NCBI GenBank assembly: GCA_031280145.1
Contig: JAITHB010000140.1
Span: forward strand, 1 to 44,366
Origin: Oscillospiraceae bacterium
GTDB taxonomy: Bacteria > Bacillota > Clostridia > Christensenellales > Aristaeellaceae
Length of the DNA stretch: 44,366 nt
Direction of reading: 5' to 3'
Part shown: in pieces, positions 1 to 44,366 of the stretch
Layout: each line of letters starts with the position of its first letter
How positions within the stretch are numbered: position 1 is the first letter of the stretch
The notes under the pieces: generated by a model
Database searches by the model: none
What the model was told of the DNA's origin: nothing
What the model saw: only the letters and a program-made list of their open reading frames with translations
Translations under genes and position numbers: made by a program

Positions 1-1831
1 CGGTTTGTACTACGCCCGTTCCCTCCTGAACAGGCGCCGCTGACACCGTGGAGGACGCGGTCGACGAGCCGTCGAGCGAAATCAGGTCGGCCGAAGCGTA
101 TCCGTAAATTCCCTTGTAATATACTTCCATCCACGCGCCGTTTCTCGCGTATACATCAACGCTCGTGCCGTTCGGAATCCTCGCCAGAACCTTCGCGTCG
201 GAAGAAGCCGACGCGCGCAGATTCAGGTTGCCTGAGCTTATGCTCACCTTGCCGACTCCGAGCTTTTGGGCGGTATCCGTCTTTGAACCCGTATCGGCGG
301 CGGAAGCGGGCGCGTTAACCGAGACGTACTGCGCGACGACATAGCCTGTCACGCCGTCATACTTCGTTTTTATCCAACCCTTGGCGTCCGTGCTGATTAT
401 CTCAATTTTGCTGCCGTTAGGTATCTTCTTTACAATGGTGGAGCTGCCGCTCGCCTTCCTGCGCATGTTCAGCCGCCCGTCCTTGTCCGAAAGAGAAACG
501 TAAGCGGTCGTGCCTGTCGATACCGCCGTCTGCGGAAGGTTTACGGCGGTCTCCCCCGCGGAATCGCCGCCGCCCGAAGCGACCGTTCCGATAAACGAAT
601 TCTTCACCAGCGACGCGCCGTTGAAATAGAAGCCGAGAATGCTCAGATAGTCGTAGCCTTCCTTCGCCATCTGCTGCGCGCCGTACTGCGAGAGACCCAC
701 GCCGTGACCGTAGCGCCGCGCGGTGATGCGGAACCCGCCCGACACCGCTTCAACGCTGTGCAGTTCGTTCTTCAGACCGCCTATTGCGATGCCCAGCGCG
801 CTTGTAAGCCCGCCAAACAGGTTGACCGTGCAAGCCCTGCTTGTGCCGCCGCTCGTTACATACGAGATTATCGCCTGCGTGTAAAGCTTTGACGGCGCGG
901 AATACTTGGAGGTCGTCAACTGAACGCTCGTTATCGTGGCGATGTCGCTTGTCCCCGCCGCGCTCGATATAAGGTTGCGCACGGCCGCGCTGTTGCTCGC
1001 GAAGCTGGCGTAGACGGTGCCTTTCTTCGCGGTGGAATTTGGGTTCTTAAGGTCGAACGGGTCGTCCGTAATCTGATAGTAAGGAAGCGCGCTTCCGCCC
1101 CACGCGTGCGCGTTGCTCTCCGTTTGACCGCCGTTCGAGGAAGAATAGTATACTTGGCAGTACGCGTTGTTGTACATCAGCGTCATGCCCTTCGTGCTTG
1201 AGACCGCGCTCTTCACGTTTGAGTTTCCGCTCGGAGTGCCGCGGTACACCTGGTCTGAGGTCGTGTCCACTACGTCGTACGCCCTGCCCGAGTTCGCCGT
1301 CGCGGCTCGCATGGCGTACGTCCGCGCCGCTATAGCCTGCGCCTTCAGCGATTCAAGCGGGAAGCTGTCGCTCATCTCGTAGCCGACAACGCCCGGCAGA
1401 TAGTCTTCAATATAAACATGCGCCACAATGTACGGATTTCCGCTTATATAGATAAACCGCAGGTCGGCGGGATAGGGATTCGACGGCTGCAGCGCCTGCG
1501 CTATCTTAGCGCTTCCGTCGCCCTTCCTTGACAAATAGAACGACGAGCCCATATTATAAGAAGAACCGCCGTAACTGAGCGTGAACGCTCCGTCGGACGC
1601 GGTCACGGTAACTTTTCCGCCCGACGATATGTTAAGGCTGCCCGCCGTATAGTTTCCCGTTACCGTAACGTTATACACGCCGGGCTTTCCGATGGAGTCC
1701 AGGCGAACGCGAACCGTTCCGCTGTCGTTGTTCGAGCGTGACGCAACAGGGATAGCGTCCGCGAACGCATGCCCGAGCGCGAGAATCATTATAAGCGCTA
1801 ATAAAAACGCGGTGCGGCGCACAAGATTCAT
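1..1831 (-). CDS. Exported SpoIID/LytB-domain protein with SH3 repeats (3' end outside window)
   Basis: Start ATG at 1831-1829 follows an AGGGACG ribosome site. The reading frame stays open to base 1, so the C-terminus is missing and about 610 residues are visible. The first 22 residues or so form a signal peptide (MNLVRRTAFLLALIMILALG, then HAFA). The SpoIID domain spans roughly residues 110-405, with GVVGYEM then a segment ending in AQAIAARTYAMRA near 145 and GHGVGLSQYGAQQMA near 375. Two bacterial SH3 domains follow (about 430-500 and 520-590), each with the LNMRRKASGSS / LNLRASASSDA type of motif. Family knowledge: SpoIID proteins are lytic transglycosylases acting on denuded glycan, and LytB relatives are amidase enhancers. 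The SH3 repeats suggest a wall-associated LytB-like protein; whether it acts in sporulation cannot be told. It has its own strong promoter and diverges from the ammonia-lyase gene. Confidence 0.9.
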   Translation of the reverse strand, partial: MNLVRRTAFLLALIMILALGHAFADAIPVASRSNNDSGTVRVRLDSIGKPGVYNVTVTGNYTAGSLNISSGGKVTVTASDGAFTLSYGGSSYNMGSSFYLSRKGDGSAKIAQALQPSNPYPADLRFIYISGNPYIVAHVYIEDYLPGVVGYEMSDSFPLESLKAQAIAARTYAMRAATANSGRAYDVVDTTSDQVYRGTPSGNSNVKSAVSSTKGMTLMYNNAYCQVYYSSSNGGQTESNAHAWGGSALPYYQITDDPFDLKNPNSTAKKGTVYASFASNSAAVRNLISSAAGTSDIATITSVQLTTSKYSAPSKLYTQAIISYVTSGGTSRACTVNLFGGLTSALGIAIGGLKNELHSVEAVSGGFRITARRYGHGVGLSQYGAQQMAKEGYDYLSILGFYFNGASLVKNSFIGTVASGGGDSAGETAVNLPQTAVSTGTTAYVSLSDKDGRLNMRRKASGSSTIVKKIPNGSKIEIISTDAKGWIKTKYDGVTGYVVAQYVSVNAPASAADTGSKTDTAQKLGVGKVSISSGNLNLRASASSDAKVLARIPNGTSVDVYARNGAWMEVYYKGIYGYASADLISLDGSSTASSTVSAAPVQEGTGVVQT

Positions 1832-1891
1832 ATCGTCCCTCCGTGTCCCAAATATTACAAATATATGCGGCTACCCTTTAATTATGTCGAA

Positions 1892-1920
1892 ATTATAACA
1901 TTATGTTTCGTATTTGTCAA
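1892..1920 (-). promoter_or_regulatory. Sigma-A-type promoter for the SpoIID/SH3 gene
   Basis: On the minus strand the -35 box TTGACA (1920-1915) and the -10 box TATAAT (1897-1892) are perfect consensus with a 17-nt spacer. Transcription would start near 1885, about 55 nt before the start codon at 1831. Confidence 0.8.
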
Positions 1921-1958
1921 CAACTATTAATAATTTTGGATTGGATTGTGCCTGCGTG

Positions 1959-1987
1959 TTGTCATCAAACAAGCAATATGTTAAATT
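1959..1987 (+). promoter_or_regulatory. Probable promoter for the diaminopropionate ammonia-lyase gene
   Basis: TTGTCA (1959-1964), a 17-nt spacer and TAAATT (1982-1987). The -35 matches consensus in five of six positions and the -10 in four. It sits about 40 nt before the ATG at 2028, back to back with the minus-strand promoter. Confidence 0.45.
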
Positions 1988-2027
1988 AACACAGTGACGA
2001 CAATAAAAGGATTTGAAGAGGAGCGAC

Positions 2028-3236
2028 ATGAGCGACTTCGATTATATTATACGCAAACGAGACGAAAAGCCCGCCGTATCGGTGGACGCAGTCTCGTTTG
2101 ATGTTGCGCGGACCGCGCATGCGTTTCTGTCGACATTCGAGGGATACGCATATACACCGCTGCGCAAGCTCGACGCTCTCGCGCAGGCTTTTGGCGTGTC
2201 GCGCGTGTTTGTGAAGGACGAATCCCATCGCTTCGGGTTGAACGCGTTCAAGGTGCTGGGCAGCGGCTTCGCCATGGGAAAATATCTGGCGCGGAAGCTC
2301 GGGCGCGATATATCCGAATTGTCGTTCGATTCGCTGACGTCAGAAGAGACGCGCGCGAAGCTCGGCGAGGTGACGTTTGTCACCGCAACCGACGGCAATC
2401 ACGGCAGAGGCGTGGCGTGGATGGCAAACAAGCTCGGGCAGAAAGCGGTCGTCTACATGCCGAAGGGTTCGTCGCGGGAGCGTCTCCAAAACATCAAAAA
2501 GGAGAACGCCGACGCGTACATCACGGAATTGAACTACGACGGCGCGGTTCATTTGGCGGAGAGTGACGCCGCAAAGCGCGGCTGGGTGTTGATGCAGGAC
2601 ACCGCGTGGGACGGCTACGAGGAGATACCGACATGGATAACGCAGGGCTACCTTACGCTGTCCTGCGAGATATACCGTCAATTGGAGCAGATTAAAGAGC
2701 CGCCGCCCACGCACATCATTCTTCAAGCGGGCGTGGGATCGTTCGCAAGCTCCGTCTTGGGCTTCTTCACCTCGTTATACGGTAATTCGCGTCCGATCAC
2801 AATCATTGCGGAACCCAAGAGCGCGGCGTGTATATATGAAACCGCGCGCGCTGACGACGGCAAGCTGCGTTTCGTCACCGGCGATATGAACACCATTATG
2901 GCGGGCTTGGCTTGCGGCGAGCCGTCCACAATCAGCTATAGGATAATCGACGCTTACGCGGACGCGTTCGTCACCTGCGGCGATGAGGTTGCGGCGGAGG
3001 GTATGCGCCTGCTCGGCAATCCCATGGGCGGCGACGCGCGCATCGTCTCCGGCGAGTCAGGCGCGATGCCCGCTGGACTGCTTCGCGAGATAATGCGCAG
3101 CGATAGCCTGTCCCCGCTGCGCGGCGCGCTTGGCTTCAACCGAGATTCCCGCATACTGCTTATCAGCACGGAGGGCGATACGGACCGCGAGAATTACCGA
3201 AGTGTCGTTTGGGATGGGGCGTATCCGAGTTTTTAA
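2028..3236 (+). CDS. dpaL: Diaminopropionate ammonia-lyase
   Basis: A PLP-dependent enzyme that converts 2,3-diaminopropionate to pyruvate and two ammonia in the cytoplasm. The 402-residue protein is full length for the YgeX/DpaL family. The PLP lysine is K75 in GLNAFKVLGSG, and TDGNHGRGVAW (about 121-131) carries the conserved catalytic Asp. The later motif MQDTAWDGYEE and the C-terminal GDARIVSGESGAMP are also typical of the family. ATG 2028 is chosen because AGGAG (2019-2023) lies just upstream; a TTG 15 nt earlier would place the ribosome site inside the gene. It stands alone with its own promoter and no transporter or other amino-acid catabolic gene beside it, so the substrate source is unknown. 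Threonine dehydratases are more distant relatives and fit less well. Confidence 0.93.
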   Translation: MSDFDYIIRKRDEKPAVSVDAVSFDVARTAHAFLSTFEGYAYTPLRKLDALAQAFGVSRVFVKDESHRFGLNAFKVLGSGFAMGKYLARKLGRDISELSFDSLTSEETRAKLGEVTFVTATDGNHGRGVAWMANKLGQKAVVYMPKGSSRERLQNIKKENADAYITELNYDGAVHLAESDAAKRGWVLMQDTAWDGYEEIPTWITQGYLTLSCEIYRQLEQIKEPPPTHIILQAGVGSFASSVLGFFTSLYGNSRPITIIAEPKSAACIYETARADDGKLRFVTGDMNTIMAGLACGEPSTISYRIIDAYADAFVTCGDEVAAEGMRLLGNPMGGDARIVSGESGAMPAGLLREIMRSDSLSPLRGALGFNRDSRILLISTEGDTDRENYRSVVWDGAYPSF

Positions 3237-3265
3237 GTTATAATGATATATATTTTTTGGTTTTA

Positions 3266-3295
3266 TTGGATTGTAATATGATGTTATGCTATAAT
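3266..3295 (+). promoter_or_regulatory. Extended -10 promoter for the leucine-rich-repeat gene
   Basis: A perfect TATAAT (3290-3295) is preceded by TGC, making an extended -10. A weak -35 (TTGGAT, 3266-3271) lies 18 nt upstream. Transcription would start near 3302, about 24 nt before the ATG at 3326. Confidence 0.55.
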
Positions 3296-3325
3296 GGGTT
3301 ATATTGCAAATCAAAGGGGAAAACG

Positions 3326-4729
3326 ATGAAAAACGTATGCAAAACGATTCTCGCGCTTGTTCTGGTCGCTTGCGTTAGCATGAGCATATGCGCCATAGCG
3401 GAAAACGAAGGCGCGGGTTCGCCCAACCAAAGCCCCTTCTTTAAAGTTGAGATACCGGAAGCCAACCTGCGTCTCGCGCTGCCGGCAAGCTGGGGCGGTT
3501 ACCCCGTGGAGCGCGACGACGATTTACAGGAGTATGTGTTCTATGATACTGAGAGTGCCGCAGAGCAGCCTATCTTTTTGTTGACTATTCTACCAAAGGA
3601 GGGAGAATGGTCTGACGATACGGCAGGTTTCGGTTACTTAGCTGAAGATTTGTTTACTGTCGGCGAGGCTGAAGCAGCGGAAGCGGCTGAGGTTTTGGAA
3701 TGGCTGAAGATCGATCGTATGCGCGCGGCTCTCGTCAAGATGGTAGGTCAACCGTATCATATGATCTATTTGGACGACGGTTCACGTTACCTGTTTGCAA
3801 TATATCCCGAAGACAACTATATTAGTGATGAAAAATACGCAGGTGATATAAAGAGTATATACAGCAGTCTTTCGCTGATCGACAACCCGCTGCCGCCTTC
3901 ATACGCAGCCGCTGACGACTTTTATACGGTTGACTATAAAGACGGTGCAGCCATCGAATCATATATCGGAACCGCGCTTAGCGTTGACGTGCCGGAATAC
4001 ATAGACGGCAAACCGGTTTTGATGATCGACGAAGCCGCGTTCTATGAATCGAACGTACAGCATATCCGCTTGCCCGATTCCGTTGAAGAAATAGGTATGT
4101 CCGCGTTTTCTGGCTGCAATCAGCTGTGGACAATTGAGCTTCCCGCGTCGCTTAGAAAAATCGGATACGGGGCGTTTGAATCCTGCTTCTGGCTGGAAAG
4201 CGTTGTGCTGCCGAACAGCGTTGAAGAGATTGGGGACAGCGCGTTTTTCGGCTGCTTGGTCATGAATAACATAACGCTGTCAGAGAACCTGAGATCCATC
4301 GGTATGTCTGCGTTCGCGCTGGATAACGCCCTTGAATCAATCATACTGCCGAAAGAGAACAAAACGTTTACCGTTCTGGACGGTGTATTTTATACAAGTG
4401 ATATGAAAGAGCTTGTGCTGTATCCCCCTAATTTGAAGAGCGAAACTCTGATCGTACCTGATGGTGTGGAAGTTTTGTCGCCCGGCGCGCTGCAAGTAAA
4501 CTATACATTAAAAGAGGTTGTGCTGCCGAATACGTTGAAGACAATAGGCGGATTAGCGTTGATGGGCATGTTCAATCTTGAAAAGATAGTAATTCCGCCA
4601 AGCGTAACCGACTTATCGAACACGCAGCTTATGCCCAACGGGAATGAGCTTACAATATACGGTGACGCAGGAAGCGCCGCGGAAGAGTATGCCGCTAAAT
4701 ATGGGATTACGTTTGCGTTAAGAGACTGA
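3326..4729 (+). CDS. Exported BspA-type leucine-rich-repeat protein
   Basis: A 467-residue exported protein. ATG 3326 follows AAAGGGGA (3313-3320) and begins a signal peptide, MKNVCKTILALVLVAC then VSMSICAIA before the acidic mature start ENEGAGS. LVAC could be a lipobox, but cleavage after AIA looks as likely. Residues ~40-190 form an unrecognised domain. From about residue 230 there are LRR_5/BspA repeats of about 23 residues, each with a variant of LPxSVEEIGxSAFxGC (for example LPDSVEEIGMSAFSGC and LPNSVEEIGDSAFFGC). Family knowledge: such repeats occur in surface proteins of gut and oral anaerobes and in protists and serve in binding. I see no sortase motif or membrane anchor at the C-terminus (GITFALRD). 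Codon use looks more AT-rich than in neighbours, which may mean transfer. Confidence 0.88.
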   Translation: MKNVCKTILALVLVACVSMSICAIAENEGAGSPNQSPFFKVEIPEANLRLALPASWGGYPVERDDDLQEYVFYDTESAAEQPIFLLTILPKEGEWSDDTAGFGYLAEDLFTVGEAEAAEAAEVLEWLKIDRMRAALVKMVGQPYHMIYLDDGSRYLFAIYPEDNYISDEKYAGDIKSIYSSLSLIDNPLPPSYAAADDFYTVDYKDGAAIESYIGTALSVDVPEYIDGKPVLMIDEAAFYESNVQHIRLPDSVEEIGMSAFSGCNQLWTIELPASLRKIGYGAFESCFWLESVVLPNSVEEIGDSAFFGCLVMNNITLSENLRSIGMSAFALDNALESIILPKENKTFTVLDGVFYTSDMKELVLYPPNLKSETLIVPDGVEVLSPGALQVNYTLKEVVLPNTLKTIGGLALMGMFNLEKIVIPPSVTDLSNTQLMPNGNELTIYGDAGSAAEEYAAKYGITFALRD

Positions 4730-4738
4730 GATAACCTG

Positions 4739-4767
4739 TTGATTTCGTCTATATTTAATGTTAGAAT
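4739..4767 (+). promoter_or_regulatory. Promoter for the ferredoxin gene
   Basis: TTGATT (4739-4744), a 17-nt spacer and TAGAAT (4762-4767). The -35 matches four and the -10 five of six consensus positions. The predicted start near 4774 leaves a 34-nt leader that contains AGGAGG. Confidence 0.6.
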
Positions 4768-4786
4768 ATTCTGAGTTCCACAGTAG

Positions 4787-4978
<192 letters not shown>

Positions 4979-4998
4979 CGGAGTTAGGAATTGAGGAT

Positions 4999-5080
4999 GT
5001 AATTAGAAATTAGGAGTGAGGGATTATAGAACGCACCTTCGTACTCTCATTCCTAATTCCTCACTCCTAATTCCTAATTA
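4999..5080. repeat. Inverted repeat of ATTAGGAATTAGGAGTGAGG type
   Basis: The left arm (about 4999-5027) is purine-rich with the AATTAGGAGTGAGG motif. The right arm (about 5051-5080) is its near-perfect reverse complement, with a loop of about 23 nt. The right arm ends about 5 nt before the L,D-transpeptidase start codon at 5086. It could form a strong RNA stem that ends ferredoxin transcription or controls the next gene. A similar arrangement occurs at 21983-22110. Confidence 0.75.
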
Positions 5081-5085
5081 ATACA

Positions 5086-6291
5086 ATGATGAGACGTATT
5101 TTTTTCTCTTTATTTATACTCGCCGCACTATTGGCGCTTTTCACGGCAAGCGCGTCCGCGCAGAAGGTCGAGGGACATCCCGACAATTGTTGGTGGTGCG
5201 CCCGCGAAGAGTTCAACCTGTCGGACGACGCTCTTGTGTGGAAATACCTGACCGCGCCTGTTTACGTCCTCGACAAGGGCAAGGATGAAAAAGTATATCT
5301 GCTCGACCAGCCGGACGGACAGCGCGTCAGCAGCAAGCAATACGAAGGCTTCGTCTACGGCGCGAGCGTTTCCGTTCACGTGCTTGACACGATGGGTTCG
5401 TGGACAAAGATAGAAGCCTACGACATGAGCAACTACCTGATAGAAGGCTGGGTGCGCTCATCTTTAATCAAGACGCAGGAAGCATATCAGAAATACGGAA
5501 TCGTGGTAGACAAGCAGACGCAGCGCCTGCACCTCTACGAGGACGGAAAGAAGCACTCCACGCTGCTTTGCTCCACAGGTCTTCCCGAAGCCAAGAAGCC
5601 GTTCAACGAGACCGCGGCGGGCGAATACTTCATCATAAGCTGGTCGGGCGGGTTCTGGTCCGGCAACATGTACTGCGACTTGGGTTTGCAGTTCAACGGC
5701 GGCGACCTGGTACACTTGGTCCCCGCGCTCGTCAACGCGGACGGTTCATATAATCATTCGCCTTTCGAGCCGCTGCTCGGGCAGAAGGCGAGCCACGGCT
5801 GCATTCGCGTACAGCGCGTGAAGTCTGAAGAAGGCATAAACATGCTGTGGCTTTGGGACAACCTCAAACGATACACAAAGATAATCGTATGGGACGATTC
5901 CGACCGTCCGATGTTCTATCCCGATTACAGCACGGCGCTCTACTATAATCCCAACGGCGGTTCATATTACCACACAAACCGGAACTGCCCCTCCATCAAG
6001 GAACGCTTCCTTCCGCTTCAGGGCGAGATGACGTATTTCGACCTCATGAACAACATAGCTTTTTCCAAGCTCACCGCCTGCTCCACCTGCGCGGCAAGCG
6101 TCATTCATCCCTCGATAATCGACGAGTACAACGAGGAGCGCGGATTCACGCGCGAGCAAGCGGAAGAGGCGCAAGCTTTGGTTGAAAGCGGCGAGTCTTA
6201 CATACCGAGCAATGACGACGAAGAAGAGACGACGGAAGTAACCGACGCGGTCGAAACCGTTCATTCCACAGATTTTGAGGATCTGGGGTAA
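5086..6291 (+). CDS. Exported L,D-transpeptidase (YkuD) with SH3-like domain
   Basis: A secreted 401-residue cell-wall cross-linking enzyme. Residues 1-25 are a signal peptide (cleavage near ASASAQ). CWWC follows at 35-38. An SH3-like domain spans about 55-130. The YkuD catalytic domain spans about 136-272, with His210 and the active site SHGCIRV (Cys239). Family knowledge: these enzymes make 3-3 peptide cross-links in peptidoglycan and resist most penicillins. The tail (about 285-345) is an extra small domain with NRNCPSIK (Cys301) and ACSTCAAS (Cys332, Cys335), then an acidic low-complexity end. ATG 5086 is followed by a second ATG; no normal ribosome site is visible because an inverted repeat fills the leader. 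It is convergent with the fumarase-beta gene. Confidence 0.92.
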   Translation: MMRRIFFSLFILAALLALFTASASAQKVEGHPDNCWWCAREEFNLSDDALVWKYLTAPVYVLDKGKDEKVYLLDQPDGQRVSSKQYEGFVYGASVSVHVLDTMGSWTKIEAYDMSNYLIEGWVRSSLIKTQEAYQKYGIVVDKQTQRLHLYEDGKKHSTLLCSTGLPEAKKPFNETAAGEYFIISWSGGFWSGNMYCDLGLQFNGGDLVHLVPALVNADGSYNHSPFEPLLGQKASHGCIRVQRVKSEEGINMLWLWDNLKRYTKIIVWDDSDRPMFYPDYSTALYYNPNGGSYYHTNRNCPSIKERFLPLQGEMTYFDLMNNIAFSKLTACSTCAASVIHPSIIDEYNEERGFTREQAEEAQALVESGESYIPSNDDEEETTEVTDAVETVHSTDFEDLG

Positions 6292-6302
6292 GGGCTTAAC
6301 CT

Positions 6303-6800
6303 CTAAGCGCAAACAACCGCGAACCCCTCCACGACAAGCTTCTGTATCGCTTCCGCTCCCAATTCGGGAAACGCGACGACCTCGCGCGATTTCACGCACC
6401 GCGCAATCAGCGCGGCCGCGCCGCCGACAGCCTGCAAGTACAGCCCGCCCGTCTCGCGAAGCGCTGTATGGACCTCGTCCGACACGCTGCCTTTGCCGAT
6501 TATGCCAGCTATTCCCAGCCGAATAAGGCGCGGCGCGTATGGATTCATACGGCTGCTCGTCGTGGGTCCCGCGGGTCCGATCACGTCGCCGGGTTTTGCG
6601 GGAGCGGGTCCCGCGTAATATATCACTTGCCCCGCAATATCAAACGGAAGCGGCTGACCCGCGTTAAGATATGCAATCATCTTCTTGTGCGCCGCGTCCC
6701 GCGCGGTATAGATTGCGCCCGAAAGCGTCACAATGTCGCCGCGCTTCACCTGCGCGGCTTCTTCTTTTGAATACGGAATCGCAAGCGTAATTCTAGACAT
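6303..6800 (-). CDS. Fe-S hydro-lyase (fumarase/tartrate dehydratase type) beta subunit
   Basis: A 165-residue protein matching the C-terminal (beta) part of class I fumarase / L(+)-tartrate dehydratase. Visible motifs are VTLSGAIYTARDAAHKK (about 25-41), AGPTTSSRMNPYAP (about 77-90) and GKGSVSDE (about 102-109). In this family the alpha subunit holds the [4Fe-4S] cluster and the beta subunit completes the active site for fumarate-malate or tartrate-oxaloacetate interconversion. The alpha subunit is not adjacent: the upstream gene is a GNAT acetyltransferase. The C-terminus (EGFAVVCA) stops slightly early compared with typical beta subunits. It starts inside the end of the GNAT gene (8-nt overlap), so it is translated as the last member of the pheST operon. 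The substrate cannot be decided. Confidence 0.85.
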   Translation of the reverse strand: MSRITLAIPYSKEEAAQVKRGDIVTLSGAIYTARDAAHKKMIAYLNAGQPLPFDIAGQVIYYAGPAPAKPGDVIGPAGPTTSSRMNPYAPRLIRLGIAGIIGKGSVSDEVHTALRETGGLYLQAVGGAAALIARCVKSREVVAFPELGAEAIQKLVVEGFAVVCA

Positions 6801-7254
6801 ATTGTTTCCTATCAGCGCATGTCAGCGCAAGCTCGTCCGCCTTCGCTTCCATCACAGCGCAGCCGTCGGTTTGGGATACGGCGCGAAGCCCGTATCTCTC
6901 AAAGAACGCCGCGTCCTCTTTCCTCGAAAGAACACGAACGAACGGCGCTTTATGATACAGAGCCTTTTCGAGAACGGCGCGCGTCATGAAGTCGCCGTAG
7001 CCTTTGCCGCGCGCGGATTCCTTTACATAAATGAAGTCTGAAATATACCCGCTTTTATACTCCATAAAGCAAGCGTTCGCAGTGCATAGCCCGACGAACG
7101 CGAGGCGGCCGATCGCCACGCACTCCCCTATGTCGTCAAGCAGACACGCCATTCTTGCGAACGGTTCTTCGCTCGGTTTAACGCCGCATTCATTAATCAG
7201 AGGAAGCGCAATCGCGGGCGTTTCGCCTTCCTTATACCAGTGAAGATGAATCAC
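6793..7254 (-). CDS. GNAT-family N-acetyltransferase
   Basis: A 153-residue acetyltransferase fold. The acetyl-CoA loop is SARGKGYGDFM (about 86-96), matching R/QxxGxG/A, followed by the usual helix and by AAFFERYGLRAVSQTDGCAVM. The substrate is unknown; it is too general a family to guess. Its ATG overlaps the DUF896 stop by 4 nt (7251-7254) and its stop overlaps the fumarase-beta start by 8 nt, so all three are translationally coupled. It is clearly part of the pheS-pheT operon rather than separately controlled. Confidence 0.85.
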   Translation of the reverse strand: MIHLHWYKEGETPAIALPLINECGVKPSEEPFARMACLLDDIGECVAIGRLAFVGLCTANACFMEYKSGYISDFIYVKESARGKGYGDFMTRAVLEKALYHKAPFVRVLSRKEDAAFFERYGLRAVSQTDGCAVMEAKADELALTCADRKQYV

Positions 7255-7496
7255 AGGCGCTCCTCAATTATCTTCGCCGTCTTATCAGGCTCGATTACTT
7301 TCTTCTCCAGCGGCTCATATGTTCCGTCGGCCTGCTCGACCAGAACGGAGTCAAGCGTCGCCTGCATGGACGCGCGGAACTCCGCGATATACTGCCGTCG
7401 GAGCGACGCTTGCTCCGCTTCCTCAACCTTGTTAAGCCCGTAAGCCTTCTGTTTCTTCGCGAGTTCGTTTATGCGCAGAATATCTTCCTTGTTCAT
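7251..7496 (-). CDS. DUF896 (YnzC-like) small protein
   Basis: An 81-residue cytoplasmic protein of the DUF896/UPF0291 family, of which Bacillus subtilis YnzC is the known example. The family signature is visible at the N-terminus: INELAKKQKAYGLNKVEEAE, then a run ending in LRRQYIAEFRASM. YnzC has a two-helix hairpin structure and has been linked to the SOS-regulated yneA operon in Bacillus, but its biochemical role is not settled. The protein here is near the usual length. It starts 4 nt after the pheT stop (with AGGATG at the junction) and overlaps the acetyltransferase by 4 nt. Confidence 0.9.
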   Translation of the reverse strand: MNKEDILRINELAKKQKAYGLNKVEEAEQASLRRQYIAEFRASMQATLDSVLVEQADGTYEPLEKKVIEPDKTAKIIEERL

Positions 7497-7500
7497 ATAA

Positions 7501-9927
7501 TCACATCCTAAGCTTCGCTCCGAACTTATTATCGACCGCTTTAAGGAGTTTATCCATCAACTTGCTCGCTTCATCGTCCGTCAGCGTGCGATCGGCGGCG
7601 CGGAACTTAAGCGCGAACGCCGCGGACTTCTTGCCGCCGAGCTGCGCTCCGCGATATACGTCGAACAGCCGCACGTCTTCCAACAGCTTGCCGCACGCCT
7701 TCTTTATCTCGCTTGTCACTTCGCCGAGCGGTGCGTCCATATCGAGCGCCAGCGCAACGTCGCGCTCGACCGCGGGGTAGCGCGGCAGTTCGGCAATCTT
7801 CGGCTGCGGGGCAATGTGCCTTGCAAGAGCGTCAATATCTATCTCCGCAATGTACGTTCCGCGTTCAACGCCGAACGCTTCCGCCACATCGGGGTGAATC
7901 TCCCCTATCGTTACAATCCTTGCAATCTCGCTCGCCTTCACGACCAGCGACGCAGCGCGACCGGGATGCAGATATGTTTCAGTAATTCTCTTAACTTCCG
8001 CCTCAACGCCGAACAGCTTCAGAAGAAGCTCCGCCAACTCCCTTGCGGTATAGAAGTCCGCGCCGCCGCCGTACATGCCAACGCAAAGCATCTCACGCTC
8101 AAACGGAAGCTCGCCGTCCTTTCGCGCTTCGCCGTCCTTCACCGTTTCAAACACGCGGCTTATCTCATAGAGCGACGCCGAACCGACGCGCCGAGACTGG
8201 TTCAGCGCGAGCGCCTTGAGCATATGCGGAACGAGCGTCGTACGCATAACCGCGGTATCTTCGCCCAGCGGATTCATAATCGGAAGCGCGGCGAGCCGCG
8301 TGTCGTCTTCCGCAAGATTAAGTTTGCGCAAATCGTCCGTGTTTGTGAACGAGAATGTGAGTATTTCAGACAGACCACGCGCGGTGAGGAAATCGCGTAT
8401 TGTGTCGCGAAGCTTCATGCGATCGCTCTTCTTGCCCGAAACCGCGGACGCGGGCAGAGTGGAGTGCAGATGGTGATAGCCATACAGGCGTATCACTTCT
8501 TCCGCCAAGTCCGCTTCTTGGTCGACATCCAAGCGGAACGCAGGCGGTACAACAGTCAGCTTGCCGCCCTCAAGCGCTACGTCAAACCACAGCGAGCGCA
8601 GTATGCGAACGATATCCTCATCGGAAACTTCAACGCCGATTATTCTGCGGATGTTCCCGCAGTCAGCGTGAACGGTCGGAACTGACTGTTTCTTACCGTA
8701 TATGTCATACATGCCCGCCGCAACGTCGCCCGCGTCCAATTCATTTACCAGATGACACGCGCGAAGCATCGCAAACATAGCCGTTTCAGGCGCAACGCCG
8801 CGCTCGAACCTGCCGCTCGCGTCGGTGCGCATACCGAGAGCGCGCGAAGTCAGGCGAATGCTCGTGCGGTCGAACGCGGCGCACTCAAACATGACGCGCT
8901 TCGTCTCATAGGTTATTTCGCTCTCTTCGCCGCCCATTATTCCCGCCAAGCCTGTCGCTCGTTCGCCGTCCGCGATAACCAACATTTCATGTGTGAGCAA
9001 GCGCTCCTTGCCGTCCAGCGTGGTGAGCGATTCGCCGTCCTTTGCGCGGCGGACGATTATGCGCGGCTTTTCTGCGCCTTCGCCGGAACGAACCTTCGAC
9101 AGGTCGAACGCGTGCATCGGATGACCCGTCTCCATCATGACGTAGTTTGTAATATCCACAATGTTGTTGATAGAACGCAGTCCCGCTCCGTTCAGCGCTT
9201 TCCGAAGCCACATAGGCGACGGCGCGATTCGCACGTCGTCAATCACGGCGGCGATGTAACGCGGCGCAAGGTCGCTGTCCCGCACTTCCACGTCGACAAA
9301 CTCGCGCACGTCTTTTCCGACGGTTCTGACGGAAACGTTCGGCTCGTGATAAGCGCCGCCAAGCACGGCCGCCGACTCCTTCGCTATCCCGACCGCCGAA
9401 AGACAATCGGGGCGGTTGGCGAGAATCTCAAAGTCGAACACCTTGTCCTTCAGCGGAATCAAGTCGAATATGTCGCTGCCGAGCGGCGCGTCGTCACGCA
9501 ATATGAGTATGCCGTTCACTCCCGCGCCGGGATACAGATGCTCGGGCACGTCAATCTCTTCGCCCGCGCAGAGCATTCCCTGCGAGAGTTCGCCGCGCAT
9601 CTTAGAAGTCTTAATCTTCTTGCCGCCCGCGAGAACCGCGCCGTCAAGCGCGACAGGAACGAGCGCGCCCTCGAACACGTTATCCGCGCCTGTGATAATC
9701 TGAACAGGCTCTCCCCTGCCGACGTCGAGCTTGCATATCAGAAGGTGATCGGAGTTGCCGTGCTTCTCAATCTTTACAATGCGCCCGACCACAACGCCCG
9801 TTATGCCTTCGCCGACGCTCGTAACGGACTCAATCGCGTTGCCCGCGAACACCATCTTCTCTTCGTATTCCCGCGCGGTCACATCTATATCAACAAGCTG
9901 ATTTATCAAGCTGTACGGAATCTTCAT
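7501..9927 (-). CDS. pheT: Phenylalanine-tRNA ligase beta subunit
   Basis: 808 residues, full length for the bacterial beta subunit. It opens with MKIPYSLINQLVDID and then the OB-fold tRNA-binding segment (about 40-150, containing GDSDHLLICKLDVGRGE-like motif GNSDHLLICKLDVGRG). The B3/B4 editing domain has NRPDCLSAVGIAKE (about 170) and MMETGHPMHAFDLSK. B5 contains GRFERGVAPE, and the C-terminal anticodon-binding FDX domain has YPAVERDVALALD. With PheS it forms the alpha2-beta2 enzyme that charges tRNA-Phe. ATG 9927 follows GGGAG, and the gene starts 16 nt after pheS. Many Firmicutes pheST operons carry a T-box leader; none is visible here. Confidence 0.97.
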   Translation of the reverse strand: MKIPYSLINQLVDIDVTAREYEEKMVFAGNAIESVTSVGEGITGVVVGRIVKIEKHGNSDHLLICKLDVGRGEPVQIITGADNVFEGALVPVALDGAVLAGGKKIKTSKMRGELSQGMLCAGEEIDVPEHLYPGAGVNGILILRDDAPLGSDIFDLIPLKDKVFDFEILANRPDCLSAVGIAKESAAVLGGAYHEPNVSVRTVGKDVREFVDVEVRDSDLAPRYIAAVIDDVRIAPSPMWLRKALNGAGLRSINNIVDITNYVMMETGHPMHAFDLSKVRSGEGAEKPRIIVRRAKDGESLTTLDGKERLLTHEMLVIADGERATGLAGIMGGEESEITYETKRVMFECAAFDRTSIRLTSRALGMRTDASGRFERGVAPETAMFAMLRACHLVNELDAGDVAAGMYDIYGKKQSVPTVHADCGNIRRIIGVEVSDEDIVRILRSLWFDVALEGGKLTVVPPAFRLDVDQEADLAEEVIRLYGYHHLHSTLPASAVSGKKSDRMKLRDTIRDFLTARGLSEILTFSFTNTDDLRKLNLAEDDTRLAALPIMNPLGEDTAVMRTTLVPHMLKALALNQSRRVGSASLYEISRVFETVKDGEARKDGELPFEREMLCVGMYGGGADFYTARELAELLLKLFGVEAEVKRITETYLHPGRAASLVVKASEIARIVTIGEIHPDVAEAFGVERGTYIAEIDIDALARHIAPQPKIAELPRYPAVERDVALALDMDAPLGEVTSEIKKACGKLLEDVRLFDVYRGAQLGGKKSAAFALKFRAADRTLTDDEASKLMDKLLKAVDNKFGAKLRM

Positions 9928-9943
9928 CTAAATGTCACTCCCT

Positions 9944-10981
9944 CTATCTGAACTGTCTCATCATACGCACGTCGCCCTCGAACAACCAGCGCATATCAGG
10001 CACAGCGTAGCGCAGCATTCCGACCCTGTCAAGACCGATACCGAACGCGAAGCCCGAATACACAGAGGAATCAATCCCGCAAAGCTCCAGCACCTTCGGG
10101 TTTACCATGCCGCTGCCCAGCATCTCAATCCAGCCGGTATTCTTACATAAGCGGCAGCCTTTGCCGCCGCATGTCGGACACGTCAGGTCAACCTCCGCGG
10201 ACGGCTCCGTGAACGGGAAGAATGACGGACGGAAGCGCGTCTTGGTGTTCTCTCCGAACAGCCGCTTCGCGAAAACCTCAAGAGTTCCTTTAAGGTCAGA
10301 CATCGTGACGTTTTTATCTACATAAAAACCTTCAAGCTGGTGGAACACAGGCGAATGCGTGGCGTCAAACTCGTCCGCGCGGTACACGCGGCCCGCGCTG
10401 ATAATCCTTATCGGCGGCCGGCGCGCAAGCATCGTCCTCGCCTGAACGGGGCTTGTGTGCGAACGCAGAACAATATTCTCTTCAATGTAGAAGGTATCCT
10501 GAGCGTCTCTTGCGGGATGGTTCTTGGGCTGGTTCAGCAGCTCGAAGTTGTATTTGTCATACTCGACTTCGGGGCCTTCAACAGTTTCGTAACCCATTCC
10601 GACGAACAAGTCGACAAGCTCTCGCAAGGCGATAGTCACGGGGTGCAGGCTGCCAATTCCGTTGTTCCCGCGCGGCTCGGTTACGTCTATAGTTTCCGCG
10701 AAAAGCTTCTCCTCGCGTTCCTTCTTCTTCAGATTTTCCGTGGCGGCGGCAAAGAACGCTTCCGCGTCTTCACGCCCCTGATTTACAGACTGACCCGCCG
10801 CGGGGCGTTCCTCCTGCGGCATCGCGCCAAGCGAGCGCAGCAACCCCGTGAACATGCCCTTCTTTCCGAAATAGCGTACGCGCGCGCCCTCAAGCTCCGC
10901 AAGCGACTTGGACGCCGACGCAGCTTCGCGGGCTTCCGTTACAAGCGAGGAAATCTGTTCTGAAATTCCGGGATTTGACAT
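9944..10981 (-). CDS. pheS: Phenylalanine-tRNA ligase alpha subunit
   Basis: 345 residues, matching B. subtilis PheS length. An N-terminal coiled coil (about 1-85) binds tRNA. The class II catalytic core follows, with LRSHTSPVQARTM (motif 2 region), FYVDKNVTMSDLKG, and motif 3 FAFGIGLDRVGMLRY near the end. A CPTCGGKGCRLC cysteine segment, seen in a subset of bacterial PheS proteins, lies near residue 275. The start is taken at ATG 10981 because GGAGG lies just upstream; an in-frame upstream start at 11011 would add 10 residues and bury that site. It is the first gene of the operon pheS-pheT-DUF896-GNAT-fumarase beta. Confidence 0.97.
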   Translation of the reverse strand: MSNPGISEQISSLVTEAREAASASKSLAELEGARVRYFGKKGMFTGLLRSLGAMPQEERPAAGQSVNQGREDAEAFFAAATENLKKKEREEKLFAETIDVTEPRGNNGIGSLHPVTIALRELVDLFVGMGYETVEGPEVEYDKYNFELLNQPKNHPARDAQDTFYIEENIVLRSHTSPVQARTMLARRPPIRIISAGRVYRADEFDATHSPVFHQLEGFYVDKNVTMSDLKGTLEVFAKRLFGENTKTRFRPSFFPFTEPSAEVDLTCPTCGGKGCRLCKNTGWIEMLGSGMVNPKVLELCGIDSSVYSGFAFGIGLDRVGMLRYAVPDMRWLFEGDVRMMRQFR

Positions 10982-11047
10982 TTTATCCTCCATTGTTATA
11001 TAGTATACCAATATATTTCCAATACTAAAGGAAAGTTATCCCATACA

Positions 11048-11077
11048 TTGACAAATCGCAGCCATTTCCAGTAATAT
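11048..11077 (+). promoter_or_regulatory. Promoter for the zinc-ribbon/TPR-like gene
   Basis: A perfect TTGACA (11048-11053), an 18-nt spacer and TAATAT (11072-11077). Transcription would start near 11084, with GGAGGG at 11134-11139 and ATG at 11150. It diverges from pheS. Confidence 0.6.
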
Positions 11078-11149
11078 ATGTAATAAGAAAATTCTTTCTC
11101 ACCACACAGCGATACCGTCTCGCAAAACATGTCGGAGGGCGCAGCAGCT

Positions 11150-14047
11150 ATGAAGGCCGACCTTTCATGTCCGTTGGAGTTATGGGAATACAAACTGCCG
11201 GATGCAAAGTTCGGCGTTTGTACGCTTCATATATTTAATCTTGAAAACAAGATTTTGTCAAGCGCGCAAGTTCGTCTTACAATATTCGATAAAGACGGCA
11301 ACGAGCTGTTAAGCCACGTGGAGCGCCCGATGGCTCTTGACGCCGCGCCTAAGCAGAGCTTCACAATCGTGTTCAACGTGGAAGAATACGAAGGTTTGGG
11401 AAGCGCGTCCGTCGTGTTCGAGAAGGCGTGGTTCGTCGACGGTACGCAGTGGCGGCGCGCGTCGCAAGCGCAGCTTACCGAATACGAACCGAACGAGCTT
11501 CCGCAGGGGCGCGACTTGGAAAACCTTCGCTACGTCGCGGGGCCCGACGCCGTCGGCTATCCCTCAAACCAAGGCGATATTTGGCTGTGCGTCTGCGGCA
11601 GGGCAAACCTTGACGACGAGGACGTATGCAGAAGGTGCGGGCGCAGCCGAAGCCACATCTTCATTAACAGCAGCAGGAAAGCCGTGGCGGAAGCGATAGG
11701 CGCGCGCGAGATGGAGCTTGAGCGCAAGGCGTACGTCGTACGCGACAACATCGCGCGAACCCACCTTCTCGACAAGAACGTAAACAAACGGCGTGAAATC
11801 ACCGTCAAGCGGCGTTTCACAGGCGCGCTCTGCGGCGCGGCGGCAATCGCCTTGCTCTACCTGCTTATAGTCGTCGCGTATCCATCGTTCACCTACTTCC
11901 GCGCTGCGTCCGCGCTCGAGAGCGGAGACACCGCCACCGCGCGAAGCCTCTACGAATCGCTCATCGACTATAAGGATTCGCGGCAAATGCTTCTGGAATG
12001 CAACCTTAAGGAAGCGGAAGCGCTGATATCGGAAGGCGACAAGCAGAGCGTCGCGACCGCGCTTGCGCTTCTGTCGGAGATCGGCGACTACGGCGGAGCG
12101 AAGGAAACGCTGAACGAAGCCTCGTATAAACAGGCGCTCATCCTGATGGAATACGGCGAATATGAGAAAGCTGCGGAAGCGTTCGCTTCGCTCGCGGGAT
12201 ATATGGATTCTCGGGAACAGTTCAGTCTCGCGCAATACAGAATCGCGACGCGCCAGATGAACTCCGGCGAATATGAAGCGGCGTACGAGAAGTTCGTTTC
12301 TTTAGGTCAATACGAGGACGCGGCGGAGCTTGCGAAGCAATGCTTATACCGCCCCGCGGAGCTTGCCCTTTCCGAAAAGAGATATGACGACGCGGCGGAA
12401 CTGTACTCGCGCATTCCCGATTATCTCGATTCCGAAACAAAACTTGTAAGCAGCCTTTATCAGGCGGGAATCTCATATCAGCTCGCGGACGAATTCATGA
12501 CCGCGAGAGAACGCTTCATTCAAACGGGAACATACCTTGACAGCCAAGACATGCTCCGCGAATGCACCTATCACGCGGCTATCGCGCTGCGCGACTCGGG
12601 CGAATACGCGAGGGCGGTCGAGCTGCTCGCCGAGATTCCCGACTACAAGGACGCGCAGAGCCTTATCGCGTCCTGCTCATACGAGCCCGCAAAGGATTAT
12701 ATGGCGGCGCAGGAGTATGACAAGGCGATAGAGCTTCTTTCAAACATACCCGACTACGAAGACGCGCGCCAATTGATTCAGGAGTGCTCCTATCTTCCCG
12801 CGAAAGCCGCGATCGCTTCATCCGATTGGAAAACCGCGGTCGAGCTTCTGGCGAAGATACCCGGCTACAAGGACAGCGACCCGCTCATACTTGAAGCGAA
12901 GTATAAGATTGCGATGGCTGCGGAAGATTCGGGCGACCTTGCGGGCGCGGCCGAACAATACGACAGGCTCGGCGACTACCTGGACAGCAAGCAGCGCGCC
13001 AATCAGTGCCGCTATACTATCGCCGCAAGCCTGTTTTCATCCGAGGATTACAAAGGCGCGGAAGAGATGTTCGCTTCGCTGGGCACATACAGCGACAGCG
13101 CGGCAAGGGTTCTCGCTTGTCAGTTCGCGCAGGCGGAATCGATACGCGATTCGGGCGACCTGCTGACGGCAAGATCCGCGTTCCAAGCGATTACGGGATA
13201 TGCCGCCGCAACGGAAGCCGCCAATGAAATCTCATACACTTTAGCGGAAAACGCGAGAGCGACGGGCGACCTTATAGGCGCGTCCGAGTATTTCAAGCAG
13301 GCGGGCAATACGCGCGACGCGGCTCAGCAGGCGAATCAATGTATATACGACGAAGCGACAAAGTGGATGAACTCGCTCGACTACCAGAAAGCGGGCGAGC
13401 TGTTCGACTCGATCGAAGCATACGCGGACTCAAAGGCAAAGAGCGACGAGTGCTACGACCTGTGGCTGGCTGACATTCTGTCAAACGCGAAGGCACTGGA
13501 GCAAGCGGATAAGCTCGACGAGTTGATAAACCAACTCGGCGCGCTTCCGCTGGAAAGCATTCCCGATTCATACGCGGAAATAAAGGATGTGTACATCCGC
13601 GCGAACATAAGCGTCGCTAAGTCTTTCATAAGCGACGATAAGCTGCTGGAAGCCTACGAGTATCTGAAGAACGCGGAAGCGGTCGCGGCAGGCAAGGACT
13701 TGTCCGACATAAAGGATCTGCTCGGGCGCAGAATCTTCTTCCTGCTGGGCGAATGGGAGTCGGGCACCGGGACAAAGTATGCCTTCTATACGGATTACTC
13801 GTGCGTCGTCAACGACGAGACGGGCTTATACTTCAACCTTCGCGACTACACGGTTCGCACCGGCCACGCGCCGGACAGCCTGGCGAATACGCTGCGCCTG
13901 CAAACCTACAACGAAGACCAGATAACCGTGAAGGATAACAACAACAGAACCATCCGCTTGAAGCGCACGAGCGGCAACGTCTCGAACCCGACCGAAGTTC
14001 TGACGGAGAGTGTGACAGGAAGCACGGTCGAAGGAACGGATGAGTGA
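11150..14047 (+). CDS. Membrane protein with zinc ribbon and about 14 TPR-like repeats
   Basis: A 965-residue protein of no named family that I can identify. ATG 11150 is chosen for GGAGGG (11134-11139, 10-nt spacer) over ATG 11129. Residues 1-115 look like a beta-rich cytoplasmic domain. A zinc ribbon follows, CVCGRANLDDEDVCRRCG (Cys147, 149, 160, 163). One membrane segment lies at about 224-250 (GALCGAAAIALLYLLIVVAY). Then come about 14 helical repeats of 36-37 residues (about 254-760), with the pattern SGEYxxAxELxxxIPDYKDS...ECxYxxA. A final domain (about 855-940) begins LGEWESGTGTKYAFY and looks beta-rich. With a positive cytoplasmic flank before the helix, the repeats should lie outside. 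Its last 8 nt overlap the NusG-II gene, implying joint translation. A scaffold or assembly role is inference. Confidence 0.85.
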   Translation: MKADLSCPLELWEYKLPDAKFGVCTLHIFNLENKILSSAQVRLTIFDKDGNELLSHVERPMALDAAPKQSFTIVFNVEEYEGLGSASVVFEKAWFVDGTQWRRASQAQLTEYEPNELPQGRDLENLRYVAGPDAVGYPSNQGDIWLCVCGRANLDDEDVCRRCGRSRSHIFINSSRKAVAEAIGAREMELERKAYVVRDNIARTHLLDKNVNKRREITVKRRFTGALCGAAAIALLYLLIVVAYPSFTYFRAASALESGDTATARSLYESLIDYKDSRQMLLECNLKEAEALISEGDKQSVATALALLSEIGDYGGAKETLNEASYKQALILMEYGEYEKAAEAFASLAGYMDSREQFSLAQYRIATRQMNSGEYEAAYEKFVSLGQYEDAAELAKQCLYRPAELALSEKRYDDAAELYSRIPDYLDSETKLVSSLYQAGISYQLADEFMTARERFIQTGTYLDSQDMLRECTYHAAIALRDSGEYARAVELLAEIPDYKDAQSLIASCSYEPAKDYMAAQEYDKAIELLSNIPDYEDARQLIQECSYLPAKAAIASSDWKTAVELLAKIPGYKDSDPLILEAKYKIAMAAEDSGDLAGAAEQYDRLGDYLDSKQRANQCRYTIAASLFSSEDYKGAEEMFASLGTYSDSAARVLACQFAQAESIRDSGDLLTARSAFQAITGYAAATEAANEISYTLAENARATGDLIGASEYFKQAGNTRDAAQQANQCIYDEATKWMNSLDYQKAGELFDSIEAYADSKAKSDECYDLWLADILSNAKALEQADKLDELINQLGALPLESIPDSYAEIKDVYIRANISVAKSFISDDKLLEAYEYLKNAEAVAAGKDLSDIKDLLGRRIFFLLGEWESGTGTKYAFYTDYSCVVNDETGLYFNLRDYTVRTGHAPDSLANTLRLQTYNEDQITVKDNNNRTIRLKRTSGNVSNPTEVLTESVTGSTVEGTDE

Positions 14048-14432
14048 CGCCAAGTATTACCCTCGTTGGCGAAGAGATGTCATTCTGCTCGCGGCAGTCG
14101 TAGTTCTCGCGGCTGCGCTTCAGTTTTCAGTCTTTAAGGCGGGAACGCAAGCGAGCGAAGCCGTGGTGACTGCGCACGGCGAGACGGTGGTTCGGCTTGC
14201 GCTTGGCACCGACACAATCTACACCTATGAGTTTGAGGAAGAGACGAACGAGATTGTGGTGGAAAACGGCGGCGTGTTCATCCGCCGCGCGAACTGCAAG
14301 GGACAGGACTGCGTTCGTCAAGGCAGAATAGACCGCGCGGGGCAATCCATCGTGTGTCTGCCGCATAAGCTGATTATCGAGCTTGCGATGACAGACGCAA
14401 ACGAACCCGAAATCGATATAATTGTGAGATAG
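14040..14432 (+). CDS. NusG domain II-containing membrane-anchored protein
   Basis: 130 residues with an N-terminal membrane segment (about 12-32, VILLAAVVVLAAALQFSVF) and an extracytoplasmic NusG-domain-II-like beta fold. The family signature is clear: NCKGQDCVRQGRI (about 80-92), then GQSIVCLPHKLIIEL (about 97-111). This is not the transcription factor NusG. Family knowledge: such proteins often precede Gx-transporter genes in Firmicutes, in loci linked to membrane redox or quinone/flavin functions, but the molecular role is not established. ATG 14040 lies inside the end of the TPR-like gene with AAGGA (14031-14035) upstream. A pair of hairpin repeats separates it from the Gx transporter gene. 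Confidence 0.9.
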   Translation: MSDAKYYPRWRRDVILLAAVVVLAAALQFSVFKAGTQASEAVVTAHGETVVRLALGTDTIYTYEFEEETNEIVVENGGVFIRRANCKGQDCVRQGRIDRAGQSIVCLPHKLIIELAMTDANEPEIDIIVR

Positions 14433-14512
14433 ACGATGCAATGCCGGTCCATTGCTTCTTATGAGTATAAAAGACGATGCAATGCCGGTGCGTTGCTTAA
14501 TAGAGTATAAAA
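14432..14512 (+). repeat. Two tandem copies of a ~40-bp hairpin repeat
   Basis: Copy 1 (14432-14472) and copy 2 (14473-14512) both begin GACGATGCAATGCCGGT and end GAGTATAAAA. Each holds an inverted element: GCAATG...CATTGC in copy 1 and GCAATG...CGTTGC in copy 2, where the changed base still pairs as G-U. Copy 2 ends one base before the Gx-transporter ATG at 14514. A related pair lies at 38445-38522. Confidence 0.8.
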
Positions 14513-14513
14513 G

Positions 14514-15032
14514 ATGAAGAACAACAGAACGCTCGCGAAGAGGCTTACAACCCAAGCGATGCTCGTCGCCGCCGCGGTCGTGCTGGGCGGAATAGAGCGT
14601 CTCATTCCCCCGTTCTTCCCCGCGATGCCCGGCGTCAAGATAGGTCTCGCGAACCTTGCGACGCTCGCCGCGCTGTACTGGCTCGGCGAAATCCCAGCAA
14701 TCGCGATCGCCGTGGCGCGAATCCTGCTCGGCACGTTTCTGTTCGCGTCCGTGTCCGCCCTGCCATACGCGCTGGCGGGCGGCGTTCTAGCGTGGGCCGT
14801 GATGTGCGTGGGCAGGCGCGTGTTCGGTGTACCCGGCGTGAGTTTGCTAGGCGCGGTCGCGCATAATCTTGCGCAGATATGCGTATCGGTTTGGCTGCTC
14901 GACAGCACGGTTCTATTCATGTATATACCGTTCCTTACGATAATCGCGTGCGCCACGGGCTTCGTGCTGGGCTTCGTTATGCTTAACCTTGATAATCACA
15001 TAAGGAAAACGTCACTGCTTACGAATATATAA
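14514..15032 (+). CDS. Gx transporter family protein (heptaprenyl diphosphate synthase component I-like)
   Basis: A 172-residue polytopic membrane protein with about five hydrophobic segments. Motifs typical of the Gx/HepS-component-I family are AMLVAAAVVLGGIERLIPP (about 13-31), PGVKIGLANLATLAALYWL (about 38-56) and GAVAHNLAQICVSVWLL (about 114-130). Family knowledge: the name comes from an early link to heptaprenyl diphosphate synthase; the fold resembles ECF-type substrate-binding (S) components, so membrane transport or binding of a small ligand is more likely. It follows the NusG-II gene, a common pairing. No Shine-Dalgarno sequence is visible; the tandem hairpin repeat runs up to the start codon. 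Confidence 0.88.
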   Translation: MKNNRTLAKRLTTQAMLVAAAVVLGGIERLIPPFFPAMPGVKIGLANLATLAALYWLGEIPAIAIAVARILLGTFLFASVSALPYALAGGVLAWAVMCVGRRVFGVPGVSLLGAVAHNLAQICVSVWLLDSTVLFMYIPFLTIIACATGFVLGFVMLNLDNHIRKTSLLTNI

Positions 15033-15126
15033 ACTTAACCGAATCACATTATTTTCCAAATCATAGTCCATAATCAATTTATAAATCCGTTCTGATAATT
15101 TTTCGATATACGGAAAGAATAATACT

Positions 15127-15774
15127 ATGCAGTTATCCAAACATAAAACCGAAATATCCTCCGTCCTGCTTGCAGTCATTGCAGTCCTGCTGATTCTGCC
15201 GACCTTTCTTATTCCGCCGCTCATAAGAAACAGGGACGGCGAACCCGTGAGCGCGCGCGCGCTTCTTGACGCCGCGAAAGAAAGCGGAATGAACGCCACC
15301 GCGTTTTACTTGAGCGGAACAGTCACGGTACGCCGCGAAGAAGAATCCGCGGCGGTGAACGCTGCGCGAAGAATACTTCTCGGCGTAACAAACGCGGAAG
15401 TTTCTTCGACCGCAAACGGCGAATTGGCGGCTATTACCATCTCCGTTTCCTGCGAGCCTTCCGCTTGGAGCGCGTCGCAAGCAATGCATCAGATTCAATC
15501 GGCGCTGGGCAGACGCGCTGACATAACGCTTTGCCTTGTCGGAAGCAAGCGCGGAAATTCATCATCAGAATCGGTTTCAACAGATGTTTCAATAGAAACT
15601 GCCGCCCAAATATTGGCGGCGCTCGGCGACTCCCCAATACGAATTGCAAACGATGTTTCAGGGGAACAATATGTAAGCGTAAGCGGGCGAGCTTCGCAGG
15701 TTGCAACGGTTCCGCGAAGCGGCGCGGACGATGAGATATACATCGGCTCGCCGTACATCCCGCTGGATTACTGA
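15127..15774 (+). CDS. Membrane-anchored protein upstream of murA, YwmB-like candidate
   Basis: 215 residues. ATG 15127 follows GGAAAG. The N-terminus is a single membrane anchor or uncleaved signal (about 12-33, LLAVIAVLLILPTFLIPPLI). The outside part shows two alpha-beta segments (about 45-125 and 140-200), with TVTVRREEESAAVNAARRIL and a helix VSIETAAQILAALG. I do not recognise a catalytic motif. In B. subtilis the gene just before murAA is ywmB, which encodes a secreted TATA-box-like fold protein. The position here, 37 nt before murA, and a similar size and topology make it a YwmB-like candidate. That is inference from gene order, not from clear sequence identity. Confidence 0.65.
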   Translation: MQLSKHKTEISSVLLAVIAVLLILPTFLIPPLIRNRDGEPVSARALLDAAKESGMNATAFYLSGTVTVRREEESAAVNAARRILLGVTNAEVSSTANGELAAITISVSCEPSAWSASQAMHQIQSALGRRADITLCLVGSKRGNSSSESVSTDVSIETAAQILAALGDSPIRIANDVSGEQYVSVSGRASQVATVPRSGADDEIYIGSPYIPLDY

Positions 15775-15811
15775 CGCTTCCCATTCCTTCCCATACAAGG
15801 AGGTTTACATT

Positions 15812-17134
15812 ATGTCCGGTTTCCGCATAAGCACAAGCCCGCCGCTTCACGGCGAGGTTTCGATACATACAGCGAAGAACTCAGTTCTGCCGATACTTGC
15901 GGCCTGCCTGCTGACGAACGAGCAGTGCAGCATCCTCAGCACGCCGCGCCTGACGGACGTTCTTGCAATGCAGGAGCTTCTCGAAGCCTGCGGAGCGGAA
16001 TGCGAGTGGGACGGCACGACCTTCCACGTGAAGGCGGAGGACTTGACCGTCCTTGACACCTGCGCTAAAAAATCCGAACAAGGAAGCGCAGCGGGCGCAA
16101 CGGAAAAGAGTACTCTCTCCCCCGCCGCTGTTCGCAAGGACGACGCCATGCGCCGTATGCGCGCGTCAATTCTCATCATGGGTCCGCTGTTGGCGAGACT
16201 CGGTACTGTTCGCGTTTCGCTGCCAGGCGGCTGCGCGATCGGACAGCGACCGATAGACCAGCACCTCAAGGGAATGATAGCGCTCGGCGCGACAGTTAGT
16301 CAGGAACAAGGGTGTATAGAGCTTTCAGGCAAGCTGAAGGGCGCTTCCATCTACCTTGATATGCCGAGCGTCGGCGCAACGGAAAACATAATGATGGCGG
16401 CGGTCACGGCGGCAGGCTTGACACGCATAGAGAACGCCGCCAAAGAGCCTGAAATTGTGGACCTTTCAATGTTCCTGAACGCGATGGGCGCGCATATATC
16501 CTTCGCGGGAACGGGAACCATACTCATCCAAGGCGTGTCCAATCTTCACGGTGTGCGCTATCAGCCGATACCCGACAGAATAGAAGCGGGAACTCTTGCC
16601 TGCGCCGCGGCAATCGCGGGCGGCAATATTCTTCTGCGCGGCGCGAGACCCGAGCACCTTCGCGCACTTCTGTACAAGCTTCAGGAAACAGGCGTAATCA
16701 TCATAGAACAGCGCGACGGAATCCGCATCCGCGGAAAATCGCTGACGCCAATCTCCGTGCGCACGATGTACTACCCCGGCTTTCCGACAGACCTTCAAGC
16801 CCCGCTTATGGCGGTGTCCTGCTATGCGCCGGGCACGTCCGTCTTCACTGAAACCGTGTTTGAGAACAGGTTCATGCACGCAACAGAACTGCGCAGATTG
16901 GGCGCGTCCATCCGCGTGGAAGACCGCATCGCGCTGGTTGAGGGCGGCAAACAGTTGTACGGAACAAAAGTAACAAGCCCCGACCTTCGCGCGGGAGCCG
17001 CGCTGATTGTAGCCGCGGTCGGCGCGAAGGGCGATACCATCGTGAACGACCCTCAGGGACACATCGACCGCGGCTACGAAAACATTGAAGAAACGATGAG
17101 CAGGCTGGGCGTTCCGATAGTCAGGGAAAAGTAA
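15812..17134 (+). CDS. murA: UDP-N-acetylglucosamine 1-carboxyvinyltransferase
   Basis: 440 residues. This enzyme transfers enolpyruvate from PEP to UDP-GlcNAc, the first committed step of peptidoglycan synthesis. ATG 15812 has AAGGAGG (15797-15803) with an 8-nt spacer; the frame is open upstream but without a ribosome site. The catalytic loop is PGGCAIGQRPIDQHLKG with Cys141, the residue attacked by fosfomycin. Other hallmarks are HTAKNSVLPILAACLL (about 19-34), MRRMRASILIMGPLLAR (about 113-129) and MYYPGFPTDLQAPLMA. Compared with B. subtilis MurAA there is an extra segment of about 25 residues (roughly 82-107, Ser/Ala/Lys-rich) between the FHVKAEDL strand and MRAS. All key residues are intact, so it should be active. 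Confidence 0.96.
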   Translation: MSGFRISTSPPLHGEVSIHTAKNSVLPILAACLLTNEQCSILSTPRLTDVLAMQELLEACGAECEWDGTTFHVKAEDLTVLDTCAKKSEQGSAAGATEKSTLSPAAVRKDDAMRRMRASILIMGPLLARLGTVRVSLPGGCAIGQRPIDQHLKGMIALGATVSQEQGCIELSGKLKGASIYLDMPSVGATENIMMAAVTAAGLTRIENAAKEPEIVDLSMFLNAMGAHISFAGTGTILIQGVSNLHGVRYQPIPDRIEAGTLACAAAIAGGNILLRGARPEHLRALLYKLQETGVIIIEQRDGIRIRGKSLTPISVRTMYYPGFPTDLQAPLMAVSCYAPGTSVFTETVFENRFMHATELRRLGASIRVEDRIALVEGGKQLYGTKVTSPDLRAGAALIVAAVGAKGDTIVNDPQGHIDRGYENIEETMSRLGVPIVREK

Positions 17135-17143
17135 TCCGTTCCG

Positions 17144-18280
17144 TCAGATTCCGTTCCTCGCGATATCCATCACCGCCGTCAGAAGCGCGTCGACGTCCGC
17201 CTTCGTGTTGCTTATTCCGACGGACGCGCGCGCCGCGCCCAGATTAATCGTGCCGTAATGCGTATGCACCGCAGGCGCGCAATGCAAGCCGCCGCGAACG
17301 CCGATGTGTCTGCGGTTCAGCTCCGTCGCAACCTGCCCCGAACTGTATCCGTCTACGTTGAACGGAACGACGGCGCAATCGGGCGCGCGGTTCGTCAGCG
17401 TCTTTACGCCGCCGATGCTCTGCAGCTCGTTCCACAGGTAGTCGCCGAGTACCTTCTCGTGCGCGTAGAACGCTTCGCGCCGCGCGTTTACCATGCGCGT
17501 GCCGACCAGCAAGCCCGCGATACCCACGGCGTTCAGCGTGCCGCTCTCGTACGCTTCGGGAAGCTCGTCGGGCTGAATCATCGATTCCGAGGAAGAACCC
17601 GTGCCGCCCTCGCGGAACGGCTCAAGCGCAACGCCTTCCCTTATGTACAGACCGCCTGTTCCCATCGGTCCCAGCAATCCCTTATGCCCCGGAAACGCGA
17701 GCATGTCGCAGCCAATCTTCTTCACGTCAACTTCAAGCATACCCAGCGACTGCGCGCCGTCCACAAGAAACAGCACGCCGTGCTTCGCCGCGACCTTTCC
17801 GATCTCGACGACAGGCTGCGCAATACCCGTGACGTTTGAAACATGGTTAACCACAATCAGCTTCGTGTTCGGTTGAACCGCGGCTTCTATCTGTTCCGCA
17901 GAAACATATCCCTCGTCTCCGGGCGCGAGCAGCGACCATGTGATGAGTCCCTTTTGCACCATCCCGTTTATCGGACGCAAAGCGGAGTTGTGTTCCAGCA
18001 TGGTTGTGATAACGTGGTCGCCCGCCTTCACGCAGCCGAATATCGCAAGGTTCAGCGCGTCCGTGCAGTTGAACCCGAACGAGATCAGCTCGGGATTGTC
18101 GTTGTTTATAAGTTTGCTTATTTCCTCGCGGCAGTTCCACACGACGCGTCCCGCGGCGAGCGAAAGCGTATGCCCCGCGCGGCCTGGGTTTGCTCCGATC
18201 GTCCGCATTGCGCCCGCGACCGCGTTTATCACTTTTTCGGGCTTGGGGAAAGAAGTCGCCGCGTTATCAAGGTATATCAT
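17144..18280 (-). CDS. Class V aminotransferase, cysteine desulfurase family
   Basis: A 378-residue PLP enzyme that would take sulfur (or selenium) from cysteine (or selenocysteine). The N-terminus MIYLDNAATSFPKPE is typical. The PLP lysine sits in FPGHKGLLGPMGTGGLY (about residue 199), PLP contacts include MLEHNSALRP and LVDGAQSLGM, and the catalytic cysteine is in RGGLHCAPAVHTHYG near residue 340. The short CsdB-like form with PGHKGLLGP is common in anaerobes beside selD, yedF and DUF3343 genes. Here a DUF3343 gene is divergent 300 nt away, so a role in sulfur/selenium transfer is reasonable. The start has AAGGAG immediately upstream, abutting a GC-rich dispersed repeat. It is convergent with murA. 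Confidence 0.9.
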   Translation of the reverse strand: MIYLDNAATSFPKPEKVINAVAGAMRTIGANPGRAGHTLSLAAGRVVWNCREEISKLINNDNPELISFGFNCTDALNLAIFGCVKAGDHVITTMLEHNSALRPINGMVQKGLITWSLLAPGDEGYVSAEQIEAAVQPNTKLIVVNHVSNVTGIAQPVVEIGKVAAKHGVLFLVDGAQSLGMLEVDVKKIGCDMLAFPGHKGLLGPMGTGGLYIREGVALEPFREGGTGSSSESMIQPDELPEAYESGTLNAVGIAGLLVGTRMVNARREAFYAHEKVLGDYLWNELQSIGGVKTLTNRAPDCAVVPFNVDGYSSGQVATELNRRHIGVRGGLHCAPAVHTHYGTINLGAARASVGISNTKADVDALLTAVMDIARNGI

Positions 18281-18586
18281 ATGTTTCTCCTTGCGGAAGG
18301 AACGCTATCGCGTTCCCCGGATTCGCGCTCTCTCGCTTTGCTCGAACCGCGCGCCGGAATTGATACCGAATCAATCCCGAAAAACCGATTCCATACAGTT
18401 TATTGATATTATCTATATGCGAAGGCGCGCAAAAAAACACCCACAAAATTTGTCCGCCGATCATTTTGTATCAAATAAACCGAATAATGCAAGGTCAAAT
18501 TGTAATCATAATGGTAGGCTTGCGCGTATATTATTTCCCGAGGGCTTTATCAGCTCGTTCGTATACATACAGTAGGAGTGATTATA
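18281..18586. other. Divergent intergenic region, cysteine desulfurase / DUF3343
   Basis: About 300 nt without a gene. The left part holds the dispersed GC-rich repeat (18291-18360). The rest is AT-richer, with a run of seven A at 18431 and no clear consensus promoter on either strand. No tRNA or riboswitch fold is obvious. Confidence 0.6.
18291..18360 (-). repeat. Dispersed GC-rich repeat, copy 1
   Basis: It shares TTGCGGAAGGAACGCT (16 nt), GCGTTCCCCGGATTCGCGC (19 nt) and CGCGCGCCGG with the reverse complement of 28342-28403. GGAACGC...GCGTTCC forms a small hairpin. Its end abuts the ribosome site of the cysteine desulfurase gene. Confidence 0.8.
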
Positions 18587-18859
18587 ATGACTGAAAACTT
18601 TGGAATAGCAGCGTTCCGTTCAAGGCAGCAAGTTCTGCGCCTGCAATCCGCCCTTCGCCGCGCGGGGCTTAAGGCGGAGGTGGTCGCGACGCCGAAAGAC
18701 GTAGCCATCGGCTGCGGCTTATCAGTGCAGTTCGACTTGAATCAGACCGAATCGGTTCTGCAAACATACAGAAAACTTGGCGCGAGCAACCTCATTGGGT
18801 TCTACTCGGTCGAGCGCGTCGACAACAAGACGAGCAGACTGACGCCGCTGACCGTATAA
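18587..18859 (+). CDS. DUF3343 protein
   Basis: A 90-residue soluble protein. ATG 18587 follows AGGAG (18574-18578) with an 8-nt spacer. The pattern is that of DUF3343: an N-terminal strand and helix, NFGIAAFRSRQQVLRLQSAL, then ATPKDVAIGCGLSVQFD with a single conserved cysteine near residue 44. Family knowledge: DUF3343 proteins resemble small sulfur or selenium carrier proteins of the YedF/TusA neighbourhood and often lie beside CsdB-type cysteine desulfurases. The divergent neighbour is such an enzyme. A role in carrying the released chalcogen is inference; no selD or yedF is in the window. Confidence 0.8.
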   Translation: MTENFGIAAFRSRQQVLRLQSALRRAGLKAEVVATPKDVAIGCGLSVQFDLNQTESVLQTYRKLGASNLIGFYSVERVDNKTSRLTPLTV

Positions 18860-18909
18860 AGTACTCTTGCAAAGCGCTGATTACACGATTGCCCGAAGGC
18901 ACTTATGGG

Positions 18910-19800
18910 TCAAGGGCTTTGCCCCTGTTGCCCCTGCCACTCGCGCGGAACGAGTCCGCGCGAAGCTATGCGCGTCGTGAAGCTGCGCTCCCAAATCGGT
19001 TTCATCAGTTCCCACGCTTTCTGGGCGGAATGCGCGGATGTAAACACGCCGAACACCGCGCTTCCACTGCCGGACATCTGCGCCGTCAGCGCGCCCGCGT
19101 GCTCCAACGCTTGAATGGCATACGCAATCTCAGGGCGAAGAATCACCGCGGTCGGCTGAAGCGCATTCGTCAGCGCGCTTGTCATGCGGAAAAACTCGCC
19201 GCTTGAGACTGCGTCCAGCGCGGCGGTTATATCCGCGCGGCGCGCTTTCTCGCCGTCAAACAGACTGAACACTTCCTTTGTGGACAACCCTCTGCACGGC
19301 TGCACGATAACCAGATAGCATAACTTGGGAACAGGCAGCCGCTCCAGAACCTCCCCGACGCCCGTCGCTCTCGCCAGTCCGCCGCATATGCAAAACGGAA
19401 CGTCCGCGCCAATCCGAAGCCCGACAGCTTGCAGCTCATCGTCGGAAAGCCCGAGCTTCCACAATCGGTTAAGCCCCACAAGCACCGCAGCCGCGTCCGC
19501 GCTTCCGCCGCCAAGTCCCGCGCCAATCGGTATGCGTTTGGTAAGCTTTATCGTAACGCCTTGCTCAACCTTAAACATGTCTCGAAGAAGAAGCGCGGTG
19601 CGAATCGCGAGATTGCTGTCGTCGCGCGGAACCCTTGCGCCGACTTCCGCGACAAGCTCAATCGTGTCCGAACGGAAGAACTCCACAGTGTCGTAAAGCT
19701 CGACCGACTGCATAAGCGTGTCGAGCAGATGATACCCGTCGTCCCTTTTTCCGACTACATCCAGCGCCCAGTTAATCTTCGCGCGCGCCTTTATTTTCAT
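18910..19800 (-). CDS. ispE: 4-(cytidine 5'-diphospho)-2-C-methyl-D-erythritol kinase
   Basis: A 296-residue GHMP kinase of the non-mevalonate (MEP) isoprenoid pathway. The N-terminus ARAKINWALDVVGKRDDGYH (about 5-24) is the CDP-ME kinase signature with the catalytic Lys. The ATP loop is PIGAGLGGGSADAAAVL (about 92-108). The third GHMP motif is MSGSGSAVFGVF near 242-253. The last 20 or so residues (to WQGQQGQSP) look unrelated to the family and are encoded by hairpin-forming DNA, so the C-terminus may have been extended by repeat sequence. It overlaps the histidine kinase gene by 4 nt (ATGA) and so belongs to the two-component operon, which is an unusual partner. Confidence 0.94.
   Translation of the reverse strand: MKIKARAKINWALDVVGKRDDGYHLLDTLMQSVELYDTVEFFRSDTIELVAEVGARVPRDDSNLAIRTALLLRDMFKVEQGVTIKLTKRIPIGAGLGGGSADAAAVLVGLNRLWKLGLSDDELQAVGLRIGADVPFCICGGLARATGVGEVLERLPVPKLCYLVIVQPCRGLSTKEVFSLFDGEKARRADITAALDAVSSGEFFRMTSALTNALQPTAVILRPEIAYAIQALEHAGALTAQMSGSGSAVFGVFTSAHSAQKAWELMKPIWERSFTTRIASRGLVPREWQGQQGQSP
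18911..18962. repeat. Hairpin pair in the 3' end of ispE
   Basis: CGCGCGGA (18942-18949), loop ACGAG, TCCGCGCG (18955-18962) is a perfect 8-bp stem. Next to it, AAGGGCTTTGCCC around 18912-18924 can form a second, smaller hairpin. They encode the atypical last residues of IspE. Confidence 0.6.
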
Positions 19801-21260
19801 GAAGGTTTTATCTCCGCTCGTTTAAGTGTGAACGCGAAGCGCGTACCCTTTCCGATTTCAGACTCAACCGTTATCGTTTGGCGATGCAAATCCAGTATCT
19901 TCTTCACAATCGCAAGCCCGAGCCCCGTTCCCTTTCCCGAGGTTCGCGCCTTATCCACCGTGTGGAACCTGTGAAACACAAGCGCAAGCTCATCCTTGGG
20001 AATGCCAAGCCCGTCGTCCTCAACCGCGACAAGCGTCTTTGCGCCATTCGTTTCAACCTCGATGGTAAGCGTACCATTTGGCTTGCCATACTTAATAGCG
20101 TTGTCGATAAGGTTTGACACGACTTGGTCTATGCGTTCCATGTCCGCCAGAACGAACGCGGGCTCGTCACCGAGCAGAAGGTTTACGTCCATGCCGTTCT
20201 CGTTGATTCTTTCCTCATAGCGGATGAGCGCTTTGCGAATCAGCTCCGATACGTCGAACCTGTCCTCATTCAGCGTCAGATTGCCCGACTCAATCCGCGA
20301 CAAATCGAGCAGCGACGCAACAAGGCGAGTGAGCCTGCGCGTTTCGTCAAGGACAATCCCGATGTAGCGCTGCCGCTCATCCTCGGGAATAACTCCGTCG
20401 CGCATCCCTTGCAGGAAGCCCGTCATGCTGGTGAGCGGCGAGCGAAGCTCGTGCGACACGTCGGAAACGAAGCTGCGCCGCATGTCTTCAAGGTTCTTTA
20501 GGTCGCGCGTCATCTCCGCCATCGCGTCGGACAGCACCGCGACTTCGCGAAGCCCTGTCTGCTGCGGCAGACTTACGTCAAACTCGCCCTTGGCAATCTT
20601 CGACGCGGCGGCCGCCATTTTGCGAAGCGGGCGGGTTAGCTGTCTCACAACAATGAATAACAGCGCGCTCAGCACGATTGCGGAAGCGACCATCGCGATT
20701 GCGACGTGCGAGAGAATACCGCTGTACGAAGCGCGAATCGTCTGCGCGTTCGTGTGGATGAACACTACGCCCATCTTTATGCCGTTCTCCGTCCACGGAA
20801 ACGCGACGGTGAACACGTCCCCGATTCCGTCCGCAGAGCGCGAGCGAACGCGAATCGGCTGACCCGATTCCCCCACCTGCCGCAGATACTCAAGCGTCTC
20901 CTCATATGGCAGACCCGCGACTTCTCCGTGTTCCACGCCTTGCATAATATTTCTGCCGTACACATCCATAACGATTATTCCAGCGTCAAACTCCGACTGC
21001 ACCTCCAGCACTTTAAGGTACAGATATTCCTCCAGCCCGCGCGCGGAAGCTGAACGCTGGCTAGCGAGGAACGCAATCTCCGCCGCCTGAATCAGAAGCT
21101 CGTCCAAACGCGCTTCCGTCTTATCCTCCACAATCAAGTGATACAGAAGCGCGGACAGCAGAATCATCGCGAACAAAAGCGCGGACAGCATCAGCGCCAT
21201 CATGCGCGAATATATAGTTGAAAACAAGCGGCGCTTCCGCTTGGGCTTACCGCCGGTCAC
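19797..21260 (-). CDS. Membrane sensor histidine kinase
   Basis: 487 residues with classic layout. Membrane segment 1 is at about 20-43, an outside sensor domain at about 45-183, membrane segment 2 at about 184-206 and a HAMP linker at about 207-260. The phospho-acceptor His270 lies in FVSDVSHELRSPLTSMTGF. The ATPase domain has the N box VVSNLIDNAIKYGKPNG, G1 VEDDGLGIPKDE and G2 GKGTGLGLAIVKKIL. The signal is unknown: the sensor domain looks like a single PAS/dCache-like alpha-beta fold, but I cannot assign a ligand. It overlaps the response regulator by 4 nt upstream and ispE by 4 nt downstream, so the three are made from one transcript. Confidence 0.95.
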   Translation of the reverse strand: MTGGKPKRKRRLFSTIYSRMMALMLSALLFAMILLSALLYHLIVEDKTEARLDELLIQAAEIAFLASQRSASARGLEEYLYLKVLEVQSEFDAGIIVMDVYGRNIMQGVEHGEVAGLPYEETLEYLRQVGESGQPIRVRSRSADGIGDVFTVAFPWTENGIKMGVVFIHTNAQTIRASYSGILSHVAIAMVASAIVLSALLFIVVRQLTRPLRKMAAAASKIAKGEFDVSLPQQTGLREVAVLSDAMAEMTRDLKNLEDMRRSFVSDVSHELRSPLTSMTGFLQGMRDGVIPEDERQRYIGIVLDETRRLTRLVASLLDLSRIESGNLTLNEDRFDVSELIRKALIRYEERINENGMDVNLLLGDEPAFVLADMERIDQVVSNLIDNAIKYGKPNGTLTIEVETNGAKTLVAVEDDGLGIPKDELALVFHRFHTVDKARTSGKGTGLGLAIVKKILDLHRQTITVESEIGKGTRFAFTLKRAEIKPS

Positions 21261-21970
21261 AGCTGCTTGACCTCAAACTTGTAACCCACGCGCCACACGG
21301 TTTTGATTGTCCAGCCGAAGCGTTCGCTATCCTGAAGCTTCTCGCGCACGCGCATCACATGCACGTCCACCGTTCTGTTCTCGCCGAAGAATTCGTATCC
21401 CCACACTTGCTCGATAAGCTGCTCGCGCGTAAACACTTGGTTCGGATGCTCCGCCAGAAAGTACAGCACCTCAAGCTCCTTGGGCGGCATCTCTATCGTA
21501 TTGCCCGCGAACGATACGGTGTAGCGCGTCAAGTTCACGGTAAGCCCCGGGAAACTCACTTCCTTCGACGACGCGTCGTTCGCGCCTAATCCGCTTCTGC
21601 GGAGCACGGCTTTCACGCGCGCGAGCATCTCCTTTGGCTCAAACGGTTTTACTATATAGTCGTCCGCGCCAAGCTCCAGCCCCAGCACCTTGTCGAAGGT
21701 TTCATCCTTCGCGGTCAGCATGATTATCGGAATGTTCGCGGACTTGCGTATCTCGCGCAGAACCTGCCAGCCGTCCATTGACGGCAGCAGAACGTCAAGC
21801 AGAACGAGGCTGGGCGGATTATCGCGGAATTGCTTGAGCGCCTTCGCGCCGTCGGCGGCCGTCTCCACCGCGTAGCCTTCCTTCGTCAAGTAAAGCTCGA
21901 CAAGGCGCAGAATATTCGCGTCGTCGTCCACTAATAGTATTCTCGGTTTATTTTCCTTTATAAGTATCAC
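21257..21970 (-). CDS. OmpR/PhoB-family response regulator
   Basis: 237 residues when started at GTG 21970, which follows AAAGGAA; the reading frame is open further upstream, but that extension is encoded by a repeat and is unlikely to be translated. The receiver domain (about 9-120) has the acidic pair VDDDAN, phospho-acceptor Asp59 in VLLDVLLPSMDGW, and the switch Lys in IIMLTAKDE. The winged-helix output domain (about 138-235) has YFLAEHPNQVFTREQLIEQV and RTVDVHVMRVREKL. It pairs with the adjacent histidine kinase. The leader is a long inverted repeat, which may limit expression. Confidence 0.95.
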   Translation of the reverse strand: MILIKENKPRILLVDDDANILRLVELYLTKEGYAVETAADGAKALKQFRDNPPSLVLLDVLLPSMDGWQVLREIRKSANIPIIMLTAKDETFDKVLGLELGADDYIVKPFEPKEMLARVKAVLRRSGLGANDASSKEVSFPGLTVNLTRYTVSFAGNTIEMPPKELEVLYFLAEHPNQVFTREQLIEQVWGYEFFGENRTVDVHVMRVREKLQDSERFGWTIKTVWRVGYKFEVKQL

Positions 21971-21982
21971 CTTTCCTTTAGT

Positions 21983-22110
21983 TAAGAGGTACGAGGTAAA
22001 AGGTACGAGGTAAGAGGTACGAGGTTTTGGTTTTAGCATTCATTCGTACAAGTCCAACAACCAACTCTTACCTCGTACCTTTTACCTCGTACCTTTTACC
22101 TTTTACCTCT
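21983..22110. repeat. Long inverted repeat built from GGTACGAGGTAAAA units
   Basis: The arm at about 21983-22024 repeats AAGAGGTACGAGGTAAAAGG units. The arm at about 22068-22110 is its reverse complement (CTTACCTCGTACCTTTTACC). The loop is about 43 nt. On the transcribed minus strand the purine arm comes first and the pyrimidine arm runs up to the response-regulator ribosome site. It fills the whole gap between mutS2 and the regulator. Confidence 0.8.
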
Positions 22111-24504
22111 TCACTTTACTTTCACAACCGTTACGCCGTCCTCGCCCTCGCCGTACTTGCCCAGACGATATTCGCTCACCTGCGGATGCTTGCGCAAATG
22201 CTGCTGCACGCCGCTGCGTAGCACTCCCGTTCCCTTGCCGTGTATGATTGAAACTTCGCCGAGCGAGGAAATCTGCGCGTCGTCAAGGAAGCGGTCGACT
22301 TCGGGCAGCGCTTCGTCCAGCGCCATACCGCGCAAGTCAAGCTCGCGGCGAACCTCGCGCGTCTTCACGTCTACGGTCGAGAACGCCTTGCCAGCAGTCC
22401 TCTCCTTCTTCTCTCCATTTTTCTCGCCATTCCTTTGGGAAGAGATTTTGCGAAGCTTCGAGACGTGGACGGAGAGCGTCATCGCGCCCGCCATGACACG
22501 CGCCTCGCCTTTGGAGTTCGGCGATTCTATCACCTTGCCCTGCGTGTTCAGGTTAATCAGATGAACGGTGTCGCCGGGCTTAATCTCCCCCGATTCGCCC
22601 TTTACAATCGGTTCGTCGCTTCGCTCGCCCTCGCCCATCGCGTCTATGCTCTCGCGCAGCCGTTGGCTCATGCGTTCCGCGTCGGCGTTGGTGTATGAAT
22701 CCGCGCTTTTCACGCTCGCCTTCATCTTGCGCAAATCAGAAAGAATCGTATCCGCCTCGCTTCTTGCGCGCTCAAGAATCTTCCTCGCTTCCCTCTTCGC
22801 CTCATATGAAGCGTCTGCTTTCTCGCGCGCAACTCTTTGGCGAAGCTCCTCCGCCTCCTGACGGAGCTTCAGCATGTCGCGGCTCGCTTCCTCCGCGAGC
22901 TGCCGCTCGCGCTGCGCCACCTTCCTGTGATACTCCGCGTTCGCGATAACATCCTCAAAGCGAATCTGGTCTGTCGACAGAAGCGTCTTCGCGGCGTCAA
23001 TCCAATTATCGGAAAGCCCTAGCCGCCTGCTTATCTCAAACGCGTTGCTCTTGCCCGGCACTCCAATTGTCAGCCTAAAGGTCGGTCTAAGCGTCTCAAC
23101 GTCAAACTCCGCGGAAGCGTTCTCCACGCCGTCAACCGTCAGCGCAAACGCTTTAAGCTCGCTGTAGTGCGTCGTCGCCATCGTGCGAATCTTACGCTCA
23201 AGCAATCCTTTAAGGATAACCTGCGCCAGCGCCGCGCCTTCCGTCGGGTCCGTGCCCGCGCCAAGCTCGTCGAACAGCGCGAGCGAATTCTCGTCCACTT
23301 TGTTCAGAATGCTCACTATGTTCGTCATGTGCGAAGAGAAAGTGGACAGCGACTGCTCTATGCTCTGCTCGTCGCCGATGTCCGCGAACACATGGTTAAA
23401 CACCGCAAGCTCCGTCCCGAGGTCTGCGGGCGGCTGAAGCCCCGCCTGCGCCATGAGCGTGAACAGCCCGACCGTCTTTAGCGTAACGGTTTTGCCGCCG
23501 GTGTTTGGCCCCGTTATGACAAGCGTGGTGAACATGTCGCCAAGCCACAGGTCAATCGGCACGACCTTCTCCGCGTCCAGCAGCGGATGCCTTCCGCGAA
23601 TAATCCTTATTCTGCCGCTCTTGTTAAGCTTGGGCACAGCGCCGCGCATCATCCGCGACAGCTTGCCCTTCGCGAACAGCAAGTCAAGCTCCGCCAGAAC
23701 TTTCAGGTTGGCGGAAAGAAGCGCGGCTTCATCCGCCACGAGAGAGGACAGCGCGGCGAGTATGCGCTCTATCTCGCGCCGCTCCTCCGCCAGACGCGCC
23801 TTGAGGTCGTTGCCTATTTCGACTACCGCCATCGGTTCCACGAACAGCGTCGCGCCCGTGGACGACTGGTCGTGGATAAGCCCCGGCACGGAGGAACGCG
23901 CTTCCGCTTTCACCGGAATGACATAGCGGTCGTTGCGCTGCGTGATGATGTTGTCCTGCAAGTACTTTTGCATGGAGGAGCTGTGGATGATGGAATTCAG
24001 CTTGTCGCGCATCCTGTCGTGACACTGCCGAATCTGCCTGCGTATGCTCGCAAGCTGCGTACTCGCGCGGTCCGCAATCTCGTCGTCGCCCAGTATCGCG
24101 GACTCTATCTCCTCCTCGATGCTGCGGAACGTGGCGAGCCTTGACGCCATCGCGGAGACGCGCGGCGTATTCTCCCTTTCGGTCACAAGCGCGCTTCTCG
24201 CGGCTCTCGCGGCTCGCATTGAAGCCGCGCAGTCAAGCAGCGCGCGCGGCGACAGCGACGCCCCGACGCTCGCCAGCTTGAAGTATGACGAGACGTCCTC
24301 AAACGGAATCAGCGGATGGTGCGGAAGCTGCGTGAGCACGACGACCGCTTCCTCCGTTATCTCTTGCATCGAAATTACTTCGTCGTAATCGGAGCTTGGC
24401 GTAAGCGCTTGCGCGAGAGCGCGTCCGAGCGGCGACACGCACTGCTCCGCCAAAAGGGTTCGTATCTTATAGAATTCAAGAACGCGAAGAGCTTTATCTT
24501 CCAT
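22111..24504 (-). CDS. mutS2: MutS2 ATPase/endonuclease with Smr domain
   Basis: 797 residues, full length. It lacks the mismatch-recognition domain of MutS. The clamp/lever region spans about 1-290, the ABC-type ATPase has Walker A ITGPNTGGKTVTLKT (about 330-344), the signature LSTFSSHMTNI, Walker B SLALFDELGAGTDPTEG and a switch THYSELK. A coiled coil follows (about 515-620) with a KOW-like segment (PGDTVHLINLNTQGKV). The C-terminal Smr domain (about 715-797) has LDLRGM and IIHGKGTGVLR. Family knowledge: MutS2 restrains recombination and, in B. subtilis, rescues collided ribosomes. It begins 1 nt after the zapA stop, so the two are co-translated. Confidence 0.96.
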   Translation of the reverse strand: MEDKALRVLEFYKIRTLLAEQCVSPLGRALAQALTPSSDYDEVISMQEITEEAVVVLTQLPHHPLIPFEDVSSYFKLASVGASLSPRALLDCAASMRAARAARSALVTERENTPRVSAMASRLATFRSIEEEIESAILGDDEIADRASTQLASIRRQIRQCHDRMRDKLNSIIHSSSMQKYLQDNIITQRNDRYVIPVKAEARSSVPGLIHDQSSTGATLFVEPMAVVEIGNDLKARLAEERREIERILAALSSLVADEAALLSANLKVLAELDLLFAKGKLSRMMRGAVPKLNKSGRIRIIRGRHPLLDAEKVVPIDLWLGDMFTTLVITGPNTGGKTVTLKTVGLFTLMAQAGLQPPADLGTELAVFNHVFADIGDEQSIEQSLSTFSSHMTNIVSILNKVDENSLALFDELGAGTDPTEGAALAQVILKGLLERKIRTMATTHYSELKAFALTVDGVENASAEFDVETLRPTFRLTIGVPGKSNAFEISRRLGLSDNWIDAAKTLLSTDQIRFEDVIANAEYHRKVAQRERQLAEEASRDMLKLRQEAEELRQRVAREKADASYEAKREARKILERARSEADTILSDLRKMKASVKSADSYTNADAERMSQRLRESIDAMGEGERSDEPIVKGESGEIKPGDTVHLINLNTQGKVIESPNSKGEARVMAGAMTLSVHVSKLRKISSQRNGEKNGEKKERTAGKAFSTVDVKTREVRRELDLRGMALDEALPEVDRFLDDAQISSLGEVSIIHGKGTGVLRSGVQQHLRKHPQVSEYRLGKYGEGEDGVTVVKVK

Positions 24505-24505
24505 C

Positions 24506-24769
24506 TTATTTACTTTCAGTTTGTGCTTTTATTCTACTAAGTTCTTGCCTTAGACGCACGTTTTCATCCTGCGCGCGCAGCATTTCTTCCGCAATGTTCA
24601 TCGCGGTCATCACGGAGACCATAGGCGCGGGAAGCCTGGACGCCGCCGCCAAGTCGCTCATACGCCTGTCTACGTACCTGGCGACGCGCTGAACATGCTC
24701 GGGGTCGTCCGTGCTTACAATGCTGTATTCGTGTCCCGCGATGCGAACCGTCATTTTGGATTTATCCAT
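24506..24769 (-). CDS. zapA: Cell division protein ZapA
   Basis: 87 residues from ATG 24769, which has GAGGCGG upstream; a GTG at 24790 would add 7 residues but lacks a ribosome site. The N-terminus KMTVRIAGHEYSIVSTDDPE is the ZapA dimer head, followed by VQRVARYVDRRMSDLA and a C-terminal coiled coil (about 50-87). ZapA promotes bundling of FtsZ at the division ring. zapA directly before mutS2 is the usual order in Firmicutes. A strong promoter lies about 80 nt upstream. Confidence 0.93.
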   Translation of the reverse strand: MDKSKMTVRIAGHEYSIVSTDDPEHVQRVARYVDRRMSDLAAASRLPAPMVSVMTAMNIAEEMLRAQDENVRLRQELSRIKAQTESK

Positions 24770-24857
24770 AAACCGCGCCGCCTCATCCACTCATATTATA
24801 GTAGCGTCGCAAAACGCGCGGTTTACTATATAGAGTATAATAACGATAATCGCTTAT

Positions 24858-24886
24858 ATTATAAACAATCCGTGAATCATTATCAA
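24858..24886 (-). promoter_or_regulatory. Promoter for zapA-mutS2
   Basis: On the minus strand TTGATA (24886-24881), a 17-nt spacer and TATAAT (24863-24858). Transcription would start near 24851, about 80 nt before the zapA ATG. It lies just downstream of the FAD oxidoreductase stop codon. Confidence 0.7.
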
Positions 24887-24889
24887 ATA

Positions 24890-26311
24890 CTATCTTGTCG
24901 GCGCGACGACCATGTTGCTGCCTTCGCCGTCCTTCAGAATTTCCGTCATCGCAAGCCCTGTCTCACGCGCGATAATCTCCATTATTCGCGGCGCGCAGAA
25001 CCCGCCCTGACAGCGCCCCATACCTGTGCGCACGCGCCGCTTTATACCGTCCAGTGTCCGCGCGCCCCTGCGTATCGCTTCAACTATCTCGCCCTCCGTC
25101 ACTGTTTCACAGCGGCAGACAACGTGTCCGAACGCGGGGTTTTCGTATATCAGGCGCGAACGCTCGTCGTCGCTCATCGACTCAAACTTGGGTATCGGAA
25201 TACGTTTCGCAGTCCATTCTTCTTTCTCAATAAGCTCCGTCATGCCCGATAGGATATCCCTGACTTCTTGCGCGATTGCTGGCGCGGAAGTGAGACCCGG
25301 CGAGCAGATTCCCGCCGCGTGAATCATTCCGCCGAAGTCTCTGATAATGAAGTCGTCCTCGCCGGATACCGCGCGAAGACCCGCGAACCCCGTAATCTGC
25401 TTGCGCGTGTCAATGGCTTCCACCGTCATCCGCGCAAGCTCGCGAAGCTTTAAGAAGCCTTCGGCGGTGGTCTCGTAGACTCCCTTGTCGGTTGTGTCGC
25501 GCGCGGTTGGCCCGATATAGATATTGTTATCCACGGTCGGCGCGACCAGCACGCCCTTGCCCATCGCGGACGGCGTTTGAAACAGCGGACGCGTTACTAA
25601 AAGAGCGTCCTTGTCCATCAAAATATACTCGCCGACGCGCGGCACGATTGAGAACGAATCGTCTCCCGCAAGGCGCGCAATCTCGTCCGCGTGAATCCCC
25701 GCCGCGTTAATTATGTATTTAGAATGATATTGCGTATCCCCCGCGCTAATCTCAAACACATCGCCGCTCTTGCTGATTTTCTTCACGGCGGCGTTGAAAA
25801 AGAACTCCGCGCCGTTCTCGCTCGCGTTCTCATACAGCGCAATCGTAAGCTGGAACGGATTCGTTATGCCGCATGACGGCGCGTACAGCGCGGCGGTTAC
25901 GTCCTTGGACAGAAGCGGCTCAAGCTCTCTCGCCTCATCGCCGCTTAAAATCGCAATATCGGGAACGCCGTTCGCAACGCCTTGCCCAAGCAGCTCTTGA
26001 AGCATACGTTCGCCGCGCTCATCCCACGCGACAGTCATAGAACCCGTTCGCTTATACGCAACGCCAAGCTCGTCGCACATCTTGCCGTACATCGCGCAGC
26101 CCATAACGTTCAGCCGCGCCATCGCGGTTCCCGGCTTCGCGTCGTATCCCGAGTGAACGATTCCGCTGTTCGCGCGCGACGCGCCCATCGACACGTCATT
26201 CTCCGCTTCCAGCACGGCGACCGTCAGTTTGTACTTTGATAATTCCCGCGCTATCGCGCAGCCGACCACGCCCGCGCCGATAATCACTATGTCATAATGC
26301 CCGCTCAACAT
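24890..26311 (-). CDS. FAD-dependent oxidoreductase with C-terminal [2Fe-2S]-binding domain (GlpA/GlpO-like)
   Basis: 473 residues from ATG 26311, chosen because the FAD-binding motif YDIVIIGAGVVGCAIARELS then begins normally near residue 6. The FAD domain continues with NSGIVHSGYDAKPGTAMARL (about 49-68), a glycerol-3-phosphate dehydrogenase/DAO-type signature. The C-terminal BFD-like domain (about 395-455) has CRCETVTEGEIVEAIRRG and CQGGFC, four cysteines for a [2Fe-2S] cluster. Family knowledge: similar proteins oxidise glycerol-3-phosphate or related hydroxy acids and pass electrons to partner subunits. No glpB/glpC-like partner or glycerol kinase is adjacent, so the substrate is not settled. 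Confidence 0.88.
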   Translation of the reverse strand: MLSGHYDIVIIGAGVVGCAIARELSKYKLTVAVLEAENDVSMGASRANSGIVHSGYDAKPGTAMARLNVMGCAMYGKMCDELGVAYKRTGSMTVAWDERGERMLQELLGQGVANGVPDIAILSGDEARELEPLLSKDVTAALYAPSCGITNPFQLTIALYENASENGAEFFFNAAVKKISKSGDVFEISAGDTQYHSKYIINAAGIHADEIARLAGDDSFSIVPRVGEYILMDKDALLVTRPLFQTPSAMGKGVLVAPTVDNNIYIGPTARDTTDKGVYETTAEGFLKLRELARMTVEAIDTRKQITGFAGLRAVSGEDDFIIRDFGGMIHAAGICSPGLTSAPAIAQEVRDILSGMTELIEKEEWTAKRIPIPKFESMSDDERSRLIYENPAFGHVVCRCETVTEGEIVEAIRRGARTLDGIKRRVRTGMGRCQGGFCAPRIMEIIARETGLAMTEILKDGEGSNMVVAPTR

Positions 26312-26413
26312 CTCCACCGACCTTTTCGATATATAAATATTGTTTTTGAATGGCGCGATAATCAATTCTGAATGAACGCATTGTCTGATATAATACTATG
26401 TACCATATTTCCT

Positions 26414-26447
26414 TCAATGGAGCAAGTAGTAAGGAGCAAGGAGCAAA
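26414..26447 (+). repeat. Short purine-rich direct repeat giving a ribosome site
   Basis: GGAGCAAGTAGTAAGGAGC followed by AAGGAGCAAAAT: the unit AAGGAGC is repeated with a period of about 7 nt. The last copy (26438-26444) is the Shine-Dalgarno sequence for the GNAT gene at 26451. Confidence 0.6.
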
Positions 26448-26450
26448 ATA

Positions 26451-26999
26451 TTGTATACGGGTAAAAAAGTGCGGCTTAGGGCATACAATCAGAACGACCT
26501 GCAGGATGTTCTGCGTCAAGTGAACGACTACGCGTCAATTAGGCACAGCGCGGTCGGGCTGATTCTTCCGTCAACGCCGGACGACCAATCGCGCTGGATT
26601 GCGAACCAAACCAGCATGACGCAGGGCGCGTACCAGTTCGCGATAGAAACGCTCGGCGGGCAGTACGTCGGCGGCTGCGGCTTCAATCGCGTCGACTGGA
26701 AGAATCGTTCCGCGCAATTGGGCATACTGATTGGAGACGCCGCTATGCGCGGGCGCGGCTTTGGCAGCGATGCCGTCCGCGTGATGTGCTTCATCGGATT
26801 TGCGGAAATGAATCTGAATAAGATCGGTTTGACTGTGATAGACGGAAACGATACCGCGGTGCGCTGCTATGAAGCGTGCGGATTCCTTCCCGAAGGCAGG
26901 CTGCGCAGTGAAGTGTGGCGCGAGGACGACTATCACGACCTGGTATGCATGGGGCTTTTGCACGAGGAATGGCGAAAAGATCCCGGCATGTATCATTGA
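26451..26999 (+). CDS. GNAT acetyltransferase, RimJ/RimL type
   Basis: 182 residues. The TTG at 26451 is taken as start because AAGGAG (26438-26443) lies 7 nt upstream and MYTGKKVRLRAYNQNDLQD is the normal N-terminus of this family. The acetyl-CoA loop is AMRGRGFGSDAVRVM (about 101-115), then LNKIGLTVIDGNDTAVRCYE and ACGFLPEGRLRSEVW, the typical RimJ/RimL/SpeG-like end. Substrates in this family include ribosomal protein N-termini, polyamines and antibiotics; nothing here picks one. A consensus TATAAT sits at 26389-26394 but without a good -35. A separate promoter for the next operon overlaps its stop codon. Confidence 0.87.
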   Translation: MYTGKKVRLRAYNQNDLQDVLRQVNDYASIRHSAVGLILPSTPDDQSRWIANQTSMTQGAYQFAIETLGGQYVGGCGFNRVDWKNRSAQLGILIGDAAMRGRGFGSDAVRVMCFIGFAEMNLNKIGLTVIDGNDTAVRCYEACGFLPEGRLRSEVWREDDYHDLVCMGLLHEEWRKDPGMYH

Positions 27000-27024
27000 C
27001 ATTTATCGGTCTATGATATAGATT
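26996..27024 (+). promoter_or_regulatory. Promoter for the murB-whiA-crh operon
   Basis: TTGACA (26996-27001) overlaps the GNAT stop codon; a 17-nt spacer and TAGATT (27019-27024) follow. Transcription would start near 27031. Confidence 0.55.
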
Positions 27025-27073
27025 TAGAAGAGACACTACATATAGTGGAAATACTCCCATGCGGAGGTTTGAT

Positions 27074-28012
27074 TTGCTGAACGATTGCTTGCGCAGGCTG
27101 TCCCACAATGTTAAGAACGCCGATATCAGGCTTTACGAACCTCTGTCCAACTGGACGACGTTCAAGGTCGGAGGTCCCGCGGACGCGCTGTTCTTTCCCG
27201 TCACGGAGCAAGACGTCGTAAGCGCGATAAACGCGGCGAGGGAAACCGCGACGCCGCTCACCGTAATCGGCAACGGCAGCAATTTGCTTGTGCGCGACGG
27301 CGGGATACGCGGGCTTACGATGTGCATGACGCCGATGCCGAAGAAGAATTCCGAACTCAGCTCCGCGCATGTCTCCGACGATTTGCTTGTGGTCGGCGCT
27401 TCCGCCCTTCTGTCAAAGGTCGCGTCGCAAGCCAAGCGCGCGTCGCTAAGCGGCATGGAAGCCTTAAGCGGAATTCCGGGCAGCGTCGGCGGCGCGGCGA
27501 TGATGAACGCGGGCGCGTATGACCACAGCATGTCCGACGTGGTTATCGGCGTTAAGACATACGCAAAAGACGGCTCGATGAGAGTTTACGAAGATATCGG
27601 CATAAAGTACGGCTATCGAACCTCCGCAATGATGCACGATAACGTCGTCATCGTGCAGGTTCTGTTGAAACTTAAGAGAAGCGGCAAGGAAGCTATAGCC
27701 GCCGCGATGGATGAATACACCAAAAAGCGCAAGGAGAAGCAGCCGCTCAAGCTGCCTAGCGCGGGCAGCTTCTTCAAGCGCCCCCAAGGCAATTTCGCGG
27801 GCGCGCTCATCGAACAGGCGGGGCTTAAGGGCTTTTACATCGGCGGAGCGCAGGTATCGACGCTTCACGCGGGGTTCATCGTGAACACGGGCGGCGCGAC
27901 CGCTTCCGACATAATCAATCTTAAAAACCATATCGTCGAGCAGGTTGAGAAGAAGTTCGGCGTCGTCCTTGAACCGGAGGTCAAAATAATCGGTTCGGAC
28001 ACGCGCGGGTAA
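27074..28012 (+). CDS. murB: UDP-N-acetylenolpyruvoylglucosamine reductase
   Basis: A flavoenzyme that reduces the MurA product to UDP-MurNAc. TTG 27074 is preferred because GGAGG (27063-27067) lies 6 nt before it; ATG 27059 in the same frame has no ribosome site and would add 5 residues. The FAD domain shows LSNWTTFKVGGPADAL (about 23-38) and VIGNGSNLLVRDGGIRG. GIPGSVGGAAMMNAGAY is the central motif. YGYRTSAM carries the catalytic Arg, PSAGSFFKRP the catalytic Ser, and LEPEVKIIG the catalytic Glu. The YGYRTSAM loop and 300+ residue length fit the type IIb (Firmicutes) form. It leads the run murB-whiA-crh-like-radical SAM-addB. Confidence 0.96.
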   Translation: MLNDCLRRLSHNVKNADIRLYEPLSNWTTFKVGGPADALFFPVTEQDVVSAINAARETATPLTVIGNGSNLLVRDGGIRGLTMCMTPMPKKNSELSSAHVSDDLLVVGASALLSKVASQAKRASLSGMEALSGIPGSVGGAAMMNAGAYDHSMSDVVIGVKTYAKDGSMRVYEDIGIKYGYRTSAMMHDNVVIVQVLLKLKRSGKEAIAAAMDEYTKKRKEKQPLKLPSAGSFFKRPQGNFAGALIEQAGLKGFYIGGAQVSTLHAGFIVNTGGATASDIINLKNHIVEQVEKKFGVVLEPEVKIIGSDTRG

Positions 28013-28021
28013 CGGCGCGTT

Positions 28022-28849
28022 ATGAAACGTTCCTTTTCAGAACGCGTGAAAGCGGAGCTTGCAAGCGTAACGGAGGACGGCGCGTCGCGCGACTTGGCGT
28101 CGGCGCTGCTTTCAAGCGGCGGCGAGCTTGACCTTTTGCCGGAAGAGATTCTTCGCGGCGCAAAATCCACGAAGGCGTTTCTGCGCGGAGTGTTCCTGTC
28201 TTGCGGCACCGTCTCCGACCCCGCGAAGGCGCACCATCTGGAGCTTTCCTTTCACGACGAGCAGTTGGCGACGCTGGTTCAAACTCTTCTTACAAAGCTT
28301 CACGTCGACGCAAGGATTCTGGAACGCAAGAGCGAATCTTCATTACCGGCGCGCGGACAGAGGTCGCGCGAATCCGGGGAACGCACGAGCGTTCCTTCCG
28401 CAAAAGAGACAGACGCGCGCTTTGCAAAGCGGTCGAAAACATATGTTTTATATATGAAGGAAGCGGAAGCGATAGCGGGGCTGCTCGCCATGCTGGGCGC
28501 GGGCGGCGCTTATTGCGAGTATGAGAACGCGATAATCTTCCGCGGTCTGCGCAACAAGGCGAACCGACAAGCCAACTGCGACAACGCGAACACCGATAAG
28601 GCGGTGGAAACGGCGGCGCGGCAGCTTGAAGCGATTCGCAGGCTCGACGAAACGACAGGGCTTCATAATCTTCCGCCGCAGCTGGAAGACGCCGCGCGCA
28701 AGCGTCTTCTTCACGCGGACCTTCCTCTCGCCGAACTTGCGAAGCTGCTGTCGCCGCGCGTCGGAAAGTCGGGCGCAAACCACAGGCTGCGCAAGCTGGA
28801 GGAACTGGCAAAACTGGCAAAACTGGCGGAACCGAAGCGGACGAATTAG
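28022..28849 (+). CDS. whiA: WhiA-family DNA-binding protein, rearranged
   Basis: 275 residues, shorter than the usual 310-320. WhiA joins a degenerate LAGLIDADG domain to a helix-turn-helix and affects division and chromosome segregation in Firmicutes. Two changes are visible. First, about 70-75 residues of the N-terminal half are missing: ASALLSSGGELDLLPEEILR runs almost directly into KAFLRGVFLSCGTVSDP. Second, a 34-residue polar segment (104-137) sits between ILERK and KTYVLYMKEAEAI, which are contiguous in B. subtilis WhiA; it is encoded by a dispersed repeat. The C-terminal HTH (NHRLRKLEELAKL) and the RNKANRQANCDNANTDK motif are intact. It begins 10 nt after murB without a clear ribosome site. 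The function may be kept or lost; the frame is open. Confidence 0.85.
   Translation: MKRSFSERVKAELASVTEDGASRDLASALLSSGGELDLLPEEILRGAKSTKAFLRGVFLSCGTVSDPAKAHHLELSFHDEQLATLVQTLLTKLHVDARILERKSESSLPARGQRSRESGERTSVPSAKETDARFAKRSKTYVLYMKEAEAIAGLLAMLGAGGAYCEYENAIIFRGLRNKANRQANCDNANTDKAVETAARQLEAIRRLDETTGLHNLPPQLEDAARKRLLHADLPLAELAKLLSPRVGKSGANHRLRKLEELAKLAKLAEPKRTN
28342..28403 (+). repeat. Dispersed GC-rich repeat, copy 2, inside whiA
   Basis: This is the reverse complement of the element at 18291-18360: blocks of 16, 19 and 10 nt are identical. It lies within codons for the extra 34 residues of WhiA (28331-28432) and keeps the reading frame open. Confidence 0.8.
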
Positions 28850-28875
28850 TTTACACACACATAAGGAGTAACACG

Positions 28876-29145
28876 ATGCTGCGTCATACAATAAAGCTTC
28901 CCGATTCAAAGAACAACACGTCAAGGTCGTGGGCGCTGCTCGCGCAGACAGCGAGCAAGTTCAAGTCGCGCATACTGATAGAACAGGACGCCAAGGTGGT
29001 GAACGCCAAAAGCCTGATGGGCGTGCTGTCGCTCACGTCGGGCAATCTGTCGTCCGTCACGTTTGTTCTGAACGGCGAAGACGAGCGCGAAGCGTACGCT
29101 GAAATATCGCGCCTGCTAAGCGGAAGCTTCTTCAAGGCCGTATAA
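28876..29145 (+). CDS. HPr-family protein lacking His15 (Crh-like)
   Basis: An 89-residue HPr fold. ATG 28876 follows AAGGAG. In HPr the PTS phosphate is carried by His15 within a GxHARPA motif; here positions 13-18 read NTSRS-like (N13 N14 T15 S16 R17 S18), so Thr replaces His15. The regulatory site is kept: Ser46 in NAKSLMGVLSL. QTASKFKS and NGEDEREAY match HPr closely. B. subtilis Crh has the same pattern (no His15, Ser46 kept), is phosphorylated by HPr kinase and acts with CcpA, and its gene also follows whiA. So this is best read as a regulatory HPr-like protein and not a PTS carrier. It does not show whether an HPr kinase exists in the genome. Confidence 0.9.
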   Translation: MLRHTIKLPDSKNNTSRSWALLAQTASKFKSRILIEQDAKVVNAKSLMGVLSLTSGNLSSVTFVLNGEDEREAYAEISRLLSGSFFKAV

Positions 29146-29150
29146 GATTG

Positions 29151-30038
29151 ATGATTGCCCAAGCTTACCGCTGCGCGCTCTGCCCTCGTAGGTGCGGCGC
29201 TGTGCGTACGGAGCGTGAGGGTTACGGCGTATGCGGCTTGGGAACGCTGCCGCGCGTCGCGAAAGCAATGCTTCACGTCGGCGAGGAACCGCCGCTGATA
29301 AAGGGCGCGGGAAGCGGTGCGGTGTTCTTCGCGGGCTGTACGCTCAACTGCGTGTTCTGCCAGAACGCGCAGATAAGCGCGAACCCGAACGCGGGACAGG
29401 CATGTACGCCCTCGCGGCTTGCGGAAACGTTCAAGTCGCTTGAGGAACAAGGCGCGAGCAACATCAACCTTGTCAGCGGAACGCCGCATGTTTTGGCGAT
29501 AATCAGCGCGCTAGAGTTGTACAAGCCAAGCGTTCCCGTCGTCTGGAATTCGAGCGGATACGAAACCGTCGAGACAATCAAACTGCTCGCGCCATATGTA
29601 GACGTTTGGCTTCCCGATCTCAAATACGCGGACGACTCGCTAGCCGCGCTCTTGTCGGGCGCGGATAATTACAAAGAGACGGCGCTTAGCGCGATAACGC
29701 TGATGCGCGAGATAAGCGGCGAAGCCGCGTTCAACGAAGACGGGGCGATGACGCGCGGCACGATTATCCGCCACCTCGTTCTGCCGCATCATGTAAGAAA
29801 CAGCGTAGACGTGCTGAACCTGATAAGCACACGCTTCCCGCGAACTCATCTGTCGCTCATGGGGCAGTTTACGCCGTGCCATATGTCCGCAAAGTTCGGT
29901 CTGTCGGATAAGTTAAGCCTCGCGGCATGGCGCGTCGTGAAGAACCACCGCGCCGCGCTGCGCTTGGACGAGGGTTGGAATCAGCCGCCGACAGCCAGCG
30001 GAACAAATATGATTCCCGTCTGGAACGCGAAGGATTGA
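29151..30038 (+). CDS. Radical SAM protein, PflA-related
   Basis: 296 residues. The radical SAM cluster is CTLNCVFC (about 63-70, CxxxCxxC) in FFAGCTLNCVFCQNAQIS. An N-terminal cysteine motif CALCPRRCG then GYGVCGLG (residues ~7-30) precedes it; this form is typical of the PflX/YgiQ-unrelated group of PFL-activase-like enzymes. VSGTPHV and LPDLKYAD are further family motifs. Family knowledge: the group resembles glycyl-radical activating enzymes, but no glycyl-radical enzyme is adjacent, so the target is unknown. The start is taken at ATG 29151, 5 nt after the crh-like stop; a TTG lies one codon earlier. It is co-directional with and 4 nt upstream of addB. Confidence 0.88.
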   Translation: MIAQAYRCALCPRRCGAVRTEREGYGVCGLGTLPRVAKAMLHVGEEPPLIKGAGSGAVFFAGCTLNCVFCQNAQISANPNAGQACTPSRLAETFKSLEEQGASNINLVSGTPHVLAIISALELYKPSVPVVWNSSGYETVETIKLLAPYVDVWLPDLKYADDSLAALLSGADNYKETALSAITLMREISGEAAFNEDGAMTRGTIIRHLVLPHHVRNSVDVLNLISTRFPRTHLSLMGQFTPCHMSAKFGLSDKLSLAAWRVVKNHRAALRLDEGWNQPPTASGTNMIPVWNAKD

Positions 30039-30042
30039 TTTA

Positions 30043-33000
30043 ATGAGCAAAACCACAGTTTATACGGGAAGACCGTGGCGGCTGCCGCCGCTCGTCTTCG
30101 ATGAGATCGGCGCGCTTCTGCCTTCGGGTAAGCCGCTGATTCTGCTTGTGCCCGAACAATCCACGCTTCAAACGGAGCTTGACGTGGTTCGCCGTCTCAA
30201 CCTGCGCGGCTTCATCACTCTTCACGTCCTGTCGCCGTCAAGGCTTTCCGACCGCGTGTTCGAGCAGACAGGGTCGCCGCGTTCCTCAATGATAAGCGCG
30301 TCGGGCAAGAGTATGGCGCTCGCCGCGATTCTGCAAAGCGTGTCAAACAAGCTCGTCTACTATGGCAAAGCGGCGCGTCTCACGGGCTTCGCTAAGAAAG
30401 CTGTGGAAATAATCGGAGAACTCAAGCGCGCGGGGCTTGTTCCCAACGATTGCGTCAGACTTGCGCAGACGCTCGGGCGTACTGATAATCCTGACAAACG
30501 CCTTCAAGATAAGCTGAACGACATAAGTATAATATGGGAACGCTACGAGGAGTTTCTCGCGGAACAGTTCGTGGACGGCGAAGACGTTCAGTCGGAGCTC
30601 ATCCGCCGACTCCCCGAATCCACTATATTTGACGGCGCGCACGTTTGGGCGATGGGCTTCGACTTGGTAACGCCGCAGTTTGCCAGCCTCATTATTAGCG
30701 TCGCCGCCAAAGCGGAATCGTTGACGCTTGCGCTCATCAGCGGCAGCGAAGCGGACTTAGACGCGCCGCTCTGGGAACCCGCGCGCGCGACGCTTGCGCG
30801 TCTTGCGAAGTGGTTCGACTTGGCGGGCATCGAGTGGGAACATAAACATATCGGCAGCCCGCTTGCGCGCCCCGCGGAAATTCTCGCAATCGAAAGCGGC
30901 TTGTTCTCACGCGCGAGCGCTTCCCTATCCACGCCTGACGCTCCGCATTCCGCCTTCGATATAATTCCCGCGCCGAATATGGAAGCGCAGACAGAGTGGG
31001 CGGCGGCGCGGATTCTCACGCTCTGCAAGAACGGCGTGAAGCCTGACGAGATAATAGTTCTGCACACTGACCTCGGCGGCAGCGCGCGCATGACAAAGAA
31101 CATCCTGGGAAAGTACGGCATACCGATTTATCTTGACGAAAAGAAGAAAGCCCAAAACCACCCGCTGTTCCGCTCAATCCTCGCCGCGCTTAGGTTCGCG
31201 CTTCACGGCGAAGCCACGTTCGACCTGCTGGAATGGCTCGGCTTTTCCTCAACATTTGAAGAAGACGTGTTCACGCTCGGCAAGTTCGCCCACACCCACG
31301 CTATAGACGGCGATCGCTGGCGTTACCCCCTAAACGCGTCAAAGAGCGGCAAGCCTTTCGGCGAGAAGGAACAGAAGCTGCGCGATAAAGCGGAATCCAT
31401 CCGCGAGACCGCAGTAAAGCCGCTGTACACGCTCCAGCGCCGGCTTCGCGCAAGCCGCGCGAATCACGCGGCAATCCTGTGGGATTTCACGGTTGAGTGC
31501 GCCTACGCGGAACGCATGAACGAGCTTGTCGAAAGAATCGGTCTTGGAGAAGGCGGCGTCGACGCGTCTCAAGCGGAGGACGCGAAGGCTGCGTGGGGAA
31601 TCTGGCTGTCCATATTAGACCAGCTCGCGGCGCTCGAATCGACGAGCAGCGTTCCGCATTCCGCTCTGCTCAAGATAATCGAGTCGGGTCTTGAAAGCAC
31701 GGAGCTTGCCACGCTCCCGCCCGAAACAGGGCGCGTGACAGTAGGGCAACTCGGCAGAACCAAGCTCGGGCTGACAGGCACCAAAGCCATAATTCTGCTT
31801 GGCGCGCAGAACGCTTCGTCGTCCCGTGCGGGCGCGGGGCTTCTGTCCGACGCGGAAGTCGCGGCTGCGGACGAGGCGCTTCAAAACAGAAAGAACCGCT
31901 GCGGCGCGGCAATCCTCGCAAGCACGATAAAGGGGCTGGACGACAAGTCGCTTCTGAATCTGTACAGAATGAATCTGCTTGAAGCGCTGTCCGCGCCAAG
32001 CGAGTATCTGGCGGTAACCTGCACGGTCGCGGACGATCAGCATCTGCGCGGCGGAAAGCTTCCGCCGTTAGTCTCAAGGATGAACAGGCTTACGGGCGGC
32101 GCAATTCGTCCGTATGACACGATTGACGGGCTACCCGTCTTCATGTACGCGCGTTATCCCATTCTTGAGAAGGAAGCGCAGAGCGCGGAGCCGCCGCAGT
32201 TTGCGCGCGACCGCGTGATAAGCGAAGCGATTTCTCAAGCGCTGTACAGCGGCAAAAAGTACAGCGTGACGCGCCTTGAATCGTACGCGAGCTGCGGCTT
32301 CCGCCACTTTGTAAGGTTCGGTCTCGCGCCGCGCAACGAAGACCCGCCCGAGGTTCTGCCCACCCCGACGGGAATCATGGCGCACCTTCTCATGCAGAAG
32401 CTTGCGGAATTGCTGGTGAACAATACAGACGCCGCAAACCTTTCGGACGCGCAGGCGGAGCAGCTGATACGCGCAATCACGGAGCCTATGCTTTCCGAAT
32501 ACGCGTTCGGTATCTTGGACACAAACGCAAAGACGCGTTCGATTCGCGCAAGCCTCGCGCGTCTTCTTGACGATTCGGGCAAAGCGATGCTTGCCCACGC
32601 GCGAGGCTCGTCGTTCCGCACGATAACGCCGGAACAGAAGTTCAGCGTTGCGCTGAATGAAGAACGCGCGTCGGTCACGCTTGAAGGAACCATAGACAGA
32701 ATAGACGCGTTCACAAATCAGGCAGGCGAGAAGTTCTTCCGCGTCGTCGACTATAAATACGGCAAGCAGGCGGAACACATGAACTTCAACCCCACAAAGC
32801 TCATCATGGGGCTGTCGCTTCAGCTTCCGCTTTACCTGTTCGCGGCGCGAAGCTCTATAGTTCAGAACGGAATTCCCGCGGCGGCGCTGTATTTCAAAAT
32901 GGTTGAGCCGCTGCTTGAGCTTTCCGATTCGGAGGAGAAGATGAAACAGAGCCGCGCCGACAGTTTCATTCTGCGCGGAATCGTCGTCGACCGAAAGGAC

Positions 33001-33336
33001 GTCGCCTTCGAGATGGACAACGGCGCGTCCGTTCGTTCGCTGCCCACGCTTTACAAGAAGGACGGCGAGCGGTATAAGAACGCGCAGCTTCTCTCCTTAA
33101 ACGAGATGGACGCGCTGATTGATTGGTCGGTTCGCAAGGCGATGAGCATTGCGGATTCGATTAACCGCGGCGACATATCAGCAAAGCCCGCCGCGACATC
33201 GCAGTACATGGCGTGCAACTTCTGCGGCTACCGCGCCTTATGCGGACGCGACGAGAATATACCATATATGGTGCGCGACAAGGTCAGCTTCGACGAGATG
33301 CTGAAAAAGATAAAGTTCGATTCCCATCCCTCTTAA
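30043..33336 (+). CDS. addB: AddB/RexB-type exonuclease subunit
   Basis: 1097 residues. AddAB processes double-strand DNA ends for recombination. The N-terminal half is an inactivated helicase fold: KPLILLVPEQSTLQTELDVV and LHVLSPSRLSDRVFEQTG match AddB. The Walker A (GRSGSGKT in B. subtilis AddB) is replaced by TGRPWRLPP, so ATP binding there is unlikely. The C-terminal PD-(D/E)XK nuclease (about 740-1090) has GTIDRIDAF, VVDYKYGKQ and GLSLQLPLYLFA. Four cysteines for the [4Fe-4S] staple are present: YASCGFRHF and CNFCGYRALC. AddA, normally the next gene, is absent; an FtsX permease follows instead. RexB from lactic bacteria also lacks Walker A, so this is not by itself a sign of decay. Confidence 0.93.
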   Translation: MSKTTVYTGRPWRLPPLVFDEIGALLPSGKPLILLVPEQSTLQTELDVVRRLNLRGFITLHVLSPSRLSDRVFEQTGSPRSSMISASGKSMALAAILQSVSNKLVYYGKAARLTGFAKKAVEIIGELKRAGLVPNDCVRLAQTLGRTDNPDKRLQDKLNDISIIWERYEEFLAEQFVDGEDVQSELIRRLPESTIFDGAHVWAMGFDLVTPQFASLIISVAAKAESLTLALISGSEADLDAPLWEPARATLARLAKWFDLAGIEWEHKHIGSPLARPAEILAIESGLFSRASASLSTPDAPHSAFDIIPAPNMEAQTEWAAARILTLCKNGVKPDEIIVLHTDLGGSARMTKNILGKYGIPIYLDEKKKAQNHPLFRSILAALRFALHGEATFDLLEWLGFSSTFEEDVFTLGKFAHTHAIDGDRWRYPLNASKSGKPFGEKEQKLRDKAESIRETAVKPLYTLQRRLRASRANHAAILWDFTVECAYAERMNELVERIGLGEGGVDASQAEDAKAAWGIWLSILDQLAALESTSSVPHSALLKIIESGLESTELATLPPETGRVTVGQLGRTKLGLTGTKAIILLGAQNASSSRAGAGLLSDAEVAAADEALQNRKNRCGAAILASTIKGLDDKSLLNLYRMNLLEALSAPSEYLAVTCTVADDQHLRGGKLPPLVSRMNRLTGGAIRPYDTIDGLPVFMYARYPILEKEAQSAEPPQFARDRVISEAISQALYSGKKYSVTRLESYASCGFRHFVRFGLAPRNEDPPEVLPTPTGIMAHLLMQKLAELLVNNTDAANLSDAQAEQLIRAITEPMLSEYAFGILDTNAKTRSIRASLARLLDDSGKAMLAHARGSSFRTITPEQKFSVALNEERASVTLEGTIDRIDAFTNQAGEKFFRVVDYKYGKQAEHMNFNPTKLIMGLSLQLPLYLFAARSSIVQNGIPAAALYFKMVEPLLELSDSEEKMKQSRADSFILRGIVVDRKDVAFEMDNGASVRSLPTLYKKDGERYKNAQLLSLNEMDALIDWSVRKAMSIADSINRGDISAKPAATSQYMACNFCGYRALCGRDENIPYMVRDKVSFDEMLKKIKFDSHPS
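33288..33306 (+). repeat. 19-bp direct repeat, copy in the addB 3' end
   Basis: CTTCGACGAGATGCTGAAA, identical to 35608-35626. The two copies bracket the permease and truncated ATPase genes. Confidence 0.8.
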
Positions 33337-33370
33337 GCATGAGCCGCACCAAAAAAGGAGCGATGCATTA

Positions 33371-35335
33371 ATGGTATCATTGTATTTGGCGCAGTCGATA
33401 AAGCGTCGGCGAAGAGTCCACCTCGTCTTATTGATAATCATCGCGTGTTCAATGGTTTTGCCGTTGATTGTATCAATATATCGCTCCAGCATGGTCTACG
33501 GAGACGAAATGCAGCATCTGAACCATACGCACGGAGCGAACTATCTGATTTTGAGGTCATCCGAAGAATATTTGCCCGAATTTTCGGAATTACCGGGATT
33601 ATCGAGCGAGCTTATAGACGGAACCATCTATATCTTCATACAAAATCCTGATGAAATCGAAGACACAACCAAAAAAAGCAACTACTCACTTATGTTGTTT
33701 AATATCGTTCAAAGCATTAACGGCAGAGACGGCGCGGACCTTATATTCGCTTCCTTTTCCGACGAGGTGCGCCTGCAACAGCAATTCTCAATGTCTATAA
33801 CGCTGCATATTGTAAGCCTTGTGTTTTTGGTTGTTGCTTTGTTAATAATCCGAGCGTCGTACGGCAATCACCTTAAACAATTTTCTCAAGATATGGAAGT
33901 CATGCGTTCCTGCGGCGCAACGAACAAGCAAATATACGCTGTCTTCTTGACGGAATTTATCATGGTTTTCTTACTTGGCGCGGCGATAGCTGTCGGCGCG
34001 GCGTCGGCTGTTATGTATATAATCATAGATAAATTTATCGGCGTGCAAGGCGTTGGCGCGCTCACGTGGCTGATTTTCCATGTGGACGCAGTCGAATTTG
34101 GAATAATTATCGGCGAATTCTTCGTAATGACGGCAATAATGTCGTGTGTGTTTTTAGTGAGCACATTCAATGGCAGGAAAGCGAAAAGCAATCGCTATGA
34201 CGCCGCCGGCAACAAAATCCGCAGATACAAGTCGCTGACTATAGCAAATGACGCGCGAACGTCCCTGTTCCGCCTTTTTCAGCAGCGCACGCGCAAGCAA
34301 ATAATCAGTTGTTACTGGGTCTCAATTCCAAGCACCATTATCATTGTCTTTCTGTTCACATTTTTAGTGTCAACAACGGGAGATCTATTCGTCCCGCCGG
34401 AACATGATTTGAACTTGACTATTTCGCCGCTATATAGGGAAACGTTGAGCTTCGGCGCTGAGGATATCGAAGCGATAGAGAAATTAGACGGTGTCGGCAA
34501 GGCGGTCGCTCGGCATAGTCTCAGCGAATTCTACATCCTCAGCAGCTCTTTGGCTGATCAACCCGTTACCTATTCAACATACCTGAAACGGTTCGGCGAT
34601 CTTGACGCAAGCGCCGTAAAGGTAGACGGACTTGGAAAATATGATATTGTCATCAACGCAAACTCCCAAAATATAAGTTACGAAATCGGTGATACGATTT
34701 CTATATACCCGATGGAAGCGAGCGTAAGAATCGCGCAGGTGTTCGATATACCATACAACGGAAGAATGCTGACGACATATTTATCCGACGAGCTATACGG
34801 CGAGTTTGCTTTGAGTCAGCCTGTATTTATGTTAGGTATCGATATTGAGAGCGGCGCGGACAGCGGCGCAGTTGAAAGCAGCATTGGCAATCTCTATCCG
34901 AAAGATGAGTTTTCTTTGGTGAACAATATAGCTATGCATGAAAAAACAGTATCGTCAATTCCCGGATACTTCGCGCTTGACCTCACTCTTTCCGGAATAC
35001 TCCTTCTGTTTATATTGATAATACTCGCGGTTAAGCTTGGCGATTTCATCAGCGGTCAGCGTTCAAACATGCAAGTGTTATATGAACTTGGCGCGGACAA
35101 GTCCGATATAAAAGCCGCTTATCGCAAGCTGACGCTTAAACTGTCGTTAATAGCCGTCGTCTTCTCCGTTGCTGTCGGATTAGCATCACATGCGTTTGTG
35201 TCGATATCCGCAGGGATGGTCTTTCAAGTGGACATACGAGCCGTCATTTTCCAGTTAATTGTAGCTTTCCTGATACTTTGGGCTTATAACTATCCCGTCC
35301 GCAGAGAACTTGAAAACGTTCTTAAGAGTATATGA
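33371..35335 (+). CDS. FtsX-type ABC transporter permease
   Basis: 654 residues. ATG 33371 follows GGAG. Membrane segments are visible at about 20-38 (VLLIIIACSMVLPLIVSIY), about 138-160, 195-218 (FIMVFLLGAAIAVGAASAVM) and 240-262, then again at about 325-345, 540-560, 595-615 and 620-640. Two FtsX-like cores are present: MEVMRSCGATNKQIYAVFL and MQVLYELGADKSDIKAAYRK carry the usual coupling-helix pattern. Family knowledge: such permeases work with a MacB/LolD-like ATPase in peptide or lipoprotein export, antibiotic sensing or wall-enzyme control. Its ATPase, 16 nt downstream, is cut short, so the system is probably dead or uses an ATPase from elsewhere. Codons look more AT-rich than in addB, suggesting recent acquisition. 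Confidence 0.88.
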   Translation: MVSLYLAQSIKRRRRVHLVLLIIIACSMVLPLIVSIYRSSMVYGDEMQHLNHTHGANYLILRSSEEYLPEFSELPGLSSELIDGTIYIFIQNPDEIEDTTKKSNYSLMLFNIVQSINGRDGADLIFASFSDEVRLQQQFSMSITLHIVSLVFLVVALLIIRASYGNHLKQFSQDMEVMRSCGATNKQIYAVFLTEFIMVFLLGAAIAVGAASAVMYIIIDKFIGVQGVGALTWLIFHVDAVEFGIIIGEFFVMTAIMSCVFLVSTFNGRKAKSNRYDAAGNKIRRYKSLTIANDARTSLFRLFQQRTRKQIISCYWVSIPSTIIIVFLFTFLVSTTGDLFVPPEHDLNLTISPLYRETLSFGAEDIEAIEKLDGVGKAVARHSLSEFYILSSSLADQPVTYSTYLKRFGDLDASAVKVDGLGKYDIVINANSQNISYEIGDTISIYPMEASVRIAQVFDIPYNGRMLTTYLSDELYGEFALSQPVFMLGIDIESGADSGAVESSIGNLYPKDEFSLVNNIAMHEKTVSSIPGYFALDLTLSGILLLFILIILAVKLGDFISGQRSNMQVLYELGADKSDIKAAYRKLTLKLSLIAVVFSVAVGLASHAFVSISAGMVFQVDIRAVIFQLIVAFLILWAYNYPVRRELENVLKSI

Positions 35336-35350
35336 TACGGAGGTTCAGCC

Positions 35351-35563
35351 ATGACCGTTATCAGCGCAAGAAACCTCGCCAATACCTATACCCAAGGCAC
35401 CGAGTCCATAACCGCCATAAACAACGTCTCTATATTGATCGAGCAGGGCGAGTTCGTCTCGATATCGGGTCAGTCTGGTTCGGGCAAAACCACGCTGCTG
35501 AATCTGCTTGCGTGTACGCGCAATTGGCGTCGCGTCAATTGGTTATTGAGAATGGTGTATTGA
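35351..35563 (+). pseudogene. ABC transporter ATPase fragment (N-terminal end only)
   Basis: The frame starts at ATG 35351 after GGAGG, in normal operon position behind the permease. [19 protein letters not shown] and Walker [19 protein letters not shown] match MacB/LolD-type ATPases up to about residue 52. The reading frame then changes to unrelated residues (TRNWRRVN...) and stops at residue 70, where about 230 residues would be expected. The signature motif, Walker B and H-loop are missing. The break lies just before a region with a transposase remnant, so an insertion or deletion probably removed the rest. Confidence 0.85.
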
Positions 35564-35737
35564 GCGAGCTGCGGATGTAAGCATACAACATAAGGAAGTT
35601 AAGTTTACTTCGACGAGATGCTGAAACGAGTTTGCTTGCCGCCCTGCGATGGTTGACATAATCCTGACTTTAACACCCCACCTTGGAAAAAGGCAGTAGA
35701 ACCAAAGCGAAATGAGCTGTTTTTGTTGCACGATTAT
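35564..35737. other. Gene-free remnant between ATPase fragment and transposase remnant
   Basis: No coding signal. It contains the second copy of the 19-bp direct repeat (35608-35626), then TGACATAATCCTGACTTTAA near 35654-35673, which may be close to the end of the insertion element. Confidence 0.5.
35608..35626 (+). repeat. 19-bp direct repeat, second copy
   Basis: Identical to 33288-33306 in the addB coding end. Here it is followed by unrelated sequence and sits outside any intact gene. Confidence 0.8.
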
Positions 35738-36075
35738 CTAGCACAATGACCGTGTTTTGGCTGCGGCGGAAACTTTTTTTATCGATTCCAGGGTACAGCG
35801 CTTGCGTGTGAAGTCGGTGCCAAACGCTTCACTCAACTCGTCTGCGGCTTCGCTTCTGTAGTCGAACAGATAAAGATTCTCTTCTTCAAGCGAATATCCC
35901 AGTCGGTTCAGCTCATCAGCAATCCTCTGTGCGGAATATCGCTTGCCGGTCTTTTTCTGAATCAGACGCATGATCACCAGCGCTATGAAACACACCAGAA
36001 TATGTGCGTTTATTCGGTCTTCTAATGATACATACACCGGTCCTATCTCAACTGTGCTTTTTGCCGCCTTGAACG
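35738..36075 (-). pseudogene. Transposase remnant, IS1634/IS4-like C-terminal part
   Basis: About 110 residues can be read on the minus strand, from TFKAAKSTVEIGPVYVSLED through RINAHILVCFIALVIMRLIQ to the stop at 35738. This matches the end of the IS1634-like DDE transposases, which are about 550 residues long and have ...RPVYVxxEDRIxAHFLxCFxALxxxR near the C-terminus. The catalytic core is missing: at about 36076 the sequence switches to adhesin-like coding on the other strand. It is a dead fragment that marks a rearrangement in this region. Confidence 0.8.
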
Positions 36076-36079
36076 TTCA

Positions 36080-37066
36080 CAAACCTACAAACAATGGCGG
36101 TGGCGGCATTTATATTCATGAAGGCACAAAACTTTGTATAGATGCGTCTGAATTAACAGCAACAAAACAACAGGACTTGGAGGAGCGATTTGTGCTTATG
36201 CTGCTTCTGATGTTTATATCAATGGTTCATTATTATCTGACAACAAAGCAGCAGTCGGCGGAGCTATTAGAACGCAAGGAAGCACAGCAGTATTTATATC
36301 CGGCTCAAGCGATATAAACGGAAATATCGCGTCTGGCAGGAGCGGGGACGGGGGCGGAGGCATATCTCTTGGAAATGACTGCCCACTAACACTAAGTGAC
36401 ATCACAATAATCGAAAACAACCGTGCTTATAGCAACGGAGGCGGTGTTGCTGTTGATTATTCTGAACTCGGACTATTCAGCATCGGTCCAAACGTCGTAT
36501 TCAGCGCAACAGAGCGGCGAGCGGCTACTACATTCAAGAACCCGCCGATATTGAACTGTATGGCGGGCATATCGAGACGACGCACGTCTCTGCGCCGTTC
36601 ACCTATTTGTACAACAACTACGACATCCAGTATACGAAAGGCAGACCTACTGCAGACCGGGATACACCAACGCCGGCAACAACCGCGTTGAGGACAACAG
36701 CAATACCGCCACCAACCCAAACCTGACGCCGCAGATGCGCGCGGCGCTGTCTTCGCTAACGGGTTCCATCGCTGACGGCGAACAAGCAACGAGCGTTCTT
36801 ATCAATATGATTTCAGGCGTTATCGCTCGTTATTTCTCATTGGTCACCTCCCCCGCTACTCCTGCCGCGTCGGAAGAAATCCCCTCGGAGGCCGCTGAGT
36901 CGTTCATGGACAGCGTCGTCCGCTTAACCTGCGCGGTCGCGAAGTATATTCCGGAAGAACGGCTGACAAACTGAAAACCACGATGACCGCCATCTGCGGA
37001 TGCGAAACACTTGGCAAGGCGGTAATCTGCTGCTGCAACAGCGAAAATTCGGGCTGCAACTGCTAG
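36080..37066 (+). pseudogene. Decayed beta-helix surface protein (adhesin-like)
   Basis: The coding signal runs through several frames. Pieces in order: NNGGGGIYIHEGTKLCID (36100s), then, after a shift, LGGAICAYAASDVYING and GGGGISLGNDCPLTLSD with ENNRAYSNGGGVAVD, then, after another shift near 36510, GYYIQEPADIELYGGHIETT and FTYLYNNYDIQYTKG. A third shift leads to GYTNAGNNRVEDNSN and MRAALSSLTGSIADGEQ, and a fourth near 36960 to a cysteine-rich end (CCCNSENSGCNC). These are pieces of one Firmicutes right-handed beta-helix surface protein with the conserved NPAD...YNNYDI-like end. The start is lost at the transposase junction. At least three to four frameshifts make expression unlikely, unless some are assembly errors. 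Confidence 0.75.
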
Positions 37067-37090
37067 TTTATCAGAGCGCAAACAATATGT

Positions 37091-37124
37091 GCATGGGCGG
37101 GATTTTTAATTGCCCGCCCCATGC
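37091..37124. terminator. Strong hairpin after the adhesin remnant
   Basis: GCATGGGCGGG (37091-37101) pairs with CCCGCCCCATGC (37113-37124) with one bulged base, loop ATTTTTAATTG. No long T-run follows on either side, so it is only a possible two-way terminator between the remnant and the convergent aldo/keto reductase. Confidence 0.45.
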
Positions 37125-37166
37125 CAAAATCGCTCACGTTCCTAAACGTAAACTGCTTGTTTTCAA

Positions 37167-38303
37167 CTATGACGCGAACTGCCCGGCAATCTCCGCCAAA
37201 TTATCGATAATCTTTATGCCCTGCGGACACGCGCTCTCGCACTTGCCGCACGCTACGCACTTATCTGCGAACGTTCCCTTTTCCTTCATTGCGTTATAAT
37301 GCCACGCGCAGGAGGGAATGTTGCCGACGCGATACGCTTCGTCGTACGTGCGGAACACCTGCGGAATCACAACGCCCATCGGACAGGGCTGACAATAGTT
37401 GCAGCCCGTGCAGCCGATCTTCACGCGCTTCGCGTACGTCTCCTTAAGCTCCGTGAAGAAGGCAAGCTCGCTCTCGTTATACGCGGGCAGCTTCTCAAAC
37501 GTGGCGAGGTTCTGGCGGACCTGCTCCATATTGCTCATGCCCGACAATACAACCTTCACTTCGGGGAACGCGGTTACATATGAGAACGCCCACTCGACCG
37601 GCGAACGCTTGACAGGCTGGCTCTCCATAAGGGAAAGAATTTCAGCGGGAGGGTTCGCCAGCGCGCCGCCGCGGACAGGTTCCATCACGACGATGCCGAT
37701 TCCCTTCTTGCCCGCGTCCTTTATGCCTTGCAGCCCCGCCTGGTTCTTATCGTCCAGATAGTTGAACTGCACTTGCGCCATAGACCAGTCGTAGTCCGCG
37801 ATTATGTCGGAGAACGCGGCGTAATCGTCGTGGAACGAGAAGCAGGCGCGCTTTATCTTGCCTTGCTTCTTCGCCGTCTCGAAAAACTTCTGATAATTGA
37901 ACTTGCGGTACTTTTCAAAGTGTCCCTTGTTCAGCGCGTGAAGCAGATAGAAATCTATCGTCTCAACGCCGAGCTTCGCAAGCTGTTCGTCGAGCAGGCG
38001 ATACATATCCGCTTCTTCGTTGACTAACCAACTGGGACACTTCGTCGCCAGATGAACGCGGTCGCGGTAGCCGTCCTTCAGCGCGAGACCCGTGACGATT
38101 TCGCTTTCGCCGCCATGGTAGCCGTACGCGGTGTCGACGTAGTTTACGCCGCCGTCGATCGCGCAGCGAATCTGTTCGATAGCTTCCGCGCGGTTTATCT
38201 TCTCTTTGCCGTCCTCATCCTTGACGGTCGGCAGTCTCATTGCGCCGTAGCCCAGCAGGCTTACGTCGGCGTTCCATTCGGGCACGTGATTGGTTTTCAG
38301 CAT
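37167..38303 (-). CDS. Aldo/keto reductase with C-terminal 2[4Fe-4S] domain
   Basis: 378 residues; ATG 38303 has TAAGGAG upstream. The TIM-barrel part (about 1-285) holds the AKR tetrad: Asp and Tyr in VDTAYGYHGGESE, Lys in LATKCPSW, His in DFYLLHALNKG. The C-terminal domain (about 295-375) has CTGCNYCQPCPMGV and CVACGKCESACPQG, enough for two [4Fe-4S] clusters. Family knowledge: such ferredoxin-fused AKRs are common in strict anaerobes and may use ferredoxin-linked electrons; substrates are mostly unknown. It is alone on the minus strand with its own strong promoter. Confidence 0.93.
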   Translation of the reverse strand: MLKTNHVPEWNADVSLLGYGAMRLPTVKDEDGKEKINRAEAIEQIRCAIDGGVNYVDTAYGYHGGESEIVTGLALKDGYRDRVHLATKCPSWLVNEEADMYRLLDEQLAKLGVETIDFYLLHALNKGHFEKYRKFNYQKFFETAKKQGKIKRACFSFHDDYAAFSDIIADYDWSMAQVQFNYLDDKNQAGLQGIKDAGKKGIGIVVMEPVRGGALANPPAEILSLMESQPVKRSPVEWAFSYVTAFPEVKVVLSGMSNMEQVRQNLATFEKLPAYNESELAFFTELKETYAKRVKIGCTGCNYCQPCPMGVVIPQVFRTYDEAYRVGNIPSCAWHYNAMKEKGTFADKCVACGKCESACPQGIKIIDNLAEIAGQFAS

Positions 38304-38333
38304 ATTGGTTCTCCTTAAATGATTTTATGGCAC

Positions 38334-38362
38334 ATTATACCAAGCCATGCGCATTATGTCCA
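38334..38362 (-). promoter_or_regulatory. Promoter for the aldo/keto reductase gene
   Basis: On the minus strand TGGACA (38362-38357), a 17-nt spacer and TATAAT (38339-38334), which is also preceded by TGG (extended -10). Transcription would start near 38327, 24 nt before the ATG at 38303. Confidence 0.75.
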
Positions 38363-38444
38363 CCCTACAAGATTTTTCGATTAACGGCAGTTCAGTTGCC
38401 TCGATTCCATTGTTGCTATATAATTCAAATATCCAACAATAGTT

Positions 38445-38522
38445 GACGCGGCATGTCGAAATATTGCCTTACGGAGTATAAAGACGCGGCAATGCAGAAA
38501 TATCGCATTATTGAGTATGAAA
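38445..38522 (+). repeat. Two tandem copies of the ~40-bp hairpin repeat, second locus
   Basis: Copy 1 (38445-38482) and copy 2 (38483-38522) both start GACGCGGCA and end GAGTATAAA / GAGTATGAAA. Copy 2 holds AATGC...GCATT. The ends match the pair at 14432-14512 (GACGATGCAATGCC...GAGTATAAAA), so they are one family. They lie just before the MtaD gene. Confidence 0.7.
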
Positions 38523-38535
38523 GAGGATTGATTAT

Positions 38536-39840
38536 ATGCTGACAAGAATTATCAACGCTGGGCTGTTCAGCGGGGAAACAGCGAACGGCAAGCCGATTTA
38601 CATAAAGGACGCGGCAATCGACTTTAACGGCGGCAAAATTCTGTACGCGGGAAACGCGGCGGCCGCGCCCGCGCATTCGCCTGAACGCGTCGTAGACGGC
38701 GCCGGCTGCGTCGCTATCCCCGGCATCGCAAACGCGCACACCCACGCGGCGATGGTTCTGCTTCGCGGATACGGAAGCGACCTCAATCTGCACGACTGGC
38801 TTCACAAGAAAATCTTTCCCGCCGAAAACAAGCTGACCGCGGAAGACGTATACTTCGGGAGTTCGCTGGCGTTCCTTGAGATGCTTCGCTTCGGCGTGAC
38901 GGCTTCATGCGATATGTACTTCATGGAGGACGAGATCGTCCGCGCCGCCGCAGACACGGGCATTCGCCTCGCCGTGGTTAATCCCGCGGTCGGCTCCGCA
39001 AAAGAGAATCGACCGCAAATTGACAATATGGAAAGAACGTTCGTCAAGCATAACGATACGCATGGCGGACGCGTTCGCGCATTGTTCGGCGTCCATGCGG
39101 AATACACGTCGGACGCGGATATGGTGCGCCTTGTCGCGGATAAGGCGAAGGAACTCGGCGCGGGAATACACGTCCATATATCCGAGACGCAATCCGAAGT
39201 CGAAGGGTGTTACGCAAGACACGGCGTGTCGCCTGTCCGTTACTTTGAAAAGCTCGGGCTGTTCGACCGACCGACCATGGCGGCGCACTGCGTTCGCGTT
39301 AACGCCGAAGACATACGCATTCTGGCGGACAACGGCGTAACCGTCGCGCACAACCCCGTGTCCAACCTCAAGCTCGCGAGCGGCGCCGCGCCCGTTCCCG
39401 CAATGCTTGCGGCGGGCGTGAAGGTAGCGCTCGGCACGGACGGCGCTTCAAGCAACAACAACCTGAACATATGGGAAGAAATGCGCCTGATGTCCATCCT
39501 GCACAAAGGAACGTCGGGAAACCCAATCGCGGTCACACCCGCGCAGACGCTCGCCGCCGCCACGGTTAACGGTATGCGCGGCATGGGTTTCCATAACGCG
39601 GGCATAATAAAGGAAGGTTGGGACGCGGACATTGTGCTTATCGACACCAACGGTCTGCACCACTGCCCCGCCTTCGCGGAAGAACCCGAAGCGGACCTCG
39701 TTTATTCCGCGCAGGGAAGCGACGTCGTTATGACTATCGTCGCGGGCGAAGTAAGGTACGACCACGGCATATATCCCGGTATCGATGTTGAGCCGATAAA
39801 GAAAGCGGTAAGAGAGTCCGCGACAAGGATTACGCAATAG
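38536..39840 (+). CDS. mtaD: 5-methylthioadenosine/S-adenosylhomocysteine deaminase
   Basis: 434 residues. A metal-dependent amidohydrolase of the cytosine/adenosine deaminase group. Metal ligands are His68 and His70 (GIANAHTHAAM), the His in HVHISETQSEVE and AAHCVRVNAED, and the Asp in LGTDGASSNNNLNIW. GYGSDLNLHDWL and the last two motifs are typical of MtaD. The usual reaction deaminates methylthioadenosine or S-adenosylhomocysteine to inosine derivatives for salvage; other members act on related adenosines, so the exact substrate is not certain. ATG 38536 follows AGAGGA. Its TAG stop shares one base with the GTG start of the next gene, so they are coupled. Confidence 0.92.
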   Translation: MLTRIINAGLFSGETANGKPIYIKDAAIDFNGGKILYAGNAAAAPAHSPERVVDGAGCVAIPGIANAHTHAAMVLLRGYGSDLNLHDWLHKKIFPAENKLTAEDVYFGSSLAFLEMLRFGVTASCDMYFMEDEIVRAAADTGIRLAVVNPAVGSAKENRPQIDNMERTFVKHNDTHGGRVRALFGVHAEYTSDADMVRLVADKAKELGAGIHVHISETQSEVEGCYARHGVSPVRYFEKLGLFDRPTMAAHCVRVNAEDIRILADNGVTVAHNPVSNLKLASGAAPVPAMLAAGVKVALGTDGASSNNNLNIWEEMRLMSILHKGTSGNPIAVTPAQTLAAATVNGMRGMGFHNAGIIKEGWDADIVLIDTNGLHHCPAFAEEPEADLVYSAQGSDVVMTIVAGEVRYDHGIYPGIDVEPIKKAVRESATRITQ

Positions 39841-41543
39841 TGTACAGACAAGGATACGCAAAGCGCAGGAAGCGTTTGTTATACATACTTATCGCGTGCG
39901 TTCTGCTGCTCGTGGCCGCTGTATTCCTCATGCTGAGAAACGGCGGCGCGCCGCCCCCGAAAGCCGCGGACGAAGTGCTGTATCAAGGCGGCTCCGACGT
40001 TCAGCGAACCGACCTTGTCGGTTTTACCGCCGTTCCAGCGTCGGGCGGCATAGTGGTGACGCTGTCGTTCGCGGGGAGCAACGCGGACGGCGTGTTGGTT
40101 CCCATATACAGCATACCTACGCTTCGCGTGCTGCGCATAAGGAATCCGGAGCGGGTCGCCATCGAAGTGACGTCGCTGGCAAACCGCGTGAACGCGGACT
40201 TGTCGCAAGTACAGAATAGTTTGATCAGCGGAACGTTCATTCTGGGCGACACAATCTATCTGCAAATGTCCGCGCCCGTCAACGTTTCATTGGAGGGCGT
40301 CGGCGGAAAGCTCGTCATGCGCCTGTCCGCAGCGGGGCGCGAGGCGGGTTCAAGCGGTTACGCGTGTCTCATCGACACCGTGACTTCTCACGCGCAGACA
40401 CCGCTTCTCGCTTCTTTGCTTGAAAGCGGCTTCAGACCCGCGCTGGCGCAGGACGGCAAGACAATCTTCATGCTCGGCGAACGCAAACGGAGCAGAAAGG
40501 AAGCGGAAACGCTTGCATCAGCCGCGCATGAAATCGCGCGCAAGCACGGCAGCCTCGCTTCGCCTTCCATAATACGCCTTGACGCGAACGCTTCTTTCAG
40601 CGCGAAGGCGGCGGATTCGTTCGGAACCGAGTATGAGAAGCTTGCGAATGAAGGCAGGGTTTCATTCGAGTTGGTTCTGCGCGACGCGCGTCCGCTTGCG
40701 GTAAGCTTGAACGAGTCCGCGCTCGTTCAGCGTTCGGACGGAAACCTTCTTCTGATGAACAAGGAAGCGTCGCGCACACCGTTATCAGTACCGCCGCGCG
40801 CAAGAACGGCTTCCGTCAACGAGAGCGCGACATGCGCCGCGGTTCTGCTTGAAGACGGCGGTTTGGTTTGCGTGAACCTGCTTACCAACCAAACGCGCGA
40901 CCTTGGTTTGCCTGTCACGCCGAACACAACCGCGTTCGCGTGGATAAGCGACACCATTCTTGTCGCGATGACGGGCGATCCGATAAGGCTGTACAGCATC
41001 GATATAAAGAGCGACTTCTGGGAAAAGCACGAGGACGCGGAACTTGACACAATCCGCTTGGTCGACCAATACGCGGGCGAGCAAGGCGAGCTTCTTTCCA
41101 CCGCCGAAACGCTGCTGTTCAAAACCGACGGCGCGCTTCTTTACTGGTTGAATTTGGAAGACAGGTCGCGCCGGCTTATCTCCGCCGCCAACAAGTTCGC
41201 GGCGGACGCCGAAGGTATGCGGATTGTCACGCAGACCGGCGACGCAAGCTCGTCCGCGCTCGTTTGGCACGACTTAGATAAGGGCGAGCGTCTTATAATC
41301 GGGCTGAACCTCGACGTTAGCGACTTCTCGGTCAGCGCGGACGGGCGCGGCGCGTGTATCATTCTGCGCGAGCAAGGCAAGAATAAGCTGTATTCGTATA
41401 CTCCCGAAGGCGGGCTTGCGTATATTTGCGCGTTGCCGAACGGCGAGCTGGACAGTACGCCCGAAAGCGGCGCGTATTACTTCTCTGTCGCGGAGCGCGA
41501 CGGAAGTTGGTCATTATACAAGATGAGGATTGCGCGCGATTGA
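39840..41543 (+). CDS. Membrane-anchored protein with AMIN-like and propeller-like regions
   Basis: 567 residues. The GTG at 39840 overlaps the mtaD TAG by one base and has AAGGA (39825-39829) upstream. Residues 1-14 are strongly basic and 15-33 are a membrane anchor (LLYILIACVLLLVAAVFLML). Residues about 60-160 resemble an AMIN-like beta domain, with LRVLRIRNPERVAIEVTSL as the clearest match. Residues about 175-260 look alpha-beta (AETLASAAHEIARKHG), vaguely like the N-acetylmuramoyl-amidase fold but without a zinc-ligand set that I can confirm. The remainder (about 285-565) has repeated short strands of the kind seen in beta-propellers (for example FSVSADGRGACIIL). No known family name. The TTG start of the next gene overlaps its stop. 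Confidence 0.75.
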   Translation: MYRQGYAKRRKRLLYILIACVLLLVAAVFLMLRNGGAPPPKAADEVLYQGGSDVQRTDLVGFTAVPASGGIVVTLSFAGSNADGVLVPIYSIPTLRVLRIRNPERVAIEVTSLANRVNADLSQVQNSLISGTFILGDTIYLQMSAPVNVSLEGVGGKLVMRLSAAGREAGSSGYACLIDTVTSHAQTPLLASLLESGFRPALAQDGKTIFMLGERKRSRKEAETLASAAHEIARKHGSLASPSIIRLDANASFSAKAADSFGTEYEKLANEGRVSFELVLRDARPLAVSLNESALVQRSDGNLLLMNKEASRTPLSVPPRARTASVNESATCAAVLLEDGGLVCVNLLTNQTRDLGLPVTPNTTAFAWISDTILVAMTGDPIRLYSIDIKSDFWEKHEDAELDTIRLVDQYAGEQGELLSTAETLLFKTDGALLYWLNLEDRSRRLISAANKFAADAEGMRIVTQTGDASSSALVWHDLDKGERLIIGLNLDVSDFSVSADGRGACIILREQGKNKLYSYTPEGGLAYICALPNGELDSTPESGAYYFSVAERDGSWSLYKMRIARD

Positions 41544-41902
41544 AGAAACGCAAAACGCTTGGCAATACGGCGAAATGGTTGATTTTGGAGATAATCGCTT
41601 ATCTGTCGGTATTTATCGGCGCGCCGTGGGTTGTGCCGCTGTTCGGTAACGCGCAGGCGGCGTTGTTTGTTCTGCAGATAATCATTCAGCCGCTGACCGT
41701 CGCCTTCGTATGTTTCTTCTGCACGCTGCGCGGACTGAATATACTGCTGTGCGCGGCGCTGACCGTGGCGTTCCTGTTCGCCCCGATCGTTATGCTGAAC
41801 GTGATACCCAGCGGCGGCGGGATTGCGTTATCCTCGGCCGCGGCGATATTGTTTTCATCCGCGGGAATGGAATTGCGCAAGAGGCAGGGAAAGGATATAT
41901 GA
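41540..41902 (+). CDS. Small polytopic membrane protein, unknown
   Basis: 120 residues from TTG 41540, which overlaps the preceding TGA; the frame is open upstream but that part is inside the previous gene. MKKRKTLGNTAKWL is a basic N-terminus. About four membrane segments follow (about 14-32, 42-62, 65-88 and 93-110), for example FVLQIIIQPLTVAFVCFFC and LCAALTVAFLFAPIVML. The C-terminus is basic (ELRKRQGKDI). I do not recognise a family. Tight overlap on both sides puts it in one translation unit with mtaD, the propeller-like protein and the next small gene. Confidence 0.7.
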   Translation: MKKRKTLGNTAKWLILEIIAYLSVFIGAPWVVPLFGNAQAALFVLQIIIQPLTVAFVCFFCTLRGLNILLCAALTVAFLFAPIVMLNVIPSGGGIALSSAAAILFSSAGMELRKRQGKDI

Positions 41903-42006
41903 AGAAGATTTTCCGTGTTCTGTTGTATCTGCTGGGGTTGATTGTGTTCGGCGGATTGATATATCTTGCCATCATTTTGATTGACGTGCCGCCGACGGTG
42001 CTGTGA
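41899..42006 (+). CDS. Single-pass small membrane protein, unknown
   Basis: A 35-residue protein. ATG 41899 overlaps the previous stop by 4 nt (ATGA) and has GGAAAGGA upstream. The sequence is a basic MKKIFR start, then one membrane helix (VLLYLLGLIVFGGLIYLAII) and a short DVPPTVL end. Its overlap, ribosome site and membrane character support it as real, though a protein this short is easy to overcall. It is the last gene of the unit. Confidence 0.55.
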   Translation: MKKIFRVLLYLLGLIVFGGLIYLAIILIDVPPTVL

Positions 42007-42021
42007 CGATTAGTTATTTTT

Positions 42022-42121
42022 AAGATATGGGCGAGTTTTGATTACTGCGGGCGATGTATTGATAACGGCGGGCGAACCCCCGGCTCGCTCGCCGTTATCA
42101 ATACACTGCCCGTCATATCTT
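42022..42121. repeat. ~100-bp interrupted palindrome between convergent genes
   Basis: AAGATATG (42022-42029) pairs with CATATCTT (42114-42121). TGTATTGATAACGGCG (42055-42070) pairs perfectly with CGCCGTTATCAATACA (about 42090-42105). The loop is AACCCCCGGC-like. No T-run follows, so it may be a palindromic repeat that also works as a two-way terminator. Confidence 0.7.
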
Positions 42122-42145
42122 CACCCGCCAATTCAAAACCGAATA

Positions 42146-43039
42146 TTACAACGGAGATTCTCCCGCCAGAATAAGACACCCCGCCGCCGCGGAATCGTCG
42201 CCGAGCGCGGTCGCTACAATATAGCTGTCGATATTGTTTACTATCACGTCGGAACGGATGTATCCGTTCAGTATATCCGTCACGTTCCGCCTTATCATCG
42301 CAAACAGATGGGTCTGCTTCATCACGCCGCCGCCCAATATGATTCGTTCCGGCGAAACGGTCACAATCAAGTTGACCGCGCACTGCGCGATATAGTAAGC
42401 GACCAAGTTCCACACAGGATGGTCCTGCGGCAGGTTCTGCGCGGGAATGCCCGTCCGCTTGAGTATCGCGGGTCCCGACGCGACGCCCTCCAGGCAGCCC
42501 TTGTGATACGGACAGAAGCCGTCCGGCGCGCCGTCGTACGGATGAGCGCGGACGAGCATGTGTCCGATTTCGGGATGAAGCAGACCATGCACGATTCGTC
42601 CCTCGGACACCACTCCGCCGCCTACGCCCGTTCCGATCGTAATGTAGACGATGTTGGACAATCCCTTACCCGCGCCTATCATGAGTTCGCCGTATGCCGC
42701 GGCGTCCACATCCGTCTCAAACACGACGGGAATTTCGAGCGCGTCGCGGATTATCGGCAGTATGGGAATATCCGTCCACGCAAGCTTCGGCGTGCTTGTT
42801 ATATTGCCGTAATCCTTCGCGTTCTTATTCAGTTGAATCGGTCCGAACGACGCCAAGCACAACGACGTAACGGGATTCCGCACGAAGAATTGAATAAGCT
42901 TAGGGATAGTCGTTTCCGGCATTTCCGTCGGAAACGATTCGCGCTTGAGTATCGTTCCGTCGGGATACCCTATGGAACAGACCATCTTCGTGCCGCCGGC
43001 CTCGATACCGCCGACCGGGGGAAACACATGCGTTTGCAT
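42146..43039 (-). CDS. scrK: ROK-family fructokinase
   Basis: 297 residues. It phosphorylates fructose (and possibly mannose or glucose) with ATP. The phosphate loop is GGIEAGGTKMVCSIG (about 10-24). The catalytic Asp lies in ETDVDAAAYGE, followed by ITIGTGVGGGVV. The ROK zinc site is HPEIGHMLVRAHP and FCPYHKGCLEG (His and three Cys). GCLEGVASGPAI and SFGPIQLN are the marks of the bacterial ScrK/YdhR fructokinase branch rather than of glucokinase. It begins 2 nt after the dgt stop, in the serS-dgt-scrK unit. No sugar transporter or sucrose hydrolase is near. Confidence 0.9.
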   Translation of the reverse strand: MQTHVFPPVGGIEAGGTKMVCSIGYPDGTILKRESFPTEMPETTIPKLIQFFVRNPVTSLCLASFGPIQLNKNAKDYGNITSTPKLAWTDIPILPIIRDALEIPVVFETDVDAAAYGELMIGAGKGLSNIVYITIGTGVGGGVVSEGRIVHGLLHPEIGHMLVRAHPYDGAPDGFCPYHKGCLEGVASGPAILKRTGIPAQNLPQDHPVWNLVAYYIAQCAVNLIVTVSPERIILGGGVMKQTHLFAMIRRNVTDILNGYIRSDVIVNNIDSYIVATALGDDSAAAGCLILAGESPL

Positions 43040-43041
43040 AA

Positions 43042-44052
43042 CTAATCAAACCTCACAGGCGGAACAAACATATCGGTGAACGTCTTCATTGCGTATTGGT
43101 CCGTCATGCCCGCGATATAGTCAACGACACATCGCGCGTGACCGTCTTGCGGGCAGCGTGCGCGATAACTATCGGGCAGAAGAGACGCGTCCGCGTTGAA
43201 CGTGTTATACAGCAGCTCAAGAAGGCTGTCGGCCTTGCGCTCGTCTTGCTCCTTAACCCGTGCGCGGTACAGCTTCGCGTACAGGAAGCCGCGCAGCTCG
43301 TCGCTCGCCTGCTGAACCTCGTCCGACATGCGAACGCGCGGCGCGTCTTTGCTGATTTCCACTATGTCTTGGATGACGCGCTCAATCCGCACACCGTGCG
43401 TGCTTCCGAGCACGGAGATTGCGGGCTTGGGAAGCTCGTCAAACGCTATCAGACCGCCGCGGATTCCGTCGTCTATATCGTGGTTCACATACGCGATTCG
43501 GTCCGCATACCTCACGCACCAGCCCTCAAGCGTGGCGGGAAGCCGCTCGCCCGTGTGGCACAGAATGCCGTCGCGCACCTCATACGTAAGGTTGAGACCC
43601 GCGTTATCATTCTCCAGCAAGTCAATCTGCCTAAGGCTCTGCTCGTTGTGGCGGAAGCCTTCGGGATACAGCCTGTCGAGCGAGCGCTCTCCCGCGTGTC
43701 CGAAGGGAGTGTGTCCGATGTCGTGTCCGAGCGAGATAGCTTCCGTCAAGTCTTCGTTCAGGCGAAGGCTGCGCGCGATGGTTCTCGCAATCTGCGAGAC
43801 CTCAAGCGTGTGCGTGAGGCGCGTTCTGTAATGGTCGCCGAGCGGAACGAGCATCATCTGCGTCTTGCCCTTAAGCCTTCGGAACCCCTTGGAGTGTATT
43901 ATGCGGTCGCGGTCGCGCCCGTATTCCGTGCGCAGCGCATCGGAAGAAATAGGGGCTTCGCGGCCGCGCGTTTGGCACGCCTTCGCCGCGTATGGGCTTA
44001 GGCGCGTCAGTTCCTCTTGTTCAAGCGCGGAACGAACGGAACGGATTGTCAT
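43042..44052 (-). CDS. dgt: Deoxyguanosinetriphosphate triphosphohydrolase-like protein
   Basis: 336 residues of the HD superfamily, dGTPase-like. The metal site is visible: [17 protein letters not shown] (His), then [17 protein letters not shown] (His-Asp pair), and later [14 protein letters not shown] (Asp). [17 protein letters not shown] near residue 50 is the usual substrate-side motif. Such enzymes cleave dNTPs to nucleoside and triphosphate and so trim the dNTP pool. The length fits the short (type 2) bacterial form. The ATG overlaps the serS stop by 4 nt. Confidence 0.94.
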
Positions 44053-44366
44053 ATTGGCTTCAGTATCTCTTTACCCATACGCGGCACAAGCACATCAGGC
44101 ACGCGAACCGAACCGTCCGCCTGCTGGAGCTGCTCCAGTATGGCGGGGAACACGCGCGAAGTGGCAAGCCCCGAACCGTTGAGCGTCGACACGAATTCGT
44201 TCTTGCCCGTGTCCTGCCGCTTGAAGCGAATGCCGCCGCGCCGCGCCTGATACGCGTTCGCATTGCTGACGGAGCTTACTTCCTTGTAGATTCCCATCGA
44301 GGGAATCCAAACCTCTATGTCGTATGTGCGCGCCATCGAAGCGGATATGTCTTCCGCAGCAAGCTT
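44049..44366 (-). CDS. serS: Serine-tRNA ligase, C-terminal part (5' end outside window)
   Basis: The frame is open to base 44366, so only the last 105 residues are present. [20 protein letters not shown], then [17 protein letters not shown], is the region just after motif 2 in bacterial Ser[20 protein letters not shown] and [16 protein letters not shown] make up motif 3 and the ATP-binding Arg. It charges tRNA-Ser (and tRNA-Sec). It overlaps dgt by 4 nt and leads the three-gene unit on this strand. Confidence 0.96.

Follow-up and report, generated by a model that had tools for sequence, protein, structure and literature searches.

A dispersed palindromic element carried in frame by WhiA and other conserved proteins of a Christensenellales genome

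In a gut-type Clostridia genome placed in Christensenellales, the WhiA gene contains an in-frame insert that holds a full copy of a short, dispersed palindromic element, designated here family AB. The window, that is, the whole stretch of DNA analysed (44,366 nucleotides), forms part of a metagenome-assembled genome (MAG) of 2.19 Mb, 189 contigs and 93% completeness. The WhiA insert is interpreted as a copy of a lineage-specific, non-autonomous dispersed element, copied to new sites and tolerated in genes, with a probability of about 0.86. Dozens of further copies are present, about 15 of them in genes, which bears out the proposal of the initial annotation that a dispersed repeat had entered WhiA and remained open. 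A second, nested palindrome family, not described in that annotation, is also present.

The WhiA insert and the element within it

The whiA gene, positions 28022–28849 of the window, plus strand, encodes a protein of 275 aa with the Pfam domains PF14527 (LAGLIDADG_WhiA) and PF02650 (HTH_WhiA), which aligns to Thermotoga maritima WhiA (3hyi). The insert comprises 35 codons, residues 104–138, at 28331–28435 on the plus strand, and is without counterpart in relatives. Homologues have nothing between the positions of its flanking residues, 103 and 139: in the alignment these pair with the neighbouring chain positions 165 and 166 of 3hyi, and 16 of 16 WhiA relatives from the family and the order are contiguous at this site. 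The initial annotation had stated such contiguity for B. subtilis WhiA and had also placed the insert in WhiA, but with 34 residues ending at 28432 and with the repeat taken as the whole of it. Only 28344–28402, minus strand, is repeat: a full 59-nt AB copy, supported by the covariance model R1 (86.9 bits, E 7.4e-18) and by the 19-copy alignment. The strand complementary to this copy is translated in WhiA as LPARGQRSRESGERTSVPSA. Hairpin A of the copy, GGAACGC-4-GCGTTCC, is an exact pattern match at 28378–28395, minus strand.

The repeat accounts for about 59 of the 105 bases of the insert, just over half. The remainder, 28403–28435 on the plus strand, is unique sequence with the perfect palindrome CGCTTTGCAAAGCG. 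It encodes WhiA residues ~128 to 138. No convincing second copy of these last ~33 nt was found in the genome, and the segment was rejected as a further repeat. Within 28403–28449, CGCTTTGCAAAGCG is followed shortly after by another perfect palindrome, AAAACATATGTTTT.

About 103 WhiA residues precede the insert (28022–28330), compared with about 165 in 3hyi, and the N-terminal part is also divergent in that alignment. Judged from the alignment, some 60 residues seem to have been lost from the LAGLIDADG region at the N-terminus. A single-sequence AlphaFold model of WhiA (pLDDT 42) was too poor for use.

An intergenic AB copy, in which the second hairpin is a longer variant, lies at 18292–18359, plus strand (R1 62.2 bits, E 7.4e-12). 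The gene 17144–18280, on the minus strand, has its start codon 11 nt downstream of this copy. A match of 18291–18360 to the WhiA insert in blocks of 16, 19 and 10 bases had been reported, and these blocks are visible in the sequence. Positions 18291–18328 and the reverse complement of 28366–28403 are 92% identical over 38 nt; a further matching block, CGCGCGCCGG, lies past the variant loop.

Family AB: structure, copies and host genes

Copies were located by sequence searches and by retrieval of individual stretches. A 72-nt query taken from WhiA gave 44 matches in the genome, and R1 gave 51 copies at E<0.01. Neither of the refuting conditions named in the initial annotation holds: further copies are present, in both coding and intergenic positions, and the insert is missing from relatives. 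The perfect hairpin A, GGAACGC-N(1-7)-GCGTTCC, occurs 29 times in the genome, against 0 for the reversed control pattern.

Dispersed, palindromic, about 54–59 nt in length, shorter than the 60–70 bp first assigned. The order of parts is hairpin A, CCGG, hairpin B. Full copies (19) aligned readily over 59 columns with a mean identity of 92%, and the consensus is TGCGGAAGGAACGCTTGCGCGTTCCCCGGATTCGCGCGACCTCCGTCCGCGCGCCGGAA. The fold consists of two adjacent hairpins with 19 pairs. The arms of hairpin A are GGAACGC/GCGTTCC; hairpin B is CCGG...CCGG around CGCGCGAC/GTCCGCGCG. Hairpin B is variable, several copies, including 18292–18359, having other GC-rich inner stems inside the same CCGG borders. 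Five pairs are altered on both sides, against 0.4 expected in shuffles and 0 to 2 in a slid-pairing control. Whether these paired changes stem from a need to keep the structure or from templated correction of quasi-palindromes cannot be distinguished here.

The consensus is free of stop codons in 6 of 6 frames. The same holds for 25% of structure-preserving random sequences of like composition, which makes it unremarkable for so GC-rich a hairpin, and for 3.7% of genome windows. Six-frame openness was consequently rejected as evidence for selection: since a quarter of such random sequences are also open, it is permissive and no proof of selection for codability.

In-gene copies were called from open frames through each copy and from codon log-odds of the flanks, trained on window genes. 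About 15 copies lie inside open reading frames with coding-like flanks or with homology on both sides. All of these (~15 of 15) keep the frame open, and none is frameshifted. With the end of the element as reference, the copies are read in frames -1 (5 copies), +2 (5), +0 (2), -2 (2) and +1 (1); with five frames in use, the same DNA specifies about five different peptides. Hosts belong mostly to conserved Pfam families. They are WhiA (strongest class of evidence, with relatives and a solved structure), a GH3 glycosidase, an MrfB-like exonuclease (RNase_H_2) and a metal P-type ATPase (each with a gap against relatives and a PDB homologue), an aconitase-like dehydratase (gap at the element against relatives), an HI0933-like flavoprotein (Pfam), Rho, a nucleotidyl transferase, an S24/HTH protein, a GH39-like protein, an SH3 protein, a CARDB surface protein, a GH20 enzyme, and a spore-permease-like protein and a DUF1538 protein, both with the copy near the C terminus. 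The five hosts compared with relatives and solved structures are the strongest cases, and those resting on an open frame and codon score alone are weaker.

Family and order relatives of the P-ATPase, the aconitase-like enzyme and GH3 are contiguous at the AB site, as are those of the MrfB-like exonuclease except for a short variable loop. In the P-ATPase, chain position 617 of ZntA (4umv) is followed by 619 around query residues 441–463. GH3 shows a 20-residue gap against a xylosidase from the PDB, and the MrfB-like exonuclease shows gaps in the element region against MrfB (8un9). In the HI0933-like protein the element is placed after the GAGAAG motif and before the strand that follows it; this position is only inferred, because PDB alignments break at that point. 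The Rho copy lies in an N-terminal linker that is variable among relatives, so no usable comparison is available there. In every aligned host the two halves are collinear with a single homologue, an argument against misassembly.

No gene was seen to be broken by a copy into two frames. In a single case the two flanks are strongly coding but differ in frame, and this copy lies at a response regulator/histidine kinase junction. The window has a coding density near 0.90 (a rough value); with about 15 of the 51 copies in genes, coding sequence is thus strongly depleted of AB. This would be expected if most in-gene insertions were lost.

A few further copies lengthen a C-terminus. At the response regulator/histidine kinase junction (L130:3452-3552), a composite with a family C palindrome between hairpins A and B lengthens the C-terminus of the regulator. 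In a cytidine deaminase (L018:452-510) and a spore permease (L110:75-214), the AB copy provides the stop codon of the host; the loop TTAC gives TAA on the opposite strand, a stop in the sixth frame.

Family C and distribution outside this genome

The family C palindrome, GGGGTCCCCGACAAAACCGCAGTTTTGTCGGGGTGG, is about 36–41 nt in length and unrelated to AB. Present in about 30 or more places in the genome. It lies between hairpins A and B in about 6 composite copies, the A-C-B composites being about 100 nt in length, and is also nested within itself. In RlmN (L068:595-1752), a C palindrome nested in C is read in frame as about 27 residues, and this insert falls exactly where 6fz6 is contiguous. 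Topoisomerase III (TopB) and an NfnA/GltD-like enzyme also carry C in frame, and a LysA-like decarboxylase probably carries an in-frame copy near its C-terminus.

The host is placed by inference in Christensenellales, not Rickettsiales, its nearest Rho proteins being found in Christensenellales-like MAGs. The 23-nt AB core was not found in a collection of genomes of ~85,000 species, from which the window's own or very near genomes were possibly left out. Scans of about 40 relatives and of 395 further genomes from the order gave no true AB match; plasmid and phage collections gave no match, nor did any Rfam family. Family C was not found in relatives or in the order. Three candidates were rejected: a viral contig with an 18-nt core pattern is a chance match in unrelated sequence, one hit from the scan of the order proved to be a T-tailed terminator with a stem resembling hairpin A, and another match is also unrelated. 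The literature searched names no such family for Christensenella; subscription papers were largely outside coverage, so its absence is not proved.

Proposed spread, alternatives and related elements

AB would copy itself to new sites by a mechanism not identified. Its spread would be non-autonomous and then filtered by selection for reading frame. Copies in genes would be tolerated where the net length is divisible by three, given that all six frames of the consensus are free of stop codons. Hosts would carry about 18–22 extra residues, probably in tolerant loops, and would remain under selection for an open frame. Family C would behave like AB and also settle between hairpins A and B. The copy number, the covariation of the hairpins, the in-frame position in many conserved genes and the absence from relatives are observed directly. 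That AB is mobile, that it is selfish or neutral, that the peptide is tolerated and that mRNA and protein keep the insert are all inferences, made without expression data. The sequence basis is a MAG assembly. The genus is represented by a single genome, so that no empty site in a sister strain can be shown, and a target-site duplication of AB is not established. The search for a mobilising enzyme was limited to Y1_Tnp and RVT_1, without DDE or other transposases: PF01797 (RAYT/Y1_Tnp) gave 0 matches in the 93%-complete MAG, and no reverse transcriptase gene (RVT_1) was found in it.

An origin of AB as a classical REP or MITE, mobilised in trans by a current or recently lost RAYT or IS transposase, would be compatible with the reading of AB as a non-autonomous dispersed element and would supply the missing mechanism. 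AB resembles REPs and MITEs in being small, palindromic, high-copy, lineage-specific and mosaic (PMC3733652, PMC10969869), and intragenic REPs are known (PMC3733652); it has no GTAG or CGTC tag at either end, however, no consistent target duplication is seen by eye, and the lack of a detected Y1_Tnp leaves this origin possible but doubtful. Alternatively, AB could serve mainly as a regulatory hairpin in RNA (terminator, attenuator or RNase III site) and be retained for that function, its in-gene copies being accidental. Most of the 51 copies are indeed not in genes, and several closely precede a start codon, as at 18292–18359 (11 nt before the start); an unrelated genome also has a terminator stem similar to the arms of hairpin A. 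An intrinsic terminator would be followed by a T-tract, which the copies lack; the second hairpin differs widely among copies, there is no Rfam match, and about 15 copies lie in genes, so that regulation as the main role is improbable.

Hardly any weight remains for an ordinary lineage-specific loop expansion of WhiA whose likeness to the intergenic copy would be due to chance or assembly error. No repeat corresponds to the 3'-terminal ~33 nt of the insert, and the N-terminal part of WhiA is divergent too; the WhiA copy is nevertheless recognised at E 7.4e-18, host halves collinear with the same homologue are not what misassembly gives, and copy number and the conserved hosts contradict it. 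The favoured reading remains that of a dispersed element. A broader version is tentative and held at somewhat less than even odds: two unrelated, modular, nestable hairpin families would have been acquired independently by a spore-forming Clostridia lineage and would spread in a structure-dependent manner without a recognisable transposase, repeatedly adding peptides in five frames to core enzymes.

Palindromic elements of Rickettsia (RPE) and Wolbachia are dispersed hairpins found between genes and in frame in conserved genes, which stay unbroken (Ogata et al. 2000, 2002, as described in PMC2229807, PMC3767692, PMC10969869). The likeness in principle that had been suggested is supported by AB lying in frame in about 15 unrelated conserved host genes. 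AB works like RPE and is not a member of that family. RPE are about 100–150 bp in length, whereas AB is 54–59 nt and only A-C-B composites reach ~100 nt; RPE are reported from Rickettsia and Wolbachia, and AB is found in a spore-forming Clostridia lineage of another phylum. Further differences are the lack of any match to the AB core in the ~85,000-species collection (RPE sequences themselves were not aligned), the use of five frames, and a second, nested palindrome family that is also coding in this Clostridia genome. REP/BIME sequences with RAYT are short palindromes in many copies, mosaic and in some cases intragenic (PMC3733652). AB is likewise short, palindromic, multicopy, mosaic and partly intragenic, but without GTAG/CGTC ends and in a genome where no Y1_Tnp gene was found. 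MITEs with reading frames (ERIC, Correia 107-bp) are non-autonomous and can fuse in frame to hosts (PMC2229807); ERIC and Correia elements are about 100–200 bp in length with terminal inverted repeats and usually target duplications, whereas AB consists of two tandem hairpins in which neither an end-to-end terminal inverted repeat nor a consistent duplication was seen.

Coding palindromic repeats are documented mainly in the Rickettsia/Wolbachia lineage, and the present genome is a tangible example from an unrelated phylum, in which two families occur together and five frames are used. If the broader version is true, coding palindromic elements are no peculiarity of Rickettsiales. Movement of such elements, and tolerance of proteins to insertions of roughly 18–27 residues, become testable outside obligate intracellular bacteria.

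Two other repeats occur in the window. Inverted arrays of a 14-nt unit (AGGTAAGAGGTACGAGGT-like) lie at 21980–22115, with 46-nt arms, 91% complementary and 44 nt apart. At 5000–5080, an AT-rich inverted repeat, TAATTAGAAATTAGGAGTGAGGGATTA, has arms that are 93% complementary and is apparently intergenic.
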